A program made the translations under genes and the position numbers. From the NCBI RefSeq assembly GCF_900184995.1, contig NZ_LT860099.1:2298332-2362331 (forward strand): a stretch of 64,000 bases of DNA, read 5' to 3'. The number at the start of each line of letters is the position of its first letter. Position 1 is the first letter of the stretch. Origin of the DNA: Konateibacter massiliensis (GTDB lineage: Bacteria; Bacillota; Clostridia; Lachnospirales; Lachnospiraceae). Positions 1 to 64,000 of the stretch are shown piece after piece. Under the pieces are notes generated by a model, which saw only the letters and a program-made list of their open reading frames with translations, did not search any database and was not told the origin of the DNA.

Positions 1-17
1 CACTTCTTCCTATTGGA

Positions 18-1751
18 TTATAGAGAAGTCTTACGATCTGCATTTTCCGTTTTTTTCTTTTCTCTTTCAATAGCTTGCAATGCTTCTGTTTTACTTCCGG
101 TGGTGGATCGAATTGAAAAAGCTATGTTCACAATATGATCCGATATTCTTTGTAATGAAAACAGAACGGAATAAATGCTTTTGGATACCTCAACAGGGTA
201 CATCCCCGAGCTTAGGCGCGCCACATGTTCATTACGCGTTGAGGATATTAGCTTTTTAATTTCCTTGTGAAGGTTTGAAATTTCTCTAAAATTTTCGGTT
301 CTACGATTTGTAAACGCATCAAACCCTAAGTCAAACATTTCGGATATATTCCCATAGATTTGGTTAAGCTCATCTTTGGTCTGATCTAAAAATATTACCT
401 CATTTTCCTTCATGTAGCTAGTTTCCTTTACCAAAAGTACCGCGTAATCGCCCAGTCGTTCAATATCATTTGTTACATGATGCAATCCGCCAATCAGTTT
501 TTCGTCATCAGCAAATTTAGTAACTGATGAAATTTTGATAAAAAAGCTTGTTAGCTTATTTGTTAAGAAGTCAATACGGTATTCAACATCGGCAATTTTT
601 TTGCTTTCACTCATATCTTCCTTGACCAAGGAAGTAAAAGAACGATCAAGGTTCTCCTTTGCAAGAATTGCCATATCGTACAATTCCTTTAATGCCTGTT
701 CAATGGCAACCGCCGGAGTTTGCAAGAAACGCTCATCAATATATGACAATTCTTCCAGATTCTGTTGCTTATCTTTTACCAATCTTGTCACTAAATTGAC
801 TAACGGATCGATCAATGGGAGCAACACTAAGGTATAAAGAGTATTATAAATCAGGTTAAATGTTGCAAGGCTAAACTGGGGTTTTCCGGGGAACAGACCT
901 TCAAACATATCAGTAATGGGTATTCTGAAAAGAATCAGAATAATCGAAAATGCTGTCGCGCCAATTACACTGGTAATTACATGGAATAATGCGATACGTT
1001 TCCCGTTGGCGTTTGTGGTCAGAGATGCCATAATGCCATCGCTACAGGTTCCTATATTTGCTCCCATCATTAAGAAAAATGACTGATCTATATTATGGAT
1101 AACTCCCGTCGCCAAGAAAGCAATAAAAACACCCGTTGCTGCCGTAGATGACTGTATGATGCCTGTAAAGAGAATTCCTAATATCACCAGCAAAATGGGA
1201 TTTTGCATGATTTCATATTTGAATATTTTAGAGAGTTGAATGCTCAGCGTCGAATCTGATCCACCGATTGCACTTTCCATCACTTCCATTCCAATAAACA
1301 GCATTCCAAATCCGATTAAAAATGGCGCGATTTTATTAAGGAATTCGTTATTAGTGGAAAAAATAATGATAACGCCGACAAACGCAACCGCTGCAAAAAC
1401 AGAGCTGATGCTAAAGCCGCCTTTGCTGATACCTGAAAGGGCAAATATAAATGCGGTAAGGGTGGTACCTACTTTTGCACCTAAAATAAAACCTGAACCT
1501 TGCTTGACTGTTACAATATTCGCATGAGCAAGTCCGACTGTCATAATCGAAGAGGCTGAGGAAGATTGAACAAGTGCGGTAGCCCCAATTCCGATTCCGT
1601 AATTAAAGACTCTGTTTTTGTTGATTTTTTTAAAAAGATTTCGTATCCCTGATCCTGCGCTTCGTTCTAAACCAGAGCTCATCTGCTTCATGCCAAACAT
1701 AAATACCGCGACTCCGCCTAACATAAGCAGTAAATTCATTAAAATTTCCAT
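18..1751 (-). CDS. Na+/phosphate cotransporter family protein (NptA/PhoU-like)
   Basis: Predicted sodium-dependent phosphate transporter in the cytoplasmic membrane. The 577-residue protein has two Na/Pi-cotransporter repeats, marked by the QSSSASS motif near residues 62-68 and QSST near 200-203, within many hydrophobic helices. A cytoplasmic PhoU-like helical domain follows at about 340-560. This is the usual layout and length of bacterial NptA/YjbB-type proteins. The ATG at 1751 has an AGGAG site 7 nt upstream. It is read toward the window edge and its stop lies only 17 bases inside. Substrate is inferred from the family. Confidence 0.9.
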   Translation of the reverse strand: MEILMNLLLMLGGVAVFMFGMKQMSSGLERSAGSGIRNLFKKINKNRVFNYGIGIGATALVQSSSASSIMTVGLAHANIVTVKQGSGFILGAKVGTTLTAFIFALSGISKGGFSISSVFAAVAFVGVIIIFSTNNEFLNKIAPFLIGFGMLFIGMEVMESAIGGSDSTLSIQLSKIFKYEIMQNPILLVILGILFTGIIQSSTAATGVFIAFLATGVIHNIDQSFFLMMGANIGTCSDGIMASLTTNANGKRIALFHVITSVIGATAFSIILILFRIPITDMFEGLFPGKPQFSLATFNLIYNTLYTLVLLPLIDPLVNLVTRLVKDKQQNLEELSYIDERFLQTPAVAIEQALKELYDMAILAKENLDRSFTSLVKEDMSESKKIADVEYRIDFLTNKLTSFFIKISSVTKFADDEKLIGGLHHVTNDIERLGDYAVLLVKETSYMKENEVIFLDQTKDELNQIYGNISEMFDLGFDAFTNRRTENFREISNLHKEIKKLISSTRNEHVARLSSGMYPVEVSKSIYSVLFSLQRISDHIVNIAFSIRSTTGSKTEALQAIEREKKKTENADRKTSL

Positions 1752-1794
1752 TATATTTCTCCTAGTATATTTTATTATTTATTACTTCACTTTG

Positions 1795-1935
1795 TATCGC
1801 AGACAGTATGACTCAGCGGTTCGCTGTCTCCAATCAGCCTTCGCCTTCGGCTCGACTTCTTGGACAGCTATCGCATGGTCAGTTGTAATCTGCTCTCGGC
1901 GTCCCTTCGGTCCTTGACAGCAGAACAACTGACTC
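1795..1935. repeat. Hairpin-rich intergenic segment overlapping the rlmCD stop
   Basis: Contains the inverted pair GTCAGTTGT (1878-1886) and ACAACTGAC (1925-1933) plus smaller GC-rich hairpins such as GCCTTCGCCTTCGGC. The rlmCD stop codon (1879-1881) lies inside the first arm, so the last codons of that gene are repeat-derived. It recalls the other hairpin-rich spacers in the window but is not clearly the same element. Confidence 0.4.
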
Positions 1936-3267
1936 AACTCCCACAGTTTGTCCGAACATATCCACTGGCTGCACCTTCACCGTCTCATATCCTCTATCAC
2001 ACAAATATCTCAAATCCCTGGCTAGCGTGGCAGAATCGCAGCTCACATACACGACTCTCTTTGGTCCCATCTGCACGATGGTATCGAGCAGTGTCTCATC
2101 GCAGCCTTTTCTTGGAGGGTCAACGACTATGACTTCTGCGTATTCTCCGTCTTCTTTGTACTTCCTCGGGAGAACCTCTTCTGCCTTACCCACGTAGAAC
2201 TCTGCATTGGTAATTCCGTTGATTCTTGCATTGTTTTTTGCATCCTCAATTGCCTGAGGTACAATCTCAACGCCCATCACTTTTTTGGCGCGCTGTGCCA
2301 AAAATAGTGAAATCGTGCCGATACCGCAGTACAAATCCCATACTGTCTCATTTCCTGAAAGTCCGGCATAATCCAGAGCCGTTTCGTATAGCTTCTTTGT
2401 CTGGATTGGGTTTACCTGATAAAAGGACAGCGGTGATATCTGATATTTGATTGCTCCGATGTAATCGGTAATATAGTCCTGTCCCCACAGAGTTCTTACT
2501 TTGTCTCCCAGTATCACATTCGTATTTTTCTTGTTTACATTGATAGAGATACTCGTCATGCCTTCAACTTCGCGCAGGTTTTCCACAAGCTTGTCCTCAC
2601 ACGGGAATTTATCCCCATTCAAAATAAGACAGACCATAATTTCGCCTGTCGTAAATCCTGCACGGATTAGCACATGCCGCACCAGTCCTGTACCGGTTTC
2701 CTCATTGTATGCGGATATATGGTTTTCTTCCATAATCCGAATTATCTTTTTTAAAATCGTCTCATTTGCATCTATGCCAAGGTAACACTTTGTATTTGCG
2801 ATTACCGTATGACTTCTCCCGGCGTAAAATCCTGTGATAATGCTTCCGTCCTTATCCTGACGGATTGGGAACTGCGCTTTGTTTCTATAATAAAAGGGAT
2901 TTTCCATACCGATAACCGGAAGCACGTTTGGATTTTCAAAGCCGCCAATTCTCTTTAGATTGTTGCTCACCTTATTTTGCTTAAACAAAAGCTGCTGGCT
3001 GTAATCGAGCGCCTGTATCTGACAGCCTCCACATTGCCTGTGAAACTCACACTTTGGCTCTATGCGGTGAATGGAAGGCTCTAAAACCTGCAAAAGTCTG
3101 GCATAACCATAATTCTTTTTGAGCTTCATCGCCTTTGCTTCGACCACATCACCGATGATTGCGTCCTTGATAAACCAAGTGAAGCCCTCAGATTTTCCGA
3201 TACCTTCACCCTCGCTCCCCATATCTTCTATTCTAACTGTAAAAACATCATTCTTGTTGATATTCAT
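1879..3267 (-). CDS. rlmCD: 23S rRNA (uracil-5-)-methyltransferase, RlmCD/RumA type
   Basis: SAM-dependent enzyme making 5-methyluridine in 23S rRNA; in Gram-positives one enzyme often serves both U747 and U1939. About 462 residues: N-terminal TRAM domain, [4Fe-4S] ligands C73, C79 and C82 (CEFHRQCGGC), the SAM site around DLYCGIGTISLF, and the catalytic cysteine in YVSCDSATLARDL. The start at 3267 is chosen because GGGAGAG lies 5 nt upstream; a longer reading frame to 3408 would overlap the neighbouring acetyltransferase gene. The final ~10 residues (TEGTPRADYN) are encoded by the flanking hairpin region and look like an acquired tail. Confidence 0.9.
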   Translation of the reverse strand: MNINKNDVFTVRIEDMGSEGEGIGKSEGFTWFIKDAIIGDVVEAKAMKLKKNYGYARLLQVLEPSIHRIEPKCEFHRQCGGCQIQALDYSQQLLFKQNKVSNNLKRIGGFENPNVLPVIGMENPFYYRNKAQFPIRQDKDGSIITGFYAGRSHTVIANTKCYLGIDANETILKKIIRIMEENHISAYNEETGTGLVRHVLIRAGFTTGEIMVCLILNGDKFPCEDKLVENLREVEGMTSISINVNKKNTNVILGDKVRTLWGQDYITDYIGAIKYQISPLSFYQVNPIQTKKLYETALDYAGLSGNETVWDLYCGIGTISLFLAQRAKKVMGVEIVPQAIEDAKNNARINGITNAEFYVGKAEEVLPRKYKEDGEYAEVIVVDPPRKGCDETLLDTIVQMGPKRVVYVSCDSATLARDLRYLCDRGYETVKVQPVDMFGQTVGVESVVLLSRTEGTPRADYN

Positions 3268-3280
3268 TGAAACTCTCCCG

Positions 3281-3772
3281 CTATTTTTCCCCGGCTTTTT
3301 GGAACGCAATTCTTTCCTCGCCGTTTTCCAAATAAATGATACCGCACTGCTTGAATCCGTTCTTCTGCAAAAGTCTCTGCATTGGAATGTTGTCCTCATG
3401 TGTGTCAATTTTTAAGTTCTTACACTGGTCGTATCCCCATGCAAGGCAAAAGCTTGCCACGCCTCTTGTACCTGTTGCGGCTGTTATTCTGTGAATCACA
3501 CTGTATGCATCATCGTTGAGCCATTCGCCCTCATCAATTTTTAAGTAGGTCTTGTCCGGCCCTTTGTCATACATAAATGTTCCGACTATTTTATCCCCAT
3601 CCACGCAGACAAAGCTTACTTCTTTTTCGATATCCTCCTCAATCAAAGAGGCTTCCGGATAATGGTTTCCCCATTGCTTTGGGTTCCCATTTTCCCTCAT
3701 AAATATTCTAGCCTGTTCATATAATTTTAAAATTGTATCTAAATCATTTCTCGTACTTTTTCTAATTTCCAT
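3281..3772 (-). CDS. GNAT family N-acetyltransferase
   Basis: Small acetyl-CoA-dependent acetyltransferase of 163 residues; substrate unknown. It starts with MEIRKSTRNDLDTILKLYEQ, a common GNAT opening, has a central strand region, and a C-terminal segment (MQRLLQKNGFKQCGIIYLENGE) typical of the fold end. AGAGGAAA precedes the ATG at 3772. It lies 13 bp upstream of rlmCD and 12 bp downstream of the AI-2E-type permease gene on the same strand, so the three probably share a transcript. Confidence 0.82.
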   Translation of the reverse strand: MEIRKSTRNDLDTILKLYEQARIFMRENGNPKQWGNHYPEASLIEEDIEKEVSFVCVDGDKIVGTFMYDKGPDKTYLKIDEGEWLNDDAYSVIHRITAATGTRGVASFCLAWGYDQCKNLKIDTHEDNIPMQRLLQKNGFKQCGIIYLENGEERIAFQKAGEK

Positions 3773-3784
3773 CTTTTATTTCCT

Positions 3785-4813
3785 CTACTTCTTCATCACC
3801 TGAATGTCCAAAAGATCCAAGAAAAACATAAACAGCGGAATTCCAAACAGCAAGCCCCAAATTCCCATATAATGCTCGCTCACGATCAAAATAAGGAACA
3901 CAAGAAATACCGGCAACTTCGTTCTAACAGACATAAGCTTCGGATTCAGCACATATGCCTCGAGCGAATGAAGCACTACAATCATAACGACAACTTCGAT
4001 AATCTTAATGATTCCGCCAATATTAAACGCGATAATGGTCAGCGGAATAAGAGAAATAATCACTCCTGCAACCGGGATCAGGCCCAATATGAAAATCATT
4101 GCACCAAGTCCGAGCGTCTGCGGAAATCCCATAATAGAAAGAATCAATATGGACAAGACAGAGTTGATAAGCGCAATCACAATTTGCAGCTCAATTACTT
4201 TTCCGAATGTATTTAGAAACTTTTCACCATAATAGGTCAGATTTTCATAGATAAAAGAAACCTTGCTGTTCTCCATATGCTTTACAAATGCAAGTATTTC
4301 ATCTCTTTCCAACAGAAAAAGAAAGCTGATTAAAAGAGAGATAACAAAGTTGACGCTAAACGTTCCGACCGTCGTTGCAAACTGCAATAGATTTGTCTCT
4401 GCCAGCTTAATATACTCATCAATCTGCTCACCGGAAACCATATTGAAAACCATATTTAAGATACCGCTATCAAACTTATCCCGAATCTGGTCAACATTAA
4501 AATTTGAAACCAAGGTGATAATATCTATGAGCTGCTGTGTAACCCTTGGAATATAAATAACACCGAACAGGGTAAAAATCGCAACAAGCACCACATACAT
4601 AATAATCGTAATCAACTTCCTGCTGACCTTGATTCTCTTGTTTAACCTGTCAAAAATAAACTTTTGAAGCTGACCCAGAATAAAGGTTACAATAAAGATA
4701 AGCAAAAGCAGATTTAACATGCCGCGAAACACATAAATAATCGCGACAACGAGTAAAATACTAAGAATTCTTTTCACAAGGGAATTATTCATAAAATCGT
4801 TCAATTTATTCAT
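3785..4813 (-). CDS. AI-2E family transporter (UPF0118/PerM type)
   Basis: Polytopic membrane protein of about 342 residues with roughly seven to eight hydrophobic segments and the family-typical C-terminal block (GAMIFILGLIPVAGVIIS, then LEAYVLNPKLMS). Members include TqsA-type exporters and Na+/H+ antiporter-like proteins, so the substrate cannot be called. Start 4813 is preferred because AAAGG sits 9 nt upstream; an in-frame ATG at 4834 has no comparable site. Confidence 0.85.
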   Translation of the reverse strand: MNKLNDFMNNSLVKRILSILLVVAIIYVFRGMLNLLLLIFIVTFILGQLQKFIFDRLNKRIKVSRKLITIIMYVVLVAIFTLFGVIYIPRVTQQLIDIITLVSNFNVDQIRDKFDSGILNMVFNMVSGEQIDEYIKLAETNLLQFATTVGTFSVNFVISLLISFLFLLERDEILAFVKHMENSKVSFIYENLTYYGEKFLNTFGKVIELQIVIALINSVLSILILSIMGFPQTLGLGAMIFILGLIPVAGVIISLIPLTIIAFNIGGIIKIIEVVVMIVVLHSLEAYVLNPKLMSVRTKLPVFLVFLILIVSEHYMGIWGLLFGIPLFMFFLDLLDIQVMKK

Positions 4814-4951
4814 TTTAAAATACCTTTCATTCATAAACTAAACAAGCCAAAGTCTCCCCTTCTTCACTTGTCTTATAATATTACACTGAAGTTTTCGTAG
4901 CTGTGACAGCAGTCAAAGCGAATATTCGTAATCCGCTACGCCGCTTACTCA

Positions 4952-5057
4952 TAACCTTATTACCACTTCGTGGTATTTCAGTAGGTGCTTGAACACCTGC
5001 TGAAACAAGCAAGTTGCACCCCCGCTTGAAAAAGCTGGCACTTCTTTGATAAGGTTA
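4952..5057. repeat. Multibranched structured intergenic segment downstream of yhaM
   Basis: An outer 9-bp stem TAACCTTAT (4952-4960) / ATAAGGTTA (5049-5057) encloses three hairpins: TACCAC-TTC-GTGGTA (4961-4975), a 12-bp stem with one T/C mismatch TTTCAGTAGGTG / CACCTGCTGAAA (4976-5005), and CAAGC/GCTTG (5006-5028). The right outer arm contains the yhaM stop codon. It could be a transcript-end structure, a mobile repeat or an RNA element; the sequence alone does not decide. Confidence 0.5.
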
Positions 5058-5999
5058 CATAGTTACTGTTTTCCTAACATTAGACTCAAACAATCGATTG
5101 TATCCAAGCCAGTCCTGATTGTCTCCCGCACCGTTTACAATCTCCGTAAAGGTCTGTATTTTTGCATCTGTATTATCTGCCAAATTCAATGCCAACGCTT
5201 CAATTAAAGCCGGCTTTTTGGGAGATCCGTACTCCAACTCTCCGTGATGAGCAATGATACAATGCTTCAACTCGGAAGCAGTTTTTGCCGGAAAGCCGTC
5301 AATGGTTCGAATTCTCTCTCCGATCATCTCCACACCAATCACAATATGCCCGAGCAACTGTCCGTCATCCGTGTAATCGTTACTTGGAAATTCCGAGATT
5401 TCCTGCATTTTACCAATATCATGAAAAAGAGCCGCTGTGATTAACAAATCGCGGTTTAAAACGGGATAAGTCTTGCTGTAATAGTCACACAGATTTACGA
5501 CACCGAGCGTATGCTCAAGCAGACCTCCGATAAAACCGTGGTGAACGCTTTTTGCCGCCGAATGTGCCTTGAAGGACTTCGCAAATGACGTATCCTCGAA
5601 AAAGCTTCTCGCTAACTGGTTTAAGTAAGTATTTTTAATACTTTTAATATGGTCCATAATTTCACCATACATAACCTCAATGTCTTTTGAGCTTACCGGA
5701 AAATAATCCTCCGGTTCATACTCTCCTTCGCTCGCTTTTCTGATACGCTTCACATTCACCTGCAAGGCTCCCATAAAACTCGTCACCTCACCAAAAACCT
5801 CTATATAGTCAAGCATATCAAAATCATCGATACCGGAGGAATTCGGGTCCCATATTTTTGCATCCAAAACCCCCGTTTTATCTTGAATAATTAAATTATC
5901 GTAAGCCTTTCCGTTCTTCGTCATCGCCGACTGCTTAAACTTGCACAGATAAATATCTGATATTCTGTCACCTTCTCGTAATGTCTCAATATATTTCAT
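5055..5999 (-). CDS. yhaM: 3'-5' exoribonuclease YhaM family (OB fold + HD domain)
   Basis: Predicted 3'-5' exonuclease that trims RNA (and ssDNA) ends. The 314 residues show an N-terminal nucleic-acid-binding OB fold (about 10-95) and a metal-dependent HD domain with HHGFIGGLLEHTL and the signature ALFHDIGK, followed by IIAHHGELEYGSPK. Length and order match YhaM/CBF1-like proteins of Firmicutes. AAAGGATAAGCT precedes the ATG. It follows the htrA-like gene by 25 bp on the same strand. Confidence 0.9.
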   Translation of the reverse strand: MKYIETLREGDRISDIYLCKFKQSAMTKNGKAYDNLIIQDKTGVLDAKIWDPNSSGIDDFDMLDYIEVFGEVTSFMGALQVNVKRIRKASEGEYEPEDYFPVSSKDIEVMYGEIMDHIKSIKNTYLNQLARSFFEDTSFAKSFKAHSAAKSVHHGFIGGLLEHTLGVVNLCDYYSKTYPVLNRDLLITAALFHDIGKMQEISEFPSNDYTDDGQLLGHIVIGVEMIGERIRTIDGFPAKTASELKHCIIAHHGELEYGSPKKPALIEALALNLADNTDAKIQTFTEIVNGAGDNQDWLGYNRLFESNVRKTVTM

Positions 6000-6024
6000 A
6001 GCTTATCCTTTCACTTTTCTATAT

Positions 6025-7347
6025 TTAATCCGTTGAGCCTAAGGTTACAACAAACTTAATTTCCTTATACTCATCCATTCCCTGCCTCATGGCAACCACA
6101 GAAATCACCTGATTTGGCGAATACTTCACCAGCTCATTCTGGAGGTCACGCACTGTCTTTACCTCCACATCTCCAAACTTTGTGATGACATCACCGTTTT
6201 GAAGTCCGGAATTCATAGCCGGAGAGTCCATAACCGTTTCCACTACATAGACACCAACCGGAATATTCTCCTTCTCGGCTATCTCATTTGTCACATCACT
6301 TCCCTTTATTCCAAGATGTGCCACATCCTCGTGATTGGAAAGCTTCTCGATGCCAGCCTTCAAATCTGAAATTGCCAGCGCCGTCACCAGATTTGTGGTG
6401 CCGTCCGGGCAATATTCAGGCGCAATAATGCCGATAACTTGGCCCTCTAAATTAATCAACACACCGCTTCCGCTTTCGCTTCCTGCCGCATCCGTCGTCA
6501 AAATCCTGTAATTTGCATCCGTTGTCGTTACTGTTTTAGTCGTCGAGGTCAGCATTCCGTAGGTAACCGAATCACTGTAACCAAGCGGACTTCCAAGAGC
6601 TATAACCACTTCGCCCGTATGCGCACCGTAAGAATTTCCAAGCGTTGCCATACTGATTTCATTCATCGTTGTCTCCGCAATATTTTCCAGCGGAACGCTG
6701 ACTACCGAAAGCTGCGTGTTTGCGTCATGCTTTCCCGCAGAAGCCTCAACGGTGGTTCCGTCATGGAACGTAACCATAAGCTGCTCTGCCCCCTCCACAA
6801 CACTTAAGTTCGTCAGCATCAGAAGCTCCTGCCCGTTATTTTCCACGATAATACCCGTGCTCTGTCCTTTATTTTCCAGCGTATCGTTAAACCAGTCCAC
6901 ATCACTTGTCACCCCTGTCACCGTGACAACAGACTTACCTGCCTCTCTGGCAACCACATTCAGCTTCTTATATAACATCTCAATATCGTCTAATTCCATT
7001 TCAAACTCAGGAGTCACCACCGGTGTTTCCTCTGTCTGGGCAGGTGACTGTGATTGTGTCGTATCCGGAGCCTGCGTATCCGTCTGCGCCATGACACTCT
7101 CCGCCTCGTCCGAAGCAGTCTCGTCCTTTGGAATAGAAACCTTATCCGGCTCCTGCTCCTTGGTAAGCTGTTCCTCAAAATATGGTCTTGTCAATACAAA
7201 GGTAAAACTAGCCAACGCACCGAATATAATTGCCATAACCACACACAGCACACCAAACAAGGCAAGCCTTTTCTTATTCAAAGGCTTCTCCTTAATCTTT
7301 TCTTTTATAAATGAAAATTCTTCCTCATTATTACTTAAGCCTGACAT
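6025..7347 (-). CDS. HtrA/DegP-like membrane protein with degenerate catalytic triad and PDZ domain
   Basis: Membrane-anchored S1C-type protein of about 440 residues: cytoplasmic N-terminus, one TM helix (about 28-54), acidic Ser/Thr/Gln-rich linker (65-118), trypsin-like domain (130-330) and a PDZ domain (about 335-430). Against the HtrA pattern the catalytic His (TNNHVVEGA) reads TNLSVVEGA (S182), the Asp (TDLAV) reads TQLSV (Q212), and only the serine remains in SESGSG (S292). It is therefore probably not a working protease and may act as a binding or sensing protein. Start 7347 has AAGGAG 7 nt upstream; the longer in-frame start at 7380 does not. Confidence 0.85.
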   Translation of the reverse strand: MSGLSNNEEEFSFIKEKIKEKPLNKKRLALFGVLCVVMAIIFGALASFTFVLTRPYFEEQLTKEQEPDKVSIPKDETASDEAESVMAQTDTQAPDTTQSQSPAQTEETPVVTPEFEMELDDIEMLYKKLNVVAREAGKSVVTVTGVTSDVDWFNDTLENKGQSTGIIVENNGQELLMLTNLSVVEGAEQLMVTFHDGTTVEASAGKHDANTQLSVVSVPLENIAETTMNEISMATLGNSYGAHTGEVVIALGSPLGYSDSVTYGMLTSTTKTVTTTDANYRILTTDAAGSESGSGVLINLEGQVIGIIAPEYCPDGTTNLVTALAISDLKAGIEKLSNHEDVAHLGIKGSDVTNEIAEKENIPVGVYVVETVMDSPAMNSGLQNGDVITKFGDVEVKTVRDLQNELVKYSPNQVISVVAMRQGMDEYKEIKFVVTLGSTD

Positions 7348-7656
7348 GTTTCTCTCCTTCTTATCCCTATCAAATGGCACTTTGAGCGCTGCAACAGGTC
7401 TTAATCTTACAAGAGTCCCTACTATAAATAATCTATCAAAAACTTATGAACAATTTATTACGCAAATGTAAACGATAACGAGCTGTTTTGCCTGTTTTCT
7501 GCAAACCTTGGGGTATTTTTTGCAATTTTAGACGTTTCCATTGCAAGAAGTGAAAGTTTTTCTTTTACACTTGTTTTCATTTAGTTCATTATAATGTAAA
7601 ATAGAGATATAGTAAATAATATTTATGAAATAAATTATAAAGGAAAGCGAAGATTC

Positions 7657-10032
7657 ATGAACGAAAAAGCATTAAAAACTTTAGAATATACTAAAATAAT
7701 CAACCAGCTTGAGAAACTTGCCTCCTCTTCTCTCGGAAAAGAGCTATGCCGTAATTTAAAGCCCTCCGACGATATTGAGGAAATCCGGCAGACTCAGCTT
7801 GAGACAAGCGATGCCATGAAGCGCATCCTAAAAAAAGGAAACCTCTCCTTCTCCGGTGCAAAGGACATACGCGCCTCCTTAAAGAGACTGGGAATCGGCA
7901 GTGTGTTAAATGCAGGCGAGCTTCTTAATATATGCACTGTATTAGAAACCGCAAGCAAGGTAAAATCTTATTCCAAAAAAGAGAATGCCGATGTACCGGA
8001 CGATTCCCTAGACTGGCTTTTTGCTGCGTTGGAGCCAATTCACCCTCTTTACAGCAAAATCCGCCTCTGTATTGTCTCCGAGGAGGAAATCAGCGACGAG
8101 GCAAGCGGTACCTTAAAACACATTAGAAGAAGTATCCGCAACGCCAATGACAAAATACACTCTCAGTTAAATTCCATGGTAAACGGCTCCGCAAGATCTT
8201 ATTTGCAGGATGCTGTCATCACCATGCGAAACGGACGTTACTGTATCCCTGTAAAGTCAGAATACAAGGGGCAGGTGCCGGGAATGGTGCATGATCAGTC
8301 CTCCACAGGCTCCACCATATTTATTGAGCCTATGTCCGTTGTAAAATTAAATAACGATATCAAGGAGCTGCTTTTGAAGGAGCAGGAGGAAATCGAGCGT
8401 ATTCTTGCTGAACTCAGTGATTTAGCGGCTCAGCATACGGAAGTTTTACAGGAGGATTTTGAAATTCTCACAAAACTAGATTTTATTTTTGCAAAGGGGC
8501 AGCTCTCCCTTGAGCATAAAGGAAGCGAGCCTGTTTTTAACACAGAGGGCAGAATTGAGTTAAAAAATAGCCGGCATCCGCTGCTTGACAAGGATAAAGT
8601 TGTTCCGATCAACATTCGTCTTGGTGATGACTTTGACCTGCTCATCGTTACCGGACCAAATACAGGCGGAAAAACCGTTTCCCTAAAAACAGTCGGGCTG
8701 CTAACCCTGATGGGGCAGGCAGGGCTTCATATTCCGGCATTTGACGGATCAACCCTTGCTGTATTTAAGGAGATTTATGCAGATATCGGGGACGAACAGA
8801 GCATTGAACAGAGCTTAAGTACGTTTTCCTCTCATATGACAAACATTGTGTCCATTTTGGATAAGGCAGATAAGGATTCACTCGTTCTCTTTGACGAGTT
8901 AGGGGCCGGAACCGACCCGACAGAGGGAGCGGCACTTGCCATCTCCATCCTCTCCTTTTTACACAATATGCAGGTTCGTACTATGGCAACTACCCATTAC
9001 AGCGAATTGAAAGTCTTTGCACTCTCTACTCCCGGGGTTGAAAACGCCTCCTGTGAATTTGATGTAGAGACACTGCGCCCGACCTACCGTCTCCTAATCG
9101 GTATTCCGGGTAAGAGTAATGCATTTGCAATTTCCAGCAAGCTTGGGCTTCCCGACTACATCATTGACGATGCCAAGAGCCACATTACAACGCAGGATAA
9201 GAATTTTGAGGATGTCATTGCTGATTTGGAGACGAGTCGCGGCATCATTGAGCGGGAACGCGCAGAAATCAAACTCTATAAGACAGAAATCGAATCATTA
9301 AAAGCGGCATTGACAAAAAAAGAAGAAAAGCTGGAGGAACGCCGCGATGCCATTCTTCGCGAGGCAAACGAAAAAGCACATGCCGTTTTGCGGGAAGCAA
9401 AAGAATATGCTGATCAGACCATTAAGAATTTCAATAAATACGGGAAGGCTGTCCCTTCCATGAAAGACATGGAAAATGATCGAAACAGCTTGCGCGGCAA
9501 GATGTCAGAGGTTGAGAAAAACCTTTCCATGAAAAATAGCGCACCTCAGAAAAAGAAGCATAAGGCTGCGGATTTCCACATCGGAGACAGTGTCAAGGTA
9601 CTCAGCATGAACCTGACCGGAACGGTCAGCACACTGCCTAATCAAAAGGGTGATTTGTTTGTACAGATGGGAATTCTTCGCTCTCAGGTGAATATCCGTG
9701 ATTTAGAGTTGGTTGACGAGCCGGTTATCACAGGACCTTCTCTGACAAGGACGGGCGGCGGCAAAATTAAAATGTCCAAATCCTACACCATTTCGCCGGA
9801 AATCAATCTCATCGGCATGACGACCGATGAGGCAATCGTCCAGCTCGACAAATATTTAGATGATGCCTATTTAGCACATCTGCCGCAGGTTCGCATTGTT
9901 CACGGACGTGGTACAGGAGCCCTCCGAACCGCCGTCCACAATTTCTTAAAGCGGCAAAAATATGTCAAATCATACCGCTTAGGTGTTTTCGGCGAGGGTG
10001 AGACAGGCGTTACCATCGTAGAATTTCAGTAG
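7657..10032 (+). CDS. mutS2: MutS2 family ATPase/endonuclease
   Basis: MutS2 acts on branched DNA and, in Bacillus, on collided ribosomes. The 791-residue protein has the MutS core, a Walker A in TGPNTGGKTVSLKT (about 330), the ABC-type LSTFSSHM and DELGAGTDP motifs, a coiled coil (about 520-620), and a C-terminal Smr domain (about 708-791) with VHGRGTGALR. The Smr LDLRG nuclease motif reads INLIG here. AAAGG precedes the ATG. A TATAAT at 7590-7595 may be the -10, but no good -35 is visible. It starts a plus-strand run with the response regulator and kinase. Confidence 0.95.
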   Translation: MNEKALKTLEYTKIINQLEKLASSSLGKELCRNLKPSDDIEEIRQTQLETSDAMKRILKKGNLSFSGAKDIRASLKRLGIGSVLNAGELLNICTVLETASKVKSYSKKENADVPDDSLDWLFAALEPIHPLYSKIRLCIVSEEEISDEASGTLKHIRRSIRNANDKIHSQLNSMVNGSARSYLQDAVITMRNGRYCIPVKSEYKGQVPGMVHDQSSTGSTIFIEPMSVVKLNNDIKELLLKEQEEIERILAELSDLAAQHTEVLQEDFEILTKLDFIFAKGQLSLEHKGSEPVFNTEGRIELKNSRHPLLDKDKVVPINIRLGDDFDLLIVTGPNTGGKTVSLKTVGLLTLMGQAGLHIPAFDGSTLAVFKEIYADIGDEQSIEQSLSTFSSHMTNIVSILDKADKDSLVLFDELGAGTDPTEGAALAISILSFLHNMQVRTMATTHYSELKVFALSTPGVENASCEFDVETLRPTYRLLIGIPGKSNAFAISSKLGLPDYIIDDAKSHITTQDKNFEDVIADLETSRGIIERERAEIKLYKTEIESLKAALTKKEEKLEERRDAILREANEKAHAVLREAKEYADQTIKNFNKYGKAVPSMKDMENDRNSLRGKMSEVEKNLSMKNSAPQKKKHKAADFHIGDSVKVLSMNLTGTVSTLPNQKGDLFVQMGILRSQVNIRDLELVDEPVITGPSLTRTGGGKIKMSKSYTISPEINLIGMTTDEAIVQLDKYLDDAYLAHLPQVRIVHGRGTGALRTAVHNFLKRQKYVKSYRLGVFGEGETGVTIVEFQ

Positions 10033-10059
10033 TCTATTAAAAATATTGGAGGATATAAA

Positions 10060-10758
10060 ATGGTTGCAAAACAAAAAATACTCGTTGTTGACGACGATGT
10101 CAACATTGCAGAGCTGATTTGTCTCTATCTGACAAAGGAATGCTTTGACACAATGATGGTTCATGACGGGGAAGAAGCCATCACTGCCTTTGACACCTTT
10201 CAGCCCAATCTGATTCTTCTGGATTTGATGCTTCCGGGAATTGACGGCTATCAGGTATGCCGCGAAATTCGTGCAAAATCCACGGTTCCCATCATTATGC
10301 TCTCCGCAAAGGGAGAAATCTTTGACAAGGTACTCGGACTCGAACTGGGAGCTGATGATTACGTGATTAAACCCTTTGATTCCAAGGAGCTTGTCGCAAG
10401 GGTAAAGGCTGTGCTGCGCCGCTATCAGGTTGTAAAGCCTGTGCCGGAAAACCACGACATCAAGGCTGTCGAGTATCCCGGACTTATCATCAATCAGACC
10501 AATTATTCGGTTGTTTACAACGGTGTTTCCGTTGATATGCCGCCAAAGGAGCTGGAGCTTCTCTATTTTCTTGCCTCCTCTCCAAATCAGGTTTTTACAA
10601 GAGAACAGCTTCTTGACCATATATGGGGCTACGAATACATCGGAGATACCAGAACCGTGGACGTTCACATCAAGCGTCTTCGTGAGAAAATTAAGGACCA
10701 TGAATCATGGAGCCTTTCTACCGTATGGGGTATCGGATACAAATTTGAGGTGAAATAG
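10060..10758 (+). CDS. OmpR/PhoB-family response regulator
   Basis: DNA-binding response regulator of 232 residues. The receiver domain (1-120) has the acidic pocket VDDDVN, the phosphoacceptor Asp in LILLDLMLPG, and the conserved Lys in VIKPFDSKEL. A winged-helix effector domain (about 135-230) ends with TVDVHIKRLREKI and the GIGYKFEV end typical of the family. TTGGAGGA precedes the ATG. It lies 27 bp after mutS2 and 3 bp before its cognate kinase gene. Confidence 0.93.
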   Translation: MVAKQKILVVDDDVNIAELICLYLTKECFDTMMVHDGEEAITAFDTFQPNLILLDLMLPGIDGYQVCREIRAKSTVPIIMLSAKGEIFDKVLGLELGADDYVIKPFDSKELVARVKAVLRRYQVVKPVPENHDIKAVEYPGLIINQTNYSVVYNGVSVDMPPKELELLYFLASSPNQVFTREQLLDHIWGYEYIGDTRTVDVHIKRLREKIKDHESWSLSTVWGIGYKFEVK

Positions 10759-10761
10759 ACA

Positions 10762-12186
10762 ATGAAAAACCGAATCTACATGAAATTTATAGTTGCATAT
10801 CTGCTGTTTGGTGTTATGAGCTTTATCACCGTTGCCACTCTGACCTCTGATTTAACGCTGAACCACATAAAGGCAAACAGGGCAGAGTCGCTATACAAGG
10901 TGGCAAATATCATCGTTTCCAAATATGCCTCCGGCTTTTATAAGGGTGAGCTTTCCATCAATACATTTCATAACCACTTAGAGGCAATGGGACCTTATCT
11001 TTCCTCTACGATATGGATTGTGGATTCGGAGGGAAAAATCATTATCAACTCTCAGGAAACTACCGTTTCGGAGAGCCCTATTGTAATTCCGAATTTTGAC
11101 CCGACAATCTCCGGAAGCAGCTACTATCAGACAGGAAATTTTTATGGCATGTTTGACGAGAGCATGCTGAGCGTAATCAGCCCGATTACCTCGAACTACA
11201 AAATTAAGGGCTATCTTGTGATTCTCACGCCGATGAATGAGATTATAGCCTCCCAGAATAAGATCTTAAACATTACCTACTATACTTTAGGCGTTATCTT
11301 TTTACTCTCCACAATCATTATGATAGCCTTCACCTTCATGGTGTATTTCCCTATACGGAAAATCACTTATGCCGCCAACGAATACGCCCACGGTAATCTG
11401 AAGTATGAGCTTGACATCCATAAGGAGGACGAAATCGGCTACCTTGCCAACACGCTGAACTATATGTCCAGCGAGCTCAGCAAAAGCGAGGAATACCAGA
11501 AAAAATTTATCGCAAATATTTCCCATGACTTTCGCTCTCCCCTCACCTCAATCAAGGGCTATATTGAGGCAATTATTGACGGGACCATTCCGCCCGAAAT
11601 GCAGGAAAAGTACTTAAATATTATTTTATTTGAGACAGAACGTCTGACCAAGCTCACAAGCAGTCTCCTGACACTGAATGATTTCAATACGAAGGGAATG
11701 CTTGAAATTTCAAACTTTGATATCAACGGAGTTATCAAGAAAACTGCTTCAACCTTCGAGGGAACATGCACGGAAAAGAAAATTTCCATTGAGCTTATCT
11801 TGACCGGCCATCATCTGTTTGTCGCTGCCGATATGAGCAAAATTCAACAGGTTATGTATAACCTGATTGACAATGCGATTAAATTCAGCCACAACAATTC
11901 GATTATCTATGTGGAAACCACGGAGAGAAACGGAAAGATTTTCGTCTCTGTGAAGGATACCGGAATTGGTATTCCTAAGGAAAGCTTGAAACGGATTTGG
12001 GAACGCTTTTATAAGAGTGATCTTTCAAGGGGAAAAGACAAACGAGGTACCGGACTCGGACTTGCCATTGTAAAAGAAATCGTGCAGGCGCACGGAGAAA
12101 ATATCAATGTAATCAGTACCGAGGGCGTCGGCTCAGAATTTATTTTTACTTTGCCACTTGCTAAGTCTTCGGGTGGAGATATGTAA
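10762..12186 (+). CDS. HAMP-domain sensor histidine kinase
   Basis: Membrane sensor kinase of 474 residues, paired with the response regulator 3 bp upstream. TM1 (8-30) and TM2 (about 170-195) flank an extracytoplasmic sensor region, followed by HAMP, the dimerization/phosphoacceptor box FIANISHDFRSPLTSIKGY, and an ATPase domain with NLIDNAIKFS, DTGIGIP and GTGLGLAIV. The signal sensed is not evident. The gene ends in the spacer carrying the nrdD promoter. Confidence 0.93.
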   Translation: MKNRIYMKFIVAYLLFGVMSFITVATLTSDLTLNHIKANRAESLYKVANIIVSKYASGFYKGELSINTFHNHLEAMGPYLSSTIWIVDSEGKIIINSQETTVSESPIVIPNFDPTISGSSYYQTGNFYGMFDESMLSVISPITSNYKIKGYLVILTPMNEIIASQNKILNITYYTLGVIFLLSTIIMIAFTFMVYFPIRKITYAANEYAHGNLKYELDIHKEDEIGYLANTLNYMSSELSKSEEYQKKFIANISHDFRSPLTSIKGYIEAIIDGTIPPEMQEKYLNIILFETERLTKLTSSLLTLNDFNTKGMLEISNFDINGVIKKTASTFEGTCTEKKISIELILTGHHLFVAADMSKIQQVMYNLIDNAIKFSHNNSIIYVETTERNGKIFVSVKDTGIGIPKESLKRIWERFYKSDLSRGKDKRGTGLGLAIVKEIVQAHGENINVISTEGVGSEFIFTLPLAKSSGGDM

Positions 12187-12216
12187 ATTTTTTTATTTCC
12201 CATATATTCTATATTT

Positions 12217-12270
12217 CCACCACATATAGTACTTTCGTTCCTTGACAAGCACTATATTTTGTATTATAGT
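12217..12270 (+). promoter_or_regulatory. nrdD promoter with two NrdR-box-like sites
   Basis: -35 TTGACA (12242-12247), 17-bp spacer, -10 TATAGT (12265-12270). A 16-bp site at 12249-12264 (GCACTATATTTTGTAT) fills the spacer and matches the NrdR palindrome (ACAC-TATATATA-GTGT) at 12 of 16 positions. A second site starts 32 bp upstream at 12217-12232 and matches at 11. Paired boxes about three helical turns apart, covering the core promoter, are the known NrdR arrangement, so repression by NrdR is inferred. Confidence 0.75.
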
Positions 12271-12332
12271 TTTAATCGTGACATATATTAAATTTTGATC
12301 ATGGTGCCCAAAAACACCTTAATTTAAATCCA

Positions 12333-12358
12333 GAAATTCACAAAATTTTGTGAATTTC
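12333..12358. promoter_or_regulatory. Perfect 26-bp palindrome in the nrdD leader
   Basis: Arms GAAATTCACAAAA / TTTTGTGAATTTC meet with no spacer, 37 bp before the nrdD ATG and downstream of the promoter. It could bind a dimeric regulator or form a stem in the mRNA leader. There is no long U-run, so it is not a standard terminator. Confidence 0.6.
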
Positions 12359-12395
12359 TTATTACGTTAATACATAAACAAAGGAGATATGGGGA

Positions 12396-14555
12396 ATGAG
12401 GATTATCAAAAGGAACGGTTCAGAGGAGACATTTGACATTAATAAAATCGTATCGGCGGTTGCCAAAGCGAGTGATTCCACCGATCAGATTACATTAAAC
12501 AAGGAACAGATTCAGGAAATTGCCGATTATGTGGAATACAAGTGTAATAAGTTAAACAGGGCTGTCTCTGTGGAAGAAATTCAGGATATGGTAGAAAACC
12601 AGATTATGGCAACAGGAGCCTTTGATTTGGCAAAGAACTATGTCCGATACCGTTATCAGCGTTCCTTAGTTCGAAAGGCAAACACAACCGACAATCGTAT
12701 TTTGTCTCTCATTGAGTGCAACAACGAGGACGTAAAGCAGGAAAATTCTAACAAGAATCCTACCGTAAACAGCGTGCAGCGCGATTACATGGCTGGTGAA
12801 GTAAGCAAGGATATTACAACAAGACTGCTTCTGACACCGGATATTGTGGAAGCCGATAAGCAGGGATTGATTCATTTCCATGATTCCGATTATTTTGCAC
12901 AGCATATGCACAACTGTGATTTGGTCAATTTGGAAGACATGCTTCAAAACGGAACCGTAATCAGCGAGACATTGATTGAGAAGCCGCATAGCTTTTCCAC
13001 CGCCTGCAATATCGCGACCCAGATTATCGCACAGGTTGCCAGCAACCAGTACGGCGGTCAGAGCATCAGTCTGGCTCATCTTGCGCCTTTTATTCAGATA
13101 TCCAGAGATAAAATCCGTGCAGAGGTGTTGGAAGAAATCCAAATGCTTGGCGGCACTGTAAGTGAAGAGACAATTCAAACAATCGTTGAAAAAAGACTTC
13201 GCAAGGAAATCATCAAGGGTGTACAGACAATTCAGTATCAGGTTATCACTCTCATGACTACAAACGGTCAGGCACCGTTTTTGACTGTGTTTATGTATCT
13301 GAATGAAGCGAAAAACGAGCAGGAGAAGAAAGATCTTGCCATTATCATAGAAGAAACACTGAAACAGAGAATCAAGGGTGTAAAAAATGAAGCCGGTGTA
13401 TGGGTAACCCCAGCATTCCCAAAACTGATTTATGTTTTGGAGGAGGACAATATAAACGAAAACTCCGAGTACTATTATTTAACCGAGATTGCCGCAAAAT
13501 GTACTGCTAAGCGTCTTGTTCCTGACTACATCTCCGAAAAGAAAATGAAGGAACTAAAAGAAGGCAACTGCTTCCCGGTAATGGGCTGCCGCAGCGCACT
13601 TAGTCCTTGGAAGGATGAGAATGGAAATTACAAATTCTACGGTCGTTTCAATCAAGGTGTCGTAACCGTAAATTTGGTTGATGTTGCTCTCTCTTCCGGT
13701 GGAAACATGGAAAAATTCTGGAACATTTTTGACGAGCGTCTTGAACTTTGCTACCGTGCTCTTATGTTGCGCCACAACCGCCTAAAAGGAACCTTATCTG
13801 ATGCCGCTCCTATTTTATGGCAAAATGGTGCTCTGGCAAGACTAAAAAAAGGCGAGACGATTGATAAACTGCTTTATGGCGGATATTCCTCAATTTCTCT
13901 CGGTTATGCCGGATTATACGAGTGTGTAAAATACATGACTGGCAACTCCCATACTAATCCGGAAGCCGAAAAATTTGCACTGGATGTTATGAAGTATATG
14001 AATACTGCCTGCGATCGTTGGAAAGAAGAAACTGATATCGCTTTTGGTATTTACGGCTCTCCGATTGAAAGTACTACCTATAAATTTGCAAAATGCCTAC
14101 AAAAGCGTTTTGGTGTTGTGAAGGGTGTGACAGATAAAAGTTATATCACAAACAGTTATCATGTCAACGTTGCGGAACCTATTGACGCCTTTGCAAAGCT
14201 CGAATTTGAATCAAAGTTTCAGGCATTGTCCACAGGCGGTGCGGTAAGCTACGTCGAGGTGCCAAACATGCAGCAAAATATCCCTGCAGTGCTTCAGGTT
14301 ATCCGCTTTATCTACGACCACATCATGTATGCGGAGTTAAATACGAAGAGTGATTACTGCCACGAATGCGGATTTGACGGAGAAATCGTAACAGTTCAGG
14401 ATGAGGAGGGCAAGCTTGTTTGGGAATGCCCGAAATGCGGAAATAGAAACCAAGATAAGATGAATGTGACACGAAGAACTTGCGGTTACATCGGAACACA
14501 ATTCTGGAATCAGGGAAGAACTCAGGAAATAAAAGAAAGGGTACTCCATCTGTAA
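12396..14555 (+). CDS. nrdD: Anaerobic ribonucleoside-triphosphate reductase (class III)
   Basis: Makes deoxyribonucleotides under anaerobiosis by a glycyl-radical mechanism. The 719 residues have an N-terminal ATP-cone (1-90, MRIIKRNGSEETFD), the catalytic barrel, a C-terminal zinc site (CHECGF ... CPKCGN) and the radical glycine in RRTCGYIG about 25 residues from the end. AAAGGAGATA precedes the ATG. It is followed after one base by its activase gene nrdG, a standard operon. Regulation by NrdR is suggested by the promoter. Confidence 0.97.
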   Translation: MRIIKRNGSEETFDINKIVSAVAKASDSTDQITLNKEQIQEIADYVEYKCNKLNRAVSVEEIQDMVENQIMATGAFDLAKNYVRYRYQRSLVRKANTTDNRILSLIECNNEDVKQENSNKNPTVNSVQRDYMAGEVSKDITTRLLLTPDIVEADKQGLIHFHDSDYFAQHMHNCDLVNLEDMLQNGTVISETLIEKPHSFSTACNIATQIIAQVASNQYGGQSISLAHLAPFIQISRDKIRAEVLEEIQMLGGTVSEETIQTIVEKRLRKEIIKGVQTIQYQVITLMTTNGQAPFLTVFMYLNEAKNEQEKKDLAIIIEETLKQRIKGVKNEAGVWVTPAFPKLIYVLEEDNINENSEYYYLTEIAAKCTAKRLVPDYISEKKMKELKEGNCFPVMGCRSALSPWKDENGNYKFYGRFNQGVVTVNLVDVALSSGGNMEKFWNIFDERLELCYRALMLRHNRLKGTLSDAAPILWQNGALARLKKGETIDKLLYGGYSSISLGYAGLYECVKYMTGNSHTNPEAEKFALDVMKYMNTACDRWKEETDIAFGIYGSPIESTTYKFAKCLQKRFGVVKGVTDKSYITNSYHVNVAEPIDAFAKLEFESKFQALSTGGAVSYVEVPNMQQNIPAVLQVIRFIYDHIMYAELNTKSDYCHECGFDGEIVTVQDEEGKLVWECPKCGNRNQDKMNVTRRTCGYIGTQFWNQGRTQEIKERVLHL

Positions 14556-14556
14556 T

Positions 14557-15084
14557 ATGAACTACGGAGAAATAAAAAAATATGATATTGCCAACGGTGA
14601 GGGTGTACGGGTATCTTTGTTTGTTTCAGGCTGCACGCATAAGTGCAAGGGCTGTTTTAATGAAGAGACTTGGAATTTCCTCCATGGAAATCCCTTCACC
14701 GAGGAAACGGAAAAAGAACTTCTGGAAGCTTTGTCCAAAAGCTATATTAACGGCTTATCTCTCCTTGGCGGAGAACCATTCGAGCCTCAAAACCAGAAAG
14801 TGCTGCTTTCCCTTTTGAGGAAGGTACGGCAGACATTTCCAAATAAAAATATCTGGTGCTATACCGGCTATCTCTTTGACAAAGAATTGTTAAGTGAGAG
14901 TCGCGCCAGATGTGAATATACCGATGATATGCTCGGATTGATTGATGTTTTGGTGGATGGTGAATTCGTCCAAGCGCAAAAGGATATTACACTTTCCTTT
15001 CGGGGCTCCGCCAATCAAAGAATTATTGATGTGAAGGCTTCGCTTGAAGCCGGAACAGTTAAGCTGTTTGAGCTGTCTTCATAG
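14557..15084 (+). CDS. nrdG: Anaerobic ribonucleotide reductase activating protein
   Basis: Radical-SAM activase that installs the glycyl radical on NrdD. In its 175 residues the 4Fe-4S motif CTHKCKGCFN (CxxxCxxC) is near residue 26, followed by the SAM-binding SLLGGEPF block. Length is usual for NrdG. It starts one base after the nrdD stop, consistent with translational coupling. Confidence 0.95.
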   Translation: MNYGEIKKYDIANGEGVRVSLFVSGCTHKCKGCFNEETWNFLHGNPFTEETEKELLEALSKSYINGLSLLGGEPFEPQNQKVLLSLLRKVRQTFPNKNIWCYTGYLFDKELLSESRARCEYTDDMLGLIDVLVDGEFVQAQKDITLSFRGSANQRIIDVKASLEAGTVKLFELSS

Positions 15085-15142
15085 ATATGTCGGACTAATC
15101 ATTTATGGGTATTGGTGCTTTTGAACACCTGTTTAATATAGG

Positions 15143-15177
15143 AACGGGAAGAAAGTGATAATCGCTTTCTTCCCGTT
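15143..15177 (+). terminator. Hairpin terminator after nrdG
   Basis: A perfect 13-bp stem AACGGGAAGAAAG / CTTTCTTCCCGTT with a 9-nt loop lies 58 bp after the nrdG stop. The following U-tract is weak (TGTCCTTTAT). It sits between convergent genes and probably ends nrdDG transcription. Confidence 0.75.
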
Positions 15178-15183
15178 TGTCCT

Positions 15184-16026
15184 TTATATTAAGAAAAGAT
15201 TATAAAGAACTATGATATGTAAAGGGTAAAAGAAATAAAAGAAATATTTTTGTTTTTTCCCCTGCTTATGATTGTAGCACAATAGAAAAGGCAAGGAAAA
15301 TATCATCATCCATTGAAAGTTTTCCAAAAAAGGATTTCCACCTACATCCATCTGCCCTATTCCTAAGAGCCAAAGCATATAATCTAATACTTCATAGAGA
15401 ATATGAAATCCTTTAAATCGAATAAGTCCCAAGGACATTCCAATGATTGATGTAGTCATCAGAAAGAAAAGTAAGGAATCAAATAAAAGAAAACTGATTA
15501 CTAACTTCCAATTATTTCTTTTATATAAATAAAAGATAATTCCTAGCAGAACATAAATAATACCTCCTTCTAAATTAAATAGATTCCCAAGTAACGCAGG
15601 AATAATATAAATAATAAGTCCTGAATTTACATCATAGTCAGCATTTCCTAGCAAAATCGGAATTAATATAGTGATTATCTGCCACAAAACATATGCCGTT
15701 ACATAATAGTAGTGTTTTTCTTTTGTTCTGCAAATTTCAAATAAATACAATAACAAACATATTGAAAACAATGTCCTAAAAAAATTATTTGGAATATCAT
15801 ATGTGCTCTGTATAAATGCCATTACGATACTGGCTATATACATACGTAATAAATATTTCTTTTTGCTATGCGTATACTCAAAACTCCATACACAGCAAAA
15901 TAAAAATATAGGAGCCGATGATCTGCCTATCCATCTCAAAATAATTGGTGCATTAGGAACAAACTCCCCTATATGGTCTATAACCATCAGTATCAACGCC
16001 AGCCATTTTAACTTGTTACTACTCAA
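15184..16026 (-). CDS. TraX-like multi-spanning membrane protein
   Basis: 280 residues with about eight hydrophobic segments. The opening (KWLALILMVIDHIGEF, then LRWIGRSSAPIFLFCC) matches the TraX family, named from the F-plasmid pilin acetylase and related to membrane acyltransferases. The acceptor is unknown. The start is a TTG at 16026, eight bases after the stop of the secreted-protein gene upstream and without a strong ribosome site, suggesting coupling. This pairing makes it a candidate modifier or partner of that protein, which is only a guess. Confidence 0.75.
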   Translation of the reverse strand: MSSNKLKWLALILMVIDHIGEFVPNAPIILRWIGRSSAPIFLFCCVWSFEYTHSKKKYLLRMYIASIVMAFIQSTYDIPNNFFRTLFSICLLLYLFEICRTKEKHYYYVTAYVLWQIITILIPILLGNADYDVNSGLIIYIIPALLGNLFNLEGGIIYVLLGIIFYLYKRNNWKLVISFLLFDSLLFFLMTTSIIGMSLGLIRFKGFHILYEVLDYMLWLLGIGQMDVGGNPFLENFQWMMIFSLPFLLCYNHKQGKKQKYFFYFFYPLHIIVLYNLFLI

Positions 16027-16034
16027 TTAATATC

Positions 16035-16493
16035 TTACCATTCCCATCCGCTTATTGTTCCGCTAAAGTCCATATAGCTTCCTTCAAAACTTATATAAAT
16101 TTTATCCGAGCTATTTAAATCCTCTACAGAGAAACTTGCTTCACTATTCGCTTTAACTGTTTTTGTTGCTAGTGATAATGTTTTTATTACTTTCACTTTA
16201 ACATCATAATCACTGTAATTTTTTACTGTTACTGTATAATTTTCATTTCCAGTAAACTTATAGCTAGTATATAATGTCTGATAATTGGATGTACCTGAAA
16301 AAGTATAATCACCTTTTGTACTTGTATTCCATGTTTGGGTGGGTTTACTTGTACCTTGAATAGATATCTGTCCTTCAGGAATAGTTGGTGATACACCATT
16401 ATATACTTCAGTTTTTTCAGAAGCAAAAGCAACACTTGGTGATACAACAAACATTAATGCTATCAAGGTTATAATGCTAAGAATTCTTTTCAT
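16035..16493 (-). CDS. Small secreted protein of unknown function
   Basis: I do not recognise a family. 152 residues: a clear signal peptide (MKRILSIITLIALMFVV, cleavage near AFA-SE at 25/26), then a Thr/Ser/Tyr-rich mature region with alternating hydrophobic residues, suggesting a small beta-sandwich (SNYQTLYTSYKFTGNENY). No cysteines. GGAGG lies 10 nt before the ATG. Transcription probably comes from the repeat-bearing promoter at 16655-16723, giving a leader of about 155 nt in which I see no ORF. The TraX-like gene follows after 8 bases. Confidence 0.7.
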   Translation of the reverse strand: MKRILSIITLIALMFVVSPSVAFASEKTEVYNGVSPTIPEGQISIQGTSKPTQTWNTSTKGDYTFSGTSNYQTLYTSYKFTGNENYTVTVKNYSDYDVKVKVIKTLSLATKTVKANSEASFSVEDLNSSDKIYISFEGSYMDFSGTISGWEW

Positions 16494-16654
16494 GATAATA
16501 TTCCTCCAATCTCGGTATAATCTCTAGTGTCCTTTTTACCTTTTTTAGGTGACAACTCTCTAAAGATTATTATTCAATTATATTCTTAATCTTAAAAATA
16601 TAATAAAGTATAGTTACATTGCAGAAAAAATATCGATATCTTTCAACACTTATA

Positions 16655-16723
16655 ATGATAACACTACTTTTTAATTTTTCAATAGGATTAGTTTGAATGG
16701 ACGTTTTGAAGGCGTGAATGGAC
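16655..16723 (-). promoter_or_regulatory. Promoter with 21-bp-period direct repeats (LytTR-like), unit 1
   Basis: On the minus strand: GTCCATTC (16716-16723), a second GTCCATTC (16695-16702) with start-to-start period 21, then exactly 12 bp, -35 TTGAAA (16677-16682), 16-bp spacer, and -10 TATCAT (16655-16660). The repeat spacing is that of LytTR-domain regulators (9-bp repeats, 12-bp gap), and AACGTCCAT fits their loose consensus at 8 of 9. The same layout recurs at 18763-18832. The regulator is not in the window. Confidence 0.6.
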
Positions 16724-16815
16724 AAACTGTTCCATTTTAGGTTTAAAGGGGTTTTAGAGGGGTATTCAACAGTGGATGTCAGGGGAGAAACATTTGTGAC
16801 CTAAAAACTATCTTA

Positions 16816-17106
16816 TTATTTTCCCATACTTACACCATAAATCAACTGATTATTTTCTTCATTACAAACAAGCATCATTTCCAGTCCGCCGTCTAGTAAT
16901 TTACCTTTTGGATATATATAATACATTTTCTGTTGTCCATCTATTGCCTCGCTAAAATACCTTTCAAAAACCCCATCTTTCTCTACTTTATATTCCTCAT
17001 CAGACAAGGTATATTCAAGTGATATAATGAGATTATCGTCAAATATATTGCTTTCCTTCCTGCATACTAATGCTGTTTTTTGGGGATCTCGTTTTTTTCT
17101 TGCCAT
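16816..17106 (-). CDS. Hypothetical protein, 96 aa
   Basis: Not recognised. A soluble, charged protein with basic N-terminus (MARKKRDPQK) and no signal peptide or TM segment. The ATG at 17106 has AAAGGA about 11 nt upstream, slightly far. A minus-strand terminator-like hairpin with a U6 tract lies just upstream (17164-17203), so the gene probably has its own promoter. It sits in the AT-rich island between the two secreted-protein units. Confidence 0.5.
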   Translation of the reverse strand: MARKKRDPQKTALVCRKESNIFDDNLIISLEYTLSDEEYKVEKDGVFERYFSEAIDGQQKMYYIYPKGKLLDGGLEMMLVCNEENNQLIYGVSMGK

Positions 17107-17163
17107 AGTATTTTAGTCCTTTTATTTTTTCTTTGTTTAGTTTACCATACCTTGACAGAAAAA

Positions 17164-17203
17164 AGAGCGTGTAGTTCATTTAGTTCTTGAACTTACACAC
17201 TCT
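17164..17203 (-). terminator. Minus-strand hairpin with U6 tract
   Basis: Arms AGAGTGTGTAAGTTC / GAACTACACGCTCT (minus-strand sense, small bulges) followed by TTTTTT. It would stop transcripts coming from the remnant region before the 96-aa gene. Confidence 0.6.
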
Positions 17204-17292
17204 ATTTTACACTCCCTAGACATTATACATATTTTGTCCACTTTTTTAACAAAACAAAAAATTATATTAACTACTAAATATTAACTACTATG

Positions 17293-17320
17293 AAAAATGA
17301 CTCTTCCTGGAGTCATTTTT
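17293..17320. terminator. Bidirectional hairpin terminator
   Basis: An 11-bp stem AAAAATGACTC / GAGTCATTTTT with a 6-nt loop; A/T runs on each side give U-tracts on both strands. It lies in the gene-free part of the island. Confidence 0.65.
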
Positions 17321-17467
17321 TATTTGACAAATAATTAATCAAATACTAAAATCTCCATTAATTATTGACTAAGATTTTCCCTCTTAGTAGGTTAGTCTAT
17401 ATTCTTAAAATACATCTGTATATTCCAGATAAATATTGAACACTTCACAATGCAATGGATATGATAA

Positions 17468-17689
17468 TTATATCATACAATATTTAATTATAAAAGTTAT
17501 AAAATCCAGATTTTCTTTCATTCTTAAATGTATCTCTTTAGCGGAAGAGACCTGCTTTACATATATAAAATTGTCTATTTAGAATAATGAACCAAAGAAT
17601 AGTTTAAATTTATTTTTTCCATATGATGTCATAGATATTTTTTTTCTCATATAATCCAAAAATTCAGGATTAACTACTAACCAGTTCAA
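17468..17689 (-). pseudogene. Remnant of a ToxN/AbiQ-like type III toxin gene
   Basis: Reading the minus strand from a TTG at 17689 gives 36 codons (VNPEFLDYMRKK ... YGKNKFKLFFGSLF), a TAA at 17579-17581, then 36 more codons in the same frame (IDNFIYVKQVSSAKEIHLRM, KENLDFI) to a TAA at 17468. The pieces line up with the N-terminal half of ToxN/AbiQ endoribonucleases: a residue-10 Y/F-L-x-Y-M segment, the RPFIG-type strand, then the family's Y-x-x-PLSSPKxKH block followed by MKxxLDFI. The key PLSSPK reads QVSSAK. An AGAGAG site precedes the TTG, and a hairpin (17714-17743) sits where a type III antitoxin terminator would be, but no antitoxin repeat array remains. Confidence 0.65.
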
Positions 17690-17713
17690 TATTTATTTCT
17701 CTCTTATAAAACA

Positions 17714-17743
17714 ATAACCTTATTCACGAATGAATAAGGTTAT
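17714..17743 (-). terminator. Hairpin terminator after the 168-aa secreted protein gene
   Basis: A perfect 13-bp stem ATAACCTTATTCA / TGAATAAGGTTAT with a 4-nt loop, 65 bp after the stop at 17809; minus-strand sequence continues TGTTTTA. Confidence 0.75.
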
Positions 17744-17808
17744 ATTCCTATTTAGATGATTTTAAAATAATTCGTAACATCTATAAAAACGGTTTTGGTA
17801 AGATTATT

Positions 17809-18315
17809 TTATTCTACCATTGCAAGTTCACTAGAATCTATTGAATATGTATTATATATATCACCCAAAGTTGTTGTGGTGGTATTTGACTTAATATATT
17901 TATATGTTCCATCTGTTTTTTGAATATAATAATCTGCAACAGTTTTAATAATAGTATTTGAATTAATAGCACCGGAACTACGATATTGTGTAAAAACTAT
18001 TTTAGAATTATCAGTTAATCCCGCTGTACTGATAGCTGTACTAACAGTAAAAGAACCAATTCCTGCAGCAATTGCAGCACCACCAGACAAAGCCATTGTA
18101 CCTAAAGATAATCCTGAAAATAGTAATCCTAAAGTTAAATATGTAACAGAACCCGTACAAACTCCTGTTCCAAGTTGTACCCATGTTGTTGTAGCGGTAG
18201 TAGCAACAACAGATTCTTGCAATACTGTTTTTTCAGCGGCACTCACTTTTTCCGTAGAAAACACAGCCACCACTAAAATAGAAGCTACTAATAAACTAGA
18301 AACCTTTTTTTCCAT
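17809..18315 (-). CDS. Secreted Gly/Ala-rich protein, possibly bacteriocin-like
   Basis: No family recognised. 168 residues: signal peptide (1-26, cleavage near VSA-AE), a short Thr-rich stretch, a glycine/alanine-rich hydrophobic stretch (about 46-100, e.g. LGLLFSGLSLGTMALSGG) that could insert in membranes, and a polar Tyr/Thr-rich tail (105-168). One cysteine (C53). The ATG at 18315 is 16 nt from GGAGG (18332-18336). An out-of-frame ATG at 18323 is 8 nt from it and reads only 11 codons; a -1 shift on the following A7 run would give MKKWKKKVSSLLVAS, a better signal-peptide start. It follows the two-TM protein gene and probably shares its promoter at 18763-18832. Confidence 0.65.
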   Translation of the reverse strand: MEKKVSSLLVASILVVAVFSTEKVSAAEKTVLQESVVATTATTTWVQLGTGVCTGSVTYLTLGLLFSGLSLGTMALSGGAAIAAGIGSFTVSTAISTAGLTDNSKIVFTQYRSSGAINSNTIIKTVADYYIQKTDGTYKYIKSNTTTTTLGDIYNTYSIDSSELAMVE

Positions 18316-18368
18316 TTTTTCATTACTTTAACCTCCTTATTTTTTAATTAATATTAATTATCTACCTT

Positions 18369-18581
18369 TTATTTTCTGTTTTTTAATTTTTTTTGCTTTT
18401 GAATTAGTCCTATTTCAAACACCAATAACAACATATTTATTATTATAAAATTAATCAAATTAATATTCCTAACTATTAATAATAATATTAAAAAAACCAT
18501 ACGGAGAATAGTTATAAAGAATCGTACGATTATACAAAATGTATACCACTTTTCTTTAATGTCTAATTTTCCTTTTTTCAT
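18369..18581 (-). CDS. Small membrane protein, 70 aa
   Basis: Not recognised. Two strongly hydrophobic segments (about 14-38 and 40-58) bounded by basic ends (MKKGKLDIKEK ... QKQKKLKNRK), suggesting a hairpin in the membrane. AGGAG sits 7 nt before the ATG. The 168-aa secreted-protein gene starts 53 bp downstream. Size, charge and position would suit an immunity-type partner, which is speculation. Confidence 0.6.
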   Translation of the reverse strand: MKKGKLDIKEKWYTFCIIVRFFITILRMVFLILLLIVRNINLINFIIINMLLLVFEIGLIQKQKKLKNRK

Positions 18582-18637
18582 TATTTTCTCCTTTTAACTC
18601 TTTTTTATCTATCTTTTTAAAAATCTGGAGGACTGTG

Positions 18638-18703
18638 TCACCTTATAATTTTATTTGATATTATCAAACACCTAAATAAAATCTTTGACCCTTTCATTTT
18701 CAT
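18638..18703 (-). CDS. Putative 21-residue cationic peptide ORF
   Basis: ATG at 18703 with GGAG 9 nt upstream and a TGA at 18638-18640. The peptide (MKMKGSKILF ... SNKIIR) has four Lys, two Arg, one Cys and a hydrophobic middle. It begins about 55 nt after the predicted start of transcription from the repeat-bearing promoter and precedes the 70-aa and 168-aa genes. It could be a small peptide gene, a leader ORF, or chance. Confidence 0.35.
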   Translation of the reverse strand: MKMKGSKILFRCLIISNKIIR

Positions 18704-18762
18704 GTATTTAGTCTCCATTCATATTATTTAGTTTTATATTTTTATTTGGCTCTTATACAGAA

Positions 18763-18832
18763 AACATAGCATAAATAATTTAAAATTTCAATTAAAACAG
18801 CATGAATAGTCAATCTGAGAGCATGAATGAAC
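18763..18832 (-). promoter_or_regulatory. Promoter with 21-bp-period direct repeats (LytTR-like), unit 2
   Basis: On the minus strand: GTTCATTC (18825-18832), GACTATTC (18804-18811), period exactly 21, then exactly 12 bp, -35 TTGAAA (18786-18791), 17-bp spacer, and -10 TATGTT (18763-18768). The layout and sequence parallel the site at 16655-16723, including the conserved ATTCAYGC after the first repeat. It would drive the 21-aa ORF, the 70-aa and the 168-aa genes. Confidence 0.6.
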
Positions 18833-18870
18833 AATTTAGTGTCATAACTCAAAAGTAAAACCATAAACTA

Positions 18871-18919
18871 AAATCGAGTAGAAGGCTGGTAATTACTTTA
18901 CCTGCCTTCTACTCGATTT
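18871..18919. terminator. Strong hairpin terminator after spoVT
   Basis: A 16-bp stem AAATCGAGTAGAAGGC / GCCTTCTACTCGATTT, extended inside by GGTAA/TTACC, lies 29 bp past the spoVT stop. On the minus strand it would end spoVT transcripts; it also insulates the island promoter. Confidence 0.8.
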
Positions 18920-18947
18920 ATAAGCTATAAATTGTTCTTTTTAGAAA

Positions 18948-19496
18948 TTATCCCTCCATCTGCCTTCCCAGAAAACCTGCTGCTGAAATAGCGAGCTTCT
19001 GCTCTGCTTTTTCTGTCTTACCGCTTTTGTCCTTACAGAGGATAATAACCGCACCTATGGCGTCTCCTTCACATAAAATCGGAGCAATCACCTCGGAGCC
19101 AAATTCATCCATCTCTTCATCCACAATGTTGATGTATTGCTTTTCTCCCACCGCAACGGTGAGCGTTTCCCTGTCGTTAATTGCCTCATCCAGCTTTTTG
19201 CTTATATTTTTTCCCATGAAATCTTTTTTGCTTCCGCCCGCTACCGCAATAATCTGGTCTCTGTCCGCGATACACACCACATGTCCGCAGGTCTGTGCCA
19301 AAACCTCAGAATATTGCTTTGCAAATAAACTCAATTCTCCGATTGGAGAGTATTTTTTCAGTATGATTTCTCCTTCTCTATCTGTAAAAATTTCTAAAGG
19401 ATCTCCCTCACGAATCCGGAGGGTACGCCTAATTTCTTTTGGTATTACCACACGTCCTAAATCATCTATTCGTCTCACAATTCCCGTTGCCTTCAT
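18948..19496 (-). CDS. spoVT: Stage V sporulation protein T (AbrB-type regulator)
   Basis: Forespore regulator of late sporulation genes. The 182 residues start with an AbrB/SpoVT swapped-hairpin domain (MKATGIVRRIDDLGRVVIPK, through residue ~48) and end in a GAF-like domain. Sequence and length are typical. GAGGAGTTATT precedes the ATG. The upstream sequence at 19540-19568 faintly resembles a SigG promoter. In Bacillus spoVT follows mfd; here it is 25 kb away. Confidence 0.95.
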   Translation of the reverse strand: MKATGIVRRIDDLGRVVIPKEIRRTLRIREGDPLEIFTDREGEIILKKYSPIGELSLFAKQYSEVLAQTCGHVVCIADRDQIIAVAGGSKKDFMGKNISKKLDEAINDRETLTVAVGEKQYINIVDEEMDEFGSEVIAPILCEGDAIGAVIILCKDKSGKTEKAEQKLAISAAGFLGRQMEG

Positions 19497-19539
19497 AATA
19501 ACTCCTCCATTTAATGTATTAGTAGCTTTGCTTTGATAC

Positions 19540-19568
19540 TATTATTTGTTAAATCAAGGATTTAATAC
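19540..19568 (-). promoter_or_regulatory. Possible SigG-type promoter of spoVT
   Basis: Minus strand: GTATT (19564-19568), 17 bp, AATAATA (19540-19546), close to the SigG pattern (GHATR, 17-18 bp, CATNHTA) apart from the first -10 base. Chance is possible in AT-rich DNA. Confidence 0.3.
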
Positions 19569-19581
19569 ATAAATATAGCAA

Positions 19582-19788
19582 TTATTTTTGTTTTTGAATA
19601 ACAAGTATAACTGACTGAATTACAGTTAAAATACACCACGCCCATAGCAGCTTCATCGAAAATTCATTATTGACAAAGTCCATCATCGGATTGTATTCAT
19701 CTAAAATAAGAAATGTGATAAACATAACTGCAAATATAAGCATAAGGTGAGGTAAAAGCTTTCGAAATAGATCTGATATTTTTTTCAA
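19582..19788 (-). CDS. Small membrane protein, 68 aa
   Basis: Not recognised. Two hydrophobic helices (about 12-30 and 46-64) around a short acidic loop. The start is a TTG overlapping the stop of the phosphodiester glycosidase gene (TTGA), with GGAGG 10 nt upstream, so it is probably translationally coupled. It is the last gene of the three-gene surface-glycan operon. Confidence 0.6.
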   Translation of the reverse strand: MKKISDLFRKLLPHLMLIFAVMFITFLILDEYNPMMDFVNNEFSMKLLWAWCILTVIQSVILVIQKQK

Positions 19789-20753
19789 CTCTCCTTCACC
19801 TCCTTGATAATAATACTGTCGCTGCTTTGGCGCCCGCCGTTTACCGGATTGTTTACCACTTCACCCTCATAGGTCATAACGGAGGATTTTCCGCCATCCA
19901 AATTATAAGCTACATTACAGCCCAGCTCCTCGAAAAGCTCTGACATATCGGCTAATGTCATCCCTGCTGAGTCCTCCTCTCGCCCGTCAACCGTTACGAG
20001 GCAGTAGTGTCCCGGCTCATAATAGCCGATTGCAGTTCTCGGATTTTTACTTTGCAGCCTTCTGGATACGTCAAATTCTGAGAGGGCACCGCCGTCCTCC
20101 GCCAACAAACTTGGTCCAAAGGTCCATGCCTGATAAGCACCGTCTGCAACCGCCTGCTCTACATCAAAATTGCTTCCGGAAAATATCTTCATTGTTCCGT
20201 CATAATAAAGTACGCAGATATCCGCATCCGTCACCGTCGAACGATACACAACTCCATTTCGAATAACAATACCTTGCTTAGAATAGCTGTAGTAGTCTCC
20301 GTTCGTCGCCAAAATAGCGTTATTTTCCTCTGCCATATTCTCAATTGTATCCTTATAGCCGGTTCCGTATGTATCCTGAGCAAGTGCTGTCTGAAAGGAT
20401 GTGATATCTGCTACATAAATGTCCGCTATATAATAGTTCACCTCCGAGCCGTTTATCGTGACAGCCCTTTCTTCCAGCGTAATGGATAGATTGGGGCTTG
20501 AATAGGAGTTTTCCGTCTGTATGACCGTGTCCGTAAAATGGGACGCAAACTTTTCACCCCAGTCGGTCGATTGGCTTTCATTTGACTCATCAGCAACCGT
20601 GGTTGCATCTGCTGTGTATGTCTTATTGCTCTCCTTGTTCGGTATCACATATTCCACTGCATAAAAAATTCCTACACATAAAAGTCCTACAAGAATATCC
20701 AGTGTTATGATACCGATCGCTTTTCCGATTTTCTTTTTCCTGCTGCCATTCAT
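19785..20753 (-). CDS. Phosphodiester glycosidase (NAGPA-domain) exported protein
   Basis: 322 residues: basic N-terminus, one TM/signal anchor (about 13-33), Thr/Ser-rich linker, and a NAGPA domain (about 80-320) ending NLDGGKSSVMTYEG, NPVNGGRQSSDSIIIK, the family's conserved end. Homologues cleave GlcNAc-phosphodiester links or are annotated as exopolysaccharide proteins; the real substrate is not known. It overlaps both neighbours by 4 bp (ATGA), showing a tight operon with the glycosyltransferase/GtrA gene. Confidence 0.85.
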   Translation of the reverse strand: MNGSRKKKIGKAIGIITLDILVGLLCVGIFYAVEYVIPNKESNKTYTADATTVADESNESQSTDWGEKFASHFTDTVIQTENSYSSPNLSITLEERAVTINGSEVNYYIADIYVADITSFQTALAQDTYGTGYKDTIENMAEENNAILATNGDYYSYSKQGIVIRNGVVYRSTVTDADICVLYYDGTMKIFSGSNFDVEQAVADGAYQAWTFGPSLLAEDGGALSEFDVSRRLQSKNPRTAIGYYEPGHYCLVTVDGREEDSAGMTLADMSELFEELGCNVAYNLDGGKSSVMTYEGEVVNNPVNGGRQSSDSIIIKEVKES

Positions 20754-21817
20754 TTTGTTCCTCCTGCAACGCTTTCCTGCTTTATTTTTCGTCCGAAAAT
20801 AACTTTCTGCTGCACAAGAAAACTGGTTAAAAATAGAAGCATCTCCGTAAGCACCTTGGCAATCGCCGGAGAAATAGCAAATACTCTGGTGAGCAGATAT
20901 AGGATAAATGAATTTGCTCCTAAAATACTGATTGCAAGTATTGCATACTGTATCCCATAATTAGCTTTCTTGTTATTTTTCTTGAACACAAATTTTTTAT
21001 TTAAATTGTAATTCGTCACGGCACTCACAAGCCTCGTAAGTACATTACATAGGATTACAGTACCTTTATATTTCATATCCCCAAGAGCATAGATAAGCCC
21101 GAGAAACAAGACATAATCCAAAAGTGCACAGACCGCCGAGGAGGTCATAAATTTAAAGATAACACCATAAACCCGCACGGAATCTCGCACAGCTCTGAAA
21201 TGTGACGTCGAATTACTGCTATCTGCATAAATGGTTTCAATGGGAACCTCCGCAATTTTTATCCCTTCCTTTGCAAAAGTCAAAAGCATATTCATCTCAT
21301 ACTCGTAGCGCTCACCCTCAATCTCCAAAAGAAGGGGAATATATGTCGTGGAAACTGCGCGAAGCCCTGTCTGCGTATCCTTTAGGGATACCCTGCTTAA
21401 CAAATAAAAAACGATCCTTGTGATGCGGTTTCCCATCAGGGATTTTATCGGAATCTTTCCCGTAAATTCTCTGCTGCCAAGAACCAAGGCGTTTTTATCT
21501 TGATAAAATTTCTCAATTACTTTTGTCATATCCGCCGCCGTGTGTTGCCCGTCCGCATCGATGAATACCACTCCGTCCTCTGCGGGCATATATCTTGCTA
21601 TGTATCTTAAACCGGTTTTCATCGCCTCACCCTTTCCTAAGTTTTTAGGATGAGATATAATATCGGCATAATCTTTCAGTTTTTCAAACAATGAGATTTT
21701 CTCTGCACTGCTGCCGTCATTTACTATCACAATCGGATATCTTGTGCATAAATTCAGCCGTTCTACTATTTCCACCATACGAGCATCCGGCTCGTATGCG
21801 GGAATCACAATCACCAT
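20750..21817 (-). CDS. Glycosyltransferase family 2 / GtrA fusion membrane protein
   Basis: 355 residues. The N-terminal half (1-210) is a GT2 domain (VIPAYEPD, FIDADGQHTAADM, LGSRE) like polyprenyl-phosphate sugar synthases. The C-terminal part (about 225-345) is a four-TM GtrA-like domain. Such fusions probably load and flip lipid-linked sugars for decoration of surface polymers. GGAGG precedes the ATG. It is first in an operon with the NAGPA protein and the 68-aa membrane protein. Confidence 0.88.
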   Translation of the reverse strand: MVIVIPAYEPDARMVEIVERLNLCTRYPIVIVNDGSSAEKISLFEKLKDYADIISHPKNLGKGEAMKTGLRYIARYMPAEDGVVFIDADGQHTAADMTKVIEKFYQDKNALVLGSREFTGKIPIKSLMGNRITRIVFYLLSRVSLKDTQTGLRAVSTTYIPLLLEIEGERYEYEMNMLLTFAKEGIKIAEVPIETIYADSSNSTSHFRAVRDSVRVYGVIFKFMTSSAVCALLDYVLFLGLIYALGDMKYKGTVILCNVLTRLVSAVTNYNLNKKFVFKKNNKKANYGIQYAILAISILGANSFILYLLTRVFAISPAIAKVLTEMLLFLTSFLVQQKVIFGRKIKQESVAGGTK

Positions 21818-21933
21818 ATTATCGCCTCCGTTCTAATGCTACTATAAGATATGGTATTGTTTGCTTTGTGTAGAACGGCTGAATTGTTTGTGAATTCTTA
21901 TGGCGTTTTTTAAAAAAGGGGCTATATATATAT

Positions 21934-22060
21934 AAGTGTGAGCAAAGCTCACACTTTGCGCCCGAGCGGGTTGCGCAGCAACAACTTCTACTCCGCGAGG
22001 TGCGCATAAATAGTTTTTTATACCATAGGAAGTTCGGAGAACTTTCCTATGGTATAAAAA
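21934..22060 (+). repeat. Dispersed two-hairpin intergenic element, full copy 1
   Basis: Hairpin 1: AAGTGTGAGC-AAA-GCTCACACTT (21934-21956). A GC-rich middle follows (ends TGCGCATAAATAGTTTT). Hairpin 2: TTTTTATACCATAGGAA ... TTTCCTATGGTATAAAAA (22015-22060). The first 84 bp differ from the copy at 49787 at only three positions. It lies downstream of the GNAT gene terminator. Confidence 0.85.
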
Positions 22061-22086
22061 GAGAACGGCTCCCGTCCGCTCTCTTT
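22059..22086 (-). terminator. Terminator of the GNAT gene at 22109-22600
   Basis: Minus strand: AAGAGAGCGG / CCGTTCTCTTTTT with a 7-nt loop and U5 tract, 22 bp past the stop. It abuts the second hairpin of the repeat element. Confidence 0.75.
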
Positions 22087-22108
22087 TGTGTTTGCTATAA
22101 TTTGATGC

Positions 22109-22600
22109 CTACAACATCTTATAATGAGGCACAATATCTTCATAGCTTCCGTCGTCCATGCGAAATCCCTTCGGGATAACGCCAAGTCTTGTAAAGCCTA
22201 ACTTTTCATATAAATGCAATGCCTTCTCATTACTTTTTACCACCGCATTAAACTGCAAAATTAAAAATCCAAGGCGTTTTCCCTGCTCTATGCTGTCGCA
22301 TACCAGCTTTTCTCCAATCTTTTGCCCTCTCGCCCTGCTGCTCACAGCATAGCTTGCGTTGCTGATATGTCCGCAGCGTCCGATGTTGTTTGGATGCAGA
22401 ATATATAAGCCGAGAACCTCTTTTGAGACTGTATCTACTGCCACGCCTGTAAAGGACTGTCTTTCAAACAGGGCCAAACCTGATTCCTCATCTAAAAGTT
22501 CCGTCTGAGGGTATGCCACTCCCTCCTTTACAACCTCGTTCCAGATTTCAATCATCTGTCCTACATCCTCTTTGCAAAACTCTCTTATCTCAATACTCAT
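22109..22600 (-). CDS. GNAT family N-acetyltransferase (phosphinothricin acetyltransferase-like)
   Basis: About 163 residues, with MSIEIREFCKEDVGQMIEIWNEV, the acetyl-CoA-binding SSRARGQKIGEKLV, and a C-terminal ALHLYEKLGFTRLGVIPKGF block, as in the Pat/YncA subgroup. The acceptor is unknown. Start 22600 is chosen because AGGAG lies 7 nt upstream; an earlier in-frame ATG at 22630 has no site. It lies 43 bp after the nicotinate phosphoribosyltransferase gene. Confidence 0.85.
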   Translation of the reverse strand: MSIEIREFCKEDVGQMIEIWNEVVKEGVAYPQTELLDEESGLALFERQSFTGVAVDTVSKEVLGLYILHPNNIGRCGHISNASYAVSSRARGQKIGEKLVCDSIEQGKRLGFLILQFNAVVKSNEKALHLYEKLGFTRLGVIPKGFRMDDGSYEDIVPHYKML

Positions 22601-22643
22601 ACGCTTCTCCTGTCCATCATTACGCTGCAAAAAGTGTGCGCTC

Positions 22644-24101
22644 TTAATCCGTCTGACTCATCTTATCTAACAGCTCTGATTTCATCTTATACAGCTTATT
22701 GGATAAATCCACATACACATTGTGAGGATTTATCAATCGTCTTGTCTCGTCCCAGAGGGTATCAAGCTCCTGCATACAGTATTCACGGATTTCCATAACT
22801 TTCGGTGACTCATAGACACATTCTCCGCCTTTAAATACAGGAACAAGCATTTCGCGCAATGTAAACGTACCCGCCTTCAGCTTCGTCTTCTTCCATGTTT
22901 CAATCGGATCAAAAATCATCAAATCCTTATCCTCCGGGAAGGTCTCATCAACCAGTGAAATCAAATCTGCCTTGATTTTTCCTGTTTCCTTCTCATAGAT
23001 ACGATAAATTGTCTTATTTCCCGGATTGGTAATCTTCTCTGTATTCTCGGAAAGCTTAATCTTTGGAACAAACTCGCCTTCCTCATTCATAATCGCCGCC
23101 AGCTTATAAACGCCGCCAAATGCCGGGCAGTCCTTGGAGGTAATCAAATTCGTGCCGACACCCCATGAGGAAATCGCAGCATGCTGTGTCTTTAAGCTGT
23201 CAATTAAGTACTCATCTAAATCGCTGGAGGCAGAAATAATCGCATCATAGTAGCCCGCAGCGTCGAGCATCTTTCTCGCCTTCTTTGAGAGGTACGCCAA
23301 ATCTCCGCTGTCCATGCGGATGCCGTAGTAAGGCATCGGTATGTTGTTCGCCTTCATTTCATCAAATATTTTAATGGCATTTGGTACACCGGATTTTAGC
23401 GTATCATAGGTGTCTACCAAAAGCATGCATTTGTCAGGATAAAGCTCTGAATACTTCTTGAAAGCGGTATATTCATCCGGAAAGCTCATGATCCAGCTAT
23501 GAGCATGAGTGCCGAGAACAGGCACATCAAATAACTGTCCTGCAAGCACGTTGGACGTTCCGATACAGCCGCCGATTACCGCAGCTCTCGCTCCGTATAT
23601 ACCCGCATCCGGTCCCTGCGCACGGCGAAGTCCGAACTCCATCACACCATCTCCCTTTGCCGCATAGACAACACGGGCTGCCTTGGTGGCAATCAAGCTT
23701 TGGTGATTAATAATATTTAAAATGGCAGTCTCCACAAGCTGCGCTTCCATAATAGGAGCCACTACCTTTACAATCGGCTCTCGTGGAAATATCACGCTTC
23801 CTTCCGGTATGGCATAGATATCTCCTGAAAAATGGAAATCGTTCAGATATGCAAGAAAATCCTCCTCAAATAGTGAAAGACTTCTCAAATATTCAATATC
23901 TTCTTGGTCAAAACGAAGATTTTTGACATAGTCAACCACCTGATCAAGCCCTGCTGCAACAGCATAGCCATTTTCCGATGGGTTCGTTCTGTAAAAAGCA
24001 TCAAAAATAACCATCTCATTTTTATTGTTTTTAAAATACCCCTGCATCATTGTCAGCTCATATAAGTCTGTCAATAATGTTAACTTCATTGTACTCATCA
24101 T
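22644..24101 (-). CDS. pncB: Nicotinate phosphoribosyltransferase
   Basis: Forms nicotinate mononucleotide from nicotinate and PRPP in NAD salvage. 485 residues with the family opening (LLTDLYELTMMQGYF), EFGLRRAQGPDAG, GTSNVLAG, HSWIMSF, and GVGTNLITSKDCPAFGGVYK. The length fits the Firmicute type. AAGGAG precedes two adjacent ATGs (24101 and 24098). A TATAAT at 24182-24187 with a weak -35 (24206-24211) may be its promoter. Confidence 0.95.
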   Translation of the reverse strand: MMSTMKLTLLTDLYELTMMQGYFKNNKNEMVIFDAFYRTNPSENGYAVAAGLDQVVDYVKNLRFDQEDIEYLRSLSLFEEDFLAYLNDFHFSGDIYAIPEGSVIFPREPIVKVVAPIMEAQLVETAILNIINHQSLIATKAARVVYAAKGDGVMEFGLRRAQGPDAGIYGARAAVIGGCIGTSNVLAGQLFDVPVLGTHAHSWIMSFPDEYTAFKKYSELYPDKCMLLVDTYDTLKSGVPNAIKIFDEMKANNIPMPYYGIRMDSGDLAYLSKKARKMLDAAGYYDAIISASSDLDEYLIDSLKTQHAAISSWGVGTNLITSKDCPAFGGVYKLAAIMNEEGEFVPKIKLSENTEKITNPGNKTIYRIYEKETGKIKADLISLVDETFPEDKDLMIFDPIETWKKTKLKAGTFTLREMLVPVFKGGECVYESPKVMEIREYCMQELDTLWDETRRLINPHNVYVDLSNKLYKMKSELLDKMSQTD

Positions 24102-24181
24102 AATCTCCTTCGTCTTGTCCTCTTTGTATATTCTAATTTAATTTTTCTGTACTTTACATCTGTATTTTTATAAACGTTTCC

Positions 24182-24211
24182 ATTATATCACAAATTTTCA
24201 AGAATACACAA
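24182..24211 (-). promoter_or_regulatory. Probable pncB promoter
   Basis: Minus strand: TTGTGT (24206-24211), 18 bp, TATAAT (24182-24187). The -35 matches consensus at 4 of 6. A catabolite-response-like ATGGAAACGTTTATA (24169-24183) overlaps the -10 end, one mismatch from consensus. Confidence 0.45.
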
Positions 24212-24222
24212 CAAAATGTACC

Positions 24223-24251
24223 TTGTCATTCACCGACATCTATACTATTAT
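24223..24251 (+). promoter_or_regulatory. Promoter of the HAD hydrolase gene
   Basis: TTGTCA (24223-24228), 17 bp, TATTAT (24246-24251). It overlaps the upstream ATG of the open frame, which supports the start at 24304. Confidence 0.6.
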
Positions 24252-24303
24252 GTTCTTATCACGAAAAGAACATACAAAAGGATACCATAATCTGGAGGGC
24301 AAC

Positions 24304-24924
24304 ATGGAAGCAATTATTTTTGATGTAGACGGAACACTTTGGGATTCCACCGAGGCGGTGGCGAAGTCTTGGAACTTGGCGATTGAAGAAAATACAGATC
24401 TTGATATGAGAGTGAATGCAGAGCAGTTAAAGGGATTGTTTGGAAAGCCGCTCGACGATATCGCAGATATTTTGTTTCCCATGTTAGTGGAAGCAGACAG
24501 AAGAATTTTACAGCGGCATTTATACGAATATGAACATGACATGATTGAAAAAGAAGAATGCTATTTTTATGAAGGCGTGAAAAGCGTGATTCCAGCTCTC
24601 TCTGAAAAATATAAATTATTCATTGTAAGCAACTGCCAATCCGGCTATATTGAGGCATTTTTAAAGGTGTCCGGGCTTGGAGCATACATTACAGACTTTA
24701 CTTGTCCCGGCGAGACAAATCTTTTAAAAGGGGATAATTTGAAGCTGATTATGCAGCGAAATCACTTGAACTCCGCTATTTATGTGGGCGATACCCAAGG
24801 TGATGCCGAAGCCTGCAAAATAGCCGGTATTCCGATTATCTATGCAAGCTACGGCTTTGGGTCTGTCCAGTCGCCTGACTATGTGATTGCAGGCTTTTCA
24901 GATTTGCTTATACTGGACTTTTAA
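24304..24924 (+). CDS. HAD-superfamily hydrolase (phosphatase)
   Basis: 206 residues with motif I FDVDGTLWDST at the N-terminus, motif II at LFIVSNCQSGY, and the motif III/IV region YVGDTQGDAEA. It resembles phosphoglycolate phosphatase/PpaX-type members with a helical cap, but the substrate cannot be told. GGAGG lies 6 nt before the ATG at 24304; the ORF is open to 24223 but that ATG overlaps the promoter. It converges with the bce-like permease gene only 12 bp away. Confidence 0.85.
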   Translation: MEAIIFDVDGTLWDSTEAVAKSWNLAIEENTDLDMRVNAEQLKGLFGKPLDDIADILFPMLVEADRRILQRHLYEYEHDMIEKEECYFYEGVKSVIPALSEKYKLFIVSNCQSGYIEAFLKVSGLGAYITDFTCPGETNLLKGDNLKLIMQRNHLNSAIYVGDTQGDAEACKIAGIPIIYASYGFGSVQSPDYVIAGFSDLLILDF

Positions 24925-24936
24925 TTGAAAAAATTT

Positions 24937-26907
24937 TTAAAATTTTATAATCTTATAGTAGGTTCTTGCTGTCATCTTATACACAATAATATAGATGACG
25001 GCAAAGGCAGCCGAAGTCGCTGTGATACACCTGAATATCAAACCATAGTCAGCCAGATAAAACGCCGACATCATGGACTTTATAATGTTAGATGCCGCTA
25101 TCAAATGAATGAGTGCCGTGATAAGCGGAAGATAAAACACAATAATAATCTGACGGTTAATCGCCTTTTTTACCATGAATTCGTCCATTCCCACCTTTTG
25201 TAGTATCACAAAGCGTTCCCTGTCATCGTATCCTTCCGTCACCTGCTTAAAATATATAATTAATATTGTGATGGTAAGAAAAATCAGGATAAAAAATATT
25301 CCGATAAAAAGTATGCCGCCATATATACTATATGCATCGGTACGGCTGGCATCAATATTACTAACCAACGATTTGAACTCAGCGCTGTCAATAATTGCAG
25401 CACCAAATGATATCCTATCATTTTCCTCCCCCTCATAATTGATATGCTGAACACTCTGCATGCCGGTCTCATCATACGGGTTTGTGTAAATATAGTTGCT
25501 AAAATCAACAGCCTCCGCCTCTGTTGCAAAAACAAAGTAGATTGTCTGGCTTATTTCCCCATACTTACCATCAAAAAGAATACTGTCTGTCAAAATATCA
25601 TCTACCTCATACCATCTGTCGCCCGCCTTTATGCCTTGCGAAAACCCAGATATATCCTCATTTGATATCAGTACAACATGATTTTCCTCTATATTTATCT
25701 TAGTCTGACCAAGTCTGTTATATTCTTCCTGACTCATGGCAACAAAATTATACAGCAATTTTTCATCAATCTGGTCAAGCGATGCAAGTGCTTCGACGTT
25801 CGCCACTGAATCCTGCTGAAAAACGAAATAACCTTCTATTGCCTGAAACTCTATATAATCCGTTACTGTAAGTCCATATTCTTCGGCAAGCTTAAGCACA
25901 TCTTCCTTCGGGAAAATATCCGCTTGATCCAAAATCGTCAAATCATATGGATTTCTCTCCTTCACAATCGTTTCCTGCCCCATGTACAGCGACACGCAGC
26001 CCGCAGCAGTCACAATTACCATCGTACTTAAAATGCAAATATTTGCAAGTCCTACCGCGTTATGTCTCATTCGATAAATCAGGCTTGAGGTGGAAATAAA
26101 ATTTTCTGCCTTATAGTAAAAGCCCTTATTTTTCTTTAAAACATTTAACAGCACGATGCTTCCCGACATAAATAAAAGATAGGTCGCCACAATAACCGCC
26201 AGCACCGCCGGAAAAAACACGCTGATTGCCTGAATATAATTTTGTATTGTATTTGCCTTGTAATACGCCCCGATAAGCAGGATAAGTCCGATGACGGTCA
26301 GCACACCTCTGCCCTTCACCTTCTTTTCTCCGTATTTTTCCCGGTGCAGCAAATCAATTGTTTTATTTTTCAAAATAATTACAATATTCATAATAAAACA
26401 AAAAATAAATATTACAGCAAAAAGCAGCATTGTAGAAAGATAAGGCAGCGCACTTATGATAAAGGTGGAGTCTGTTGTTGTATGGCATATTTTTAAAAGC
26501 GCCAGAAAACAAAGCTTTCCGAGTACCGTTCCAACTAGCATTCCGGCTAAAACCGCTCCGCCGTATATCAGAATATTCTCAATCAGCATTACATAAATGA
26601 TATGCTTTTTTTCCAGTCCTAAGACATGATATAGACCGAATTCCCTCAGCCTTTTTTTGATTAAAAAGCTATTGATATACACCATAAATATAAAGGTAAT
26701 TACGATAATGAAGTTATTTGCAATCTCAAAGCACTGCTTTAGGGAGGCTGTTGCTGGTATATCTTTCAGCCCCTCATTACTTAGCATTGCAACGACAAGG
26801 TAATACATCACTGTAATAATGACAACCGCAGCGATATAGGGCAGGTTGATTTCCTTATTTTTCTTGATATTTACAACAGCAAGTTTTGCATATATATTTT
26901 TACCCAA
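24937..26907 (-). CDS. BceB-like ABC transporter permease
   Basis: Permease of a peptide-antibiotic detoxification pump. 656 residues with about ten TM helices, FtsX-like domains at both ends and a large extracellular domain (about 310-510) between TM7 and TM8, the BceB signature that meets both peptide and sensor kinase. The start is a TTG at 26907 overlapping the ATPase stop, with GGAGG 8 nt upstream; no better start is seen. It is last in an RR-HK-ATPase-permease operon. Confidence 0.9.
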   Translation of the reverse strand: MGKNIYAKLAVVNIKKNKEINLPYIAAVVIITVMYYLVVAMLSNEGLKDIPATASLKQCFEIANNFIIVITFIFMVYINSFLIKKRLREFGLYHVLGLEKKHIIYVMLIENILIYGGAVLAGMLVGTVLGKLCFLALLKICHTTTDSTFIISALPYLSTMLLFAVIFIFCFIMNIVIILKNKTIDLLHREKYGEKKVKGRGVLTVIGLILLIGAYYKANTIQNYIQAISVFFPAVLAVIVATYLLFMSGSIVLLNVLKKNKGFYYKAENFISTSSLIYRMRHNAVGLANICILSTMVIVTAAGCVSLYMGQETIVKERNPYDLTILDQADIFPKEDVLKLAEEYGLTVTDYIEFQAIEGYFVFQQDSVANVEALASLDQIDEKLLYNFVAMSQEEYNRLGQTKINIEENHVVLISNEDISGFSQGIKAGDRWYEVDDILTDSILFDGKYGEISQTIYFVFATEAEAVDFSNYIYTNPYDETGMQSVQHINYEGEENDRISFGAAIIDSAEFKSLVSNIDASRTDAYSIYGGILFIGIFFILIFLTITILIIYFKQVTEGYDDRERFVILQKVGMDEFMVKKAINRQIIIVFYLPLITALIHLIAASNIIKSMMSAFYLADYGLIFRCITATSAAFAVIYIIVYKMTARTYYKIIKF

Positions 26908-27667
26908 TGTCTACACCTCCGTCCGACAATACGGAGAGATTCGATATAATCCTCTGGAAAAATTCGTTTCTGGATTCCTCTCCGCGATATATCTGACTGA
27001 ACACTTCCCCGTCTCTTATAAAAAGAATTCGCTTGGCATGACTTGCCGCCTGCGCACTGTGCGTTACCATCAAAATGGTCTGCCCTGCCTCATTGATTTT
27101 ATCCATCATGTGCAGCAGGTTTCCCGAAGCCTTTGTATCCAGTGCCCCGGTCGGCTCATCTGCCAAAAGAAGTTTCGGGCTTGTAATGATTGCTCTTGCA
27201 ACCGCACAACGCTGCTTTTGTCCACCCGATACCTCATATGGGAATTTTTCCAGAAGCTCTTCAATATCCAGCTCCTTCGCGATTGGTTTCAAACGACTTT
27301 CCATCTCCTTATAACCGGTTCCCGATAAGACAAGGGGCAGAAAAATATTGTCTTTTAGCGAAAAGGTATCCAACAGGTTGAAATCCTGGAACACAAAGCC
27401 CAGATTATTTCTTCGAAAGCTCGCAAGCTCTCCCTCCTTTATCTTTCCCATGCTCTTTCCTTCCAGCAAAACCTCCCCGCTCGTTGGCTTATCAAGTGAA
27501 GCAAGGATGTTTAAAAGGGTCGTCTTTCCTGAACCAGAGGGACCCATAATTGCCACATACTCTCCCTTTTCCACTGTGAAATTCACATCAAAAAGTGCCT
27601 GACACTGCTGGCCGCCAAATCTGGTATTGTAAATTTTCTTTATATTTTTTACTTCCAGTAAGTTCAT
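26900..27667 (-). CDS. BceA-like ABC transporter ATPase
   Basis: 255 residues with Walker A GPSGSGKTTLLN, signature VSGGQKQRCAVARA, Walker B KLLLADEPTGALD and a switch His in MVTHS. It belongs to the MacB/BceA group serving FtsX-like permeases. The start at 27667 has GGAGG 7 nt upstream; an in-frame ATG at 27682 lies before that site. The permease gene overlaps its 3' end by 8 bp. Confidence 0.93.
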   Translation of the reverse strand: MNLLEVKNIKKIYNTRFGGQQCQALFDVNFTVEKGEYVAIMGPSGSGKTTLLNILASLDKPTSGEVLLEGKSMGKIKEGELASFRRNNLGFVFQDFNLLDTFSLKDNIFLPLVLSGTGYKEMESRLKPIAKELDIEELLEKFPYEVSGGQKQRCAVARAIITSPKLLLADEPTGALDTKASGNLLHMMDKINEAGQTILMVTHSAQAASHAKRILFIRDGEVFSQIYRGEESRNEFFQRIISNLSVLSDGGVDIG

Positions 27668-27777
27668 TTTGTTTTCCTCCATTTATTATACTCGTTTTAC
27701 TGTCTCTATCATAATAAAAAAAGAAATGCACTGCCATAGTCTTAGCTTACATTTCTTTTTTATTTCTTACATTTTTG

Positions 27778-28764
27778 TCACTTTATATAATTTCTTATAA
27801 AAACATGTACCTTGGTTCCTTTTCCAACCTCTGATTCAAGGGATATCTCATGATTGAGTGCCGCAGCCACCTTCTGTGCCAGATAAAGTCCAATTCCGCT
27901 TGCTTTCTTGTCCATTCTTCCGTTGAAGCCGGTATATCCTTTCTCAAAAACCCGCTTTCTGTCCTCTTTCTTTATGCCGATGCCCGAATCCTCAACGGTG
28001 AGATACCAGCCCTCCGGTACCTGCCTCGTGTAAATGCGGATTGTTCCTGTATTTGTATATTTTATGGCATTGGACAATAGCTGTTCAAGCAGAAACGCAA
28101 ACCATTTGCCATCCGTCGTGATTGTCTCCTCACAGCCTTCTATCTCCACACCAAGTCCTTTATGAATAAAAAGAAGTGAATATTTTTTCACGCTCTGACT
28201 GACTAAACTTTTTAACGTATATTCCCCAATGACTAAATCCGCTTCAATATTTCCGATTTTAATAAACTGCAATACCAGCTCCACGTACTGCTCAATTTTA
28301 AAAAGTTCCTGCGAAAACACCGACTTTTGCGGAATGTCCTCCATATTTTGCAGCACAAGGTGCATCGCAGCAATCGGCGTTTTAATCTGATGAATCCACA
28401 GCGTATAATATTCCAAGGTTTCCTTGTTCTGCCTATCCACTTGATTCAGGGTGCTTTGAATCACCTCATACAGACTCTCAATTACCTCATTGTATTTTTC
28501 CTCATAAGGATTTTCCGCCTTCGGGATATCTTGCACATAGATGCTTATATTTCTCTGAATTTCCTCCAATTTTCGAAATCGTTGTGTAAATCTTAGAAAA
28601 TCAATGCTCAGAAAAAACAGCATCACAAGAAGATACAGGCACGCAATGTATAAAATATCATTTATCTTGATATTCAGCAAATATTCAAAGCCAGAAAACA
28701 GTGCAAGTGCAACGAACACACTGAGTAACACCCTCGCTTGGTATTTTACATAAGCTCTAATCAT
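27778..28764 (-). CDS. BceS-like intramembrane-sensing histidine kinase
   Basis: About 328 residues: two TM helices near the N-terminus with almost no extracellular loop, the mark of BceS-type kinases that sense through the permease. The phosphoacceptor is in LWIHQIKTPIAAMHL, and the ATPase domain has LLSNAIKYTNTG, DSGIGI and GIGLYLA. Its ATG at 28764 overlaps the response regulator by 8 bp. The ATPase gene starts 110 bp further on. Confidence 0.9.
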   Translation of the reverse strand: MIRAYVKYQARVLLSVFVALALFSGFEYLLNIKINDILYIACLYLLVMLFFLSIDFLRFTQRFRKLEEIQRNISIYVQDIPKAENPYEEKYNEVIESLYEVIQSTLNQVDRQNKETLEYYTLWIHQIKTPIAAMHLVLQNMEDIPQKSVFSQELFKIEQYVELVLQFIKIGNIEADLVIGEYTLKSLVSQSVKKYSLLFIHKGLGVEIEGCEETITTDGKWFAFLLEQLLSNAIKYTNTGTIRIYTRQVPEGWYLTVEDSGIGIKKEDRKRVFEKGYTGFNGRMDKKASGIGLYLAQKVAAALNHEISLESEVGKGTKVHVFIRNYIK

Positions 28765-29431
28765 GCACCATATACCCCAATCCCTTTTTTGTCTCAATAA
28801 AATCAGAAAGCCCCTCGCCCTCCAGCTTTCTCCTCAAACGGTTCATATTCACCGTAAGCGTATTATCATCGATGAAGCTGTCGTTATCCCATAGCTTTTT
28901 CATAATCCGCTCCCTCGAAACAACCTCATTCTTGTGCTTCATCAGTATTTCCAGAATACGAAACTCATTTTTCGTCAGGTCAATTTTCTCACCGTTTAGC
29001 GAAAGGGAGGCATCATTTAGATTGAGTATCGCTCCCTTATGCTCCAGACAACTTGTCTCTGCTCTGTAATCATATGCTCTTCGCAAAAGTGCCTGCACCT
29101 TGGCAACCAATACCTCCATCGCAAAAGGCTTCGTGATATAATCATCACCGCCCATATTGACCGCCATTACAATATCCATCTTATCCGATCGAGAAGACAA
29201 GAAAATAATCGGCACCTTGGATAGCTTGCGAATTTCCATGCACCAGTGGTAGCCGTTGTAAAAGGGCAGTGAGATATCCATCAGCACAATCTGCGGATTG
29301 ACTTCTGTAAATTCTGCAATTACATTGGATAAGTCCTTGACTCCCACCGCAGTAAAGCCCCATTTCCCAAGACTTTCAATTAATGCACCTTCTATAATTT
29401 CATCATCCTCCACAATTAATATCTGGTTCAT
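28757..29431 (-). CDS. BceR-like OmpR-family response regulator
   Basis: About 224 residues: a receiver with VEDDEI, phosphoacceptor in IVLMDISLPFYNGY and YITKPFAMEV; then a winged helix with ENE-type recognition (TVNMNRLRRKLEG) ending KKGLGYMVHD. The start at 29431 is fixed by GGAGGGCTT just upstream. First gene of the module; it likely activates the transporter genes in response to cell-wall-active peptides. Confidence 0.9.
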   Translation of the reverse strand: MNQILIVEDDEIIEGALIESLGKWGFTAVGVKDLSNVIAEFTEVNPQIVLMDISLPFYNGYHWCMEIRKLSKVPIIFLSSRSDKMDIVMAVNMGGDDYITKPFAMEVLVAKVQALLRRAYDYRAETSCLEHKGAILNLNDASLSLNGEKIDLTKNEFRILEILMKHKNEVVSRERIMKKLWDNDSFIDDNTLTVNMNRLRRKLEGEGLSDFIETKKGLGYMVHD

Positions 29432-29477
29432 AAGCCCTCCGTTTCTGGTTACTGCACACATTCTTTTCTATTCTTAA

Positions 29478-29506
29478 AGAATATCATTTAGGGCTTTTGC
29501 TGTCAA
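29478..29506 (-). promoter_or_regulatory. Promoter of the bce-like operon
   Basis: Minus strand: TTGACA (29501-29506), 17 bp, TATTCT (29478-29483), 46 bp before the response-regulator start. Confidence 0.7.
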
Positions 29507-29520
29507 ATGTCTCCCTTTTC

Positions 29521-29549
29521 TTTACAAATGTGGAAATACATTTTATAAT
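29521..29549 (+). promoter_or_regulatory. Promoter of yqeY
   Basis: TTTACA (29521-29526), 17 bp, TATAAT (29544-29549), 29 bp before the ATG; back-to-back with the bce-like promoter. Confidence 0.75.
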
Positions 29550-29578
29550 TTAAAAAGAAAACAATAGGAGGTAACAAA

Positions 29579-30028
29579 ATGAGTAAAATTGATGAAGTCA
29601 GAGCGGCCATGGTTGCGGCAATGAAAGCAGGAGAAAAAGAAAGAAAAGAATCCATTTCTTTGCTGCTGTCCGCATTAAAGAATAAGGCAATTGACAAGAG
29701 AAGCGATTTGACAGAAGAGGAAGAAAACGAGGTTGTTTTAAAGGAAATTAAGCAGACAAAGGAAACCTTGGAGCTTACCCCTGCCGACCGAACAGAAATT
29801 ATTGAGGAATGCAAAAACCGTATTGCTGTTTTGGAGGAGTTTGCCCCTAAGATGATGAGTGAAGAGGAAATCAAGGCAGTCGTGCAGGAGGTTCTTGCAT
29901 CTCTTGGCATTGATGCTCCTACCGCCAAGGATAAGGGTAAAATCATGAAGGAATTAATGCCGAAGGTAAAGGGCATTGCAGATGGCAAGCTGGTAAATGA
30001 GATTCTTGGTTCCTTTATGCAGTCATAA
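29579..30028 (+). CDS. yqeY: GatB/YqeY domain-containing protein
   Basis: 149 residues with two helical subdomains like the tail of GatB, the tRNA-binding part of the amidotransferase (LLLSALKNKAIDKRSDLTEEE, AVLEEFAPKMMSEEEI, GKIMKELMPKVKG). Free-standing YqeY proteins are widespread; their role is not firmly known. AGGAGGTAACAAA precedes the ATG. It has its own promoter and terminator. Confidence 0.93.
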   Translation: MSKIDEVRAAMVAAMKAGEKERKESISLLLSALKNKAIDKRSDLTEEEENEVVLKEIKQTKETLELTPADRTEIIEECKNRIAVLEEFAPKMMSEEEIKAVVQEVLASLGIDAPTAKDKGKIMKELMPKVKGIADGKLVNEILGSFMQS

Positions 30029-30056
30029 CATTTTTGGTTAATATATGGAATGCTGG

Positions 30057-30086
30057 AAATACTATGCATAAACGTGCATAGTATTT
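30057..30086 (+). terminator. yqeY terminator
   Basis: A perfect 12-bp stem AAATACTATGCA / TGCATAGTATTT with a 6-nt loop followed by a T-run, 28 bp after the stop. Confidence 0.85.
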
Positions 30087-30168
30087 TTTTATGCCATAGG
30101 AACGTTCCCCAAGCTTCCTATGGCATAAAAAGGCTCTTCGTGCCAGAGTGTGAGCAACGCTTACACTT
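30087..30168 (-). repeat. Dispersed two-hairpin element, inverted degenerate copy
   Basis: Hairpin 2 comes first: TTTTATGCCATAGGAA (30087-30102) / TTCCTATGGCATAAAA (30115-30130). Hairpin 1 follows: AGTGTGAGC-AAC-GCTTACACT (from 30147). The order is reversed relative to the copies at 21934 and 49787, so the copy is inverted; the middle is shorter. Confidence 0.7.
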
Positions 30169-30197
30169 TCTTATTATTCTAGATAGGAGAGATAAAA

Positions 30198-30836
30198 ATG
30201 AGACTACCTTCCCATATAGCAATTATCCCTGACGGTAACAGACGTTGGGCAGTCAACCACAATCTTAACAAGGCAGACGGATACGATTACGGGCTTTCTC
30301 CTGGTTTGTCTGTTCTTCGCCTGGCAAAAAAGCTTGGTATTTCGGAGATTACCTACTACGGCTTTACCGTGGACAACTGTAAACGTCCTCCTGAACAGCT
30401 AAAGGCATTCAGCAAGGCATGTGTTGACGCCATTTCCCTGATTGCTCAGGAGGGCTGTTCCCTTCTCGTCATCGGCAACACCAAGTCAAAATGCTTTCCG
30501 AAGGAGCTGCTTCCCTACACCAAGAGAACGGATATCAACGGCGGCGGAATCAAAGTAAATTTCCTTGTCAACTATGGCTGGGAGTGGGATTTGTCCGGTC
30601 TTGAACAAAAAGAAAAGGACAAAAAGCCTTTCTCTGCCATTCACTCCCGTGATATTTCACGAATCGATTTGATTATTCGTTGGGGAGGCATGAGAAGATT
30701 GTCCGGCCTTTTGCCTGTTCAGTCTGTCTATTCTGATTTTTATATTGTAGATGAGATGTGGCCTGATTTTAAAGAGGAGCAGTTCTCACAGGCGCTGCTT
30801 TGGTATGACCGGCAGGATGTTACCTTGGGAGGCTGA
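30198..30836 (+). CDS. Divergent undecaprenyl-diphosphate-synthase-family protein
   Basis: cis-Prenyltransferase fold, 212 residues (the usual synthase is ~240-250). Recognisable blocks: HIAIIPDGNRRWA with the catalytic Asp, ITYYGFTVDNCKRP for the usual FSTENWKRP, and VYSDFYIVDEMWPDF near the end. Several catalytic or binding residues differ: GHxxG reads GYDYG, and the IRTSGExRLSNF block reads IRWGGMRRLSGL. It may be a paralogue with another substrate or no activity. AGGAGAG precedes the ATG. Confidence 0.8.
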   Translation: MRLPSHIAIIPDGNRRWAVNHNLNKADGYDYGLSPGLSVLRLAKKLGISEITYYGFTVDNCKRPPEQLKAFSKACVDAISLIAQEGCSLLVIGNTKSKCFPKELLPYTKRTDINGGGIKVNFLVNYGWEWDLSGLEQKEKDKKPFSAIHSRDISRIDLIIRWGGMRRLSGLLPVQSVYSDFYIVDEMWPDFKEEQFSQALLWYDRQDVTLGG

Positions 30837-30878
30837 TTTGCCGTGCCGGCTATTATTAAAAAACCTCCCAAGGCAAAT
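30823..30878. terminator. Long-armed inverted repeat between convergent genes
   Basis: CCTTGGGAGG (30823-30832, inside the last UppS-like codons) pairs with CCTCCCAAGG (30864-30873), and ATTTGCC (30836-30842) pairs with GGCAAAT (30872-30878), so alternative folds exist. An additional AGTGTT-TCT-AACACT lies at 30885-30899. A likely transcript end, though no good U-tract follows. Confidence 0.45.
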
Positions 30879-30891
30879 AACTATAGTGTTT

Positions 30892-32988
30892 CTAACACTC
30901 AATAAACACAGCACTCCTAGGAAGCAGACAATTTTCATCAAGAGCATATTGGAAATATCTCTTTCCTTTTATTTCATCTACGGATATCGGTGTTGAGGTA
31001 TGGTTTGTTATAACAAGACCATTCGCAAAGCTTGCTACCTCAATACCCTTCTCTTGTATGCTGCAATTCGGTGCCACATAAGTGTTTAAAATATCTCTGA
31101 GCATATCCTGTTTCATATACGGAAGCGGATAAAGCTCATTATTTTTCTGGCTCAGCGGAACATGCGGTGCAATTTTCGCTGAATAATTGCTTCCATAATA
31201 AAATCCCAGCGAATACACCTTTCCTTTTCCATAGCTGTTCAACACTGCCGCACCTTTCCCGGAATGCTCATATACGGCAAGCAAGGTTTCTCCCTCAAAT
31301 GTCTCAAATAAATCGCCCTGCACAAGTCCTCCGCCACGGTAAATAATCTCATCCTTTTCATGCGCTTCTCCCTTTATGTTAAGGCTTTGGTAAACCACCT
31401 CATCATTTGGTCCGTGAAGCAATACGCCTCCCTGCGCCACCCAGTCCTTAAGCGTCGCCTCCGCCTTTTCTCTTCTGTCCTTTTTATAAGACTGATTGGC
31501 AGGAATAATAAGCAGAGCATAATCTTTCAGCCTGCCTTCCTCGACAGCGTTGATGTCAATCACATCAACCTCATAGCCAAAGTCCAGACACGCCTGATAG
31601 AAACCTAGCAGGTCATAGCGTCTTTCGATATTACCCTCCACAGACATCGGCTCATAGGCTGCCATTGCATTCGGAAACAGCAAGGCAACAGACGACTTTT
31701 TCTTTTGACCAAGCAGCGGAATAACCTTTTTTGCCCAGTCATTGGCAGCAGAAAGGGAATTCAGAAAGCTCTTTTCCATTCGATGCAGTACCCCGCCATC
31801 ATCCAGCCCGCACATTCCATAGGAGGAATATCCGTTGATACCACTGCCCACCATGCTGCCGATAATTTCACACGGCGAGATAAACTCATAAACATGCTGG
31901 TATAAAAATCTGCCCCAATAAATACCGCCCAAAAATTCTCTGCCTTCATTCATCGCTCGCATCATGCTGTGCTGTACCGACACCACATAGGCATTCGGAT
32001 CTCCAAGCGGCGTCACCGGAACGCTGATAAACTGAGCCGCATCCACAAAAGGTGCAATCTCATACAAGTCAATTCCGCGCATCGCTGTGTCCCAAAGTTC
32101 GCTAAAGCCTACGCTCGAAATTTTTGAACCATCAATATTAAGAAAATGGCTCCATTGCGTCAGTGTCGGGCAGAGATATAAGTCTTTGTCTACCGACTTC
32201 AGTCTCTTTTGCATATCCTGAAAATAGAGAACAAGCTCCTGCTTCCTCCATTTCATATTGTCAATCCACATCTGATACTTTTCATTATCCGCCTTTATAT
32301 CTGCCGCATCATAACAGCTATCGCCCTCATAAGCGCACGAAAACCAGTAATCCTTTGGTTCAAGCTCATCAAAAGCACTGAATTTTACGCGATATGCTCG
32401 GTTAAGGCTTTCAATATCCCCATAATTTTTTTCAAGCCATGACAGATATCGTTTTCTGCCATCTTCGTCAAAGCTTGGAGCCACAATCGGGTCCCACATA
32501 CTGCAAATAGGCTTTTTCTCTTCTTGGTTTACCATAATTCTTGTATTATTTTCTCCGTAGTATCTGAGTAATCCGCTGACATGCTCCTGCATAGAGGTTT
32601 TTGCCTTGTCAGACCAGTAACGATACCATTTTCCGTCGCTGCCGTCTGGATTTACAACCGATTCCCCGTAAATAGGAGGGCTGAAACGGATATTAGGATA
32701 CAGATTATCTGCATTTAGATAAAGGGACATAAATACATGGCTCAAGCCTTGCCTTTCGATTTCCTCCTGCATATATTCCTGCATTGCCACATATGGGCTT
32801 GCTTCCTTCCCCTCATAGCGGTCTCTGAAATCCTCCCAGGCTTTTGAATCAAGCAGTATGCTGTTAAATCCCAACTCTTTTAAAAGGCTTACGCCTTTCT
32901 TTACAAATTCCTTATCGTCGTACGCCGGTCTATAAAAGTTTCCAAACCATACATTGATATATGGCTTCCCTGTTCGTTTTTCTATCAT
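30892..32988 (-). CDS. GH42-like (clan GH-A) glycoside hydrolase, divergent
   Basis: 698 residues without a signal peptide. The N-terminal part (1-400) looks like a TIM barrel related to beta-galactosidases: GRKRYLSWLEKNYGDIESLN followed by RAY matches the GH42 pattern 'F..WL...YG.ldaLN.aW'. It is followed by a class-I-glutaminase-like domain (about 430-620; LLIIPANQSYKKDRR, WVAQGGVLLHG) as in the GH42 trimerisation domain, and a small C-terminal beta domain. The usual NEYG acid/base motif is not evident; MWDPIVAP occupies its place. AAAGG precedes the ATG. Last gene of the GH88-GH43 operon, so it likely acts on imported oligosaccharides. Confidence 0.6.
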   Translation of the reverse strand: MIEKRTGKPYINVWFGNFYRPAYDDKEFVKKGVSLLKELGFNSILLDSKAWEDFRDRYEGKEASPYVAMQEYMQEEIERQGLSHVFMSLYLNADNLYPNIRFSPPIYGESVVNPDGSDGKWYRYWSDKAKTSMQEHVSGLLRYYGENNTRIMVNQEEKKPICSMWDPIVAPSFDEDGRKRYLSWLEKNYGDIESLNRAYRVKFSAFDELEPKDYWFSCAYEGDSCYDAADIKADNEKYQMWIDNMKWRKQELVLYFQDMQKRLKSVDKDLYLCPTLTQWSHFLNIDGSKISSVGFSELWDTAMRGIDLYEIAPFVDAAQFISVPVTPLGDPNAYVVSVQHSMMRAMNEGREFLGGIYWGRFLYQHVYEFISPCEIIGSMVGSGINGYSSYGMCGLDDGGVLHRMEKSFLNSLSAANDWAKKVIPLLGQKKKSSVALLFPNAMAAYEPMSVEGNIERRYDLLGFYQACLDFGYEVDVIDINAVEEGRLKDYALLIIPANQSYKKDRREKAEATLKDWVAQGGVLLHGPNDEVVYQSLNIKGEAHEKDEIIYRGGGLVQGDLFETFEGETLLAVYEHSGKGAAVLNSYGKGKVYSLGFYYGSNYSAKIAPHVPLSQKNNELYPLPYMKQDMLRDILNTYVAPNCSIQEKGIEVASFANGLVITNHTSTPISVDEIKGKRYFQYALDENCLLPRSAVFIEC

Positions 32989-33008
32989 TTCTTTTTTCCT
33001 TTCAGCAT

Positions 33009-34619
33009 TTATTGCTTCGTCTTATATTCAAAATAATCAAAATCTGCATAGGTCCCAAACCCTGTTAAATCCTGACAGCAAATTCCAACCATCGCTCCGG
33101 TAAACCAGCCCTCCGCACACGCTTCATCAGACAGTATGCTCGCATCAAGCACCGGTCCTATTGTTTTATAGTCTTCCTCTCCATTTGTGCTGTAAAAAAA
33201 TTGCAGCTTATCTCTGTTTACCTGAACCTTTAGATAGATTTTCATCCCCATCGGAATCGGAAGAAATCCAATCGGATATTCATACTTTTTATTTTCTGCC
33301 GTCAAAATGGAAATACAAGCTCCAATCTCCTCGTCATGCGTCACATGAAGGTAGAAGTAGTTGTCCGTGTCATACATACAGATAAGCCCTGCCATGTTTT
33401 TAAATACCTTCGGTTCATATTCCAGACAGGTACTCGCCTCAAAACGAAGCTCCGTCCATCTTCTTGCAATGAGACTCTGACTGAATTTGGATGACAGCCC
33501 GCTTCTTCCGTACATGCGAAGATAGCCTTTTCTTGCCGTCAAAGAGCAGTAATGCTCATCAAGAGGGATCCGAAGCGACTGAAAATCAAGCGGCAGCCTG
33601 TCATCATCAAAGTTTACCCGCTCCTTTTGTTTTGGAAACGGATACTCTGCAAGGTTTGGGGCTTCCACTTCCACTTCCGGCACATTCGTGTGATTGGCAA
33701 GCACAAGCCAGTCATCCTTTGTCCACTCCATTTTTTGGATTGCCGTCTCACGCCCTAACGTATAGCGTCTGCATCCGGCAAAGCGAACTCCCTCCGGGTT
33801 TCTGTTTTCCAAAGCACGCCCGCATAGGTGAACCGCATACCACTCTCCGTTTTGTGTCTCAACCAAATCACAGTGTCCCGACTTTTGAAGAAGATGCTCC
33901 GGATTTTCTCTTGATGTCAAAATTGAATTTTTCTCATACCACTCATAAGGTCCCCAAACTGATTTGGAACGCTGGATGGACTGTCCATGTCCTTCTCCTG
34001 TTCCAGTGTCCGCAGAAAAAAGATAATAATAATCCCCTCTCTTAAAAATATGAGGTCCCTCCAAAAACACCTTATCACCCTGATAAATCTCCTTGACTTC
34101 CCCAATCATTTTCTTTTCCTCATGGGAATATTCCTGTAGTATCAGCCGTCCTGCATACTTTTTCGGAACACGGTGATCCGTCACCATGCTTACCATATAT
34201 TTTCTTCCATCATCATCGTGAAACAAGGACGGATCAAATCCGAAATTATTCAGCGGTATCGGGTCTGACCACGGTCCCATGATATCAGCCGCGGTAACCA
34301 AATAATTATTTGTATCATACATATTGCAGTAAAACGAGTTTACGACCGTATAGACAAGGTAAAAAAGATTATCTGCATAGGTAAGACACGGCGCCCAAAC
34401 GCCCTGCGAGGCTCCCACTCCTCTTAAATCAAGCTGAGACACACGGTTTAGCGGGTGGGTGAGCAGTTCCCAGTTTATCAAATCTCTGGAATGATGAATC
34501 TGCACTCCCGGCCACCACTCAAAAGTGGAGGTAGCGATATAGTAATCCTCACCGACACGAACAATGGAAGGGTCTGGATTAAAGCCTCTTAAAATCGGGT
34601 TGACTATTTTCTTTTTCAT
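33009..34619 (-). CDS. Glycoside hydrolase family 43 (beta-xylosidase/arabinofuranosidase type)
   Basis: About 536 residues, no signal peptide, so cytoplasmic. The five-bladed propeller domain begins with PILRGFNPDPSIVRVGEDYY (catalytic base Asp in NPDPS), continues with FGFDPSLFHDDDG and KVFLEGPHIF (likely acid Glu), and ends before a C-terminal concanavalin-like domain (about 330-530) typical of xylosidase subfamilies 11/12. The frame also opens with GTG codons right after the GH88 stop (34631); ATG 34619 with AGGAAG is preferred. Likely releases xylose or arabinose from short chains. Confidence 0.9.
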   Translation of the reverse strand: MKKKIVNPILRGFNPDPSIVRVGEDYYIATSTFEWWPGVQIHHSRDLINWELLTHPLNRVSQLDLRGVGASQGVWAPCLTYADNLFYLVYTVVNSFYCNMYDTNNYLVTAADIMGPWSDPIPLNNFGFDPSLFHDDDGRKYMVSMVTDHRVPKKYAGRLILQEYSHEEKKMIGEVKEIYQGDKVFLEGPHIFKRGDYYYLFSADTGTGEGHGQSIQRSKSVWGPYEWYEKNSILTSRENPEHLLQKSGHCDLVETQNGEWYAVHLCGRALENRNPEGVRFAGCRRYTLGRETAIQKMEWTKDDWLVLANHTNVPEVEVEAPNLAEYPFPKQKERVNFDDDRLPLDFQSLRIPLDEHYCSLTARKGYLRMYGRSGLSSKFSQSLIARRWTELRFEASTCLEYEPKVFKNMAGLICMYDTDNYFYLHVTHDEEIGACISILTAENKKYEYPIGFLPIPMGMKIYLKVQVNRDKLQFFYSTNGEEDYKTIGPVLDASILSDEACAEGWFTGAMVGICCQDLTGFGTYADFDYFEYKTKQ

Positions 34620-34631
34620 CTTCCTCACCAC

Positions 34632-35783
34632 CTACCAAATTAAAATTCCGGTTCCTTTCAGTTTATAAATTGCTTCCATAAAATAATAATCCGCATAGGA
34701 CATTGTGATATGATGCTTCTTTACATGATAAGCTGCGGTACAGTTTAAAACTATTGCATCACTTTTTTTGCTCCAATCAGCACGCTGTTCGGCAATCGCC
34801 TTTAAAATTTTAACGGCTGCTTTTTCATACAGTTCCTTTTCAAGCTCCGGCACAGCCTTTGCGATTTCCAGAAGACCTCCCGCGATAATTGCTGCTCCGC
34901 AAGAGTCCTCCCATGCCGGTTCCTTCGGCTGCCTAAAATCCACCAAAACAATGCCGCTTTCCGGCAGATTCGCGATACAGTAATGTGCCACTTTCTTTGC
35001 CGCGTTGAGGTATTCTTCCTTGCCTGTGTGGGTATAGCTGTTCATAAAGCCGTAAACCGCCCAGCCCTGTCCTCTGCTCCATGAAGAGCCTTGGTCATAG
35101 CCCTGACCGCCATAGCTTTTTACAAACTCCCCTGTTTCAGGATTGAATTCTACAATGTGGTTAACGGAACCATCTGGTCTAATAAAATGTTCCAGCACCG
35201 TATCCGCATGAAGCCTTGCTATCTGCGCGAAACGCGGGTCCTTGCTCTCCTCTGAAGCCCAATAAAGCAAGGAAATATTAAACATACAGTCGATGATTGC
35301 CCAGCCCCTTGTATCGGAGTCATCCACCTCATTCCATGCACGGATAAATTTTCCGACTGGGTTAAATCTCCCAGCAAGTAGGTTTGCGGCGTGCATGGCA
35401 GTTTTTCTCGATTCCGGATTTCCTGTCAGCCTATAATTTGTCACCGCCGTCGGCACAAACATAAAGCCTACATCATGGTGAAGCCCATAATAGCTCTCAA
35501 AGCATTTTTCCAGCTTTTTCTGTGATATTGCTGCAATTTTCGCATATTTTTCGTCCTTTGTATCCTGATACATCAGCCACATCATGCCGCCCCAGAAACC
35601 GTTTGTCCACCAATTCAGCCCGTCATCCATGCTCCAGTTTCTAGAAGCATCCGAGCGGTCATCATAATTTCCTGTCTCATCCGTTGTATATGGAATTTTG
35701 TCCGCATTTTTTTCGCTTACCCAGTCCATTTTTTCCCTTATTTTCTCAATAACTGTTTCTGCCCATATTTCGTATTCTTTCAT
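34632..35783 (-). CDS. Unsaturated glucuronyl hydrolase (GH88)
   Basis: 383-residue (alpha/alpha)6-barrel enzyme that removes 4,5-unsaturated uronic acids from lyase-made oligosaccharides. Visible hallmarks: HHDVGFMF (Asp corresponding to D88 of Bacillus UGL), DDSDTRGWAIIDCMFN (Asp matching D149) and GSSWSRGQGWAVYGF. No signal peptide. AGAGGA precedes the ATG. First gene of the operon, divergent from the AraC regulator. It implies the substrate carries uronic acid and that a polysaccharide lyase acts upstream; none is in the window. Confidence 0.88.
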   Translation of the reverse strand: MKEYEIWAETVIEKIREKMDWVSEKNADKIPYTTDETGNYDDRSDASRNWSMDDGLNWWTNGFWGGMMWLMYQDTKDEKYAKIAAISQKKLEKCFESYYGLHHDVGFMFVPTAVTNYRLTGNPESRKTAMHAANLLAGRFNPVGKFIRAWNEVDDSDTRGWAIIDCMFNISLLYWASEESKDPRFAQIARLHADTVLEHFIRPDGSVNHIVEFNPETGEFVKSYGGQGYDQGSSWSRGQGWAVYGFMNSYTHTGKEEYLNAAKKVAHYCIANLPESGIVLVDFRQPKEPAWEDSCGAAIIAGGLLEIAKAVPELEKELYEKAAVKILKAIAEQRADWSKKSDAIVLNCTAAYHVKKHHITMSYADYYFMEAIYKLKGTGILIW

Positions 35784-35821
35784 TTTAATCGTCCTCTCTG
35801 TGCGTGTCTTGTTCTAATTCC

Positions 35822-35861
35822 ATTGTAGTGAATTGACATTTCAAGAACAATATCCTATAAT
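35822..35861. promoter_or_regulatory. Overlapping divergent promoters: araC-type gene (+) and GH operon (-)
   Basis: Plus strand: TTGACA (35833-35838), 17 bp, TATAAT (35856-35861), full consensus. Minus strand: TTGTTC (35845-35850), 17 bp, TACAAT (35822-35827). The overlap contains an imperfect palindrome ATTGT (35823-35827) ... ACAAT (35848-35852) around GTGAA/TTTCA, a possible operator for the AraC-family protein. Confidence 0.65.
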
Positions 35862-35904
35862 ACTATTAACTGACTTATTCTGCTTTTTTAGGAGGTGAAT
35901 ATCC

Positions 35905-36693
35905 TTGATTCATGTAAACATTTGCGGGCACAATTCCCACCATCCAACTCCATGTAACATTGAACATGAGCATGGCTTTTCTGACTATCTTCTTCTGCTT
36001 GTAAAGACAAAGGCATGGTTTTATATTGATAAAAAACGCACAGTGACCGAGCCGAATATGGCGATTCTCTTTGATAAAAATACTTACATCCGCTATGGCT
36101 GTGATATTGCAGGTTACAACGACGATTGGATTCATTTTTATATGAGCGAGGAGGAAAAGGAGCTTTTGTCCAAGCTGTCCCTCCCGATGAATACGCCTCT
36201 TTATGGGCTTGATATTCACTCATTATCCCGCTATGTGAGTCTGCTCACCGACTCCTTTCATGCAAAACAACACTACTCTGAGGAAGTTTCTGACTCGCTT
36301 ATGCACGCTCTGCTTTATAAGCTTGGAGGCGAGCTGACAAAGGCAGAAAATGCAAGCTCCTCGCATAAATACTACACAGCGTTTTCCAAGCTGCGTACAA
36401 GTCTGTACAACACTCCTTCCGAGGAATGGTCTGCGGACTATGCCTGCCGCCTTCTGGATTTGAGTATCTCTTATTTTCAGCACCTCTACAAACAGTTTTT
36501 CGACTGCTCTTTTCAGCAGGATATTATCCGTGCCCGCATGGAGCACGCCAAGTTTTACTTAAGAAGCAGCAACATGCCTATCAAGAAGCTCGCAGAGTTT
36601 TGCGGCTATCATAATGAGCTGCATTTTATGCGCCAATTTAAAAAAACGGAAGGCATGACGCCCTCCGAATTTCGTAGAAATTATTTATTATAG
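35905..36693 (+). CDS. AraC-family transcriptional regulator
   Basis: 262 residues: N-terminal cupin-like ligand domain (1-140) and a C-terminal two-helix-turn-helix AraC domain (about 165-262) ending FCGYHNELHFMRQFKKTEGMTPSEFRR. The start is TTG at 35905 with AGGAGG 9 nt upstream; no ATG fits. Divergent from the GH88-GH43-GH42-like operon and probably its ligand-dependent activator. Confidence 0.88.
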   Translation: MIHVNICGHNSHHPTPCNIEHEHGFSDYLLLLVKTKAWFYIDKKRTVTEPNMAILFDKNTYIRYGCDIAGYNDDWIHFYMSEEEKELLSKLSLPMNTPLYGLDIHSLSRYVSLLTDSFHAKQHYSEEVSDSLMHALLYKLGGELTKAENASSSHKYYTAFSKLRTSLYNTPSEEWSADYACRLLDLSISYFQHLYKQFFDCSFQQDIIRARMEHAKFYLRSSNMPIKKLAEFCGYHNELHFMRQFKKTEGMTPSEFRRNYLL

Positions 36694-36714
36694 TTATATG
36701 ATTCAAAGCCAAAC

Positions 36715-38226
36715 CTACCGCTTCTCCTCCTGTGCACTGACTCTCTTTCGATAGCTGCTCGGTGTCTCATGGTAAATTCTCTGAAAGACATCTGAAAATG
36801 CTCTCGCATCGCTAAAGCCTACCTCATTTGCAATTTCATAGGTCTTCATGTCGGTAGACAGAAGGAGGGAGGTTGCGTGCTGGATGCGGACACGGTTTAC
36901 ATAATCCTTAAAATTTTCCCCGGCATTCTTCTTAAAGAAGCTGCTGAAATAGTAAGGATTCATGTGTATCTCCTCCGCCAGTACCGTCAGCGTCAAATTC
37001 TCCTTGTAATGCTTTTCGATATATTCCTTTGCCTTTTGAATGTCCTTCTTATCATGACTTGCAACCGATTTTTGTATCAGATTTAAGTATTCCTCAAAGA
37101 CAAGGCGATACCGCTCCACCATTTTCTCATAGTTCCCGGCATCTCGCCCTTCTTCCAGAAGAAGCTTCATCTCAGGCTTTAAACCGGCAAGATGTAAGTT
37201 CAGCACCTTCTCCTCCATAAGTCTTATGGCGTTGCAAAAATAGAAAGCAGCATCCTCCTTTCGCCCATCGGATACACGACAGAGCATCCGGACAAATTTT
37301 TCAAATAGCTGTTCAAAATTCCCAAAATCCTGCGCCACTACAGTATCAAGTACCCGCTCACGAAGCTCTGTCATTCGCTCTGCATCTCCTAAATTTACAA
37401 ATACCGCCTCCGAGACTGTAAACACGCCACGCTTCATGTAACTTGCAAAGAAAGAATACCTCTTCATCCCCATACACAGTTCAAACGCAACAGGGATTTC
37501 TCCCATGCTCCGGACCTCATTTCCGATAATAAACATGACAAAATGACTGGTCGCAAGCATTGCAGCTCTTTGCATTTCCTCCACGACCCTTTTGCACTCC
37601 TCAATATTAAGTCCCTTTAGAACAAGCGCAATGTTCTCCTTCTTGGTAAAGGTGATTCCAATCTGCTCTTTTTCCAGATACTCCTCCAGAAAACTGATAA
37701 AGGAAAAACGAATCAGCTTTTTCATCTGCTCGTTTTCATCCGGATTATACAAAACCTCGGCATATACAGGAACATAGCACGTATCCTCTACCTCGATAAG
37801 CTTGCTGTAATCCGCCTCCTTCTGTCCCTCTTCGGTCTCCTCCTGCTGCTTTTTCTCTCCGATGCCGACGAGACATTTTTCCACCGCATTCAGCAGTTCA
37901 TCCTTGATGACCGGCTTTAGCAGATAATCTGCTGCCCCATATTTAACTGCACTTTGCGCATATTCAAAATCCTGAAAGCCGCTGATAAAAATAATCTGTG
38001 TCTGGCAGCCTAGCGCACGGCATTCCTTTAATATTTCAATTCCTGTCATTCCCGGCATAGAGATATCAAGCAGGGCAAGGTCTGGTTTTTCGCGGATAAT
38101 ACCTTCAAGCGCCTTTTTGCCGTCCTTGTATTCCCCCACAATTTCAATTCCAAGTGAATTCCAGTCCACAAGCTTTTGGATGCCTCGTATGATAATCGGC
38201 TCATCATCCGCTATAATCATTCTCAT
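36715..38226 (-). CDS. YesN-type response regulator with AraC output domain
   Basis: 503 residues: receiver (1-120; IADDEP, LALLDISMPGMTG, LKPVIKDEL), a long middle domain of unknown role, and an AraC HTH (about 405-500; IANEVGFSDARAFSDVFQR ). These pair with LytS/YesM-type kinases to control carbohydrate uptake genes in Firmicutes. GGAGGAG lies just before the ATG at 38226, which overlaps the kinase 3' end by 23 bp. Confidence 0.9.
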   Translation of the reverse strand: MRMIIADDEPIIIRGIQKLVDWNSLGIEIVGEYKDGKKALEGIIREKPDLALLDISMPGMTGIEILKECRALGCQTQIIFISGFQDFEYAQSAVKYGAADYLLKPVIKDELLNAVEKCLVGIGEKKQQEETEEGQKEADYSKLIEVEDTCYVPVYAEVLYNPDENEQMKKLIRFSFISFLEEYLEKEQIGITFTKKENIALVLKGLNIEECKRVVEEMQRAAMLATSHFVMFIIGNEVRSMGEIPVAFELCMGMKRYSFFASYMKRGVFTVSEAVFVNLGDAERMTELRERVLDTVVAQDFGNFEQLFEKFVRMLCRVSDGRKEDAAFYFCNAIRLMEEKVLNLHLAGLKPEMKLLLEEGRDAGNYEKMVERYRLVFEEYLNLIQKSVASHDKKDIQKAKEYIEKHYKENLTLTVLAEEIHMNPYYFSSFFKKNAGENFKDYVNRVRIQHATSLLLSTDMKTYEIANEVGFSDARAFSDVFQRIYHETPSSYRKRVSAQEEKR

Positions 38227-40060
38227 TTTTGCTCTCCTCCATTTCGGGAATTCTCATTCTAAGCTTTACTATTGTGCCGATCGACGGTGTGCTTGTGATG
38301 AAAACTCCATATTCCTCCCCATAAAGAAAACGAATTCTGTCATGTACATTTTTTAGCCCGATGCTCTGCCAGTTATATTCATTTTTGATTCCCGGCTCAT
38401 TTCCGTCCAATAGCCTGTTGATTTTTTCCAAAGCCTCCCCGTCCATTCCGACGCCGTTATCCATTATGTTAATTTCCAGAATACCCTCATTCACGCTGGC
38501 TTCAATCATAATGCTTCCATTTCCGTTTTTCGGCTTAATCCCATGCACATAGGCGTTCTCCACAATCGGCTGTAAAATAAGCTTTGGCACCATAATTTTG
38601 GATACACCTGTCACGTCCACCATAAGCTGAACCTTTCCGGAAATTCTGCAATTGAGCAGATAGACATACTTTCGCACAATATCGACTTCCTTCTCCAGAT
38701 TTATCATATCCTGCATCGGTCCTATGATGTAGTGTATCTGCTCAGCAAGCGCCTCAATCATCATCGGCACCTTGTCCCTCTCCTTATCCTCCAGTGCTGT
38801 CATGCGGATAATCTCCAGCGTGTTATAAAGGAAATGCGGGTAAATCTGTGCCTTCAGTGCCGTAAGCTCTGCCTCATTCTGCTTAATCTGCGCCACATAA
38901 GACTGATTGATGTATGTCTTAAGCGCAAGACTCATCTGGTTAAAGCGCTGGGATAAAATTCCGATTTCATCTGTGGAGCGAACCGGAAGCTCAATTTCAA
39001 AGTTACCGTTTTCCACCTGTGCCATCTGTCCCATCATCTCATAGATAGGCTTCGTCAGCTTCTTTGAAAAGAAAATAGAACCTGCAAGAAGCGCAATCAC
39101 GCATACCCCGATAAAAATCTGCATCATATGCTGCAAATTTCTGATATTTTCAAATGCAACCGCCGTATTCATCACAACCATAACATACAGACCGTATTCG
39201 TTCGGCTCCGTCGTGATGACAAGCTGGTCTTCGGTATTTTTCATTCCCTTTATTCCATCTGCGATATTGATGCCGATATTTTCCTCCATACTGCTGTAGA
39301 AGCAGTCTCCATTTTCATTCAACACATAGAAGACTTCATTTCCGCTTATTTTCACTGTGCGAAACAGCTTTTCCACCTTCTCAAGCGTGATGTCCAAGAA
39401 AAGAGTGCCAATATACGGTGTATTTCCGACCTCACCTCTCAGGTCAAAATAGTTTCTTGCCACCGTAAATACCGGCTTATTCAGACTATAAAAATAACCT
39501 GTTTCATGTGTCGGAATGAGTATCATCTTATTTGTCTCACGATTCAAAGTTTCATAATCCATCACCTTTTTAAACAATACTTCATCCTTAAAATAGGTAC
39601 TGTATGTGCTGTAATGAAACACCAGCTCTTCCTTATTTAAATCCTCTGCCAGGAAATGAGTTCCGTTGATAAAGCTATCCACGCTGCAAAGATATTTTAG
39701 AAAATTCTCCATATCCTCCTGCCGCTGTGCATCCTTTGTCTCTTCTCCATAGCTGGTTCCATATATAATCTGTCTTAAATTATCAAACGCCAGATAATTT
39801 TTTATTGTGTTTCCTTCAATCGAATAGTTATAAAAATACGGCATCTTGCTGATTGTATCATAGGTATCCAGCATAGATTCCAAGCTGGCGTTTACATAGC
39901 TTGCAGCCTGTTCATATTGGTTCTGCATTGCCGCCTTATATTCCCGTATCATGCTGTTGGCGATAAAGGTCGTCAAAATCAGCATTGGGAGCAAGCCAAG
40001 CAAAATGATGATAATGGCAAATTTTTGATAAAGACTAAGTCTCTTTTTTTTGGGCTGCAT
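38204..40060 (-). CDS. YesM-type sensor histidine kinase
   Basis: About 618 residues: TM1 (about 12-34), a large extracellular dCache-like sensor (35-300), TM2 (about 305-328), HAMP, a His_kinase box ALKAQIYPHFLYNTLEII with the phosphoacceptor His, and an ATPase domain (VENAYVHGIKPKNGNG, DNGVGMD). Start 40060 has GGGAGA upstream; a longer frame to 40132 lacks one. Likely senses sugar, perhaps through the binding protein encoded next door. Confidence 0.9.
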   Translation of the reverse strand: MQPKKKRLSLYQKFAIIIILLGLLPMLILTTFIANSMIREYKAAMQNQYEQAASYVNASLESMLDTYDTISKMPYFYNYSIEGNTIKNYLAFDNLRQIIYGTSYGEETKDAQRQEDMENFLKYLCSVDSFINGTHFLAEDLNKEELVFHYSTYSTYFKDEVLFKKVMDYETLNRETNKMILIPTHETGYFYSLNKPVFTVARNYFDLRGEVGNTPYIGTLFLDITLEKVEKLFRTVKISGNEVFYVLNENGDCFYSSMEENIGINIADGIKGMKNTEDQLVITTEPNEYGLYVMVVMNTAVAFENIRNLQHMMQIFIGVCVIALLAGSIFFSKKLTKPIYEMMGQMAQVENGNFEIELPVRSTDEIGILSQRFNQMSLALKTYINQSYVAQIKQNEAELTALKAQIYPHFLYNTLEIIRMTALEDKERDKVPMMIEALAEQIHYIIGPMQDMINLEKEVDIVRKYVYLLNCRISGKVQLMVDVTGVSKIMVPKLILQPIVENAYVHGIKPKNGNGSIMIEASVNEGILEINIMDNGVGMDGEALEKINRLLDGNEPGIKNEYNWQSIGLKNVHDRIRFLYGEEYGVFITSTPSIGTIVKLRMRIPEMEESKNENDYSG

Positions 40061-40202
40061 CGCAATTTCTCCCTTCTCTGAAGAAAAACAGATTCTTTTT
40101 ATCATCTTATCAAATTTCCTATCTTCCCGCAAGGAGAGGCATCTTATTCACAAGGATGTGCAAAAGCAAACACCCTCCGTCCGAAAAGTGTTTGCTTGTA
40201 TT

Positions 40203-41042
40203 CTAGCCTTTTGCCGCTCCTGCCGTAATTCCCTTTACAAAATATTTTTGGAACATACAAAAAATAATAAGTGCCGGTACAATTGAGATGATAGTTCCTG
40301 CAAAAACAATATCCCATCTAGCCGAATATTGTCCGACAAATGCTGCAATCTCAACTGTTATTGTCTTTGCCTTGCTGCTTGGAAGTGACAGGTAAGGAAG
40401 TAAGTAATCATTCCAGATACCAAGACCGTTTAGAATAATCATAGAGCCGGTACATGGTCCAAGCAGTGGGAAAGTGACCTTCCAGAAAGTCTGAAACGGT
40501 GTACATCCGTCAATCATCGCCGCTTCCTCGATTTCCAAGGGTATTCCCTTTAGAAAGCTGCAATAGAGGAGACATCCAAATGCTACGGAGCCTGCAATAT
40601 AGCTGACAATCGGTCCTGCCATTGTCCCGAAAATATGAAGCATTTTCATTTCCTTGAACAAAGGAAACATATATAAGTGAAACGGAATCATCATTCCTGT
40701 CAGAAAGAAAGCATAAATAAACTGTGTCATCCTGCTCTTTCGTCTCTCGATTCCATACGCTGCCATAGGTACGATACACACAATCAAAATCTCTGAAATA
40801 ACCGTTAAAAGTAGAGAGTGCTTAATTGCCGTTAAAAAGTCTGACTGTGCAAATAAATCTACGAAGTTTTGTAAATACAAGCTGGTAGGGAACGCCGCCG
40901 GACTTTTCAAAATATCGCCGTTGCTCTTAAATGCAGACATTAATGCGAACAAAACAGGATAGATAAATAAAAATGCAAGGATAATTGTGACAATAAATAA
41001 TAGGATTGTTCCTGGTTTTACTCTTTTAACTGCTTTTTCCAT
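40203..41042 (-). CDS. Carbohydrate ABC transporter permease (MalG-like)
   Basis: 279 residues with six TM helices and the EAA loop (EIEEAAMIDGCTPFQTFWKVTFPLL) that docks the ATPase. CUT1 family. It ends 142 bp before the kinase gene. Its ATG shares one base with the stop of the MalF-like gene (TAATG), a sign of coupled translation. No ATPase gene is nearby; a shared MsmK-type ATPase elsewhere is inferred. Confidence 0.92.
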   Translation of the reverse strand: MEKAVKRVKPGTILLFIVTIILAFLFIYPVLFALMSAFKSNGDILKSPAAFPTSLYLQNFVDLFAQSDFLTAIKHSLLLTVISEILIVCIVPMAAYGIERRKSRMTQFIYAFFLTGMMIPFHLYMFPLFKEMKMLHIFGTMAGPIVSYIAGSVAFGCLLYCSFLKGIPLEIEEAAMIDGCTPFQTFWKVTFPLLGPCTGSMIILNGLGIWNDYLLPYLSLPSSKAKTITVEIAAFVGQYSARWDIVFAGTIISIVPALIIFCMFQKYFVKGITAGAAKG

Positions 41043-41932
41043 TACATCTGCACCTCCTTGCTCCTTAAAAACTTCTGCTGCAATGTATTTAAAATAATAA
41101 TAATGAACAATAACATAATTCCTACCGCCGTACCAAAGCCCTGTCTTCCTTCATTAAATCCAACTTTATACAGGAGGTAGACAAGTGTTTCTGTTGTAAA
41201 TCCAGGTCCGCCGTCTGTCATAACGTTAATCTGGTCAAAGACCTTCAAGCCGTTGATTAAGGATAAGGTGAAGTTGATTGTGAAGGCACCTGATATCAAT
41301 GGGATTGTAATTGCACGAAAACGCTGCCACGGGCTTGCTCCGTCAATCTGTGCCGCCTCAATGAGATCCACTGATACGCTTTGTAAGGAAGCAAGATAAA
41401 TTACCATATAGTAGCCTGCGCCCTTCCACACCAGCACAACTCCGACCATGATAAGGGTGAGCTTTGTATTTCCAAGCCAATCCTGCTTTAATCCGTCAAG
41501 CCCTGCACTCTGTAAAACAGAATTGATTGTACCAAAATTGTAATTATACATAATCTTCCAGATAAAACCAGAAACAATACCACTGATTAATACCGGAATA
41601 TAAAAAGCACTTCTGAAAATATTTTTTCCCCATCTCACATTATCTACAATCAAGGCGAGGGACAATGCCATCGCATTTTCCACGATAGAGATAAAGACGG
41701 TTAAAATAACTGTATTCTTTAAGGCATTACCAAATCTTGCACTTGTAAAAATTTCTTTATAATTTGCCAAACCGATGAATTTCACGTTAGGGCTGATACC
41801 GTCCCATGACGTAAAGCTGTAGTAAACGCTCGCCAGCGTCGGGACAATAATAAACATGGTAAAAAAAACAAATGCAGGAGCGATGAAGGCAAAAGCAACT
41901 TTATCAAATTTTTTCTGTTTTGTTAGGTTCAT
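41042..41932 (-). CDS. Carbohydrate ABC transporter permease (MalF-like)
   Basis: 296 residues, six TM helices, EAA loop DLIEAAQIDGASPWQRFRAI, and the ITIPLISG stretch, as in CUT1 UgpA/LacF-type permeases. AAAGGAG precedes the ATG. Forms the membrane pore with the following MalG-like protein. A hairpin of the dispersed element lies between it and the binding-protein gene. Confidence 0.92.
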   Translation of the reverse strand: MNLTKQKKFDKVAFAFIAPAFVFFTMFIIVPTLASVYYSFTSWDGISPNVKFIGLANYKEIFTSARFGNALKNTVILTVFISIVENAMALSLALIVDNVRWGKNIFRSAFYIPVLISGIVSGFIWKIMYNYNFGTINSVLQSAGLDGLKQDWLGNTKLTLIMVGVVLVWKGAGYYMVIYLASLQSVSVDLIEAAQIDGASPWQRFRAITIPLISGAFTINFTLSLINGLKVFDQINVMTDGGPGFTTETLVYLLYKVGFNEGRQGFGTAVGIMLLFIIIILNTLQQKFLRSKEVQM

Positions 41933-41964
41933 AACAAGCTCCTTTTCTGTGCATCAGCACCTTT

Positions 41965-42025
41965 TGCGCGAGTGCGCATAATCATTTTAGTGCATCAGAG
42001 GAAATTCCTTCGAATTTCCTCTGAT
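41965..42025 (+). repeat. Dispersed element, partial copy (hairpin 2)
   Basis: TGCGCATAA (41973-41981) matches the end of the full element's middle, then a perfect 14-bp hairpin ATCAGAGGAAATTC / GAATTTCCTCTGAT (41994-42025). It sits in the operon between the binding-protein and permease genes, where stems often protect the abundant upstream mRNA. Confidence 0.65.
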
Positions 42026-42034
42026 ATATTACAA

Positions 42035-43435
42035 TTATTCGATGCCAACTCCTGTGACAGGGTTAAAGCTTTCCATGCTCGTCTGCCATGTCTTGTTCAG
42101 CTCCGTTGTTGCAGAATCAATGTCTCTTGTTCCCTGTAATACTTCAATTAAAGTCTTGTAAGTAAAGTTTCTGAAGTCCGTAGGAAGCTCATTTTCACCG
42201 CTTCTTCCGTTCCACATCGGTCCTATTTCATCTGCATCATCCACTGCCTGCATAATCTCTACAAATACAGGTTCTGCTGATATCTGAGGGTCGTTTACTG
42301 TAGTTGGAATTGCGCTCATTGTCTCACAATATTCTTTGTAATTTTTTGACTCAAAAAAGAACTTAATAAATTCCTCCGCAGCTGCTTTTTTGTTTGAATC
42401 TGCTGCTGCCTCTGTGGACATCGCAAGACCGCTGATACCTGCTCCGCCCACAAGTCTCATCTTTCCGTCCGGACTTGGGATTGGAAACCATCCGATATTC
42501 ATATCAGGTGCTGCCGCTTTTAACTGCGCTACCATATGAGTTCCGGAGAACATCATTGCTGACATATCATTTGCCATAAAAGTTGCAATCTGTGCATCCG
42601 GTGTAGAAGCCCAGCCGTCCTGTGCATACTGCATAATAGTCTTTAATTCTTCAAAGGTTGCCTTGAATGTATCGTCTGAGAAATCTTTTGTTCCTTCATA
42701 TGCATGTTTAATAAAATCTGCATCCTGACTCAATACCTGATCACTGTATGCCTTATGGAACCAGAAGCCCATATGCCAGATATCCTGTCCGCCCACAACT
42801 AAAGGTGACATATCGCCTTTATCCTTAATCTTCTGGCACAGCTCAAGAAACTCATCATATGTAGTCGGCTCTGTGAAACCATTCTTATCAAAGTAATCTT
42901 TGTTGTAGAAAATACCGTCTGTATTTTCTCCCGCCATCGGAGCGGTATATACACTTCCGTCAAATTCCGTTGTTGTCTTAAACAGGCTTGTGATGTCCTC
43001 TGAAAGCGGAGCAATCTTTCCTGCTCTCACATAAACAGCGGTATCTCTCATTTCCATGATGTCCGGGAACTCGCCCACGCTGTCCTTCGTCTTTAAGAAC
43101 TCACTGTAAGCTCCTCCGTTACCCGGCTCTATTGTTACTGTAATGTCCGGATAAGTAGCATTAAACCTATCTACAATCGCATTCATAACTGTTTTATAGC
43201 CGTCATCTCCGTCTGCAAAGATAAGGGTAAGTTCTGTCGGCTCTGTCACGATGGAGTCTGTCGCAGCAGCATCTGCTGTCTCTGTCTGCTCAGTCTCTGT
43301 TGCAGCTGCCTGCCCCGTTGTATCCGTTGCTGTTTCACCGGTTGCTGTTCCTGTTGTACTGCTGCTTCCACAGCCTGCAAGCATCGTTGCCGTCATAGCT
43401 GTCACTAAAAGCGTAGAAATAAATTTCTTTTTCAT
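42035..43435 (-). CDS. Extracellular sugar-binding lipoprotein (ABC, CUT1)
   Basis: 466 residues with a lipoprotein signal (MTATMLAGCGSS, Cys about residue 22), a Thr/Ala/Glu-rich linker (23-62), and a family 1 solute-binding fold (PTELTLIFADGDDGYK, YTAPMAGENTDGIFYNKDYF). It delivers oligosaccharides to the two permeases downstream. TAGGAGG precedes the ATG. Substrate is probably a uronic-acid-bearing xylan- or pectin-derived fragment, judged only from the neighbouring GH88 and GH43. Confidence 0.9.
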   Translation of the reverse strand: MKKKFISTLLVTAMTATMLAGCGSSSTTGTATGETATDTTGQAAATETEQTETADAAATDSIVTEPTELTLIFADGDDGYKTVMNAIVDRFNATYPDITVTIEPGNGGAYSEFLKTKDSVGEFPDIMEMRDTAVYVRAGKIAPLSEDITSLFKTTTEFDGSVYTAPMAGENTDGIFYNKDYFDKNGFTEPTTYDEFLELCQKIKDKGDMSPLVVGGQDIWHMGFWFHKAYSDQVLSQDADFIKHAYEGTKDFSDDTFKATFEELKTIMQYAQDGWASTPDAQIATFMANDMSAMMFSGTHMVAQLKAAAPDMNIGWFPIPSPDGKMRLVGGAGISGLAMSTEAAADSNKKAAAEEFIKFFFESKNYKEYCETMSAIPTTVNDPQISAEPVFVEIMQAVDDADEIGPMWNGRSGENELPTDFRNFTYKTLIEVLQGTRDIDSATTELNKTWQTSMESFNPVTGVGIE

Positions 43436-43571
43436 GTTTAAATCCTCCTAAATTATTTTCTTCTTCCTCTTGATGCCCCATTTATTTTTTGTATACGTAA
43501 AATATAACAGTCTTTCGTTTTTAAAAAAACGTACTTTTTTAAGTTTCAAGTGCCTTTTTTTAATACAATTA

Positions 43572-43617
43572 AAAAAGGGAACTTTTGTATTTTCTATATT
43601 ACAAAAGTTCCCTTTTT
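43572..43617 (-). terminator. Terminator of the foldase gene
   Basis: A long stem AAAAAGGGAACTTTTGT / ACAAAAGTTCCCTTTTT with a 12-nt loop, 35 bp past the foldase stop and ahead of the sugar-binding protein leader. A half copy of hairpin 1 (AAAAAAGTGTGAGC) lies at 43629-43642. Confidence 0.8.
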
Positions 43618-43651
43618 CAGCTCTTCTTATAAAAAAGTGTGAGCTTTACTA

Positions 43652-44779
43652 TTATTCCGCCGTCGTAGTATCTGCTTCTGCGTCTGTCGCGGTACTGTCA
43701 TCTGTTGTTGTGGTATCCTCTGTCGTTGTATCGCCTGTTGTTGTGGTATCCTCTGTCGTTGTATCCGTCGCTATTGACACACTCTCATCAAAGTTGATTT
43801 TCTTCCACAATTGGTCATCTACCGTGATGGTTGCTGCCTCAAGCCATGCTGCGTAAGTATCATCATAAAGAGTATCCTGTCTCTCAGAAATGATTTCTGC
43901 ACGTCTTGCCTCTGTCTGCTCCTCGTCATAAGCACTTGTCAGATTCACAATGTAATAACCGCTGTCTAGTTCAATAACCGCAGAGGTCTCTCCCTCCTGC
44001 AAAGCGTCCGCTGCTGCGATAACTGCCTCGTCCATTCCGGCATCATCATCTTTTCCGTAGGAAGCGCTACTTACCTTGCGTTCGGTGTCTGTAACTGCTG
44101 TTTCAAAGTCCGTACCGCCTGCCACTGCATCGACAATTGCCTGAGCTTCTGCCTTTTTTTCTGCCTTCTCTTCATCAGTCAGCTCCACTGTGTTGCCTGA
44201 CTCATCCGTTGAACCGGCTGTGGAAATATATACATAACCAAAGGTTCTCTGCGCAGCATCCTCATCTGCTACCTCTGTGTCTGCTCCTGCGCGGATTGCC
44301 GCTGCGATCTTTGTCTGTAAGGTATATTTGGTCAGATACTCCTTGATAATAGCTTCACTTGCACCCATTGCCTCCTGCGCTTCTTTATCGTTATCTTCCA
44401 TAAACTGCTTTGCAGTATCTTCAATCAGACCAATCTCTGCATCCGTAAGAGTAATCCCATACTCCTCTGCATGCTGATTCACTAAGTACATTTCCTGCAA
44501 ATCCTCTAAAATACTTTGAAGGGTTGATTCTCCAAAGGTCATATCCTCGCTTAAAGCCTGATTCCACATATTGTCTCCAAACAGGGAACCATAATATGAT
44601 TCATAAATCACCTGCTGATTCTTAGCATAAAATTTTGCCACACCAAATGGAATATTCTCATCATTTACTACCGAAACCGGTTTATTTAAATCGACAGAGC
44701 CACATCCTGTCACCAAGCTTGCGCAGGCTAATACGGCTGCTGCCATGCCCACGATTCGTTTACTTACACTCTTCTTCAT
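43652..44779 (-). CDS. PrsA/SurA-like peptidyl-prolyl isomerase lipoprotein
   Basis: About 375 residues: lipoprotein signal ending LVTGCG, a SurA_N-like helical chaperone region (about 25-180), a parvulin-like segment (about 190-300; FGYVYISTAGS ... DSGYYIVNLTS), and a C-terminal Thr/Asp/Glu tail of repeated TTTEDTTT units. Extracellular foldase role is inferred. Start 44779 follows AAAGGAG; an in-frame ATG at 44800 does not. It lies just after mfd, an arrangement common in Lachnospiraceae. Confidence 0.85.
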   Translation of the reverse strand: MKKSVSKRIVGMAAAVLACASLVTGCGSVDLNKPVSVVNDENIPFGVAKFYAKNQQVIYESYYGSLFGDNMWNQALSEDMTFGESTLQSILEDLQEMYLVNQHAEEYGITLTDAEIGLIEDTAKQFMEDNDKEAQEAMGASEAIIKEYLTKYTLQTKIAAAIRAGADTEVADEDAAQRTFGYVYISTAGSTDESGNTVELTDEEKAEKKAEAQAIVDAVAGGTDFETAVTDTERKVSSASYGKDDDAGMDEAVIAAADALQEGETSAVIELDSGYYIVNLTSAYDEEQTEARRAEIISERQDTLYDDTYAAWLEAATITVDDQLWKKINFDESVSIATDTTTEDTTTTGDTTTEDTTTTDDSTATDAEADTTTAE

Positions 44780-44836
44780 ATTGTCTCCTTTCATCGGCAC
44801 CCTCGCCGTGACACTCTTTTAGATTATAGCCTTTTT

Positions 44837-47800
44837 TTATTCATCAATCAATGTCTTTATATCAGTTAAAATATTTTTCACAATTCCGATTGTATCCGGC
44901 TTATCCTTATTCTTAAGCGGTATATAGGTAAAGAACGGGTTAGTCTCCACGGTAAATTTCATCGTATTCCTGTATTTCTCCAAGAGAGCCGGGATTTTTG
45001 CCGGATTTACCTTCGCTCTTTCATACATTGTAAATTTGATTGTATCACCTTTTTGCGAAATTTCTGTTACAAACACGGACGCGGCAAACGCTTTTATCTG
45101 CGCGACTGCCAAAAGGTTCGTGACAGATCTTGGCGGCTCTCCAAAGCGATCAATGAGCTCCTCGAGCATATCATCACATTCCTCTTCATTTTCAAGACCT
45201 GCAATTCGCTTGTAAATTTCAAGCTTCTGGAATTCGCTTCCGATATATTTCTCCGGTATAAAGGCATCAATGTCAATATCGATTGTTGTATCAAATCTGT
45301 CTTCCTCGACATCGGCATTTTTGAGCGATTTGACTGCCTCATTTAGCATCTTGCAGTATAAATCGTATCCAACTGCCTCCATATGACCGCTCTGCTGGGC
45401 TCCCAAGAGATTTCCGGCACCTCGGATTTCCAAATCACGCATCGCAATCTTAAAGCCGGAGCCAAGCTCCGTAAATTCCCTGATTGCATGAAGACGTTTT
45501 TCCGCAATCTCCTTTAGCATCTTGTTTCGCTTATACATCAAAAAGGCATAGGAGGTCCTATTCGAACGACCCACACGTCCTCTCAGCTGATAAAGCTGAG
45601 ATAAGCCCAGATTGTCTGCATCGTGAATGATAATCGTATTGACATTCGAGATATCAAGCCCTGTCTCAATGATGGTCGTCGACACAAGCACGTCGATTTC
45701 TCCGTTGATAAAATTGTACATGATTTTTTCCAGCTCATGCTCATTCATCTGCCCGTGGGCAAATGCCACATTTGCATCGGGCACGAGATTTGCGATGGTG
45801 TTTGTGACCTCATCAATGTTGTTGACCCGGTTGTATACATAATACACCTGACCGTCTCTTGCCAGCTCACGGTTGATTGCTTCCCTCACCATCTCATCGT
45901 TGTATTCCATGATAAAGGTCTGAATCGGCATACGGTCCATCGGCGGCTCCTCCAGCACGCTCATATCCCTGATTCCGATTAAGCTCATATGCAGGGTACG
46001 AGGAATCGGCGTCGCCGTCAAGGTGAGAACATCCACATTTTTCTTGAGCTGCTTGATTTTCTCTTTGTGCGTCACACCAAAACGTTGCTCCTCATCTATA
46101 ATCAAAAGTCCCAAATCCTTGAACACAACATCCTTTGACAGCACCCGGTGCGTTCCCACCACGATATCCACAAAGCCTTTTTTCAAATCCTCCACGGTTT
46201 TCTTCATCTCCGTTTGAGTTTTAAACCTAGACATCAAATCCACTCTGATCGGAAAATCCTTCATTCTCTGCACAAATGTATTGTAATGCTGCTGCGCCAA
46301 AATGGTCGTCGGCACGAGATAGACAACCTGCTTTCCATCCTGAACCGCCTTAAACGCTGCTCGAATTGCAATCTCTGTCTTTCCGTAACCCACGTCACCG
46401 CAGACAAGGCGATCCATAATCTTCGTGCTCTCCATATCCCGCTTTACTGCCTCAATAGCAAGGAGCTGATCGTCCGTCTCCTCATATGGAAACATTTCCT
46501 CAAATTCTCTCTGCCAAACGGTATCTTCACTGTAAATATAGCCCTCTTTTTCCTGACGGAGTGCGTAGAGCTGTACCAAATCCTTGGCAATTTCCTTGAC
46601 CGCTCCTTTTACTCTCGTCTTTGTCTTATTCCATTCCTGTGAGCCTAGCTTGTTAAGCTTTGGCTTTTTGGCATCGCTTCCTGCATATTTTTGGATTAAT
46701 TCAAGCTGGGTAGCCAGAATATAGAGATTTCCGCCGGAGGCATATTCGATTTTGATATAATCCTTTGCCACCTTTTCCACTTCAATTTTCTCAATTCCCT
46801 TGTAAATACCCAGTCCATGATTTTCATGCACAACGTAGTCTCCGACCTTCAGCTCGCTGAAGCTCTGAATCTTCTGCCCTTCGTATACTTTGCGCTTCTT
46901 CTTTTTCTTCTTTTCTGCGCCGAAAATATCCGTCTCTGAAATAATGACCAGCTTGATAAGAGGATACTCATAGCCCTTATGTACGTTTCCGTAGGTCGTC
47001 ATGATTTCCCCAGCTTGAACCTCTTTATCAAGGTCCTCAGAATAGAAAGCATTCAGCTCATAGTCTCTCAAATCCTGCGCCAGACGCGCTGCCCTTGTCT
47101 TGGAGGCAGAGAGCAAAATGACCTTGTAGCCTGATCGCTTCCAGCCCTGCAAATCCTTTACCAAAAGTTCAAAACTGCTGTTATAAGGATTGACTGATTT
47201 GGCAGAGATGCCAAACTTCGCTGTCACCTTAAATTCCTGAAGCTTTCCCTCCAGCGTACAGAGTGCCAGTCCGCCAAGCTTTCCGATTTTTCCTATCACC
47301 TGTCCGTGCTCCAGCAAAATATCCATCTGACCCGGCAGGATATATCCTTTTTCAATACGGTGAACCATGCTCTCTCGGAATTCGTTTTCGATTGTTTCGC
47401 CTTTTTCCAAAATGCGGTTCGGCTCATCCAGAAAAATAACTGTATCCTCGAAATCAAAATAGTCCAGAAACGTAGCCGCATCCTCATAAAAATATTTGAT
47501 GTAGCTGTCAATACCCTTTGTTCCAAGTCCGCCAAACTCTACAAGCTGCTCCCTCACCTCGTCCACGGAGCTTTTGATACGAAAGGCTTCCTCTGTCTTC
47601 ATTTCCTTTCGAAGCTTTTCGATATATGGCTTTGCCTCTTTTTCAATTTTTTTCAAACCTGTATGAAGACGCTCATCATCCAGAATAATCTCCGCAGCAG
47701 GGTAAACAACAATCTCGTCGAGCTGCTCAATGGAGCGCTGGCTCTCCGCGTCAAAGCTTCGGATGGAATCCACCTCTTCATCCCAAAGCTCAATTCGATA

Positions 47801-48364
47801 TGGATTCTCCTCCGTCAGTGAAAAAATATCGATAATGCCTCCGCGGATAGCAAACTGTCCCGCTGCTTCCACCTGCGCAGTCTTTTCATAGCCAAGCGCA
47901 ACCAACTCACGTTTTAGTTTCTCAATATCCACGACCGATTCGCTCGTGATATGGATGAGCGACTTTTTGACCGCCTCAAGCGGAACGAGATAGTCCATCA
48001 AACCGTCCAGCGTCAAAATCACCGTGATGCCCTTATTTTGAAGAATGGCTTTTATCACATTAATTCTCTGTTTGGCGATTAAGTTTCCGTGAATATCGGC
48101 GTTATAGAAAATCAAATCCTTTGCAGGATAAAGCATAACCTCTCTGTCAAAGCATTTATAATCCTCATATATTTCCTTTGCTTTCAGCTCGTTTGCCGCT
48201 ATAATAATTTTATTTTGAAACCCTTGTGACAAACCAAACATAAAATGAGATTTCTGTGAATCGATACATCCGGACACTTGAATAAGACCACTTTTCTTCT
48301 GCAAAGCGGTCTTTATCTCATTAAATTCATTCATTTGTTGTAAAGGACTGATTAATGCGTTCAT
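44837..48364 (-). CDS. mfd: Transcription-repair coupling factor
   Basis: Removes stalled RNA polymerase and recruits UvrA. 1175 residues: UvrB-like N-terminus, RNA-polymerase-interaction domain (KVGDYVVHENHGLGIYKGI), RecG-like translocase with Walker A CGDVGYGKTEIAIRA and IIDEEQRFGV, TATPIPRTLHMS, and a C-terminal TRCF domain. Complete and of normal length. It follows pth by 7 bp. Confidence 0.97.
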   Translation of the reverse strand: MNALISPLQQMNEFNEIKTALQKKSGLIQVSGCIDSQKSHFMFGLSQGFQNKIIIAANELKAKEIYEDYKCFDREVMLYPAKDLIFYNADIHGNLIAKQRINVIKAILQNKGITVILTLDGLMDYLVPLEAVKKSLIHITSESVVDIEKLKRELVALGYEKTAQVEAAGQFAIRGGIIDIFSLTEENPYRIELWDEEVDSIRSFDAESQRSIEQLDEIVVYPAAEIILDDERLHTGLKKIEKEAKPYIEKLRKEMKTEEAFRIKSSVDEVREQLVEFGGLGTKGIDSYIKYFYEDAATFLDYFDFEDTVIFLDEPNRILEKGETIENEFRESMVHRIEKGYILPGQMDILLEHGQVIGKIGKLGGLALCTLEGKLQEFKVTAKFGISAKSVNPYNSSFELLVKDLQGWKRSGYKVILLSASKTRAARLAQDLRDYELNAFYSEDLDKEVQAGEIMTTYGNVHKGYEYPLIKLVIISETDIFGAEKKKKKKRKVYEGQKIQSFSELKVGDYVVHENHGLGIYKGIEKIEVEKVAKDYIKIEYASGGNLYILATQLELIQKYAGSDAKKPKLNKLGSQEWNKTKTRVKGAVKEIAKDLVQLYALRQEKEGYIYSEDTVWQREFEEMFPYEETDDQLLAIEAVKRDMESTKIMDRLVCGDVGYGKTEIAIRAAFKAVQDGKQVVYLVPTTILAQQHYNTFVQRMKDFPIRVDLMSRFKTQTEMKKTVEDLKKGFVDIVVGTHRVLSKDVVFKDLGLLIIDEEQRFGVTHKEKIKQLKKNVDVLTLTATPIPRTLHMSLIGIRDMSVLEEPPMDRMPIQTFIMEYNDEMVREAINRELARDGQVYYVYNRVNNIDEVTNTIANLVPDANVAFAHGQMNEHELEKIMYNFINGEIDVLVSTTIIETGLDISNVNTIIIHDADNLGLSQLYQLRGRVGRSNRTSYAFLMYKRNKMLKEIAEKRLHAIREFTELGSGFKIAMRDLEIRGAGNLLGAQQSGHMEAVGYDLYCKMLNEAVKSLKNADVEEDRFDTTIDIDIDAFIPEKYIGSEFQKLEIYKRIAGLENEEECDDMLEELIDRFGEPPRSVTNLLAVAQIKAFAASVFVTEISQKGDTIKFTMYERAKVNPAKIPALLEKYRNTMKFTVETNPFFTYIPLKNKDKPDTIGIVKNILTDIKTLIDE

Positions 48365-48371
48365 TTATCCG

Positions 48372-48944
48372 TTACCTTACCTTTTGATTATATAGATTCA
48401 TTGCCGCATCGACATCCTGCGTAATCATGAGCTCAACAGCTTTCACTGCATTGTCGATCGCTTCATCGACAACCGGGCGCTCCTCCTTTGAAAAATGCCC
48501 CAGCACATAATCAGCTAAGTCCATATGCTTTGGCTTTTCGCCGACTCCAATTTTGATGCGCATAAAATTCTGAGTTCCCACATGGGAAATAATGCTTTTA
48601 ATACCGTTATGCCCTCCGGCGCTTCCCTTTTTACGGATGCGAAGCTGCCCTACATCCAAATCAATATCGTCAAAGAGGACAATCAGCTCATCCTCGGGAT
48701 TTATTTTATAATAATCCATGAATTCCCGTATACTCTCTCCGCTTAAGTTCATATAGGTCTGCGGCTTTACCAAAACAACCTTGTAGCCTTCAATATAGCC
48801 TGTACCGAAAATTCCTTTGTGCTTTTTGGAATCCACTCCAATTTTATATTTCTCTGCAATCGCATCGATTGCGTCAAAACCCACGTTATGCCTTGTTCCC
48901 TTATAATCCCTGGTTGGATTTCCAAGTCCTGCTATGATATACAT
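48372..48944 (-). CDS. pth: Peptidyl-tRNA hydrolase
   Basis: Recycles peptidyl-tRNA. 190 residues with the catalytic His in GLGNPTRDYKGTRHNVGF, FVLVKPQTYMN-type block (VVLVKPQTYMNLSG), the Asp in LFDDIDLDVG and GSAGGHNGIKSI. AAGGTAAA precedes the ATG. It lies 6 bp after the GlmU-like gene and 7 bp before mfd, preserving the spoVG-glmU-pth-mfd order known from Bacillus. Confidence 0.96.
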   Translation of the reverse strand: MYIIAGLGNPTRDYKGTRHNVGFDAIDAIAEKYKIGVDSKKHKGIFGTGYIEGYKVVLVKPQTYMNLSGESIREFMDYYKINPEDELIVLFDDIDLDVGQLRIRKKGSAGGHNGIKSIISHVGTQNFMRIKIGVGEKPKHMDLADYVLGHFSKEERPVVDEAIDNAVKAVELMITQDVDAAMNLYNQKVR

Positions 48945-48950
48945 TTTACC

Positions 48951-49679
48951 TTACCTATCTTTCACAATTCTCTCAACTTCTTCTAACTGCTCTGGGTCAT
49001 TTACACCGGTCATCTCCTGCGCATTCTCAAGCACATAGGCATCAACTGGGTAACCCTTTTCCTTTATTATTGTAAGCGTATCCGGCAGATAGTATTCTCC
49101 CTGTGCATTGTTTGTCTTCAGCTGGTCAAGTGCTTCGCTAAGCTCCTTCGCATCAAAAACGTACATGCCGGAGTTTACTTCCTTGGACAAAAGTTCATCG
49201 ACACTTGCGTCCTTGTGCTCCACGCTCTTTAAAAAACTTCCGTCCTTGTCACGAATAATTCTTCCGTAACCTGTCGGGTCATCCACTATTGCAGACAGCA
49301 CGGTCACTTTATTTTGGTTCGTTCTATGAAACTCCACTAACTTTTTCAAGGTGCCGCCCGTAATCAGCGGGGTATCGCCAAATAAAATCAACGTCTCACC
49401 CTCTGTTCCAATAAAGTCCTTTGCACATTTTACCGCATGTCCTGTTCCAAGCTGCTCCTGCTGTAAAGCATATTCAACCTTTGAAGTCACACTGCTCTTT
49501 ACCACATCGCTCTTATAGCCTACCACGAGACACACTTCGTCTGCTCCGGCACCCTTTGCTGCTTCTATTGCATATTCCACCATCGGCTTCCCGTTCACGG
49601 TGTGAACTACCTTTGGCAAATCTGATTTCATTCTTGTTCCTTTTCCTGCTGCCAGAATGACAGCTTTTAGCTTATCCAT
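48951..49679 (-). CDS. GlmU-like uridylyltransferase, N-terminal domain only
   Basis: About 242 residues, equal to the pyrophosphorylase half of GlmU (usual 450-460): VILAAGKGTRMKSDLPKVVH, QEQLGTGHAV, LILFGDTPL, and EVNSGMYVFD. The C-terminal left-handed-helix acetyltransferase domain is missing. It should still form UDP-GlcNAc from GlcNAc-1-P, so the acetyltransferase must be elsewhere. Start 49679 follows GGAGGGT. Its position ahead of pth-mfd is where full glmU sits in other Firmicutes. Confidence 0.88.
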   Translation of the reverse strand: MDKLKAVILAAGKGTRMKSDLPKVVHTVNGKPMVEYAIEAAKGAGADEVCLVVGYKSDVVKSSVTSKVEYALQQEQLGTGHAVKCAKDFIGTEGETLILFGDTPLITGGTLKKLVEFHRTNQNKVTVLSAIVDDPTGYGRIIRDKDGSFLKSVEHKDASVDELLSKEVNSGMYVFDAKELSEALDQLKTNNAQGEYYLPDTLTIIKEKGYPVDAYVLENAQEMTGVNDPEQLEEVERIVKDR

Positions 49680-49786
49680 TTGATACCCTCCTGCAATTTC
49701 TTCCATTATTTTATTTTACAGTAATAAGCAGTATTTGTCACGAAAAAAGTGTAGGTGAAACGTCAAATACACCGCATGCTACAAGA

Positions 49787-49910
49787 AAGTGTGAGCAAAG
49801 CTCACACTTCGCGCCCGAGCGGGTTGCGAAGCAACAACTTCCACTCCGCGAGGTGCGCATAAATAGTTTTAATATCATAGGAAATTGCCTTGCAATTTCC
49901 TATGATATTA
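49787..49910 (+). repeat. Dispersed two-hairpin intergenic element, full copy 2
   Basis: Hairpin 1 AAGTGTGAGC-AAA-GCTCACACTT (49787-49809); shared GC-rich middle; hairpin 2 TAATATCATAGGAAATTGC / GCAATTTCCTATGATATTA (49870-49910). Base changes in hairpin 2 relative to the copy at 21934 are matched on both arms. Confidence 0.85.
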
Positions 49911-49916
49911 ACTGAC

Positions 49917-49952
49917 AAAAATGGAAAGCCCTCCTTTGAGCTTTCCATTTTA
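49917..49952 (-). terminator. spoVG terminator
   Basis: Minus strand: AAATGGAAAGC / GCTTTCCATTTTT with a ~10-nt loop and U-tract, 33 bp past the spoVG stop. Confidence 0.8.
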
Positions 49953-49984
49953 TTAGATGACATTTCTTGGTCAATATCTTCTGA

Positions 49985-50257
49985 CTATGCTTCCTCGTCC
50001 TCCAAAAGCGCAGCCGCATATTTATCCAGAATAATCTGTTGAATTTTCTCTCTTGTATCGGAGTTAATTGGATGGGCAATATCCCGATACTCTCCATCTG
50101 ATGCTTTTCTGCTTGGCATGGCGATAAATAATCCTTTTTCTCCTTCAATTACCTTGATGTCATGAACTACAAATTCATCATCAATCGTGATTGAAACAAC
50201 TGCCTTCATCTTTCCTTCTTTTGCTACTTTTCGTACCCGTACATCTGTAATCTTCAT
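49985..50257 (-). CDS. spoVG: Septation/sporulation regulator SpoVG
   Basis: Small nucleic-acid-binding regulator. 90 residues with the strongly conserved core ([48 protein letters not shown]). AAAGGGG precedes the ATG. Only 34 bp follow the glgD stop with no promoter seen, so it is likely the last gene of glgC-glgD-spoVG. Confidence 0.95.
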
Positions 50258-50291
50258 GTCTCGTACCCCTTTCTTCTGCCTTAGAGTTCAG

Positions 50292-51410
50292 CTATAAAAC
50301 ATACCTCTCATTTTTTTCTACCACGATCTTGATTCCATCCTCGCCACAGTGGTATGAGTTCGCTCGAATTGTGTCACGGCTTTCCACGATACAATTCTCT
50401 ATATGAATATTATCGCCAAGATAAACATCATTCAGTATGATAGAATTTTTTATAACACAATTATTTCCAACAAAAACTTTTTTAAACACAATGGAGTTCT
50501 CGACCTGACCGTTGATGATGCAGCCGCTTGAAATCAGGCTGTTCCTCACATCAGCTCCCGGATTGTATTTTGCAGGAGGTAAGTCGTCCACTTTGGAGTA
50601 AATATCAGGATACTGCTTGAAAAAATAATCCCGAATCTCCGGCTTCAAAAAATCCATGTTTGTCTTAAAATAAGCTTCCACCGTAGAAATATTGCTCCAA
50701 TAGTCTTTAATTTTATAGCCATAAATTCGCTTCAAATTCTTGTATCGAATCAAGATATCTTTGACGAAATCATGTCTGTCCTCCTCTGCACACCGCTCAA
50801 TCAGTTCGATAAGTTGGCGACGTCTGATTACATAAATACCTGTTGAAATGGTGTTAGAGCGGGCAACCATCGGTTTTTCATCAAACTCCTCGATTCTCGC
50901 ATCCTCATTCATTTTCAGTACACCAAAGCGGCTTACATCCTCATTTACCGGCATATCCTTGCACACAACCGTGATATCTGCCTTCTTGGAGATATGATAT
51001 TCCAGTACCTTATTGTAATCCAGCTTGTAAATACAATCACCCGATGCGATGACAACATATGGCTCATGGCTGCTTTTCAAAAAACCTAAATTCTGATAAA
51101 GCGCATCCGCCGTTCCTCGAAACCACCAGTTGTTGTCGGTTGTTACAGTAGGAGTAAATACGAACAGTCCACCCTGTTTTCTACCGAAATCCCACCACTT
51201 CGAGGAGCTTAAATGCTCATTGAGTGACTTGGCATTGTATTGTGTCAAAACAGCTACCTTCTGAATATGCGAATTCGACATATTACTCAGTGAAAAATCA
51301 ATGCTCCGGTAGCATCCTGCAATTGGCATTGCCGCAATTGCACGCTTGTTAGACAGTTCGCGCATTTTATTATTGTTTCCACCCGCTAAAATAATTCCAA
51401 TTGCCCTCAT
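50292..51410 (-). CDS. glgD: Glucose-1-phosphate adenylyltransferase subunit GlgD
   Basis: 372 residues: nucleotidyltransferase domain ([19 protein letters not shown], a degenerate form of the catalytic GGxGxRL motif) and a C-terminal beta-helix. It is the regulatory-type partner of GlgC in ADP-glucose synthesis for glycogen. Its ATG overlaps the glgC stop (ATGA). Confidence 0.93.
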
Positions 51411-52681
51411 TGTCTATCACCTGCCTTAATTAATGTTTCTCCACTTTCCAGTATAGAATCCGGATAGTCTTCTGTTGTTGTAGCTCCCGATATTGCTGTA
51501 TTTTTACCAATTTTAACATGAGCAGGAATAACAGAATTCTCTGCCACAGTAACCAAACCAAAGGAATAAATGTCAGGCTTTATTTTATTCGGTTCCTCCT
51601 CACCAACTCCCAGCTCAACATCAGTACCAATTACAACACTTTCTGCAATAATTGCTTTGTCTATCACACAGTTATCTCCGATTTCCGCATCCTTCATAAT
51701 GATAGAGTCACGGACAACTGCACCTCTTCCTATCGTAACTCCCGAACCGATTACAGAATTGTATACTTCCCCATAAATCGAGGTTCCCTCACCTATAATA
51801 CTTTTCTCGATACTGGATTCACCGGAAACATACTGCGGGGTGATACGATCGCTCTTTGTATATATTTTCCAGAACTCTTCATATAAATTAAATTCAGGAA
51901 TCAAATCAATCAATTCCATATTTGCTTCCCAGTAGGATCCTAATGTTCCGACATCCTTCCAGTAGCCATTGTATTCATATGCAAACAGCCGTTCTCCCTT
52001 GCTGTGGCAATATGGAATAATATGCTTTCCAAAGTCGCAGGAGTTCTGCTCGGACATGGTAATCAAGGCTTCCTTTAATACCTTCCATGTAAATATGTAA
52101 ATACCCATTGATGCCAGATTACTTCTTGGCTTTTCCGGCTTTTCCTCAAACTCTGTGATACGGTTCTCTTCATCCGTAATCATAATTCCGAAACGGCTTG
52201 CTTCCTCCAACGGCACAGGCATTACTGCAATCGTAACATCTGCATTATTTTCCTTATGAAAGTCCAGCATTACCTCATAATCCATTTTATAAATATGATC
52301 ACCTGAAAGAATTAGCACATATTCCGGATTATAAGATTCCATATAATCCATATTCTGATAAATGGCATTCGCCGTACCGGTATACCACTCACTGTTTGCA
52401 CTCTTCTCATAAGGAGGCAATATGGTAACACCCCCGATATTCCTGTCCAAATCCCACGGAATACCGATACCGATATGTGTGTTAAGCCTCAATGGCTGAT
52501 ACTGTGTCAGCACCCCGACTGTATCAATACCTGAATTAATACAATTGCTTAACGGAAAATCAATAATTCGGTATTTTCCACCAAAACTAACTGCAGGTTT
52601 TGCTACTTTAGAAGTTAACACCCCTAGTCTGCTGCCTTGTCCACCCGCAAGGAGCATTGCTATCATCTCTTTCTTAACCAT
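51407..52681 (-). CDS. glgC: Glucose-1-phosphate adenylyltransferase, catalytic subunit
   Basis: Makes ADP-glucose for glycogen. About 424 residues with the intact motif [48 protein letters not shown] and a C-terminal left-handed beta-helix with hexapeptide repeats. Start 52681 has AGAGGTGATTAC upstream; the frame is open to 52735. No synthase or branching enzyme is in the window. Confidence 0.96.
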
Positions 52682-52783
52682 GTAATCACCTCTTGCTGTT
52701 TTAGTAAATACTTCCATGATAAACCCACTTACCATATGAAAATTGCACTCATTTTCTTTTTATTAGTAAAATGGTTTGTTCTT

Positions 52784-52812
52784 ATTATACCATAGACGCA
52801 TTAAATTTTGAA
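52784..52812 (-). promoter_or_regulatory. glgC operon promoter
   Basis: Minus strand: TTCAAA (52807-52812), 17 bp, TATAAT (52784-52789), about 100 bp before the ATG. The gap beyond it (52813-52965) is AT-rich with one inverted repeat, ATGAAATTA / TAATTTCAT (52821-52851). Confidence 0.6.
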
Positions 52813-52965
52813 TAAATTTTATGAAATTATTATAATTTTATGTAATTTCATTATGATATTTTAAATAATTTAAACTAATTTAGTTTTTGGGGGCTGTAAA
52901 TAAAATATTTATTATTCCTATCATTAATATATGTACAAGTATCAAAAATATGACAAGAAGAATGA

Positions 52966-53022
52966 TTGACAGGTTTTCCGGTATCGTTTATAATTAATAT
53001 TGATAATTGTTATTATTTTTAC
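52966..53022 (+). promoter_or_regulatory. Consensus promoter and Fur/PerR-like operator of the regulator gene
   Basis: TTGACA (52966-52971), 17 bp, TATAAT (52989-52994). An imperfect 13-3-13 palindrome starts at the -10: TTAATATTGATAA (52994-53006), TTG, TTATTATTTTTAC (53010-53022); TGATAATTGTTATTA inside it is close to PerR boxes. The rubrerythrin promoter has the same layout. Confidence 0.65.
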
Positions 53023-53106
53023 TAAGTAATAAGTATTTACACCGCGTATTCAACCTTTACTTCTTTATTACTTAAATATAGTTATTTTCATGGAAGGAGG
53101 ACTACT

Positions 53107-53496
53107 ATGCAAACGTTAAAATATAGCCGCCAGCGGGAAGCAATCAAAGAATTTCTGATGAGCAGAACCGATCACCCCACTGCCGACACGGTATATACAA
53201 ATATTCGCCAGGAATTTCCTAATATAAGTTTGGGAACTGTTTACCGTAATCTTTCACTTCTCTCTGATATAGGAGAAATATTGAAGATTTCCACAGGTGA
53301 GGGCGGCGATCGTTTTGATGCCAATACGGCACCTCACTATCATTTTATCTGTACAAAATGCAACAGTGTTATCGATTTGGAAATGGAAGGTATGGAGCAT
53401 ATCAATGAGCTTGCTTCCGCCAACTTCAGCGGTCAGATTACCGGACACACTGCTCATTTCTACGGAACATGTGAGAATTGTATTAACAAACATTAA
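53107..53496 (+). CDS. Fur family transcriptional regulator, PerR-like
   Basis: 129 residues: winged helix (1-80; HPTADTVYTNIRQEFPNISL, GTVYRNLSLLSDIGEI) and a metal-binding dimerisation domain with HYHFICTKCNSV and a closing CENC pair, giving a CxxC...CxxC structural zinc site. The sensing His/Asp set (D in DRFDANTAPHYH) suits PerR-type peroxide sensing. AAGGAGGA precedes the ATG. Next to reverse rubrerythrin and sharing an operator type with it, it probably represses both genes. Confidence 0.9.
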   Translation: MQTLKYSRQREAIKEFLMSRTDHPTADTVYTNIRQEFPNISLGTVYRNLSLLSDIGEILKISTGEGGDRFDANTAPHYHFICTKCNSVIDLEMEGMEHINELASANFSGQITGHTAHFYGTCENCINKH

Positions 53497-53521
53497 GTTT
53501 TATATTTTTCACATACAACTA

Positions 53522-53577
53522 TTGACATAACATCTTTATTGTGATAAATTAATATCAGTAACTATTACTAATATTAA
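53522..53577 (+). promoter_or_regulatory. Reverse rubrerythrin promoter and palindromic operator
   Basis: TTGACA (53522-53527), 17 bp, TAAATT (53545-53550). A near-perfect palindrome follows: TTAATATCAGTAA (53549-53561), CTA, TTACTAATATTAA (53565-53577), one mismatch in 13. It overlaps the end of the -10, ideal for repression. Confidence 0.7.
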
Positions 53578-53608
53578 AATTTTTATATAAGAAAAGGAGA
53601 TTATTATA

Positions 53609-54151
53609 ATGAAGAAGTATGTCTGTCAAGTTTGTGGTTATGTTCATGAGGGAGATTCAGCACCGGAGTACTGTCCAATCTGTAAAGCACCAGCAGAGAA
53701 GTTCACAGAGCAGTCTGGAGAATTAACATGGGCTGCAGAGCATGTTGTAGGTGTTGCTCAGGGCGTTAGTGAAGATATTCTCAGCGACTTAAGAATGAAC
53801 TTCGAAGGAGAATGTTCAGAGGTTGGTATGTACCTTGCTATGGCAAGAGTTGCACATAGAGAAGGATATCCTGAAATCGGTTTATACTACGAAAAAGCTG
53901 CTTACGAAGAAGCAGAGCACGCAGCTAAATTTGCTGAATTACTCGGCGAAGTAATCACAAACAGCACAAAGAAAAATCTTGAGCTCAGAGTAGATGCAGA
54001 AAACGGCGCTACCGCAGGCAAATTCGACCTTGCAAAACGTGCAAAAGAGCAGAATCTGGATGCCATCCACGACACAGTACATGAAATGGCAAGGGATGAA
54101 GCAAGACACGGCAAGGCATTCAAAGGGTTATTGGAGAGATACTTTGGCTAA
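53609..54151 (+). CDS. Reverse rubrerythrin (N-terminal rubredoxin)
   Basis: Peroxide- and oxygen-reducing di-iron protein of anaerobes. 180 residues with a rubredoxin domain first ([10 protein letters not shown] ... CPICKAP, two CxxC) and the four-helix di-iron domain after ([42 protein letters not shown]), the reverse of the classical order. AAAGGAG precedes the ATG. Likely derepressed under peroxide stress through the Fur-family neighbour. Confidence 0.95.
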
Positions 54152-54177
54152 GCTACAAGCCATGCAATAAAGTAAAG

Positions 54178-54214
54178 AAACACATTCCGGGAGCTTGCTC
54201 ACGCGAATGTGTTT
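54178..54214 (+). terminator. Rubrerythrin terminator
   Basis: A 10-bp stem AAACACATTC / GAATGTGTTT with a 17-nt loop and a T7 tract, 26 bp past the stop. Confidence 0.85.
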
Positions 54215-54245
54215 TTTTGCTTTATTATACGGCGCCAGCCGTCCA

Positions 54246-54432
54246 GCGAGAAGCAGCGAAGCGAATTCGAGCTGGAGCATGGCTGTAAGTTCACATCAAC
54301 TCTTCGCCCCTGCGAGAACAGCGAAGCGCATTCGAGCCCCATCCACTCTATGCATCCCCGCGAGAACAGCGAAGCGCATTCGAGCCATCAACCCCTCATC
54401 CCCCTCGCAAGAACAGCAACGCAAATCTAAGC
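54246..54432 (+). repeat. Four decaying copies of a 26-27 bp repeat
   Basis: Units start at 54246, 54312, 54360 and 54407, each with the core CAGCGAAGCG and end ATTCGAGC; copies 2 and 3 are identical over 26 bp, copy 1 has an extra base, copy 4 has five or so changes. Spacers are 39, 22 and 21 bp. Each unit can form a GCGAA/TTCG mini-hairpin. It fills most of the 0.4-kb gap between rubrerythrin and the GNAT gene; no gene is seen there. Confidence 0.75.
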
Positions 54433-54543
54433 CCATCACCTTATCAGATTATCATACTCACATCTCCTATATCCCCACCAAATGCACTCATTAGAAATAT
54501 AGTACCAAAATCACCCCTAATAATTTTTCGTCTTTCATCCCAC

Positions 54544-54981
54544 CTATTCCCTATACATCATTGGTGTATACCGAATCCCATCTCTCATTTGTTCTTTTGC
54601 CGTGTCAACAAATCCCAAACATCGATATATCTTAACAGCATAGGGCGAAGAATTTACTGTTATCTCAGCAGAAGTCCTGTTTTCAAGTACCTTTTGAAAA
54701 AGCATTTTTCCTATTCCTTGTTTATGGTGCTTTCCTTCCACAAAGAACAAAGCAATATGATTTCCTTCATTTCTCGTTGCAATAACACCCACAAGTATTG
54801 CGTTGTGATAAGCACCATACATCACCAATTCATTCATATAATCCTCATTGTATATTGCTGTATCTTTAAATGTTTTCACTCCCTCATTCGAATAGTCAGG
54901 GGCTTCAAATTGCATAAATACGGCATCAATGAGTTTTATAGCTTTCTCTCTTTCTGCTTCTTCTATCTTTCTAATTTCCAT
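54544..54981 (-). CDS. GNAT family N-acetyltransferase
   Basis: About 145 residues with acetyl-CoA motif region VEGKHHKQGIGKMLFQKVLE and the end VKIYRCLGFVDTAKEQ. Substrate unknown. The start is unsure: ATG 54981 has no good ribosome site, and an in-frame TTG lies at 54993. It ends 392 bp from rubrerythrin, facing it. Confidence 0.8.
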   Translation of the reverse strand: MEIRKIEEAEREKAIKLIDAVFMQFEAPDYSNEGVKTFKDTAIYNEDYMNELVMYGAYHNAILVGVIATRNEGNHIALFFVEGKHHKQGIGKMLFQKVLENRTSAEITVNSSPYAVKIYRCLGFVDTAKEQMRDGIRYTPMMYRE

Positions 54982-55025
54982 TTTATCATTCAAATACTCA
55001 CAAGAATTATTGAAGTATTTCTCCT

Positions 55026-55577
55026 TTATTTTCTTTTTATAATATTACAAAATGCCTCAATTTCGTTTACTCTATTTGGCACATCCGTTATATATTCAAC
55101 CGAACACAATCCCAAACTTCCACTCGCAGCAATCTCCAAATGACCGTAAAAATGCTCAATACTTTCTATTATATTATTACATTCCCGCATGCTTGGTCCT
55201 GTCCTTAAAGCAATACTATAACCTTTTTTTCCTTGACTAATTGTTGCATGAGGATCGTGCGTATTACACCACGGTGTACATCTATCTATAAATGCTTTAA
55301 ATTGACCGGGAATATCAGCCCAATAGGATGGTGAAACTGAAATAATTCTATCCGCCCACTCAAATTCAGCCATTATATTTTCTACATCATCATCTTGTAT
55401 CATGCACGTTCCCGTATTATGACAACTTCTACACCCCTTGCAAAAATCAAATTTATAATCATCTATACAAATAATCTTGACATTATACTGCGTAATCAAA
55501 CATGAAAAAATAACCGTTGCTATCTCGGCAGTTGCACCAGTTCTAACCGGACTACAATTTATTATCAATGCATTCAT
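55026..55577 (-). CDS. Flavodoxin-fold NAD(P)H-dependent FMN reductase
   Basis: About 183 residues with the FMN-phosphate loop NCSPVRTGATAE and a cysteine cluster CKGCRSCHNTGTCMIQDD, seen in iron-sulfur-flavoprotein-like and multimeric flavodoxin WrbA-like reductases, then SPSYWADIPGQFKAFIDR. The electron partner is unknown. ATG 55577 follows GGGGTGG; the frame also has a GTG at 55586. Confidence 0.82.
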   Translation of the reverse strand: MNALIINCSPVRTGATAEIATVIFSCLITQYNVKIICIDDYKFDFCKGCRSCHNTGTCMIQDDDVENIMAEFEWADRIISVSPSYWADIPGQFKAFIDRCTPWCNTHDPHATISQGKKGYSIALRTGPSMRECNNIIESIEHFYGHLEIAASGSLGLCSVEYITDVPNRVNEIEAFCNIIKRK

Positions 55578-55745
55578 TTTGTCCACCCCCGCTAAGTCAA
55601 ATTTCTATATCTCTCTTTTTCAATAATAACATATATTCCCATTTTGATAAATATTCAAGTCAGTTGTCTTTTAACATGTTCCGTTATATAATTATTTTTA
55701 TTAAACAAACTATCAAACTATTGAAATTCTGCGGAGGTATATCTT

Positions 55746-56102
55746 ATGAAATTAAATTTTATTACTTTTATGGTTAGAGACATTGAAAAATCAGTTGCTT
55801 TTTATCAAGAACTGGCAGGTCTTCATGTAATAAACCGAATGAGTCCTGAGGCCGGGGAAATTGTATTCTTGGCAAATGAAAAGGGCGAAACGATGCTGGA
55901 ACTAATTGAATTTGAAGGGGTAGAAAAAGTTATGGCAAAGGGAATGGTCATGAGTTTTTCTGCAAAAGATGAACTTGAGGAATTGAGAGAGAAAGCTATT
56001 ACATTGGGCTATTCTCCATCAGAAATTATTGCACAAGGACCAAAACCAAAACATTTTAAAGTTACAGATCCTGATGGAATTATTGTAGAGTTTAGTGTTT
56101 GA
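55746..56102 (+). CDS. VOC family protein (glyoxalase/dioxygenase fold)
   Basis: 118 residues forming two beta-alpha-beta-beta-beta units (NFITFMVRDIEKSVAFYQEL, HFKVTDPDGIIVEF). It resembles lactoylglutathione-lyase-like and bleomycin-resistance-like proteins; reaction unknown. GGAGGTATATCTT precedes the ATG. Convergent with the ATL-like gene across a repeat element. Confidence 0.85.
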   Translation: MKLNFITFMVRDIEKSVAFYQELAGLHVINRMSPEAGEIVFLANEKGETMLELIEFEGVEKVMAKGMVMSFSAKDELEELREKAITLGYSPSEIIAQGPKPKHFKVTDPDGIIVEFSV

Positions 56103-56116
56103 TTTTATAATTACAG

Positions 56117-56217
56117 TAGCTCGAGCAGTTGATTACATCTGCAAACTATGCTCGCCGCAATATGCATTATATTTTTATATCATAGAAAATTCGAAAGAAT
56201 TTCCTATGATATAAAAA
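56117..56217 (+). repeat. Dispersed element, diverged copy
   Basis: A middle with GCTCGAGCAG ... GCTCGCCGC, then TATGCATTATA, then hairpin 2: TTTTTATATCATAG (56172-56185) / CTATGATATAAAAA (56204-56217). It lies between convergent genes and may also act as their terminator. Confidence 0.6.
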
Positions 56218-56221
56218 TTTG

Positions 56222-56701
56222 TCAGCCTAATTGAAACATACTCTTTTCATAATCCTTTACATAGTATCTGATGTTAGTTCTACCTTTTTGAATTATAGTA
56301 TGTCCCTCGTCTTCTAGTTTTCTCTTTTGAAGTTCAATACCTTCCGGATATTTAGGATTTAATTCACCATTTGCTTTTAATGTTCTCCAATATGGTGTTT
56401 CCTCTTCATTTCTTTGATAACTAGCCCAAGCAACAATAGAAGTAAATATACCGGCAGTTATTGGATCGGTGAAATCAGCATTATTTTTCCTTGCAAAGTA
56501 TTCTCTGATACTTCCTACTGTAATTACTTTTCCATAAGGTACCTTTTTCATCACTTCATCGTAATACATAGGTGGAGCGAAATACATGTTTTCACCGCCA
56601 TATTTTTCTATGCTCGCCTTATCCGTTATCTTTTGAATCTTAGGCATATCCTTAGTTTCTTTGAGCATAGCATTAAAATCCTTTTCACTTTCATGAGCCA
56701 T
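56222..56701 (-). CDS. MGMT-family alkyltransferase-like protein
   Basis: 159 residues. A winged-helix DNA-binding region is seen (VPYGKVITVGSIREYFARKNN), and the region that holds the PCHRV active site of O6-alkylguanine methyltransferases reads PYWRTLKANGELNPKYPEG, without the acceptor cysteine. That is the pattern of ATL proteins, which flag alkylated bases for excision repair. An N-terminal extension of ~45 residues is extra. AAGGAGG precedes the ATG. Confidence 0.78.
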   Translation of the reverse strand: MAHESEKDFNAMLKETKDMPKIQKITDKASIEKYGGENMYFAPPMYYDEVMKKVPYGKVITVGSIREYFARKNNADFTDPITAGIFTSIVAWASYQRNEEETPYWRTLKANGELNPKYPEGIELQKRKLEDEGHTIIQKGRTNIRYYVKDYEKSMFQLG

Positions 56702-56872
56702 CGTTTTTCCTCCTTTTCAAGTAAATATATAATAATAAATAATCGAATGCAATGAGACGATTTTAATTTTCTAAAATATAATTTGCAGAAATAATTGTAT
56801 CATATTCATCTAAAAATATGCTAAACTTAAATAATAGCATAGCAAGTCACTTAGAATCTAGGAGAAAGATAC

Positions 56873-57241
56873 ATGGAAAATTATTCACAAAAAGAACTAG
56901 ATGCCGCATTACAGCTTGTATCTTCTACCATCAATAAGTGTGAAAAGATGCAGTTAAAATTTGCGGAGGGTACCTCACAATACTCTCTCTTAAAGAACCG
57001 AATTAAGGCTTTGTATATTTCAAAGGCTTTGATAGAAAAGGATAGTAATATTGGAATGTATACTCAGACAGATTTAGAAAAAGCATTACCACCTGTGCTT
57101 TCCATTATAAGCAAAACAGAGAAAGCTCAAATGAAGTATAACAAAGAAACTACTTCTTACAAGCGGTTTGATTCTATCATAAATGCAATGTATATTTCCA
57201 AATTTTTTATTGAGAGCGAAATATCGAAACGAACACAGTAA
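56873..57241 (+). CDS. Hypothetical protein made of two ~60-residue repeats
   Basis: Not recognised. 122 residues, soluble, helical. Residues 4-60 (YSQKELDAALQLVSSTINKC ... KALYISKALIEKDS) and 63-120 (YTQTDLEKALPPVLSIISKT ... NAMYISKFFIESEI) are clear duplicates, each with a central K/Q-K-F/Y charged turn. TAGGAGAAAG precedes the ATG. The GNAT gene follows after 51 bp on the same strand. Confidence 0.7.
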   Translation: MENYSQKELDAALQLVSSTINKCEKMQLKFAEGTSQYSLLKNRIKALYISKALIEKDSNIGMYTQTDLEKALPPVLSIISKTEKAQMKYNKETTSYKRFDSIINAMYISKFFIESEISKRTQ

Positions 57242-57292
57242 CTTCTAAATTTAAGAGCCTGCAAGAAAAGGCAGCATTCAGAAAGGACCCCC

Positions 57293-58060
57293 ATGGTAAA
57301 AGTAACCACGTGTACAGAGCAAATAGAACATATATTTAACAACTGGTCTGAAACCCTAATATGGTCATGCCTTCAGGGCGTTATGGGAAGTTTATATGTA
57401 AATAACACGGAAAATCCGGTTTCAGCAATGGCGGTATTGGGAGACTTTTGTTTTCTCGCGGGGGTACCGGATGAAAACTTGGGAAAATTTAAGCCTGAAG
57501 AGTTTGACCGGAATTTTATGATTATGGTGCCGCAGAACGAAGCATGGGCAAGAATTATCGAGAATGCATACGGGCACAAGGCAAAACAAGTAACCAGATA
57601 TGCAATAAAAAAGGAACAAGATGTTTTTGATATCGCAAAGCTTCAGGAGATTGTTGAATCTTTGCCACCCGAATATAAAATAAGCAATATTGACAAAGAG
57701 CTTTTTGAACAGTGCAGGGTGATAAATTGGTGCAAAGACTGGGTTTTGCAATATTCCGATTATGAGATGTTTAAAAACCTTGGCTTGGGCGTTGTCATCC
57801 TAAAGGATGGAGAACCTGTCTCAGGCGTCTCTGCGTATTCTGCATACCGGGAAGGCATTGAAATAGAAATTGATACAAAAGCAGAATACCGAAGGCTTGG
57901 TCTTGCAAAAATATGCGGTGCACAACTGATTTTGGAATGTTTAAAACGAGACTTATATCCAAGCTGGGATGCCCAAAACAAGGGGTCTGTGGCTCTTGCT
58001 GAAAAGCTGGGGTATCATTATGACCATGATTATCAGGCATATGAGATTTATTTTAAATAG
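57293..58060 (+). CDS. GNAT acetyltransferase, ZmaR-like family
   Basis: 255 residues: an N-terminal arm with the SAMAVLGDFCFLAG type strand and a C-terminal GNAT core (EIEIDTKAEYRRLGLAKICGAQL, SWDAQNKGSVALAEKLGY). It fits the GNAT_acetyltran group, which includes the zwittermicin-resistance protein. Target unknown. GAAAGGA lies a few bases upstream of the ATG. Confidence 0.8.
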   Translation: MVKVTTCTEQIEHIFNNWSETLIWSCLQGVMGSLYVNNTENPVSAMAVLGDFCFLAGVPDENLGKFKPEEFDRNFMIMVPQNEAWARIIENAYGHKAKQVTRYAIKKEQDVFDIAKLQEIVESLPPEYKISNIDKELFEQCRVINWCKDWVLQYSDYEMFKNLGLGVVILKDGEPVSGVSAYSAYREGIEIEIDTKAEYRRLGLAKICGAQLILECLKRDLYPSWDAQNKGSVALAEKLGYHYDHDYQAYEIYFK

Positions 58061-58246
58061 GCCCTATAGCTTATCTATCATCTTTTTGAAAACTTCCTTT
58101 CGCTCACTCATGGAAGTAGGACTGGATATCATATACACCCAGTTCTATTCCTCCATCCCATGCCTTCTCCCATCACTTCGTCCTCCCGATTTGCTTATAT
58201 TCTTCCCATGTGCTTGCCTGAAATCGCTTCACCTATTATAAATTTA

Positions 58247-59146
58247 TTACATGCAATATTTTTTCAAGGCTTCCAGATAAATTTTACCGAGGCGGCTCAA
58301 CATACACTTCTTGTTCACCACATATCCTATGTGCATCGCACCTTCCTCTTTCAGGGGAACCGCCACGATGTCTTTTCCGTTTAGTTCCTCGTCAATGATA
58401 CCGCTGCATACCGTATATCCGTTCAGCCCGATTAACAAATTAAAAAGCGACGCGCGGTCACGCACTCTGATATTTTTCCTGCGGTGTATCACACTGAATA
58501 TCTCTTCTGAATAATAAAAGGAATTGCGCTCACCCTGCTCAAACGACAGATATGGGTATTCCGCTAGTTCCTCCATCGTAACCGCTTTTTTGCCCGCCAG
58601 CGGGTGCCTGCTGCTGACAAATACATGAGGCTTTGCCACAAACAATTCGTGAAATTCAAGATTGTTTGCTTTCATAATTTTGCAGAGTACCGTCTCATTA
58701 AACTCATTTAAAAACAATACCCCGATTTCGCTTTTCATATTTGCCACATCGTCAATAATCTCGTAAGTCTGCGTCTCCCGGAGGCTGAAATCGTACTCCT
58801 CCTGCCCATATTCCTTTATCAAATCCACAAACGCATTGACCGCAAAGGAGTAGTGTTGGGTTGAAATACAAAATTCCTGCTTTCCGCCCTTCCCGCCTTT
58901 GTATGTCTCCTCCAATAAGTTTGCCTGCTCTAATACCTGCCTCGCATAGCCGAGAAAAGCTTCCCCTTCCTTCGAGACAACAATCCCCTTGTTCGTTCTC
59001 TCAAAGATGCTGATACCCATCTCCTTCTCCAATTCCTTTATGGCATTGGTGAGACTAGGCTGCGATATAAATAAATTGCTGGCGGCTTCCGTGATGGTGC
59101 CCGTTTCTGCCACCATAGTGACATATTTTAATTGTTGTAAGGTCAT
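58247..59146 (-). CDS. LysR family transcriptional regulator
   Basis: About 299 residues: N-terminal winged helix (TLQQLKYVTMVAETGTITEA, LFISQPSLTNAIKELEKEMG), linker helix, and a periplasmic-binding-type effector domain. The effector is unknown. Start 59146 follows GGAGGCTAAC; it lies 13 bp after the AAC(3)-type gene, suggesting co-transcription. The 186-bp gap to the previous gene holds nothing clear. Confidence 0.92.
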   Translation of the reverse strand: MTLQQLKYVTMVAETGTITEAASNLFISQPSLTNAIKELEKEMGISIFERTNKGIVVSKEGEAFLGYARQVLEQANLLEETYKGGKGGKQEFCISTQHYSFAVNAFVDLIKEYGQEEYDFSLRETQTYEIIDDVANMKSEIGVLFLNEFNETVLCKIMKANNLEFHELFVAKPHVFVSSRHPLAGKKAVTMEELAEYPYLSFEQGERNSFYYSEEIFSVIHRRKNIRVRDRASLFNLLIGLNGYTVCSGIIDEELNGKDIVAVPLKEEGAMHIGYVVNKKCMLSRLGKIYLEALKKYCM

Positions 59147-59159
59147 GTTAGCCTCCTGC

Positions 59160-59903
59160 CTATCCTCTATCAATACCGTAAAGCTTATAAGGGTCCTCTA
59201 TCAATTTTTCTTGATATACCCCGACAACCTCCGGTATATCCATCAACATACACTTTGCGTTCCCTATTATTCCTTCTCTTATATAACCCTTTTCATACGC
59301 AATCGCTTGTATGGTGTACCACGCCTTTACCGGCGCGCAGCCATCTTCTACAAACCACTGGCTGGGATTATAAAGTTCATCTAACTTAGGTGATTTCATG
59401 ATTGCCGCTATTTCTTTCGGAAGATATTTTTCAGCATGATGCATTGCGGTGAGTGAATATATATCAACACCTATCATCACTGCCTTTCCGTCATTTTCAA
59501 GTAGATAGCGAAACATATTTTTTACTTCTTCTGCCTGTTTACCCCAAGCTGACGCGGCAAAAGTTCCCTCCCCCACCAAAGTATCAGGCATTAAGCGGAA
59601 GGTATCTGCTATTGCTCCCATTGCACTTACCGGCTCATCCTTAGACAAAACTTTTATCTTTCTAACTAAACCGTTTTTCTTATCCTCTTCATCCAACGGT
59701 AAATCACGGCTTAAACGCAATGCAGGCATAAAAATACTGCCTTCTTTTCCGACGACCTCTTTTAAGGCTTCGATTACAGTTTCAGCGCCGCCTTTCACAT
59801 ATCCTAAACTGCTCAAAGAGCTATGTACTGCAATATCCATTTTCTGTTCCACGCCAAGCCGGTGCAGCCCCTTTATAATATCTTCCTTCATTAATTCTTG
59901 CAT
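59160..59903 (-). CDS. AAC(3)-family aminoglycoside N-acetyltransferase-like protein
   Basis: 247 residues with the family start (DIAVHSSLSSLGYVKGGAETVIEAL), GSIFMPAL, and the GEGTFAASAWG block matching the AAC(3) 'SFAAxG' site. Many chromosomal members are not proven resistance enzymes, so drug modification is only possible. GAGGGGG precedes the ATG. First in a pair with a LysR regulator. Confidence 0.82.
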   Translation of the reverse strand: MQELMKEDIIKGLHRLGVEQKMDIAVHSSLSSLGYVKGGAETVIEALKEVVGKEGSIFMPALRLSRDLPLDEEDKKNGLVRKIKVLSKDEPVSAMGAIADTFRLMPDTLVGEGTFAASAWGKQAEEVKNMFRYLLENDGKAVMIGVDIYSLTAMHHAEKYLPKEIAAIMKSPKLDELYNPSQWFVEDGCAPVKAWYTIQAIAYEKGYIREGIIGNAKCMLMDIPEVVGVYQEKLIEDPYKLYGIDRG

Positions 59904-59999
59904 TTATCTGCCCCCTCTTAAGACTTAAGCCACTTAAAATCCAAAACCTTTATGTACATTCTAGTCTGATATATCTAAAAAATCAATTAATTCCTTTAA

Positions 60000-61250
60000 T
60001 TAAAAATTATTGTCAAGTTGCTCTTCAAGCTTGCCAAAAAACCTTTTTGTGCTAAAACTAATCATACAGAGAATAATTCCGGTTGGTATTAATATAACAT
60101 AAATTACATTGCTAAACTTATCAAACAACATTCCATAAATAATTTGTCCCAATGGTTGTGCACATAACGAAAAAGTTGCTGCAAAAGCCATGACTTTTCC
60201 TGTCATGTTTTCTGGTGTTAGCTGCTGAATAATAGACAGGGCAAAAACAGAAAAAATACAAGCTGCTATTTGTATTGCAAAAAACGCCAGAATAAGCGTT
60301 GCATATCTTATATAAGCACCAGCCGGAATAAAAAATATCAACCCAACCGGCAGCAAAAAGAAGCCTATGCTGAACAAGGTTATGCTAAGTCTGCCAATCC
60401 TGAACTTAGCTGCAAGCAGACCGGCTGCAATACTGCCGATAATACTTGCAAAGCTAAGTATACTTACGGCGGCACCATAGTAGTTGGCACTCAGCCCCAA
60501 AATCGTACGAACTATGTAAGGAAATCCCACCAAGGCAACCCCTTGAATGAAAAATGCTATGACTGTTACCAAAAGTAATATTTTTAAAATATACGGCTTT
60601 TCCCTACTAATAAAATGTGTGCTGTCCGCCAAATCATTTTTAATGATGTTCCAAATGTTTTCCTTCTTTTGTGGCCGTTTATATTCAAGTTTGATAAAAC
60701 ACTCAAAGGCTGCTGTTGCGAAAAAGCAAGCTACACCTGCATACATTACGGGCTTTAATCCAAAAGAGGTATAGAGCACACTTCCAATAAAAGGAGCTAT
60801 CAGCGCAGAAATAGCACTAATTTGGTTGACAAGGGCATTCCCTCGAATAATATTATCACCGCTTTGCATTTGAGGAACACAGGCTTGAACCGTCGGCATT
60901 TCAAATGCGCCTAGAATTGATTGGATGACAAGAGTTGCACCGATTATTACAAGATTATTTCCTCGATCAATCATAACAACAGCAATCAGGACTACTATAC
61001 CGGCTAAAAAATCCAATGTAACCATGATATTACGCCTGTTTGCGCGGTCAGCAAGTACACCGCCTAATGGGGATAAAAGAATGGTCGGCAGCATAGCAAT
61101 TGCCAGAAATCCAGCAAATATAGCGGCAGAACCCGTTATCTCCAAGACATACATTGATAATGCAAAATCTAATATACAGTTCCCAAATAAAGAAATTGTT
61201 TGCCCTGCTAAAAGCAGTGAAAAGTTTTTTGAAAAAAGTTTGTTATCCAT
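60000..61250 (-). CDS. MFS exporter
   Basis: 416 residues with about twelve TM helices. The ADRANRRNIMV loop between TM2 and TM3 and the general sequence fit the MefA/macrolide-efflux-like (DHA3) group. Substrate unknown. GGAGGTATT precedes the ATG. Downstream of the ArsR-type regulator and ABC exporter on the same strand; a repeat hairpin separates it from the former. Confidence 0.88.
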   Translation of the reverse strand: MDNKLFSKNFSLLLAGQTISLFGNCILDFALSMYVLEITGSAAIFAGFLAIAMLPTILLSPLGGVLADRANRRNIMVTLDFLAGIVVLIAVVMIDRGNNLVIIGATLVIQSILGAFEMPTVQACVPQMQSGDNIIRGNALVNQISAISALIAPFIGSVLYTSFGLKPVMYAGVACFFATAAFECFIKLEYKRPQKKENIWNIIKNDLADSTHFISREKPYILKILLLVTVIAFFIQGVALVGFPYIVRTILGLSANYYGAAVSILSFASIIGSIAAGLLAAKFRIGRLSITLFSIGFFLLPVGLIFFIPAGAYIRYATLILAFFAIQIAACIFSVFALSIIQQLTPENMTGKVMAFAATFSLCAQPLGQIIYGMLFDKFSNVIYVILIPTGIILCMISFSTKRFFGKLEEQLDNNF

Positions 61251-61305
61251 AATACCTCCATTGCAATCTAATTTGTTTTATGTTCATCTAATTCAATGTG
61301 TTAAA

Positions 61306-61376
61306 AAGTGTGAGCTAAGCTCACACTTCGCACCCACGCAAGTAAAAAGCAATTGCTTTCTTTCGCCTAGTGCAGA
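61306..61376 (+). repeat. Dispersed element, hairpin 1 copy
   Basis: AAGTGTGAGC-TAA-GCTCACACTT (61306-61328) is identical in arms to the full copies, followed by CGCACCC and a local AAAGCAATTGCTTT stem. Hairpin 2 is not evident. Confidence 0.7.
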
Positions 61377-61463
61377 TATTAGATTTATATAAAACATTCT
61401 ACAATACAATTTCATTTATGTCAAACATATTCGATATATATCAAACTATTTTTTCAAAATCCT

Positions 61464-62489
61464 TTACTCCAAAAACATAGTCCGTAATTTTAGCAGCAAG
61501 TTCTCCACCGTTTCTTTTGAAAGTGTATAATACACTCGCCCATCTTTTTTTTCCACATTGACCAGCCGGCAATTCAGCAGTACATTCATATGATGTGAGA
61601 TAGTCGCTGCCGATAATTTTAACTCTTCCGCTAATTCTAAATTGTATTTCGGAGACTTCATAAGCGAAAGAAGAATATCAAATTTACTGCTGTCACTTAA
61701 CGCTTTGAGCATAGGAAGGAGATTTTTTTGTGAAGATTTTTCTTTTTCCTGCATTTTATAAACAGCGTCCGTGAATAATCCAATATAAGAATTGGGGTAT
61801 TCCCCATTTGCATGGACAAGCTCCACCGCCGGATAAACTAAGGTGGGTGTTACATTAGAGTTCTGATGCAGCGAGCCAAACAAATACTTACCGTGTGGAA
61901 AATCCTCCAAAAGTTTATCGAGCGGGCGTTGGATTGCAGCAACCGCCTTTTCATAAGCTGGTGCATTGCTATGAATAATTTTTGAAAGCTTTTCTATTTT
62001 TTCTTGCGGAGATTGCAACATTAACATAAGTTTCCAACAGGTATTGGAAGAAAAACCCGTGCGATTTAATAGAGCTATTCTTTCATCAAGAGACGGCAGT
62101 TCCGTAATGGTACCTGTTTCCTCTTCCAAAAGCTCCTTTGCAAAGGTTAAGGCAAACTCTTTTTCTTCGATCGCATTAAGGTCTTTTTCAAACCACTCAG
62201 GATGATTAGCGCAAATAAATTGAATGGATAAAATAAACTCATAGTCATCATCGGAAAAGAAAAAATCATAATCCTCAATATTTTCTTTCACCATTTCTTT
62301 ATGAAACGCAGCAAGATATTTTCTAAGAGTTACGGCAACTTTTTTATTAAACTCCTCAACATTTATGCCAAGCTCTTCTATCTCTTTCTCCAAAACCTTA
62401 TTTGCCATAAAATCCGGATGATTGCAGCTATACAATAACCCAATTATTTCAAAATATTTATTTAAGCTCTTGTTAACCGTTGTCGCCAT
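61464..62489 (-). CDS. ArsR-type winged-helix regulator with long N-terminal domain
   Basis: About 341 residues. The last ~80 form an ArsR-like helix-turn-helix (LKALSDSSKFDILLSLMKSP, LKLSAATISHHMNVLLNC, KKDGRVYYTLS). The first ~250 are an acidic, helical domain that I do not assign, similar in size to DUF-bearing ArsR-like proteins of Clostridia. Start 62489 is likely (GGCGG upstream); the frame is open to 62531. It lies between an ABC exporter and an MFS exporter and probably controls them. Confidence 0.75.
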   Translation of the reverse strand: MATTVNKSLNKYFEIIGLLYSCNHPDFMANKVLEKEIEELGINVEEFNKKVAVTLRKYLAAFHKEMVKENIEDYDFFFSDDDYEFILSIQFICANHPEWFEKDLNAIEEKEFALTFAKELLEEETGTITELPSLDERIALLNRTGFSSNTCWKLMLMLQSPQEKIEKLSKIIHSNAPAYEKAVAAIQRPLDKLLEDFPHGKYLFGSLHQNSNVTPTLVYPAVELVHANGEYPNSYIGLFTDAVYKMQEKEKSSQKNLLPMLKALSDSSKFDILLSLMKSPKYNLELAEELKLSAATISHHMNVLLNCRLVNVEKKDGRVYYTLSKETVENLLLKLRTMFLE

Positions 62490-62633
62490 ATCGATATACC
62501 GCCTTCCCTGTCTTTTGTGATAAACGCACAATCTTTTACCTTTCTCAAATTAGAACACATTCTAAAATAATAGATGATTATATTATAAAAGATTGTGCTG
62601 TCTTTCACAAGAGAAAACTTCCTCAATCTCTTT

Positions 62634-64000
62634 CTACGCCAACGTCCATTTCTGCCCTTGCGTCTGAAGCTCAACCATATGGCTGAAAACTCCTTTCTGG
62701 TTCAGCAGTACGTCCGGTGTTCCCTGTTCAGCGACGCGACCTTCGGCAAGAACTACTATCTTATCGGCTCCTGCGACAGTCCTCATTCTGTGCGCTATGA
62801 CAAGTACTGTTTTGTTTTTAATAAGCCTTGAGAGTGCCGTCTGTATGAGTGTTTCGTTCTCAACATCAAGAGAGGCGGTTGCTTCATCTAGAAGAATAAT
62901 CGGTGCATTCTTTAAGAAAGCTCTGGCGATAGAAATTCTCTGACGCTCTCCGCCCGAAAGCGCGCAGCCGTTTTCTCCGATGTAGGTATGATATCCGCTC
63001 GGAAGCTTTTCTGCAAATTCATCACAGTTGGCAAGTCTTGCAGCCTCAAGCACTTCCTCGTCCGATGCATCTTTTCTTCCGATTCGTATGTTCTCCATAA
63101 TCGTATTATTAAATAACGTGACATCCTGAAATACAATGGAGTAAAGAGATAGCAAAGTTTCGGGTTCAATTTTAGAAATATTCATGCCGCCCACTGTGAT
63201 TGTTCCGTTTCCGCAGTCCCAAAAACGTGCTGCAAGCCTTGATACAGTTGTTTTACCACCGCCGGACGGACCTACAAGCGCTGTTACTTCCCCTTGCTTT
63301 GCGGTAAAGGATACATCTTTTAGCACCGTTTCCCCGCTGTTATAGGCGAAGCCAACGTGTTCAAATGTAATATCATAGCCTTTATTTTTTAGTTTTTTCT
63401 CACCCACCTGCACATCATGGTCAAAAATCTCATTCATTCTTGCAATGTTGGTGCGTGCTGCAATCACCGCTGCCAGGTTTTGTAACGCTGCCTGCAAAGG
63501 GTCATAGAGTCGTGATGCCACGAGCAAAAACAGGAAGAATGTCATCACATCTAACGTACCGTTTATCAGCAAAGCGGAGCCGACAAGCGCAACCGTCGCA
63601 ATACCAAGCTTCAAAATAAGCTGTGCGGATACAACAATTGCCGCAGTTCCAAATTCGCCGATAACCGCACGTCTCTCCACTGCCTTTATCTTTTTATCGA
63701 GATCGTTTAAATAGGATTGCTCTGCATTGTTTGCCTTTAAGTCCTGTACCGTCTCAATACACTCTTGTATGCCGTCGGCACAAGCCATTTTTGCATCCAT
63801 TGACTTTTGGTTAAGCCCTTCCTGAATCTTGGATGATAAGACGATAATGGCAAAAGCAATAGGCGCTACCCACAAAGCGGCGATTGCCATGCGCCAATCA
63901 AAGAAAAACAGGCTGATTGCAATCAAAACGGTTGAGATAGCGGAGCCAAACAATTCCGGAATAAAATGAGAAAATGCTGTTTCCAAAAATGTACAGTCTG
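62634..64000 (-). CDS. ABC exporter half-transporter (TM + ATPase), 5' end cut by window
   Basis: The frame is open to the window end (…DCTFLETAFSHF), so the N-terminal ~130 residues with the first TM helices are missing. What is visible: the rest of the type-I exporter TM domain and the ATPase with GPSGGGKTTVSRLA, LSGGERQRISIARAF, IILLDEATASLD and VIAHR. It resembles MsbA/IrtA-type heterodimer subunits; a partner may lie outside. The regulator gene follows. Confidence 0.9.
   Translation of the reverse strand, partial: DCTFLETAFSHFIPELFGSAISTVLIAISLFFFDWRMAIAALWVAPIAFAIIVLSSKIQEGLNQKSMDAKMACADGIQECIETVQDLKANNAEQSYLNDLDKKIKAVERRAVIGEFGTAAIVVSAQLILKLGIATVALVGSALLINGTLDVMTFFLFLLVASRLYDPLQAALQNLAAVIAARTNIARMNEIFDHDVQVGEKKLKNKGYDITFEHVGFAYNSGETVLKDVSFTAKQGEVTALVGPSGGGKTTVSRLAARFWDCGNGTITVGGMNISKIEPETLLSLYSIVFQDVTLFNNTIMENIRIGRKDASDEEVLEAARLANCDEFAEKLPSGYHTYIGENGCALSGGERQRISIARAFLKNAPIILLDEATASLDVENETLIQTALSRLIKNKTVLVIAHRMRTVAGADKIVVLAEGRVAEQGTPDVLLNQKGVFSHMVELQTQGQKWTLA

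What the first reader, a model, noticed from the sequence alone, without database searches (positions are those of the whole stretch)
17468..17743. Decayed ToxN/AbiQ-like type III toxin in the island
A 73-codon minus-strand frame interrupted by one TAA encodes the N-terminal half of what looks like a ToxN/AbiQ endoribonuclease (YGKNKFKLFFGSLF, then a degenerate SSPKxKH block and MKENLDFI). A perfect hairpin stands just upstream, where the terminator between antitoxin repeats and toxin normally sits. This marks the region as a former defence/mobile locus.
Basis: partly seen in the sequence, partly recalled or inferred. Interest (0 to 1): 0.5.

Follow-up and report, generated by a model that had tools for sequence, protein, structure and literature searches.

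The report
Broken remnant of a ToxN toxin gene
This stretch holds the front third to half of a dead bacterial toxin gene of the well-known ToxN/AbiQ kind, together with the kind of hairpin that normally precedes such genes but without its antitoxin RNA; it is an ordinary relic, though the same genome carries an intact relative in a prophage-like region.

Summary
Window 17692-17468 (minus strand) is a 74-codon frame with one internal TAA at 17581-17579. Read through with X, it matches Pfam ToxN_toxin (PF13958) at E 5.8e-10, 40 bits (cut-off 25), profile positions 2-67 of 159. None of 1000 shuffles came near. The closest relatives compared are 30-33% identical. The remaining ~90 profile positions were not found in any frame. 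A 13-bp hairpin with a T-rich tail ends 24 nt before the inferred start; in 27 of 34 relatives a terminator-like hairpin ends 15-35 nt before theirs. Tandem antitoxin repeats were looked for and not found. So this is a pseudogene of a type III toxin-antitoxin locus, in an AT-rich stretch beside spoVT that is nearly empty in one same-genus genome and filled with other genes in another. The relic itself is ordinary. In passing: the genome's intact ToxIN lies in a gap that splits a phage tape-measure gene. Related phages have breaks at or near the same codon, some with other defence genes behind the break, and part of them with group-I-intron-like features.

The parts
17468..17692 (-). Decayed toxN frame (pseudogene): matches ToxN profile positions 2-67 of 159; inferred former start TTG at 17689-17687 (aligned with Met1 of the closest relatives)
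17579..17581 (-). In-frame TAA stop inside the toxN remnant
17714..17743 (-). 13-bp hairpin plus T-rich tail; probable former ToxI/toxN intergenic terminator (or terminator of the upstream 168-aa gene)
17744..17808 (-). 65-nt stretch where antitoxin repeats would be expected; no repeat detected
17001..17467 (-). Stretch downstream where the C-terminal part of ToxN should lie; no significant ToxN similarity in any of six frames

Best explanation
A dead relic of a chromosomal ToxIN/AbiQ-type type III toxin-antitoxin locus. Shown: the N-terminal ~70 codons of a ToxN toxin gene remain, with a stop codon inside them; the C-terminal part was not found; a terminator-like hairpin stands at the usual place before the toxin; no tandem antitoxin repeats are recognisable. 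Inferred: when intact, ToxN was an endoribonuclease held inactive by a repeat RNA made upstream of the hairpin, the hairpin limiting read-through into the toxin gene. Once the toxin was broken, nothing kept the antitoxin repeats and they were lost. No present function is expected. It is a footprint of a locus acquired at a variable chromosomal site beside spoVT.
For: Pfam PF13958 5.8e-10, only Pfam family hit; one of two places over the cut-off in the whole genome, 0 of 14 control genomes; independent profile 27.4 bits, 0 of 1000 shuffles reach it, best 8.0; blastp E below 1e-5 (in a database of just these sequences) to 14 of 27 picked relatives, best L055 33% over 66 columns, E 3e-10; all 4 plasmid hits annotated ToxN/AbiQ; hairpin 3' end 24 nt before the start, against 15-35 nt in 27 of 34 relatives examined; variable site in the genus. 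Broken copies are common: in 61 genomes searched, 7 of 28 match rows carry stops inside, this relic being one of the 7 and one of the 7 being under the cut-off.
Against: NCBIfam and PADLOC (which holds an AbiQ model) give no match at E 0.1; PDB sequences none; phage records none; the genome-contig scan with the fragment confirmed no relative among 154 pattern matches. No antitoxin repeats. The hairpin could equally terminate the upstream 168-aa gene. 5 of 34 relatives show no hairpin by the same test and 2 have it further away. The start position rests on alignment, not on a recognised ribosome-binding site.
Confidence: 0.93

Rival explanations
1. The hairpin has nothing to do with ToxIN: it is the terminator of the upstream secreted-protein gene (17809-18315, minus), and the toxin remnant landed behind it by chance.
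For: The hairpin starts 65 nt after that gene's stop codon, a normal terminator distance (for the gene, for the hairpin). No antitoxin repeats lie between the two.
Against: Its distance to the inferred toxin start (24 nt) is within the 15-35 nt seen in 27 of 34 relatives.
Confidence: 0.35
2. The resemblance to ToxN is a chance or low-complexity match in AT-rich DNA.
For: The region is 27-28% G+C; of the four protein-family libraries only Pfam gives a significant match.
Against: 0 of 1000 dinucleotide shuffles come near the score (best 8.0 against 27.4 bits); the match is collinear over ~66 residues and needs only one stop read through.
Confidence: 0.02
3. The TAA is an assembly or sequencing error, or the short frame is still translated as a truncated protein with a role of its own.
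For: There is only one internal stop, and the residues SSAK of the active-site block are kept.
Against: Apart from the stop, the C-terminal ~90 profile positions were not found in any frame, and no antitoxin repeats are found. No close second copy was found in 397 genomes with which to test for purifying selection.
Confidence: 0.04

Closest known systems
ToxN/AbiQ family toxin of type III toxin-antitoxin systems (Pfam PF13958; ToxIN of Pectobacterium, AbiQ of Lactococcus)
   Same: N-terminal third to half of the toxin, collinear, with the S-S-x-K block; hairpin at the usual distance before the toxin
   Different: Internal stop, C-terminal part not found, no recognisable antitoxin repeats: not a working system
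   Same: L055, L058 and L060 are the best blastp partners among the 27 compared (30-33% identity, best E 3e-10); same start context (Met-Asp-Trp against Leu-Asn-Trp)
   Different: Full-length; in L058, L060 and L078-L084 two 36-nt repeats precede a G+C-rich terminator; the held DNA before L055 is only 99 nt
Intact ToxIN in the same genome (G000:C7:239663-240121; L006 5622-6206 minus), in a stretch identical to an IMG/VR viral record
   Same: Same Pfam family (5.9e-35) and PADLOC AbiQ (8.8e-29)
   Different: No blastp match to the relic at E 10, different site, terminator-like hairpin and repeat-like units present

Membership tests
ToxIN/AbiQ type III toxin-antitoxin system | Toxin protein of the ToxN family | tested here: met
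   PF13958 5.8e-10, over the cut-off, positions 2-67 of 159; own profile and 1000 shuffles. NCBIfam and PADLOC without a match
ToxIN/AbiQ type III toxin-antitoxin system | Complete open toxin gene (~160-190 aa) | tested here: not met
   Internal TAA; C-terminal part not found in six frames of 17001-17760
ToxIN/AbiQ type III toxin-antitoxin system | Rho-independent terminator-like palindrome directly before the toxin (criterion given in PMC5086642, passages read) | tested here: met
   13-bp hairpin with T-rich tail ending 24 nt before the inferred start; 27 of 34 relatives have one ending 15-35 nt before theirs. Whether it served ToxI is not shown
ToxIN/AbiQ type III toxin-antitoxin system | Tandem ~34-36-nt antitoxin repeats upstream of the terminator (PMC5086642, passages) | tested here: not met
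   No direct repeat of 14 nt or more in 17690-18370; best alignment to 11 distinct repeat units of 10 relatives is reached or beaten by 192 of 300 shuffles; Rfam gives nothing relevant in 12 kb around
ToxIN/AbiQ type III toxin-antitoxin system | Active-site residues (ToxN_Pa Tyr29, Lys33, Thr52, Ser53, Lys55; PMC5086642 passage) | tested here: inconclusive
   S-S-A-K is aligned with the S/T-S-x-K block of relatives; the numbering was mapped by recall, ToxN_Pa itself was not aligned
ToxIN/AbiQ type III toxin-antitoxin system | Endoribonuclease toxicity neutralised by the RNA | not testable with these tools
   Needs bench work; not expected for this relic

The most novel reading that the evidence does not exclude
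For the relic itself nothing novel is left open beyond reuse of its hairpin as a terminator by the neighbouring orphan secreted-protein gene. The most novel reading along the same trail concerns the genome's intact ToxIN. In many Lachnospiraceae-type phages the tape-measure gene is interrupted after the same codon by group-I-intron-like elements that hold from no sizeable gene (~0.8 kb, L111) to ~16 kb of cargo (L087), and this cargo includes anti-phage genes (ToxIN here; GmrSD/NsnA-like in others). That would make an intron inside an essential late phage gene a fixed landing site for defence islands.
Probability: 0.4. Interest if true: 0.7.

Novelty: new member of a known kind. Interest (0 to 1): 0.17.

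Why it matters
By itself it matters little: a broken copy of a known toxin family, probably unannotated since NCBIfam does not see it, that records the past presence of a type III toxin-antitoxin locus at a variable chromosomal site. It shows that such relics can be found from raw sequence, and that here the antitoxin repeats as well as the toxin's C-terminal part are no longer recognisable. Following it up led to the genome's intact ToxIN, which lies inside a split phage tape-measure gene; that side observation is the part worth pursuing.

Tried and rejected
Antitoxin remnant: by eye the 65 nt before the hairpin resemble a repeat unit of L060 (TAGAT..TTA..AATC); the alignment score is no better than shuffles (192 of 300 at or above), and other stretches of the island score higher, so it was rejected. 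C-terminal toxin remnants in another frame: none significant. Rfam search for ToxI in 12 kb around the relic and around the intact copy: nothing relevant. Phage records and genome contigs with the fragment: no match. Relatives of the neighbouring 168-aa protein: 1 of 195 genomes, that one being its own, and 0 of 96 pattern matches in viral contigs confirmed. A MazF/Kid-type toxin was considered; Pfam shows no such match.

For the tape-measure gap: Rfam finds no intron in L006, L087 and L088 or L097. A simple P1 test on 16 chosen loci finds a splice-site pairing of 6 or more bases in 9, but single-locus shuffles reach the same length in 37 to 185 of 500, so only the matched changes between loci speak for it; 7 of 16 (G000, L105, L106, L108, L112, L114, L116) show no such pairing. 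Loci whose frame ends in KNFA, KNYG or similar (L098, L107, L118, L123, L124) were not put to that test. Annotated phages gave no help: 172 records match the first half, none over 80% of it, and the ten listed stop at residue 601 or 641, short of the break; 3 match the second half. Second-half relatives are in 5 of 145 related genomes, this one included.

Full report
WHAT WAS CLAIMED AND WHAT IS THERE. The minus-strand frame exists as described: after a TAA at 17695-17693 the frame runs from 17692 to a TAA at 17470-17468, with one internal TAA at 17581-17579, that is 73 sense codons and one stop. Its reading with X at the stop contains YGKNKFKLFFGSLF, SSAKEIH and MKENLDFI. The hairpin at 17743-17714 has 13 pairs, three of them G-C, a 4-nt loop and the tail TGTTTTAT; the 141 nt around it fold with z -3.4, 1 of 200 shuffles folding at least as well.

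IS IT TOXN? Pfam gives one family at E 0.1, PF13958 ToxN_toxin, E 5.8e-10, 40 bits against a cut-off of 25, protein residues 3-66, profile 2-67 of 159. A search of the whole 4.26-Mb genome with PF13958 lists 5 places at E up to 10; two are over the cut-off: this one (1.1e-8, one TAA inside) and an intact gene at C7:239663-240121 (5.9e-35); 0 of 14 control genomes match. tblastn against plasmids finds 4 records, all Lactococcus, all annotated ToxN/AbiQ, 38% identity, E 1e-3. Among 397 genomes of the family, 20 (this one included) match at E up to 0.01; the best eight others (L055-L062) lie in open frames of 184-267 aa. I picked 27 ToxN proteins from the 28 rows and the 20 rows, some of them truncated; 14 of the 27 match the relic at E below 1e-5 (in a database of just these), best L055 at 33% identity over 66 columns, 3e-10. 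A profile from the 23 of these longer than 150 aa, built without the relic, scores the 760-nt stretch at 27.4 bits, and 19.5 bits when the whole window frame is scanned; the best of 1000 dinucleotide-preserving shuffles of the stretch is 8.0. Results on the other side: NCBIfam and PADLOC find nothing at E 0.1, PHROGs only phrog_9764 of unknown function at 0.034, PDB sequences nothing at E 1, phage records nothing, genome contigs nothing. I take these as lower sensitivity to a half-length, decayed sequence; this is inference.

HOW BROKEN IS IT? Besides the internal stop, no significant trace of the last ~90 profile positions was found in any frame of 17001-17760. The closest relatives begin Met-Asp-Trp; the relic has Leu(TTG)-Asn-Trp there, so the start may be TTG or a changed ATG. 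The S-S-A-K of the relic lies in the column of the S/T-S-x-K block; the review PMC5086642 (passages read) lists Thr52, Ser53 and Lys55 among the ToxN_Pa active-site residues; the equivalence is my mapping, not an alignment with ToxN_Pa.

TERMINATOR AND ANTITOXIN. PMC5086642 (passages) gives the layout: tandem repeats, Rho-independent terminator, toxin. I measured the best terminator-like hairpin within 150 nt of the start in 34 relatives (a 35th, L008, had too little upstream DNA) and in the window: 29 of the 34 have one, in 27 its 3' end lies 15-35 nt before the start, in 2 further away, and in 5 none was found; eight of the 27 (L078-L085) have nearly the same upstream sequence. In the window it lies at 24 nt. 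The hairpin also begins 65 nt behind the stop codon of the 168-aa gene (17809-18315), so it may end that gene's transcript; the two readings do not exclude each other. Repeats: ten relatives gave 11 distinct 36-nt units; the best alignment of these to the 123 nt before the inferred start is matched or beaten by 192 of 300 shuffles, no direct repeat is found in 17690-18370, and Rfam gives nothing relevant. The antitoxin is gone or beyond recognition.

SURROUNDINGS. The stretch 16-19 kb is 27-31% G+C in 2-kb windows against roughly 38-46% over most of the window, with one other dip to about 33-35% at 55-58 kb. On one side lies spoVT (SpoVT_C 9.8e-49), on the other a TraX-like gene (PF05857 7.8e-21). 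In same-genus genome G001 spoVT and a gene matching window 10762-12186 (a histidine kinase by my reading, no family search) lie 160 bp apart; in G002 9.6 kb of other genes separate them, which I read as including a lanthipeptide-type synthetase and an ABC transporter (by recall, no family search); in the window 6.8 kb lies between them. The site is thus variable in the genus. The 168-aa neighbour has no relative in 194 other genomes and no Pfam, NCBIfam or PADLOC family (PHROGs only 0.032 and 0.053).

MECHANISM. The best reading is a pseudogene of a ToxIN locus. When whole, it would have worked as type III systems do (RNA repeats holding an endoribonuclease, PMC5086642 passages); this is inferred from family membership. 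Loss of the antitoxin is tolerable only after loss of the toxin, so the toxin was probably broken first (inference). Broken copies are common: 7 of the 28 match rows in 61 genomes have stops inside, this relic included. A literature search for ToxN together with pseudogene found 3 papers, seen in the listing only; I make no claim of novelty for the relic.

SIDE TRAIL. The intact ToxN lies between two halves of a tape-measure gene (first half PhageMin_Tail 2.5e-24); the gene and the gap are letter for letter in a 142-kb IMG/VR viral record (L086). Homologues of the first half in other loci end at KNVG or close to it and then carry short unrelated tails: L097 (same sequence as L087), L099, L100, L103, L104, L105; L098 ends in KNFA. 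Of 25 further loci taken, 24 matched when re-examined; in 12 of them, this genome's own (L115) included, a match reaching query position 656-657 is followed by a stop within 14 residues: L106-L109, L111, L112, L114-L116, L119, L122, L124. L113, L120, L126 and L128 instead run on for about 480-500 residues to the end of the fetched DNA (whole frames 2338, 2481, 1372 and 2397 aa), though only L128's match reaches position 655, those of the other three stopping at 635-648; the other 8 are shorter, end elsewhere or are cut by a contig end. L113 holds relatives of both halves in one frame. The gap between halves is about 2.0 kb in G000, 2.8 kb in L103, 6.2 kb in L105, 0.8 kb in L111, where no frame of the gap exceeds 85 codons, and 15.7 kb in the record of L087; for L100 it would be about 10.6 kb if the match is on the same contig. 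Cargo: NsnA/GmrSD-like in L097 (2.9e-35) and L103 (4.8e-31), AbiQ in G000 (8.8e-29); 6 kb behind the break in L098 a capP-like IrrE-domain protein (1.6e-16), the second half not being located there; 6 of the 10 proteins given to PADLOC had no match. L088 carries GmrSD_N behind the break, its second half not found in that 32-kb record. Intron signs: the last six exon bases pair with a downstream site, U opposite G at the break, in L097, L099, L100, L103, L104, L119 (GTCGGT/GCCGAC), L111 (CTCGGT/GCCGAG), L122 (GTAGGT/GCCTGC) and, with more G-U pairs, L109; the changes in L111 and L122 are matched on both sides. The pairing is absent in 7 of the 16 loci tested, G000 among them. That U-G pair is a hallmark of group I introns by recall. 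Rfam finds no intron in L006, L087, L088 or L097. Papers: searches for group I intron with tape measure (15 of 32 listed), with toxin-antitoxin and defense (10 of 18), and tape measure with intron, anti-phage and prophage (10 of 10) were seen as listings only; no listed title is on this, but I cannot say it is unreported.

VERDICT. Finding confirmed, interpretation supported apart from the antitoxin; ordinary relic, low interest. The side trail deserves its own study.

Noticed in passing
L006 162-8997 (G000:C7 ~234,160-243,000); L087/L097, L088/L104, L099, L100, L103, L105, L111, L113: Phage tape-measure gene interrupted at or near the same codon in many Lachnospiraceae-type phages; gaps measured from ~0.8 to ~15.7 kb; some carry anti-phage genes (ToxIN in this genome, GmrSD/NsnA-like in others). 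In 9 of 16 loci tested the exon end pairs with a downstream site with U opposite G, as in group I introns, with matched changes in two; 7 of 16 do not, and Rfam finds no intron.
   Followed up: partly
L006 5622-6206 minus (G000:C7:239663-240121): Intact ToxN/AbiQ gene (PF13958 5.9e-35; PADLOC AbiQ 8.8e-29) with a hairpin at -50 to -25 and two to three ~39-nt repeat-like units upstream (read by eye), in a stretch identical to a 142-kb IMG/VR viral record.
   Followed up: partly
window 12187-18947; L075 5091-5250; L076 5355-14982: The site between spoVT and a histidine-kinase-like gene is variable in the genus: 160 bp in G001, 9.6 kb with lanthipeptide-synthetase-like and ABC-transporter-like genes (named by recall) in G002, 6.8 kb here.
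   Followed up: partly
window 17809-18315 and 16035-16493, minus: Two small proteins with signal-peptide-like starts (by eye) and no convincing family; the 168-aa one has no relative in 194 other genomes of the group. Possibly secreted bacteriocin-like products.
   Followed up: partly
window 18871-18919: Near-perfect 22-nt inverted repeat (95%, 5-nt loop) just downstream of spoVT; a possible terminator, although the terminator scan did not list it.
   Followed up: no
L009, L021, L028, L030, L032: Further ToxN matches over the cut-off with internal stops in other genomes of the family and order: decay of this family is common.
   Followed up: no
window 15184-16026, minus: TraX-like membrane protein gene (PF05857 7.8e-21) at the edge of the AT-rich stretch.
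   Followed up: no
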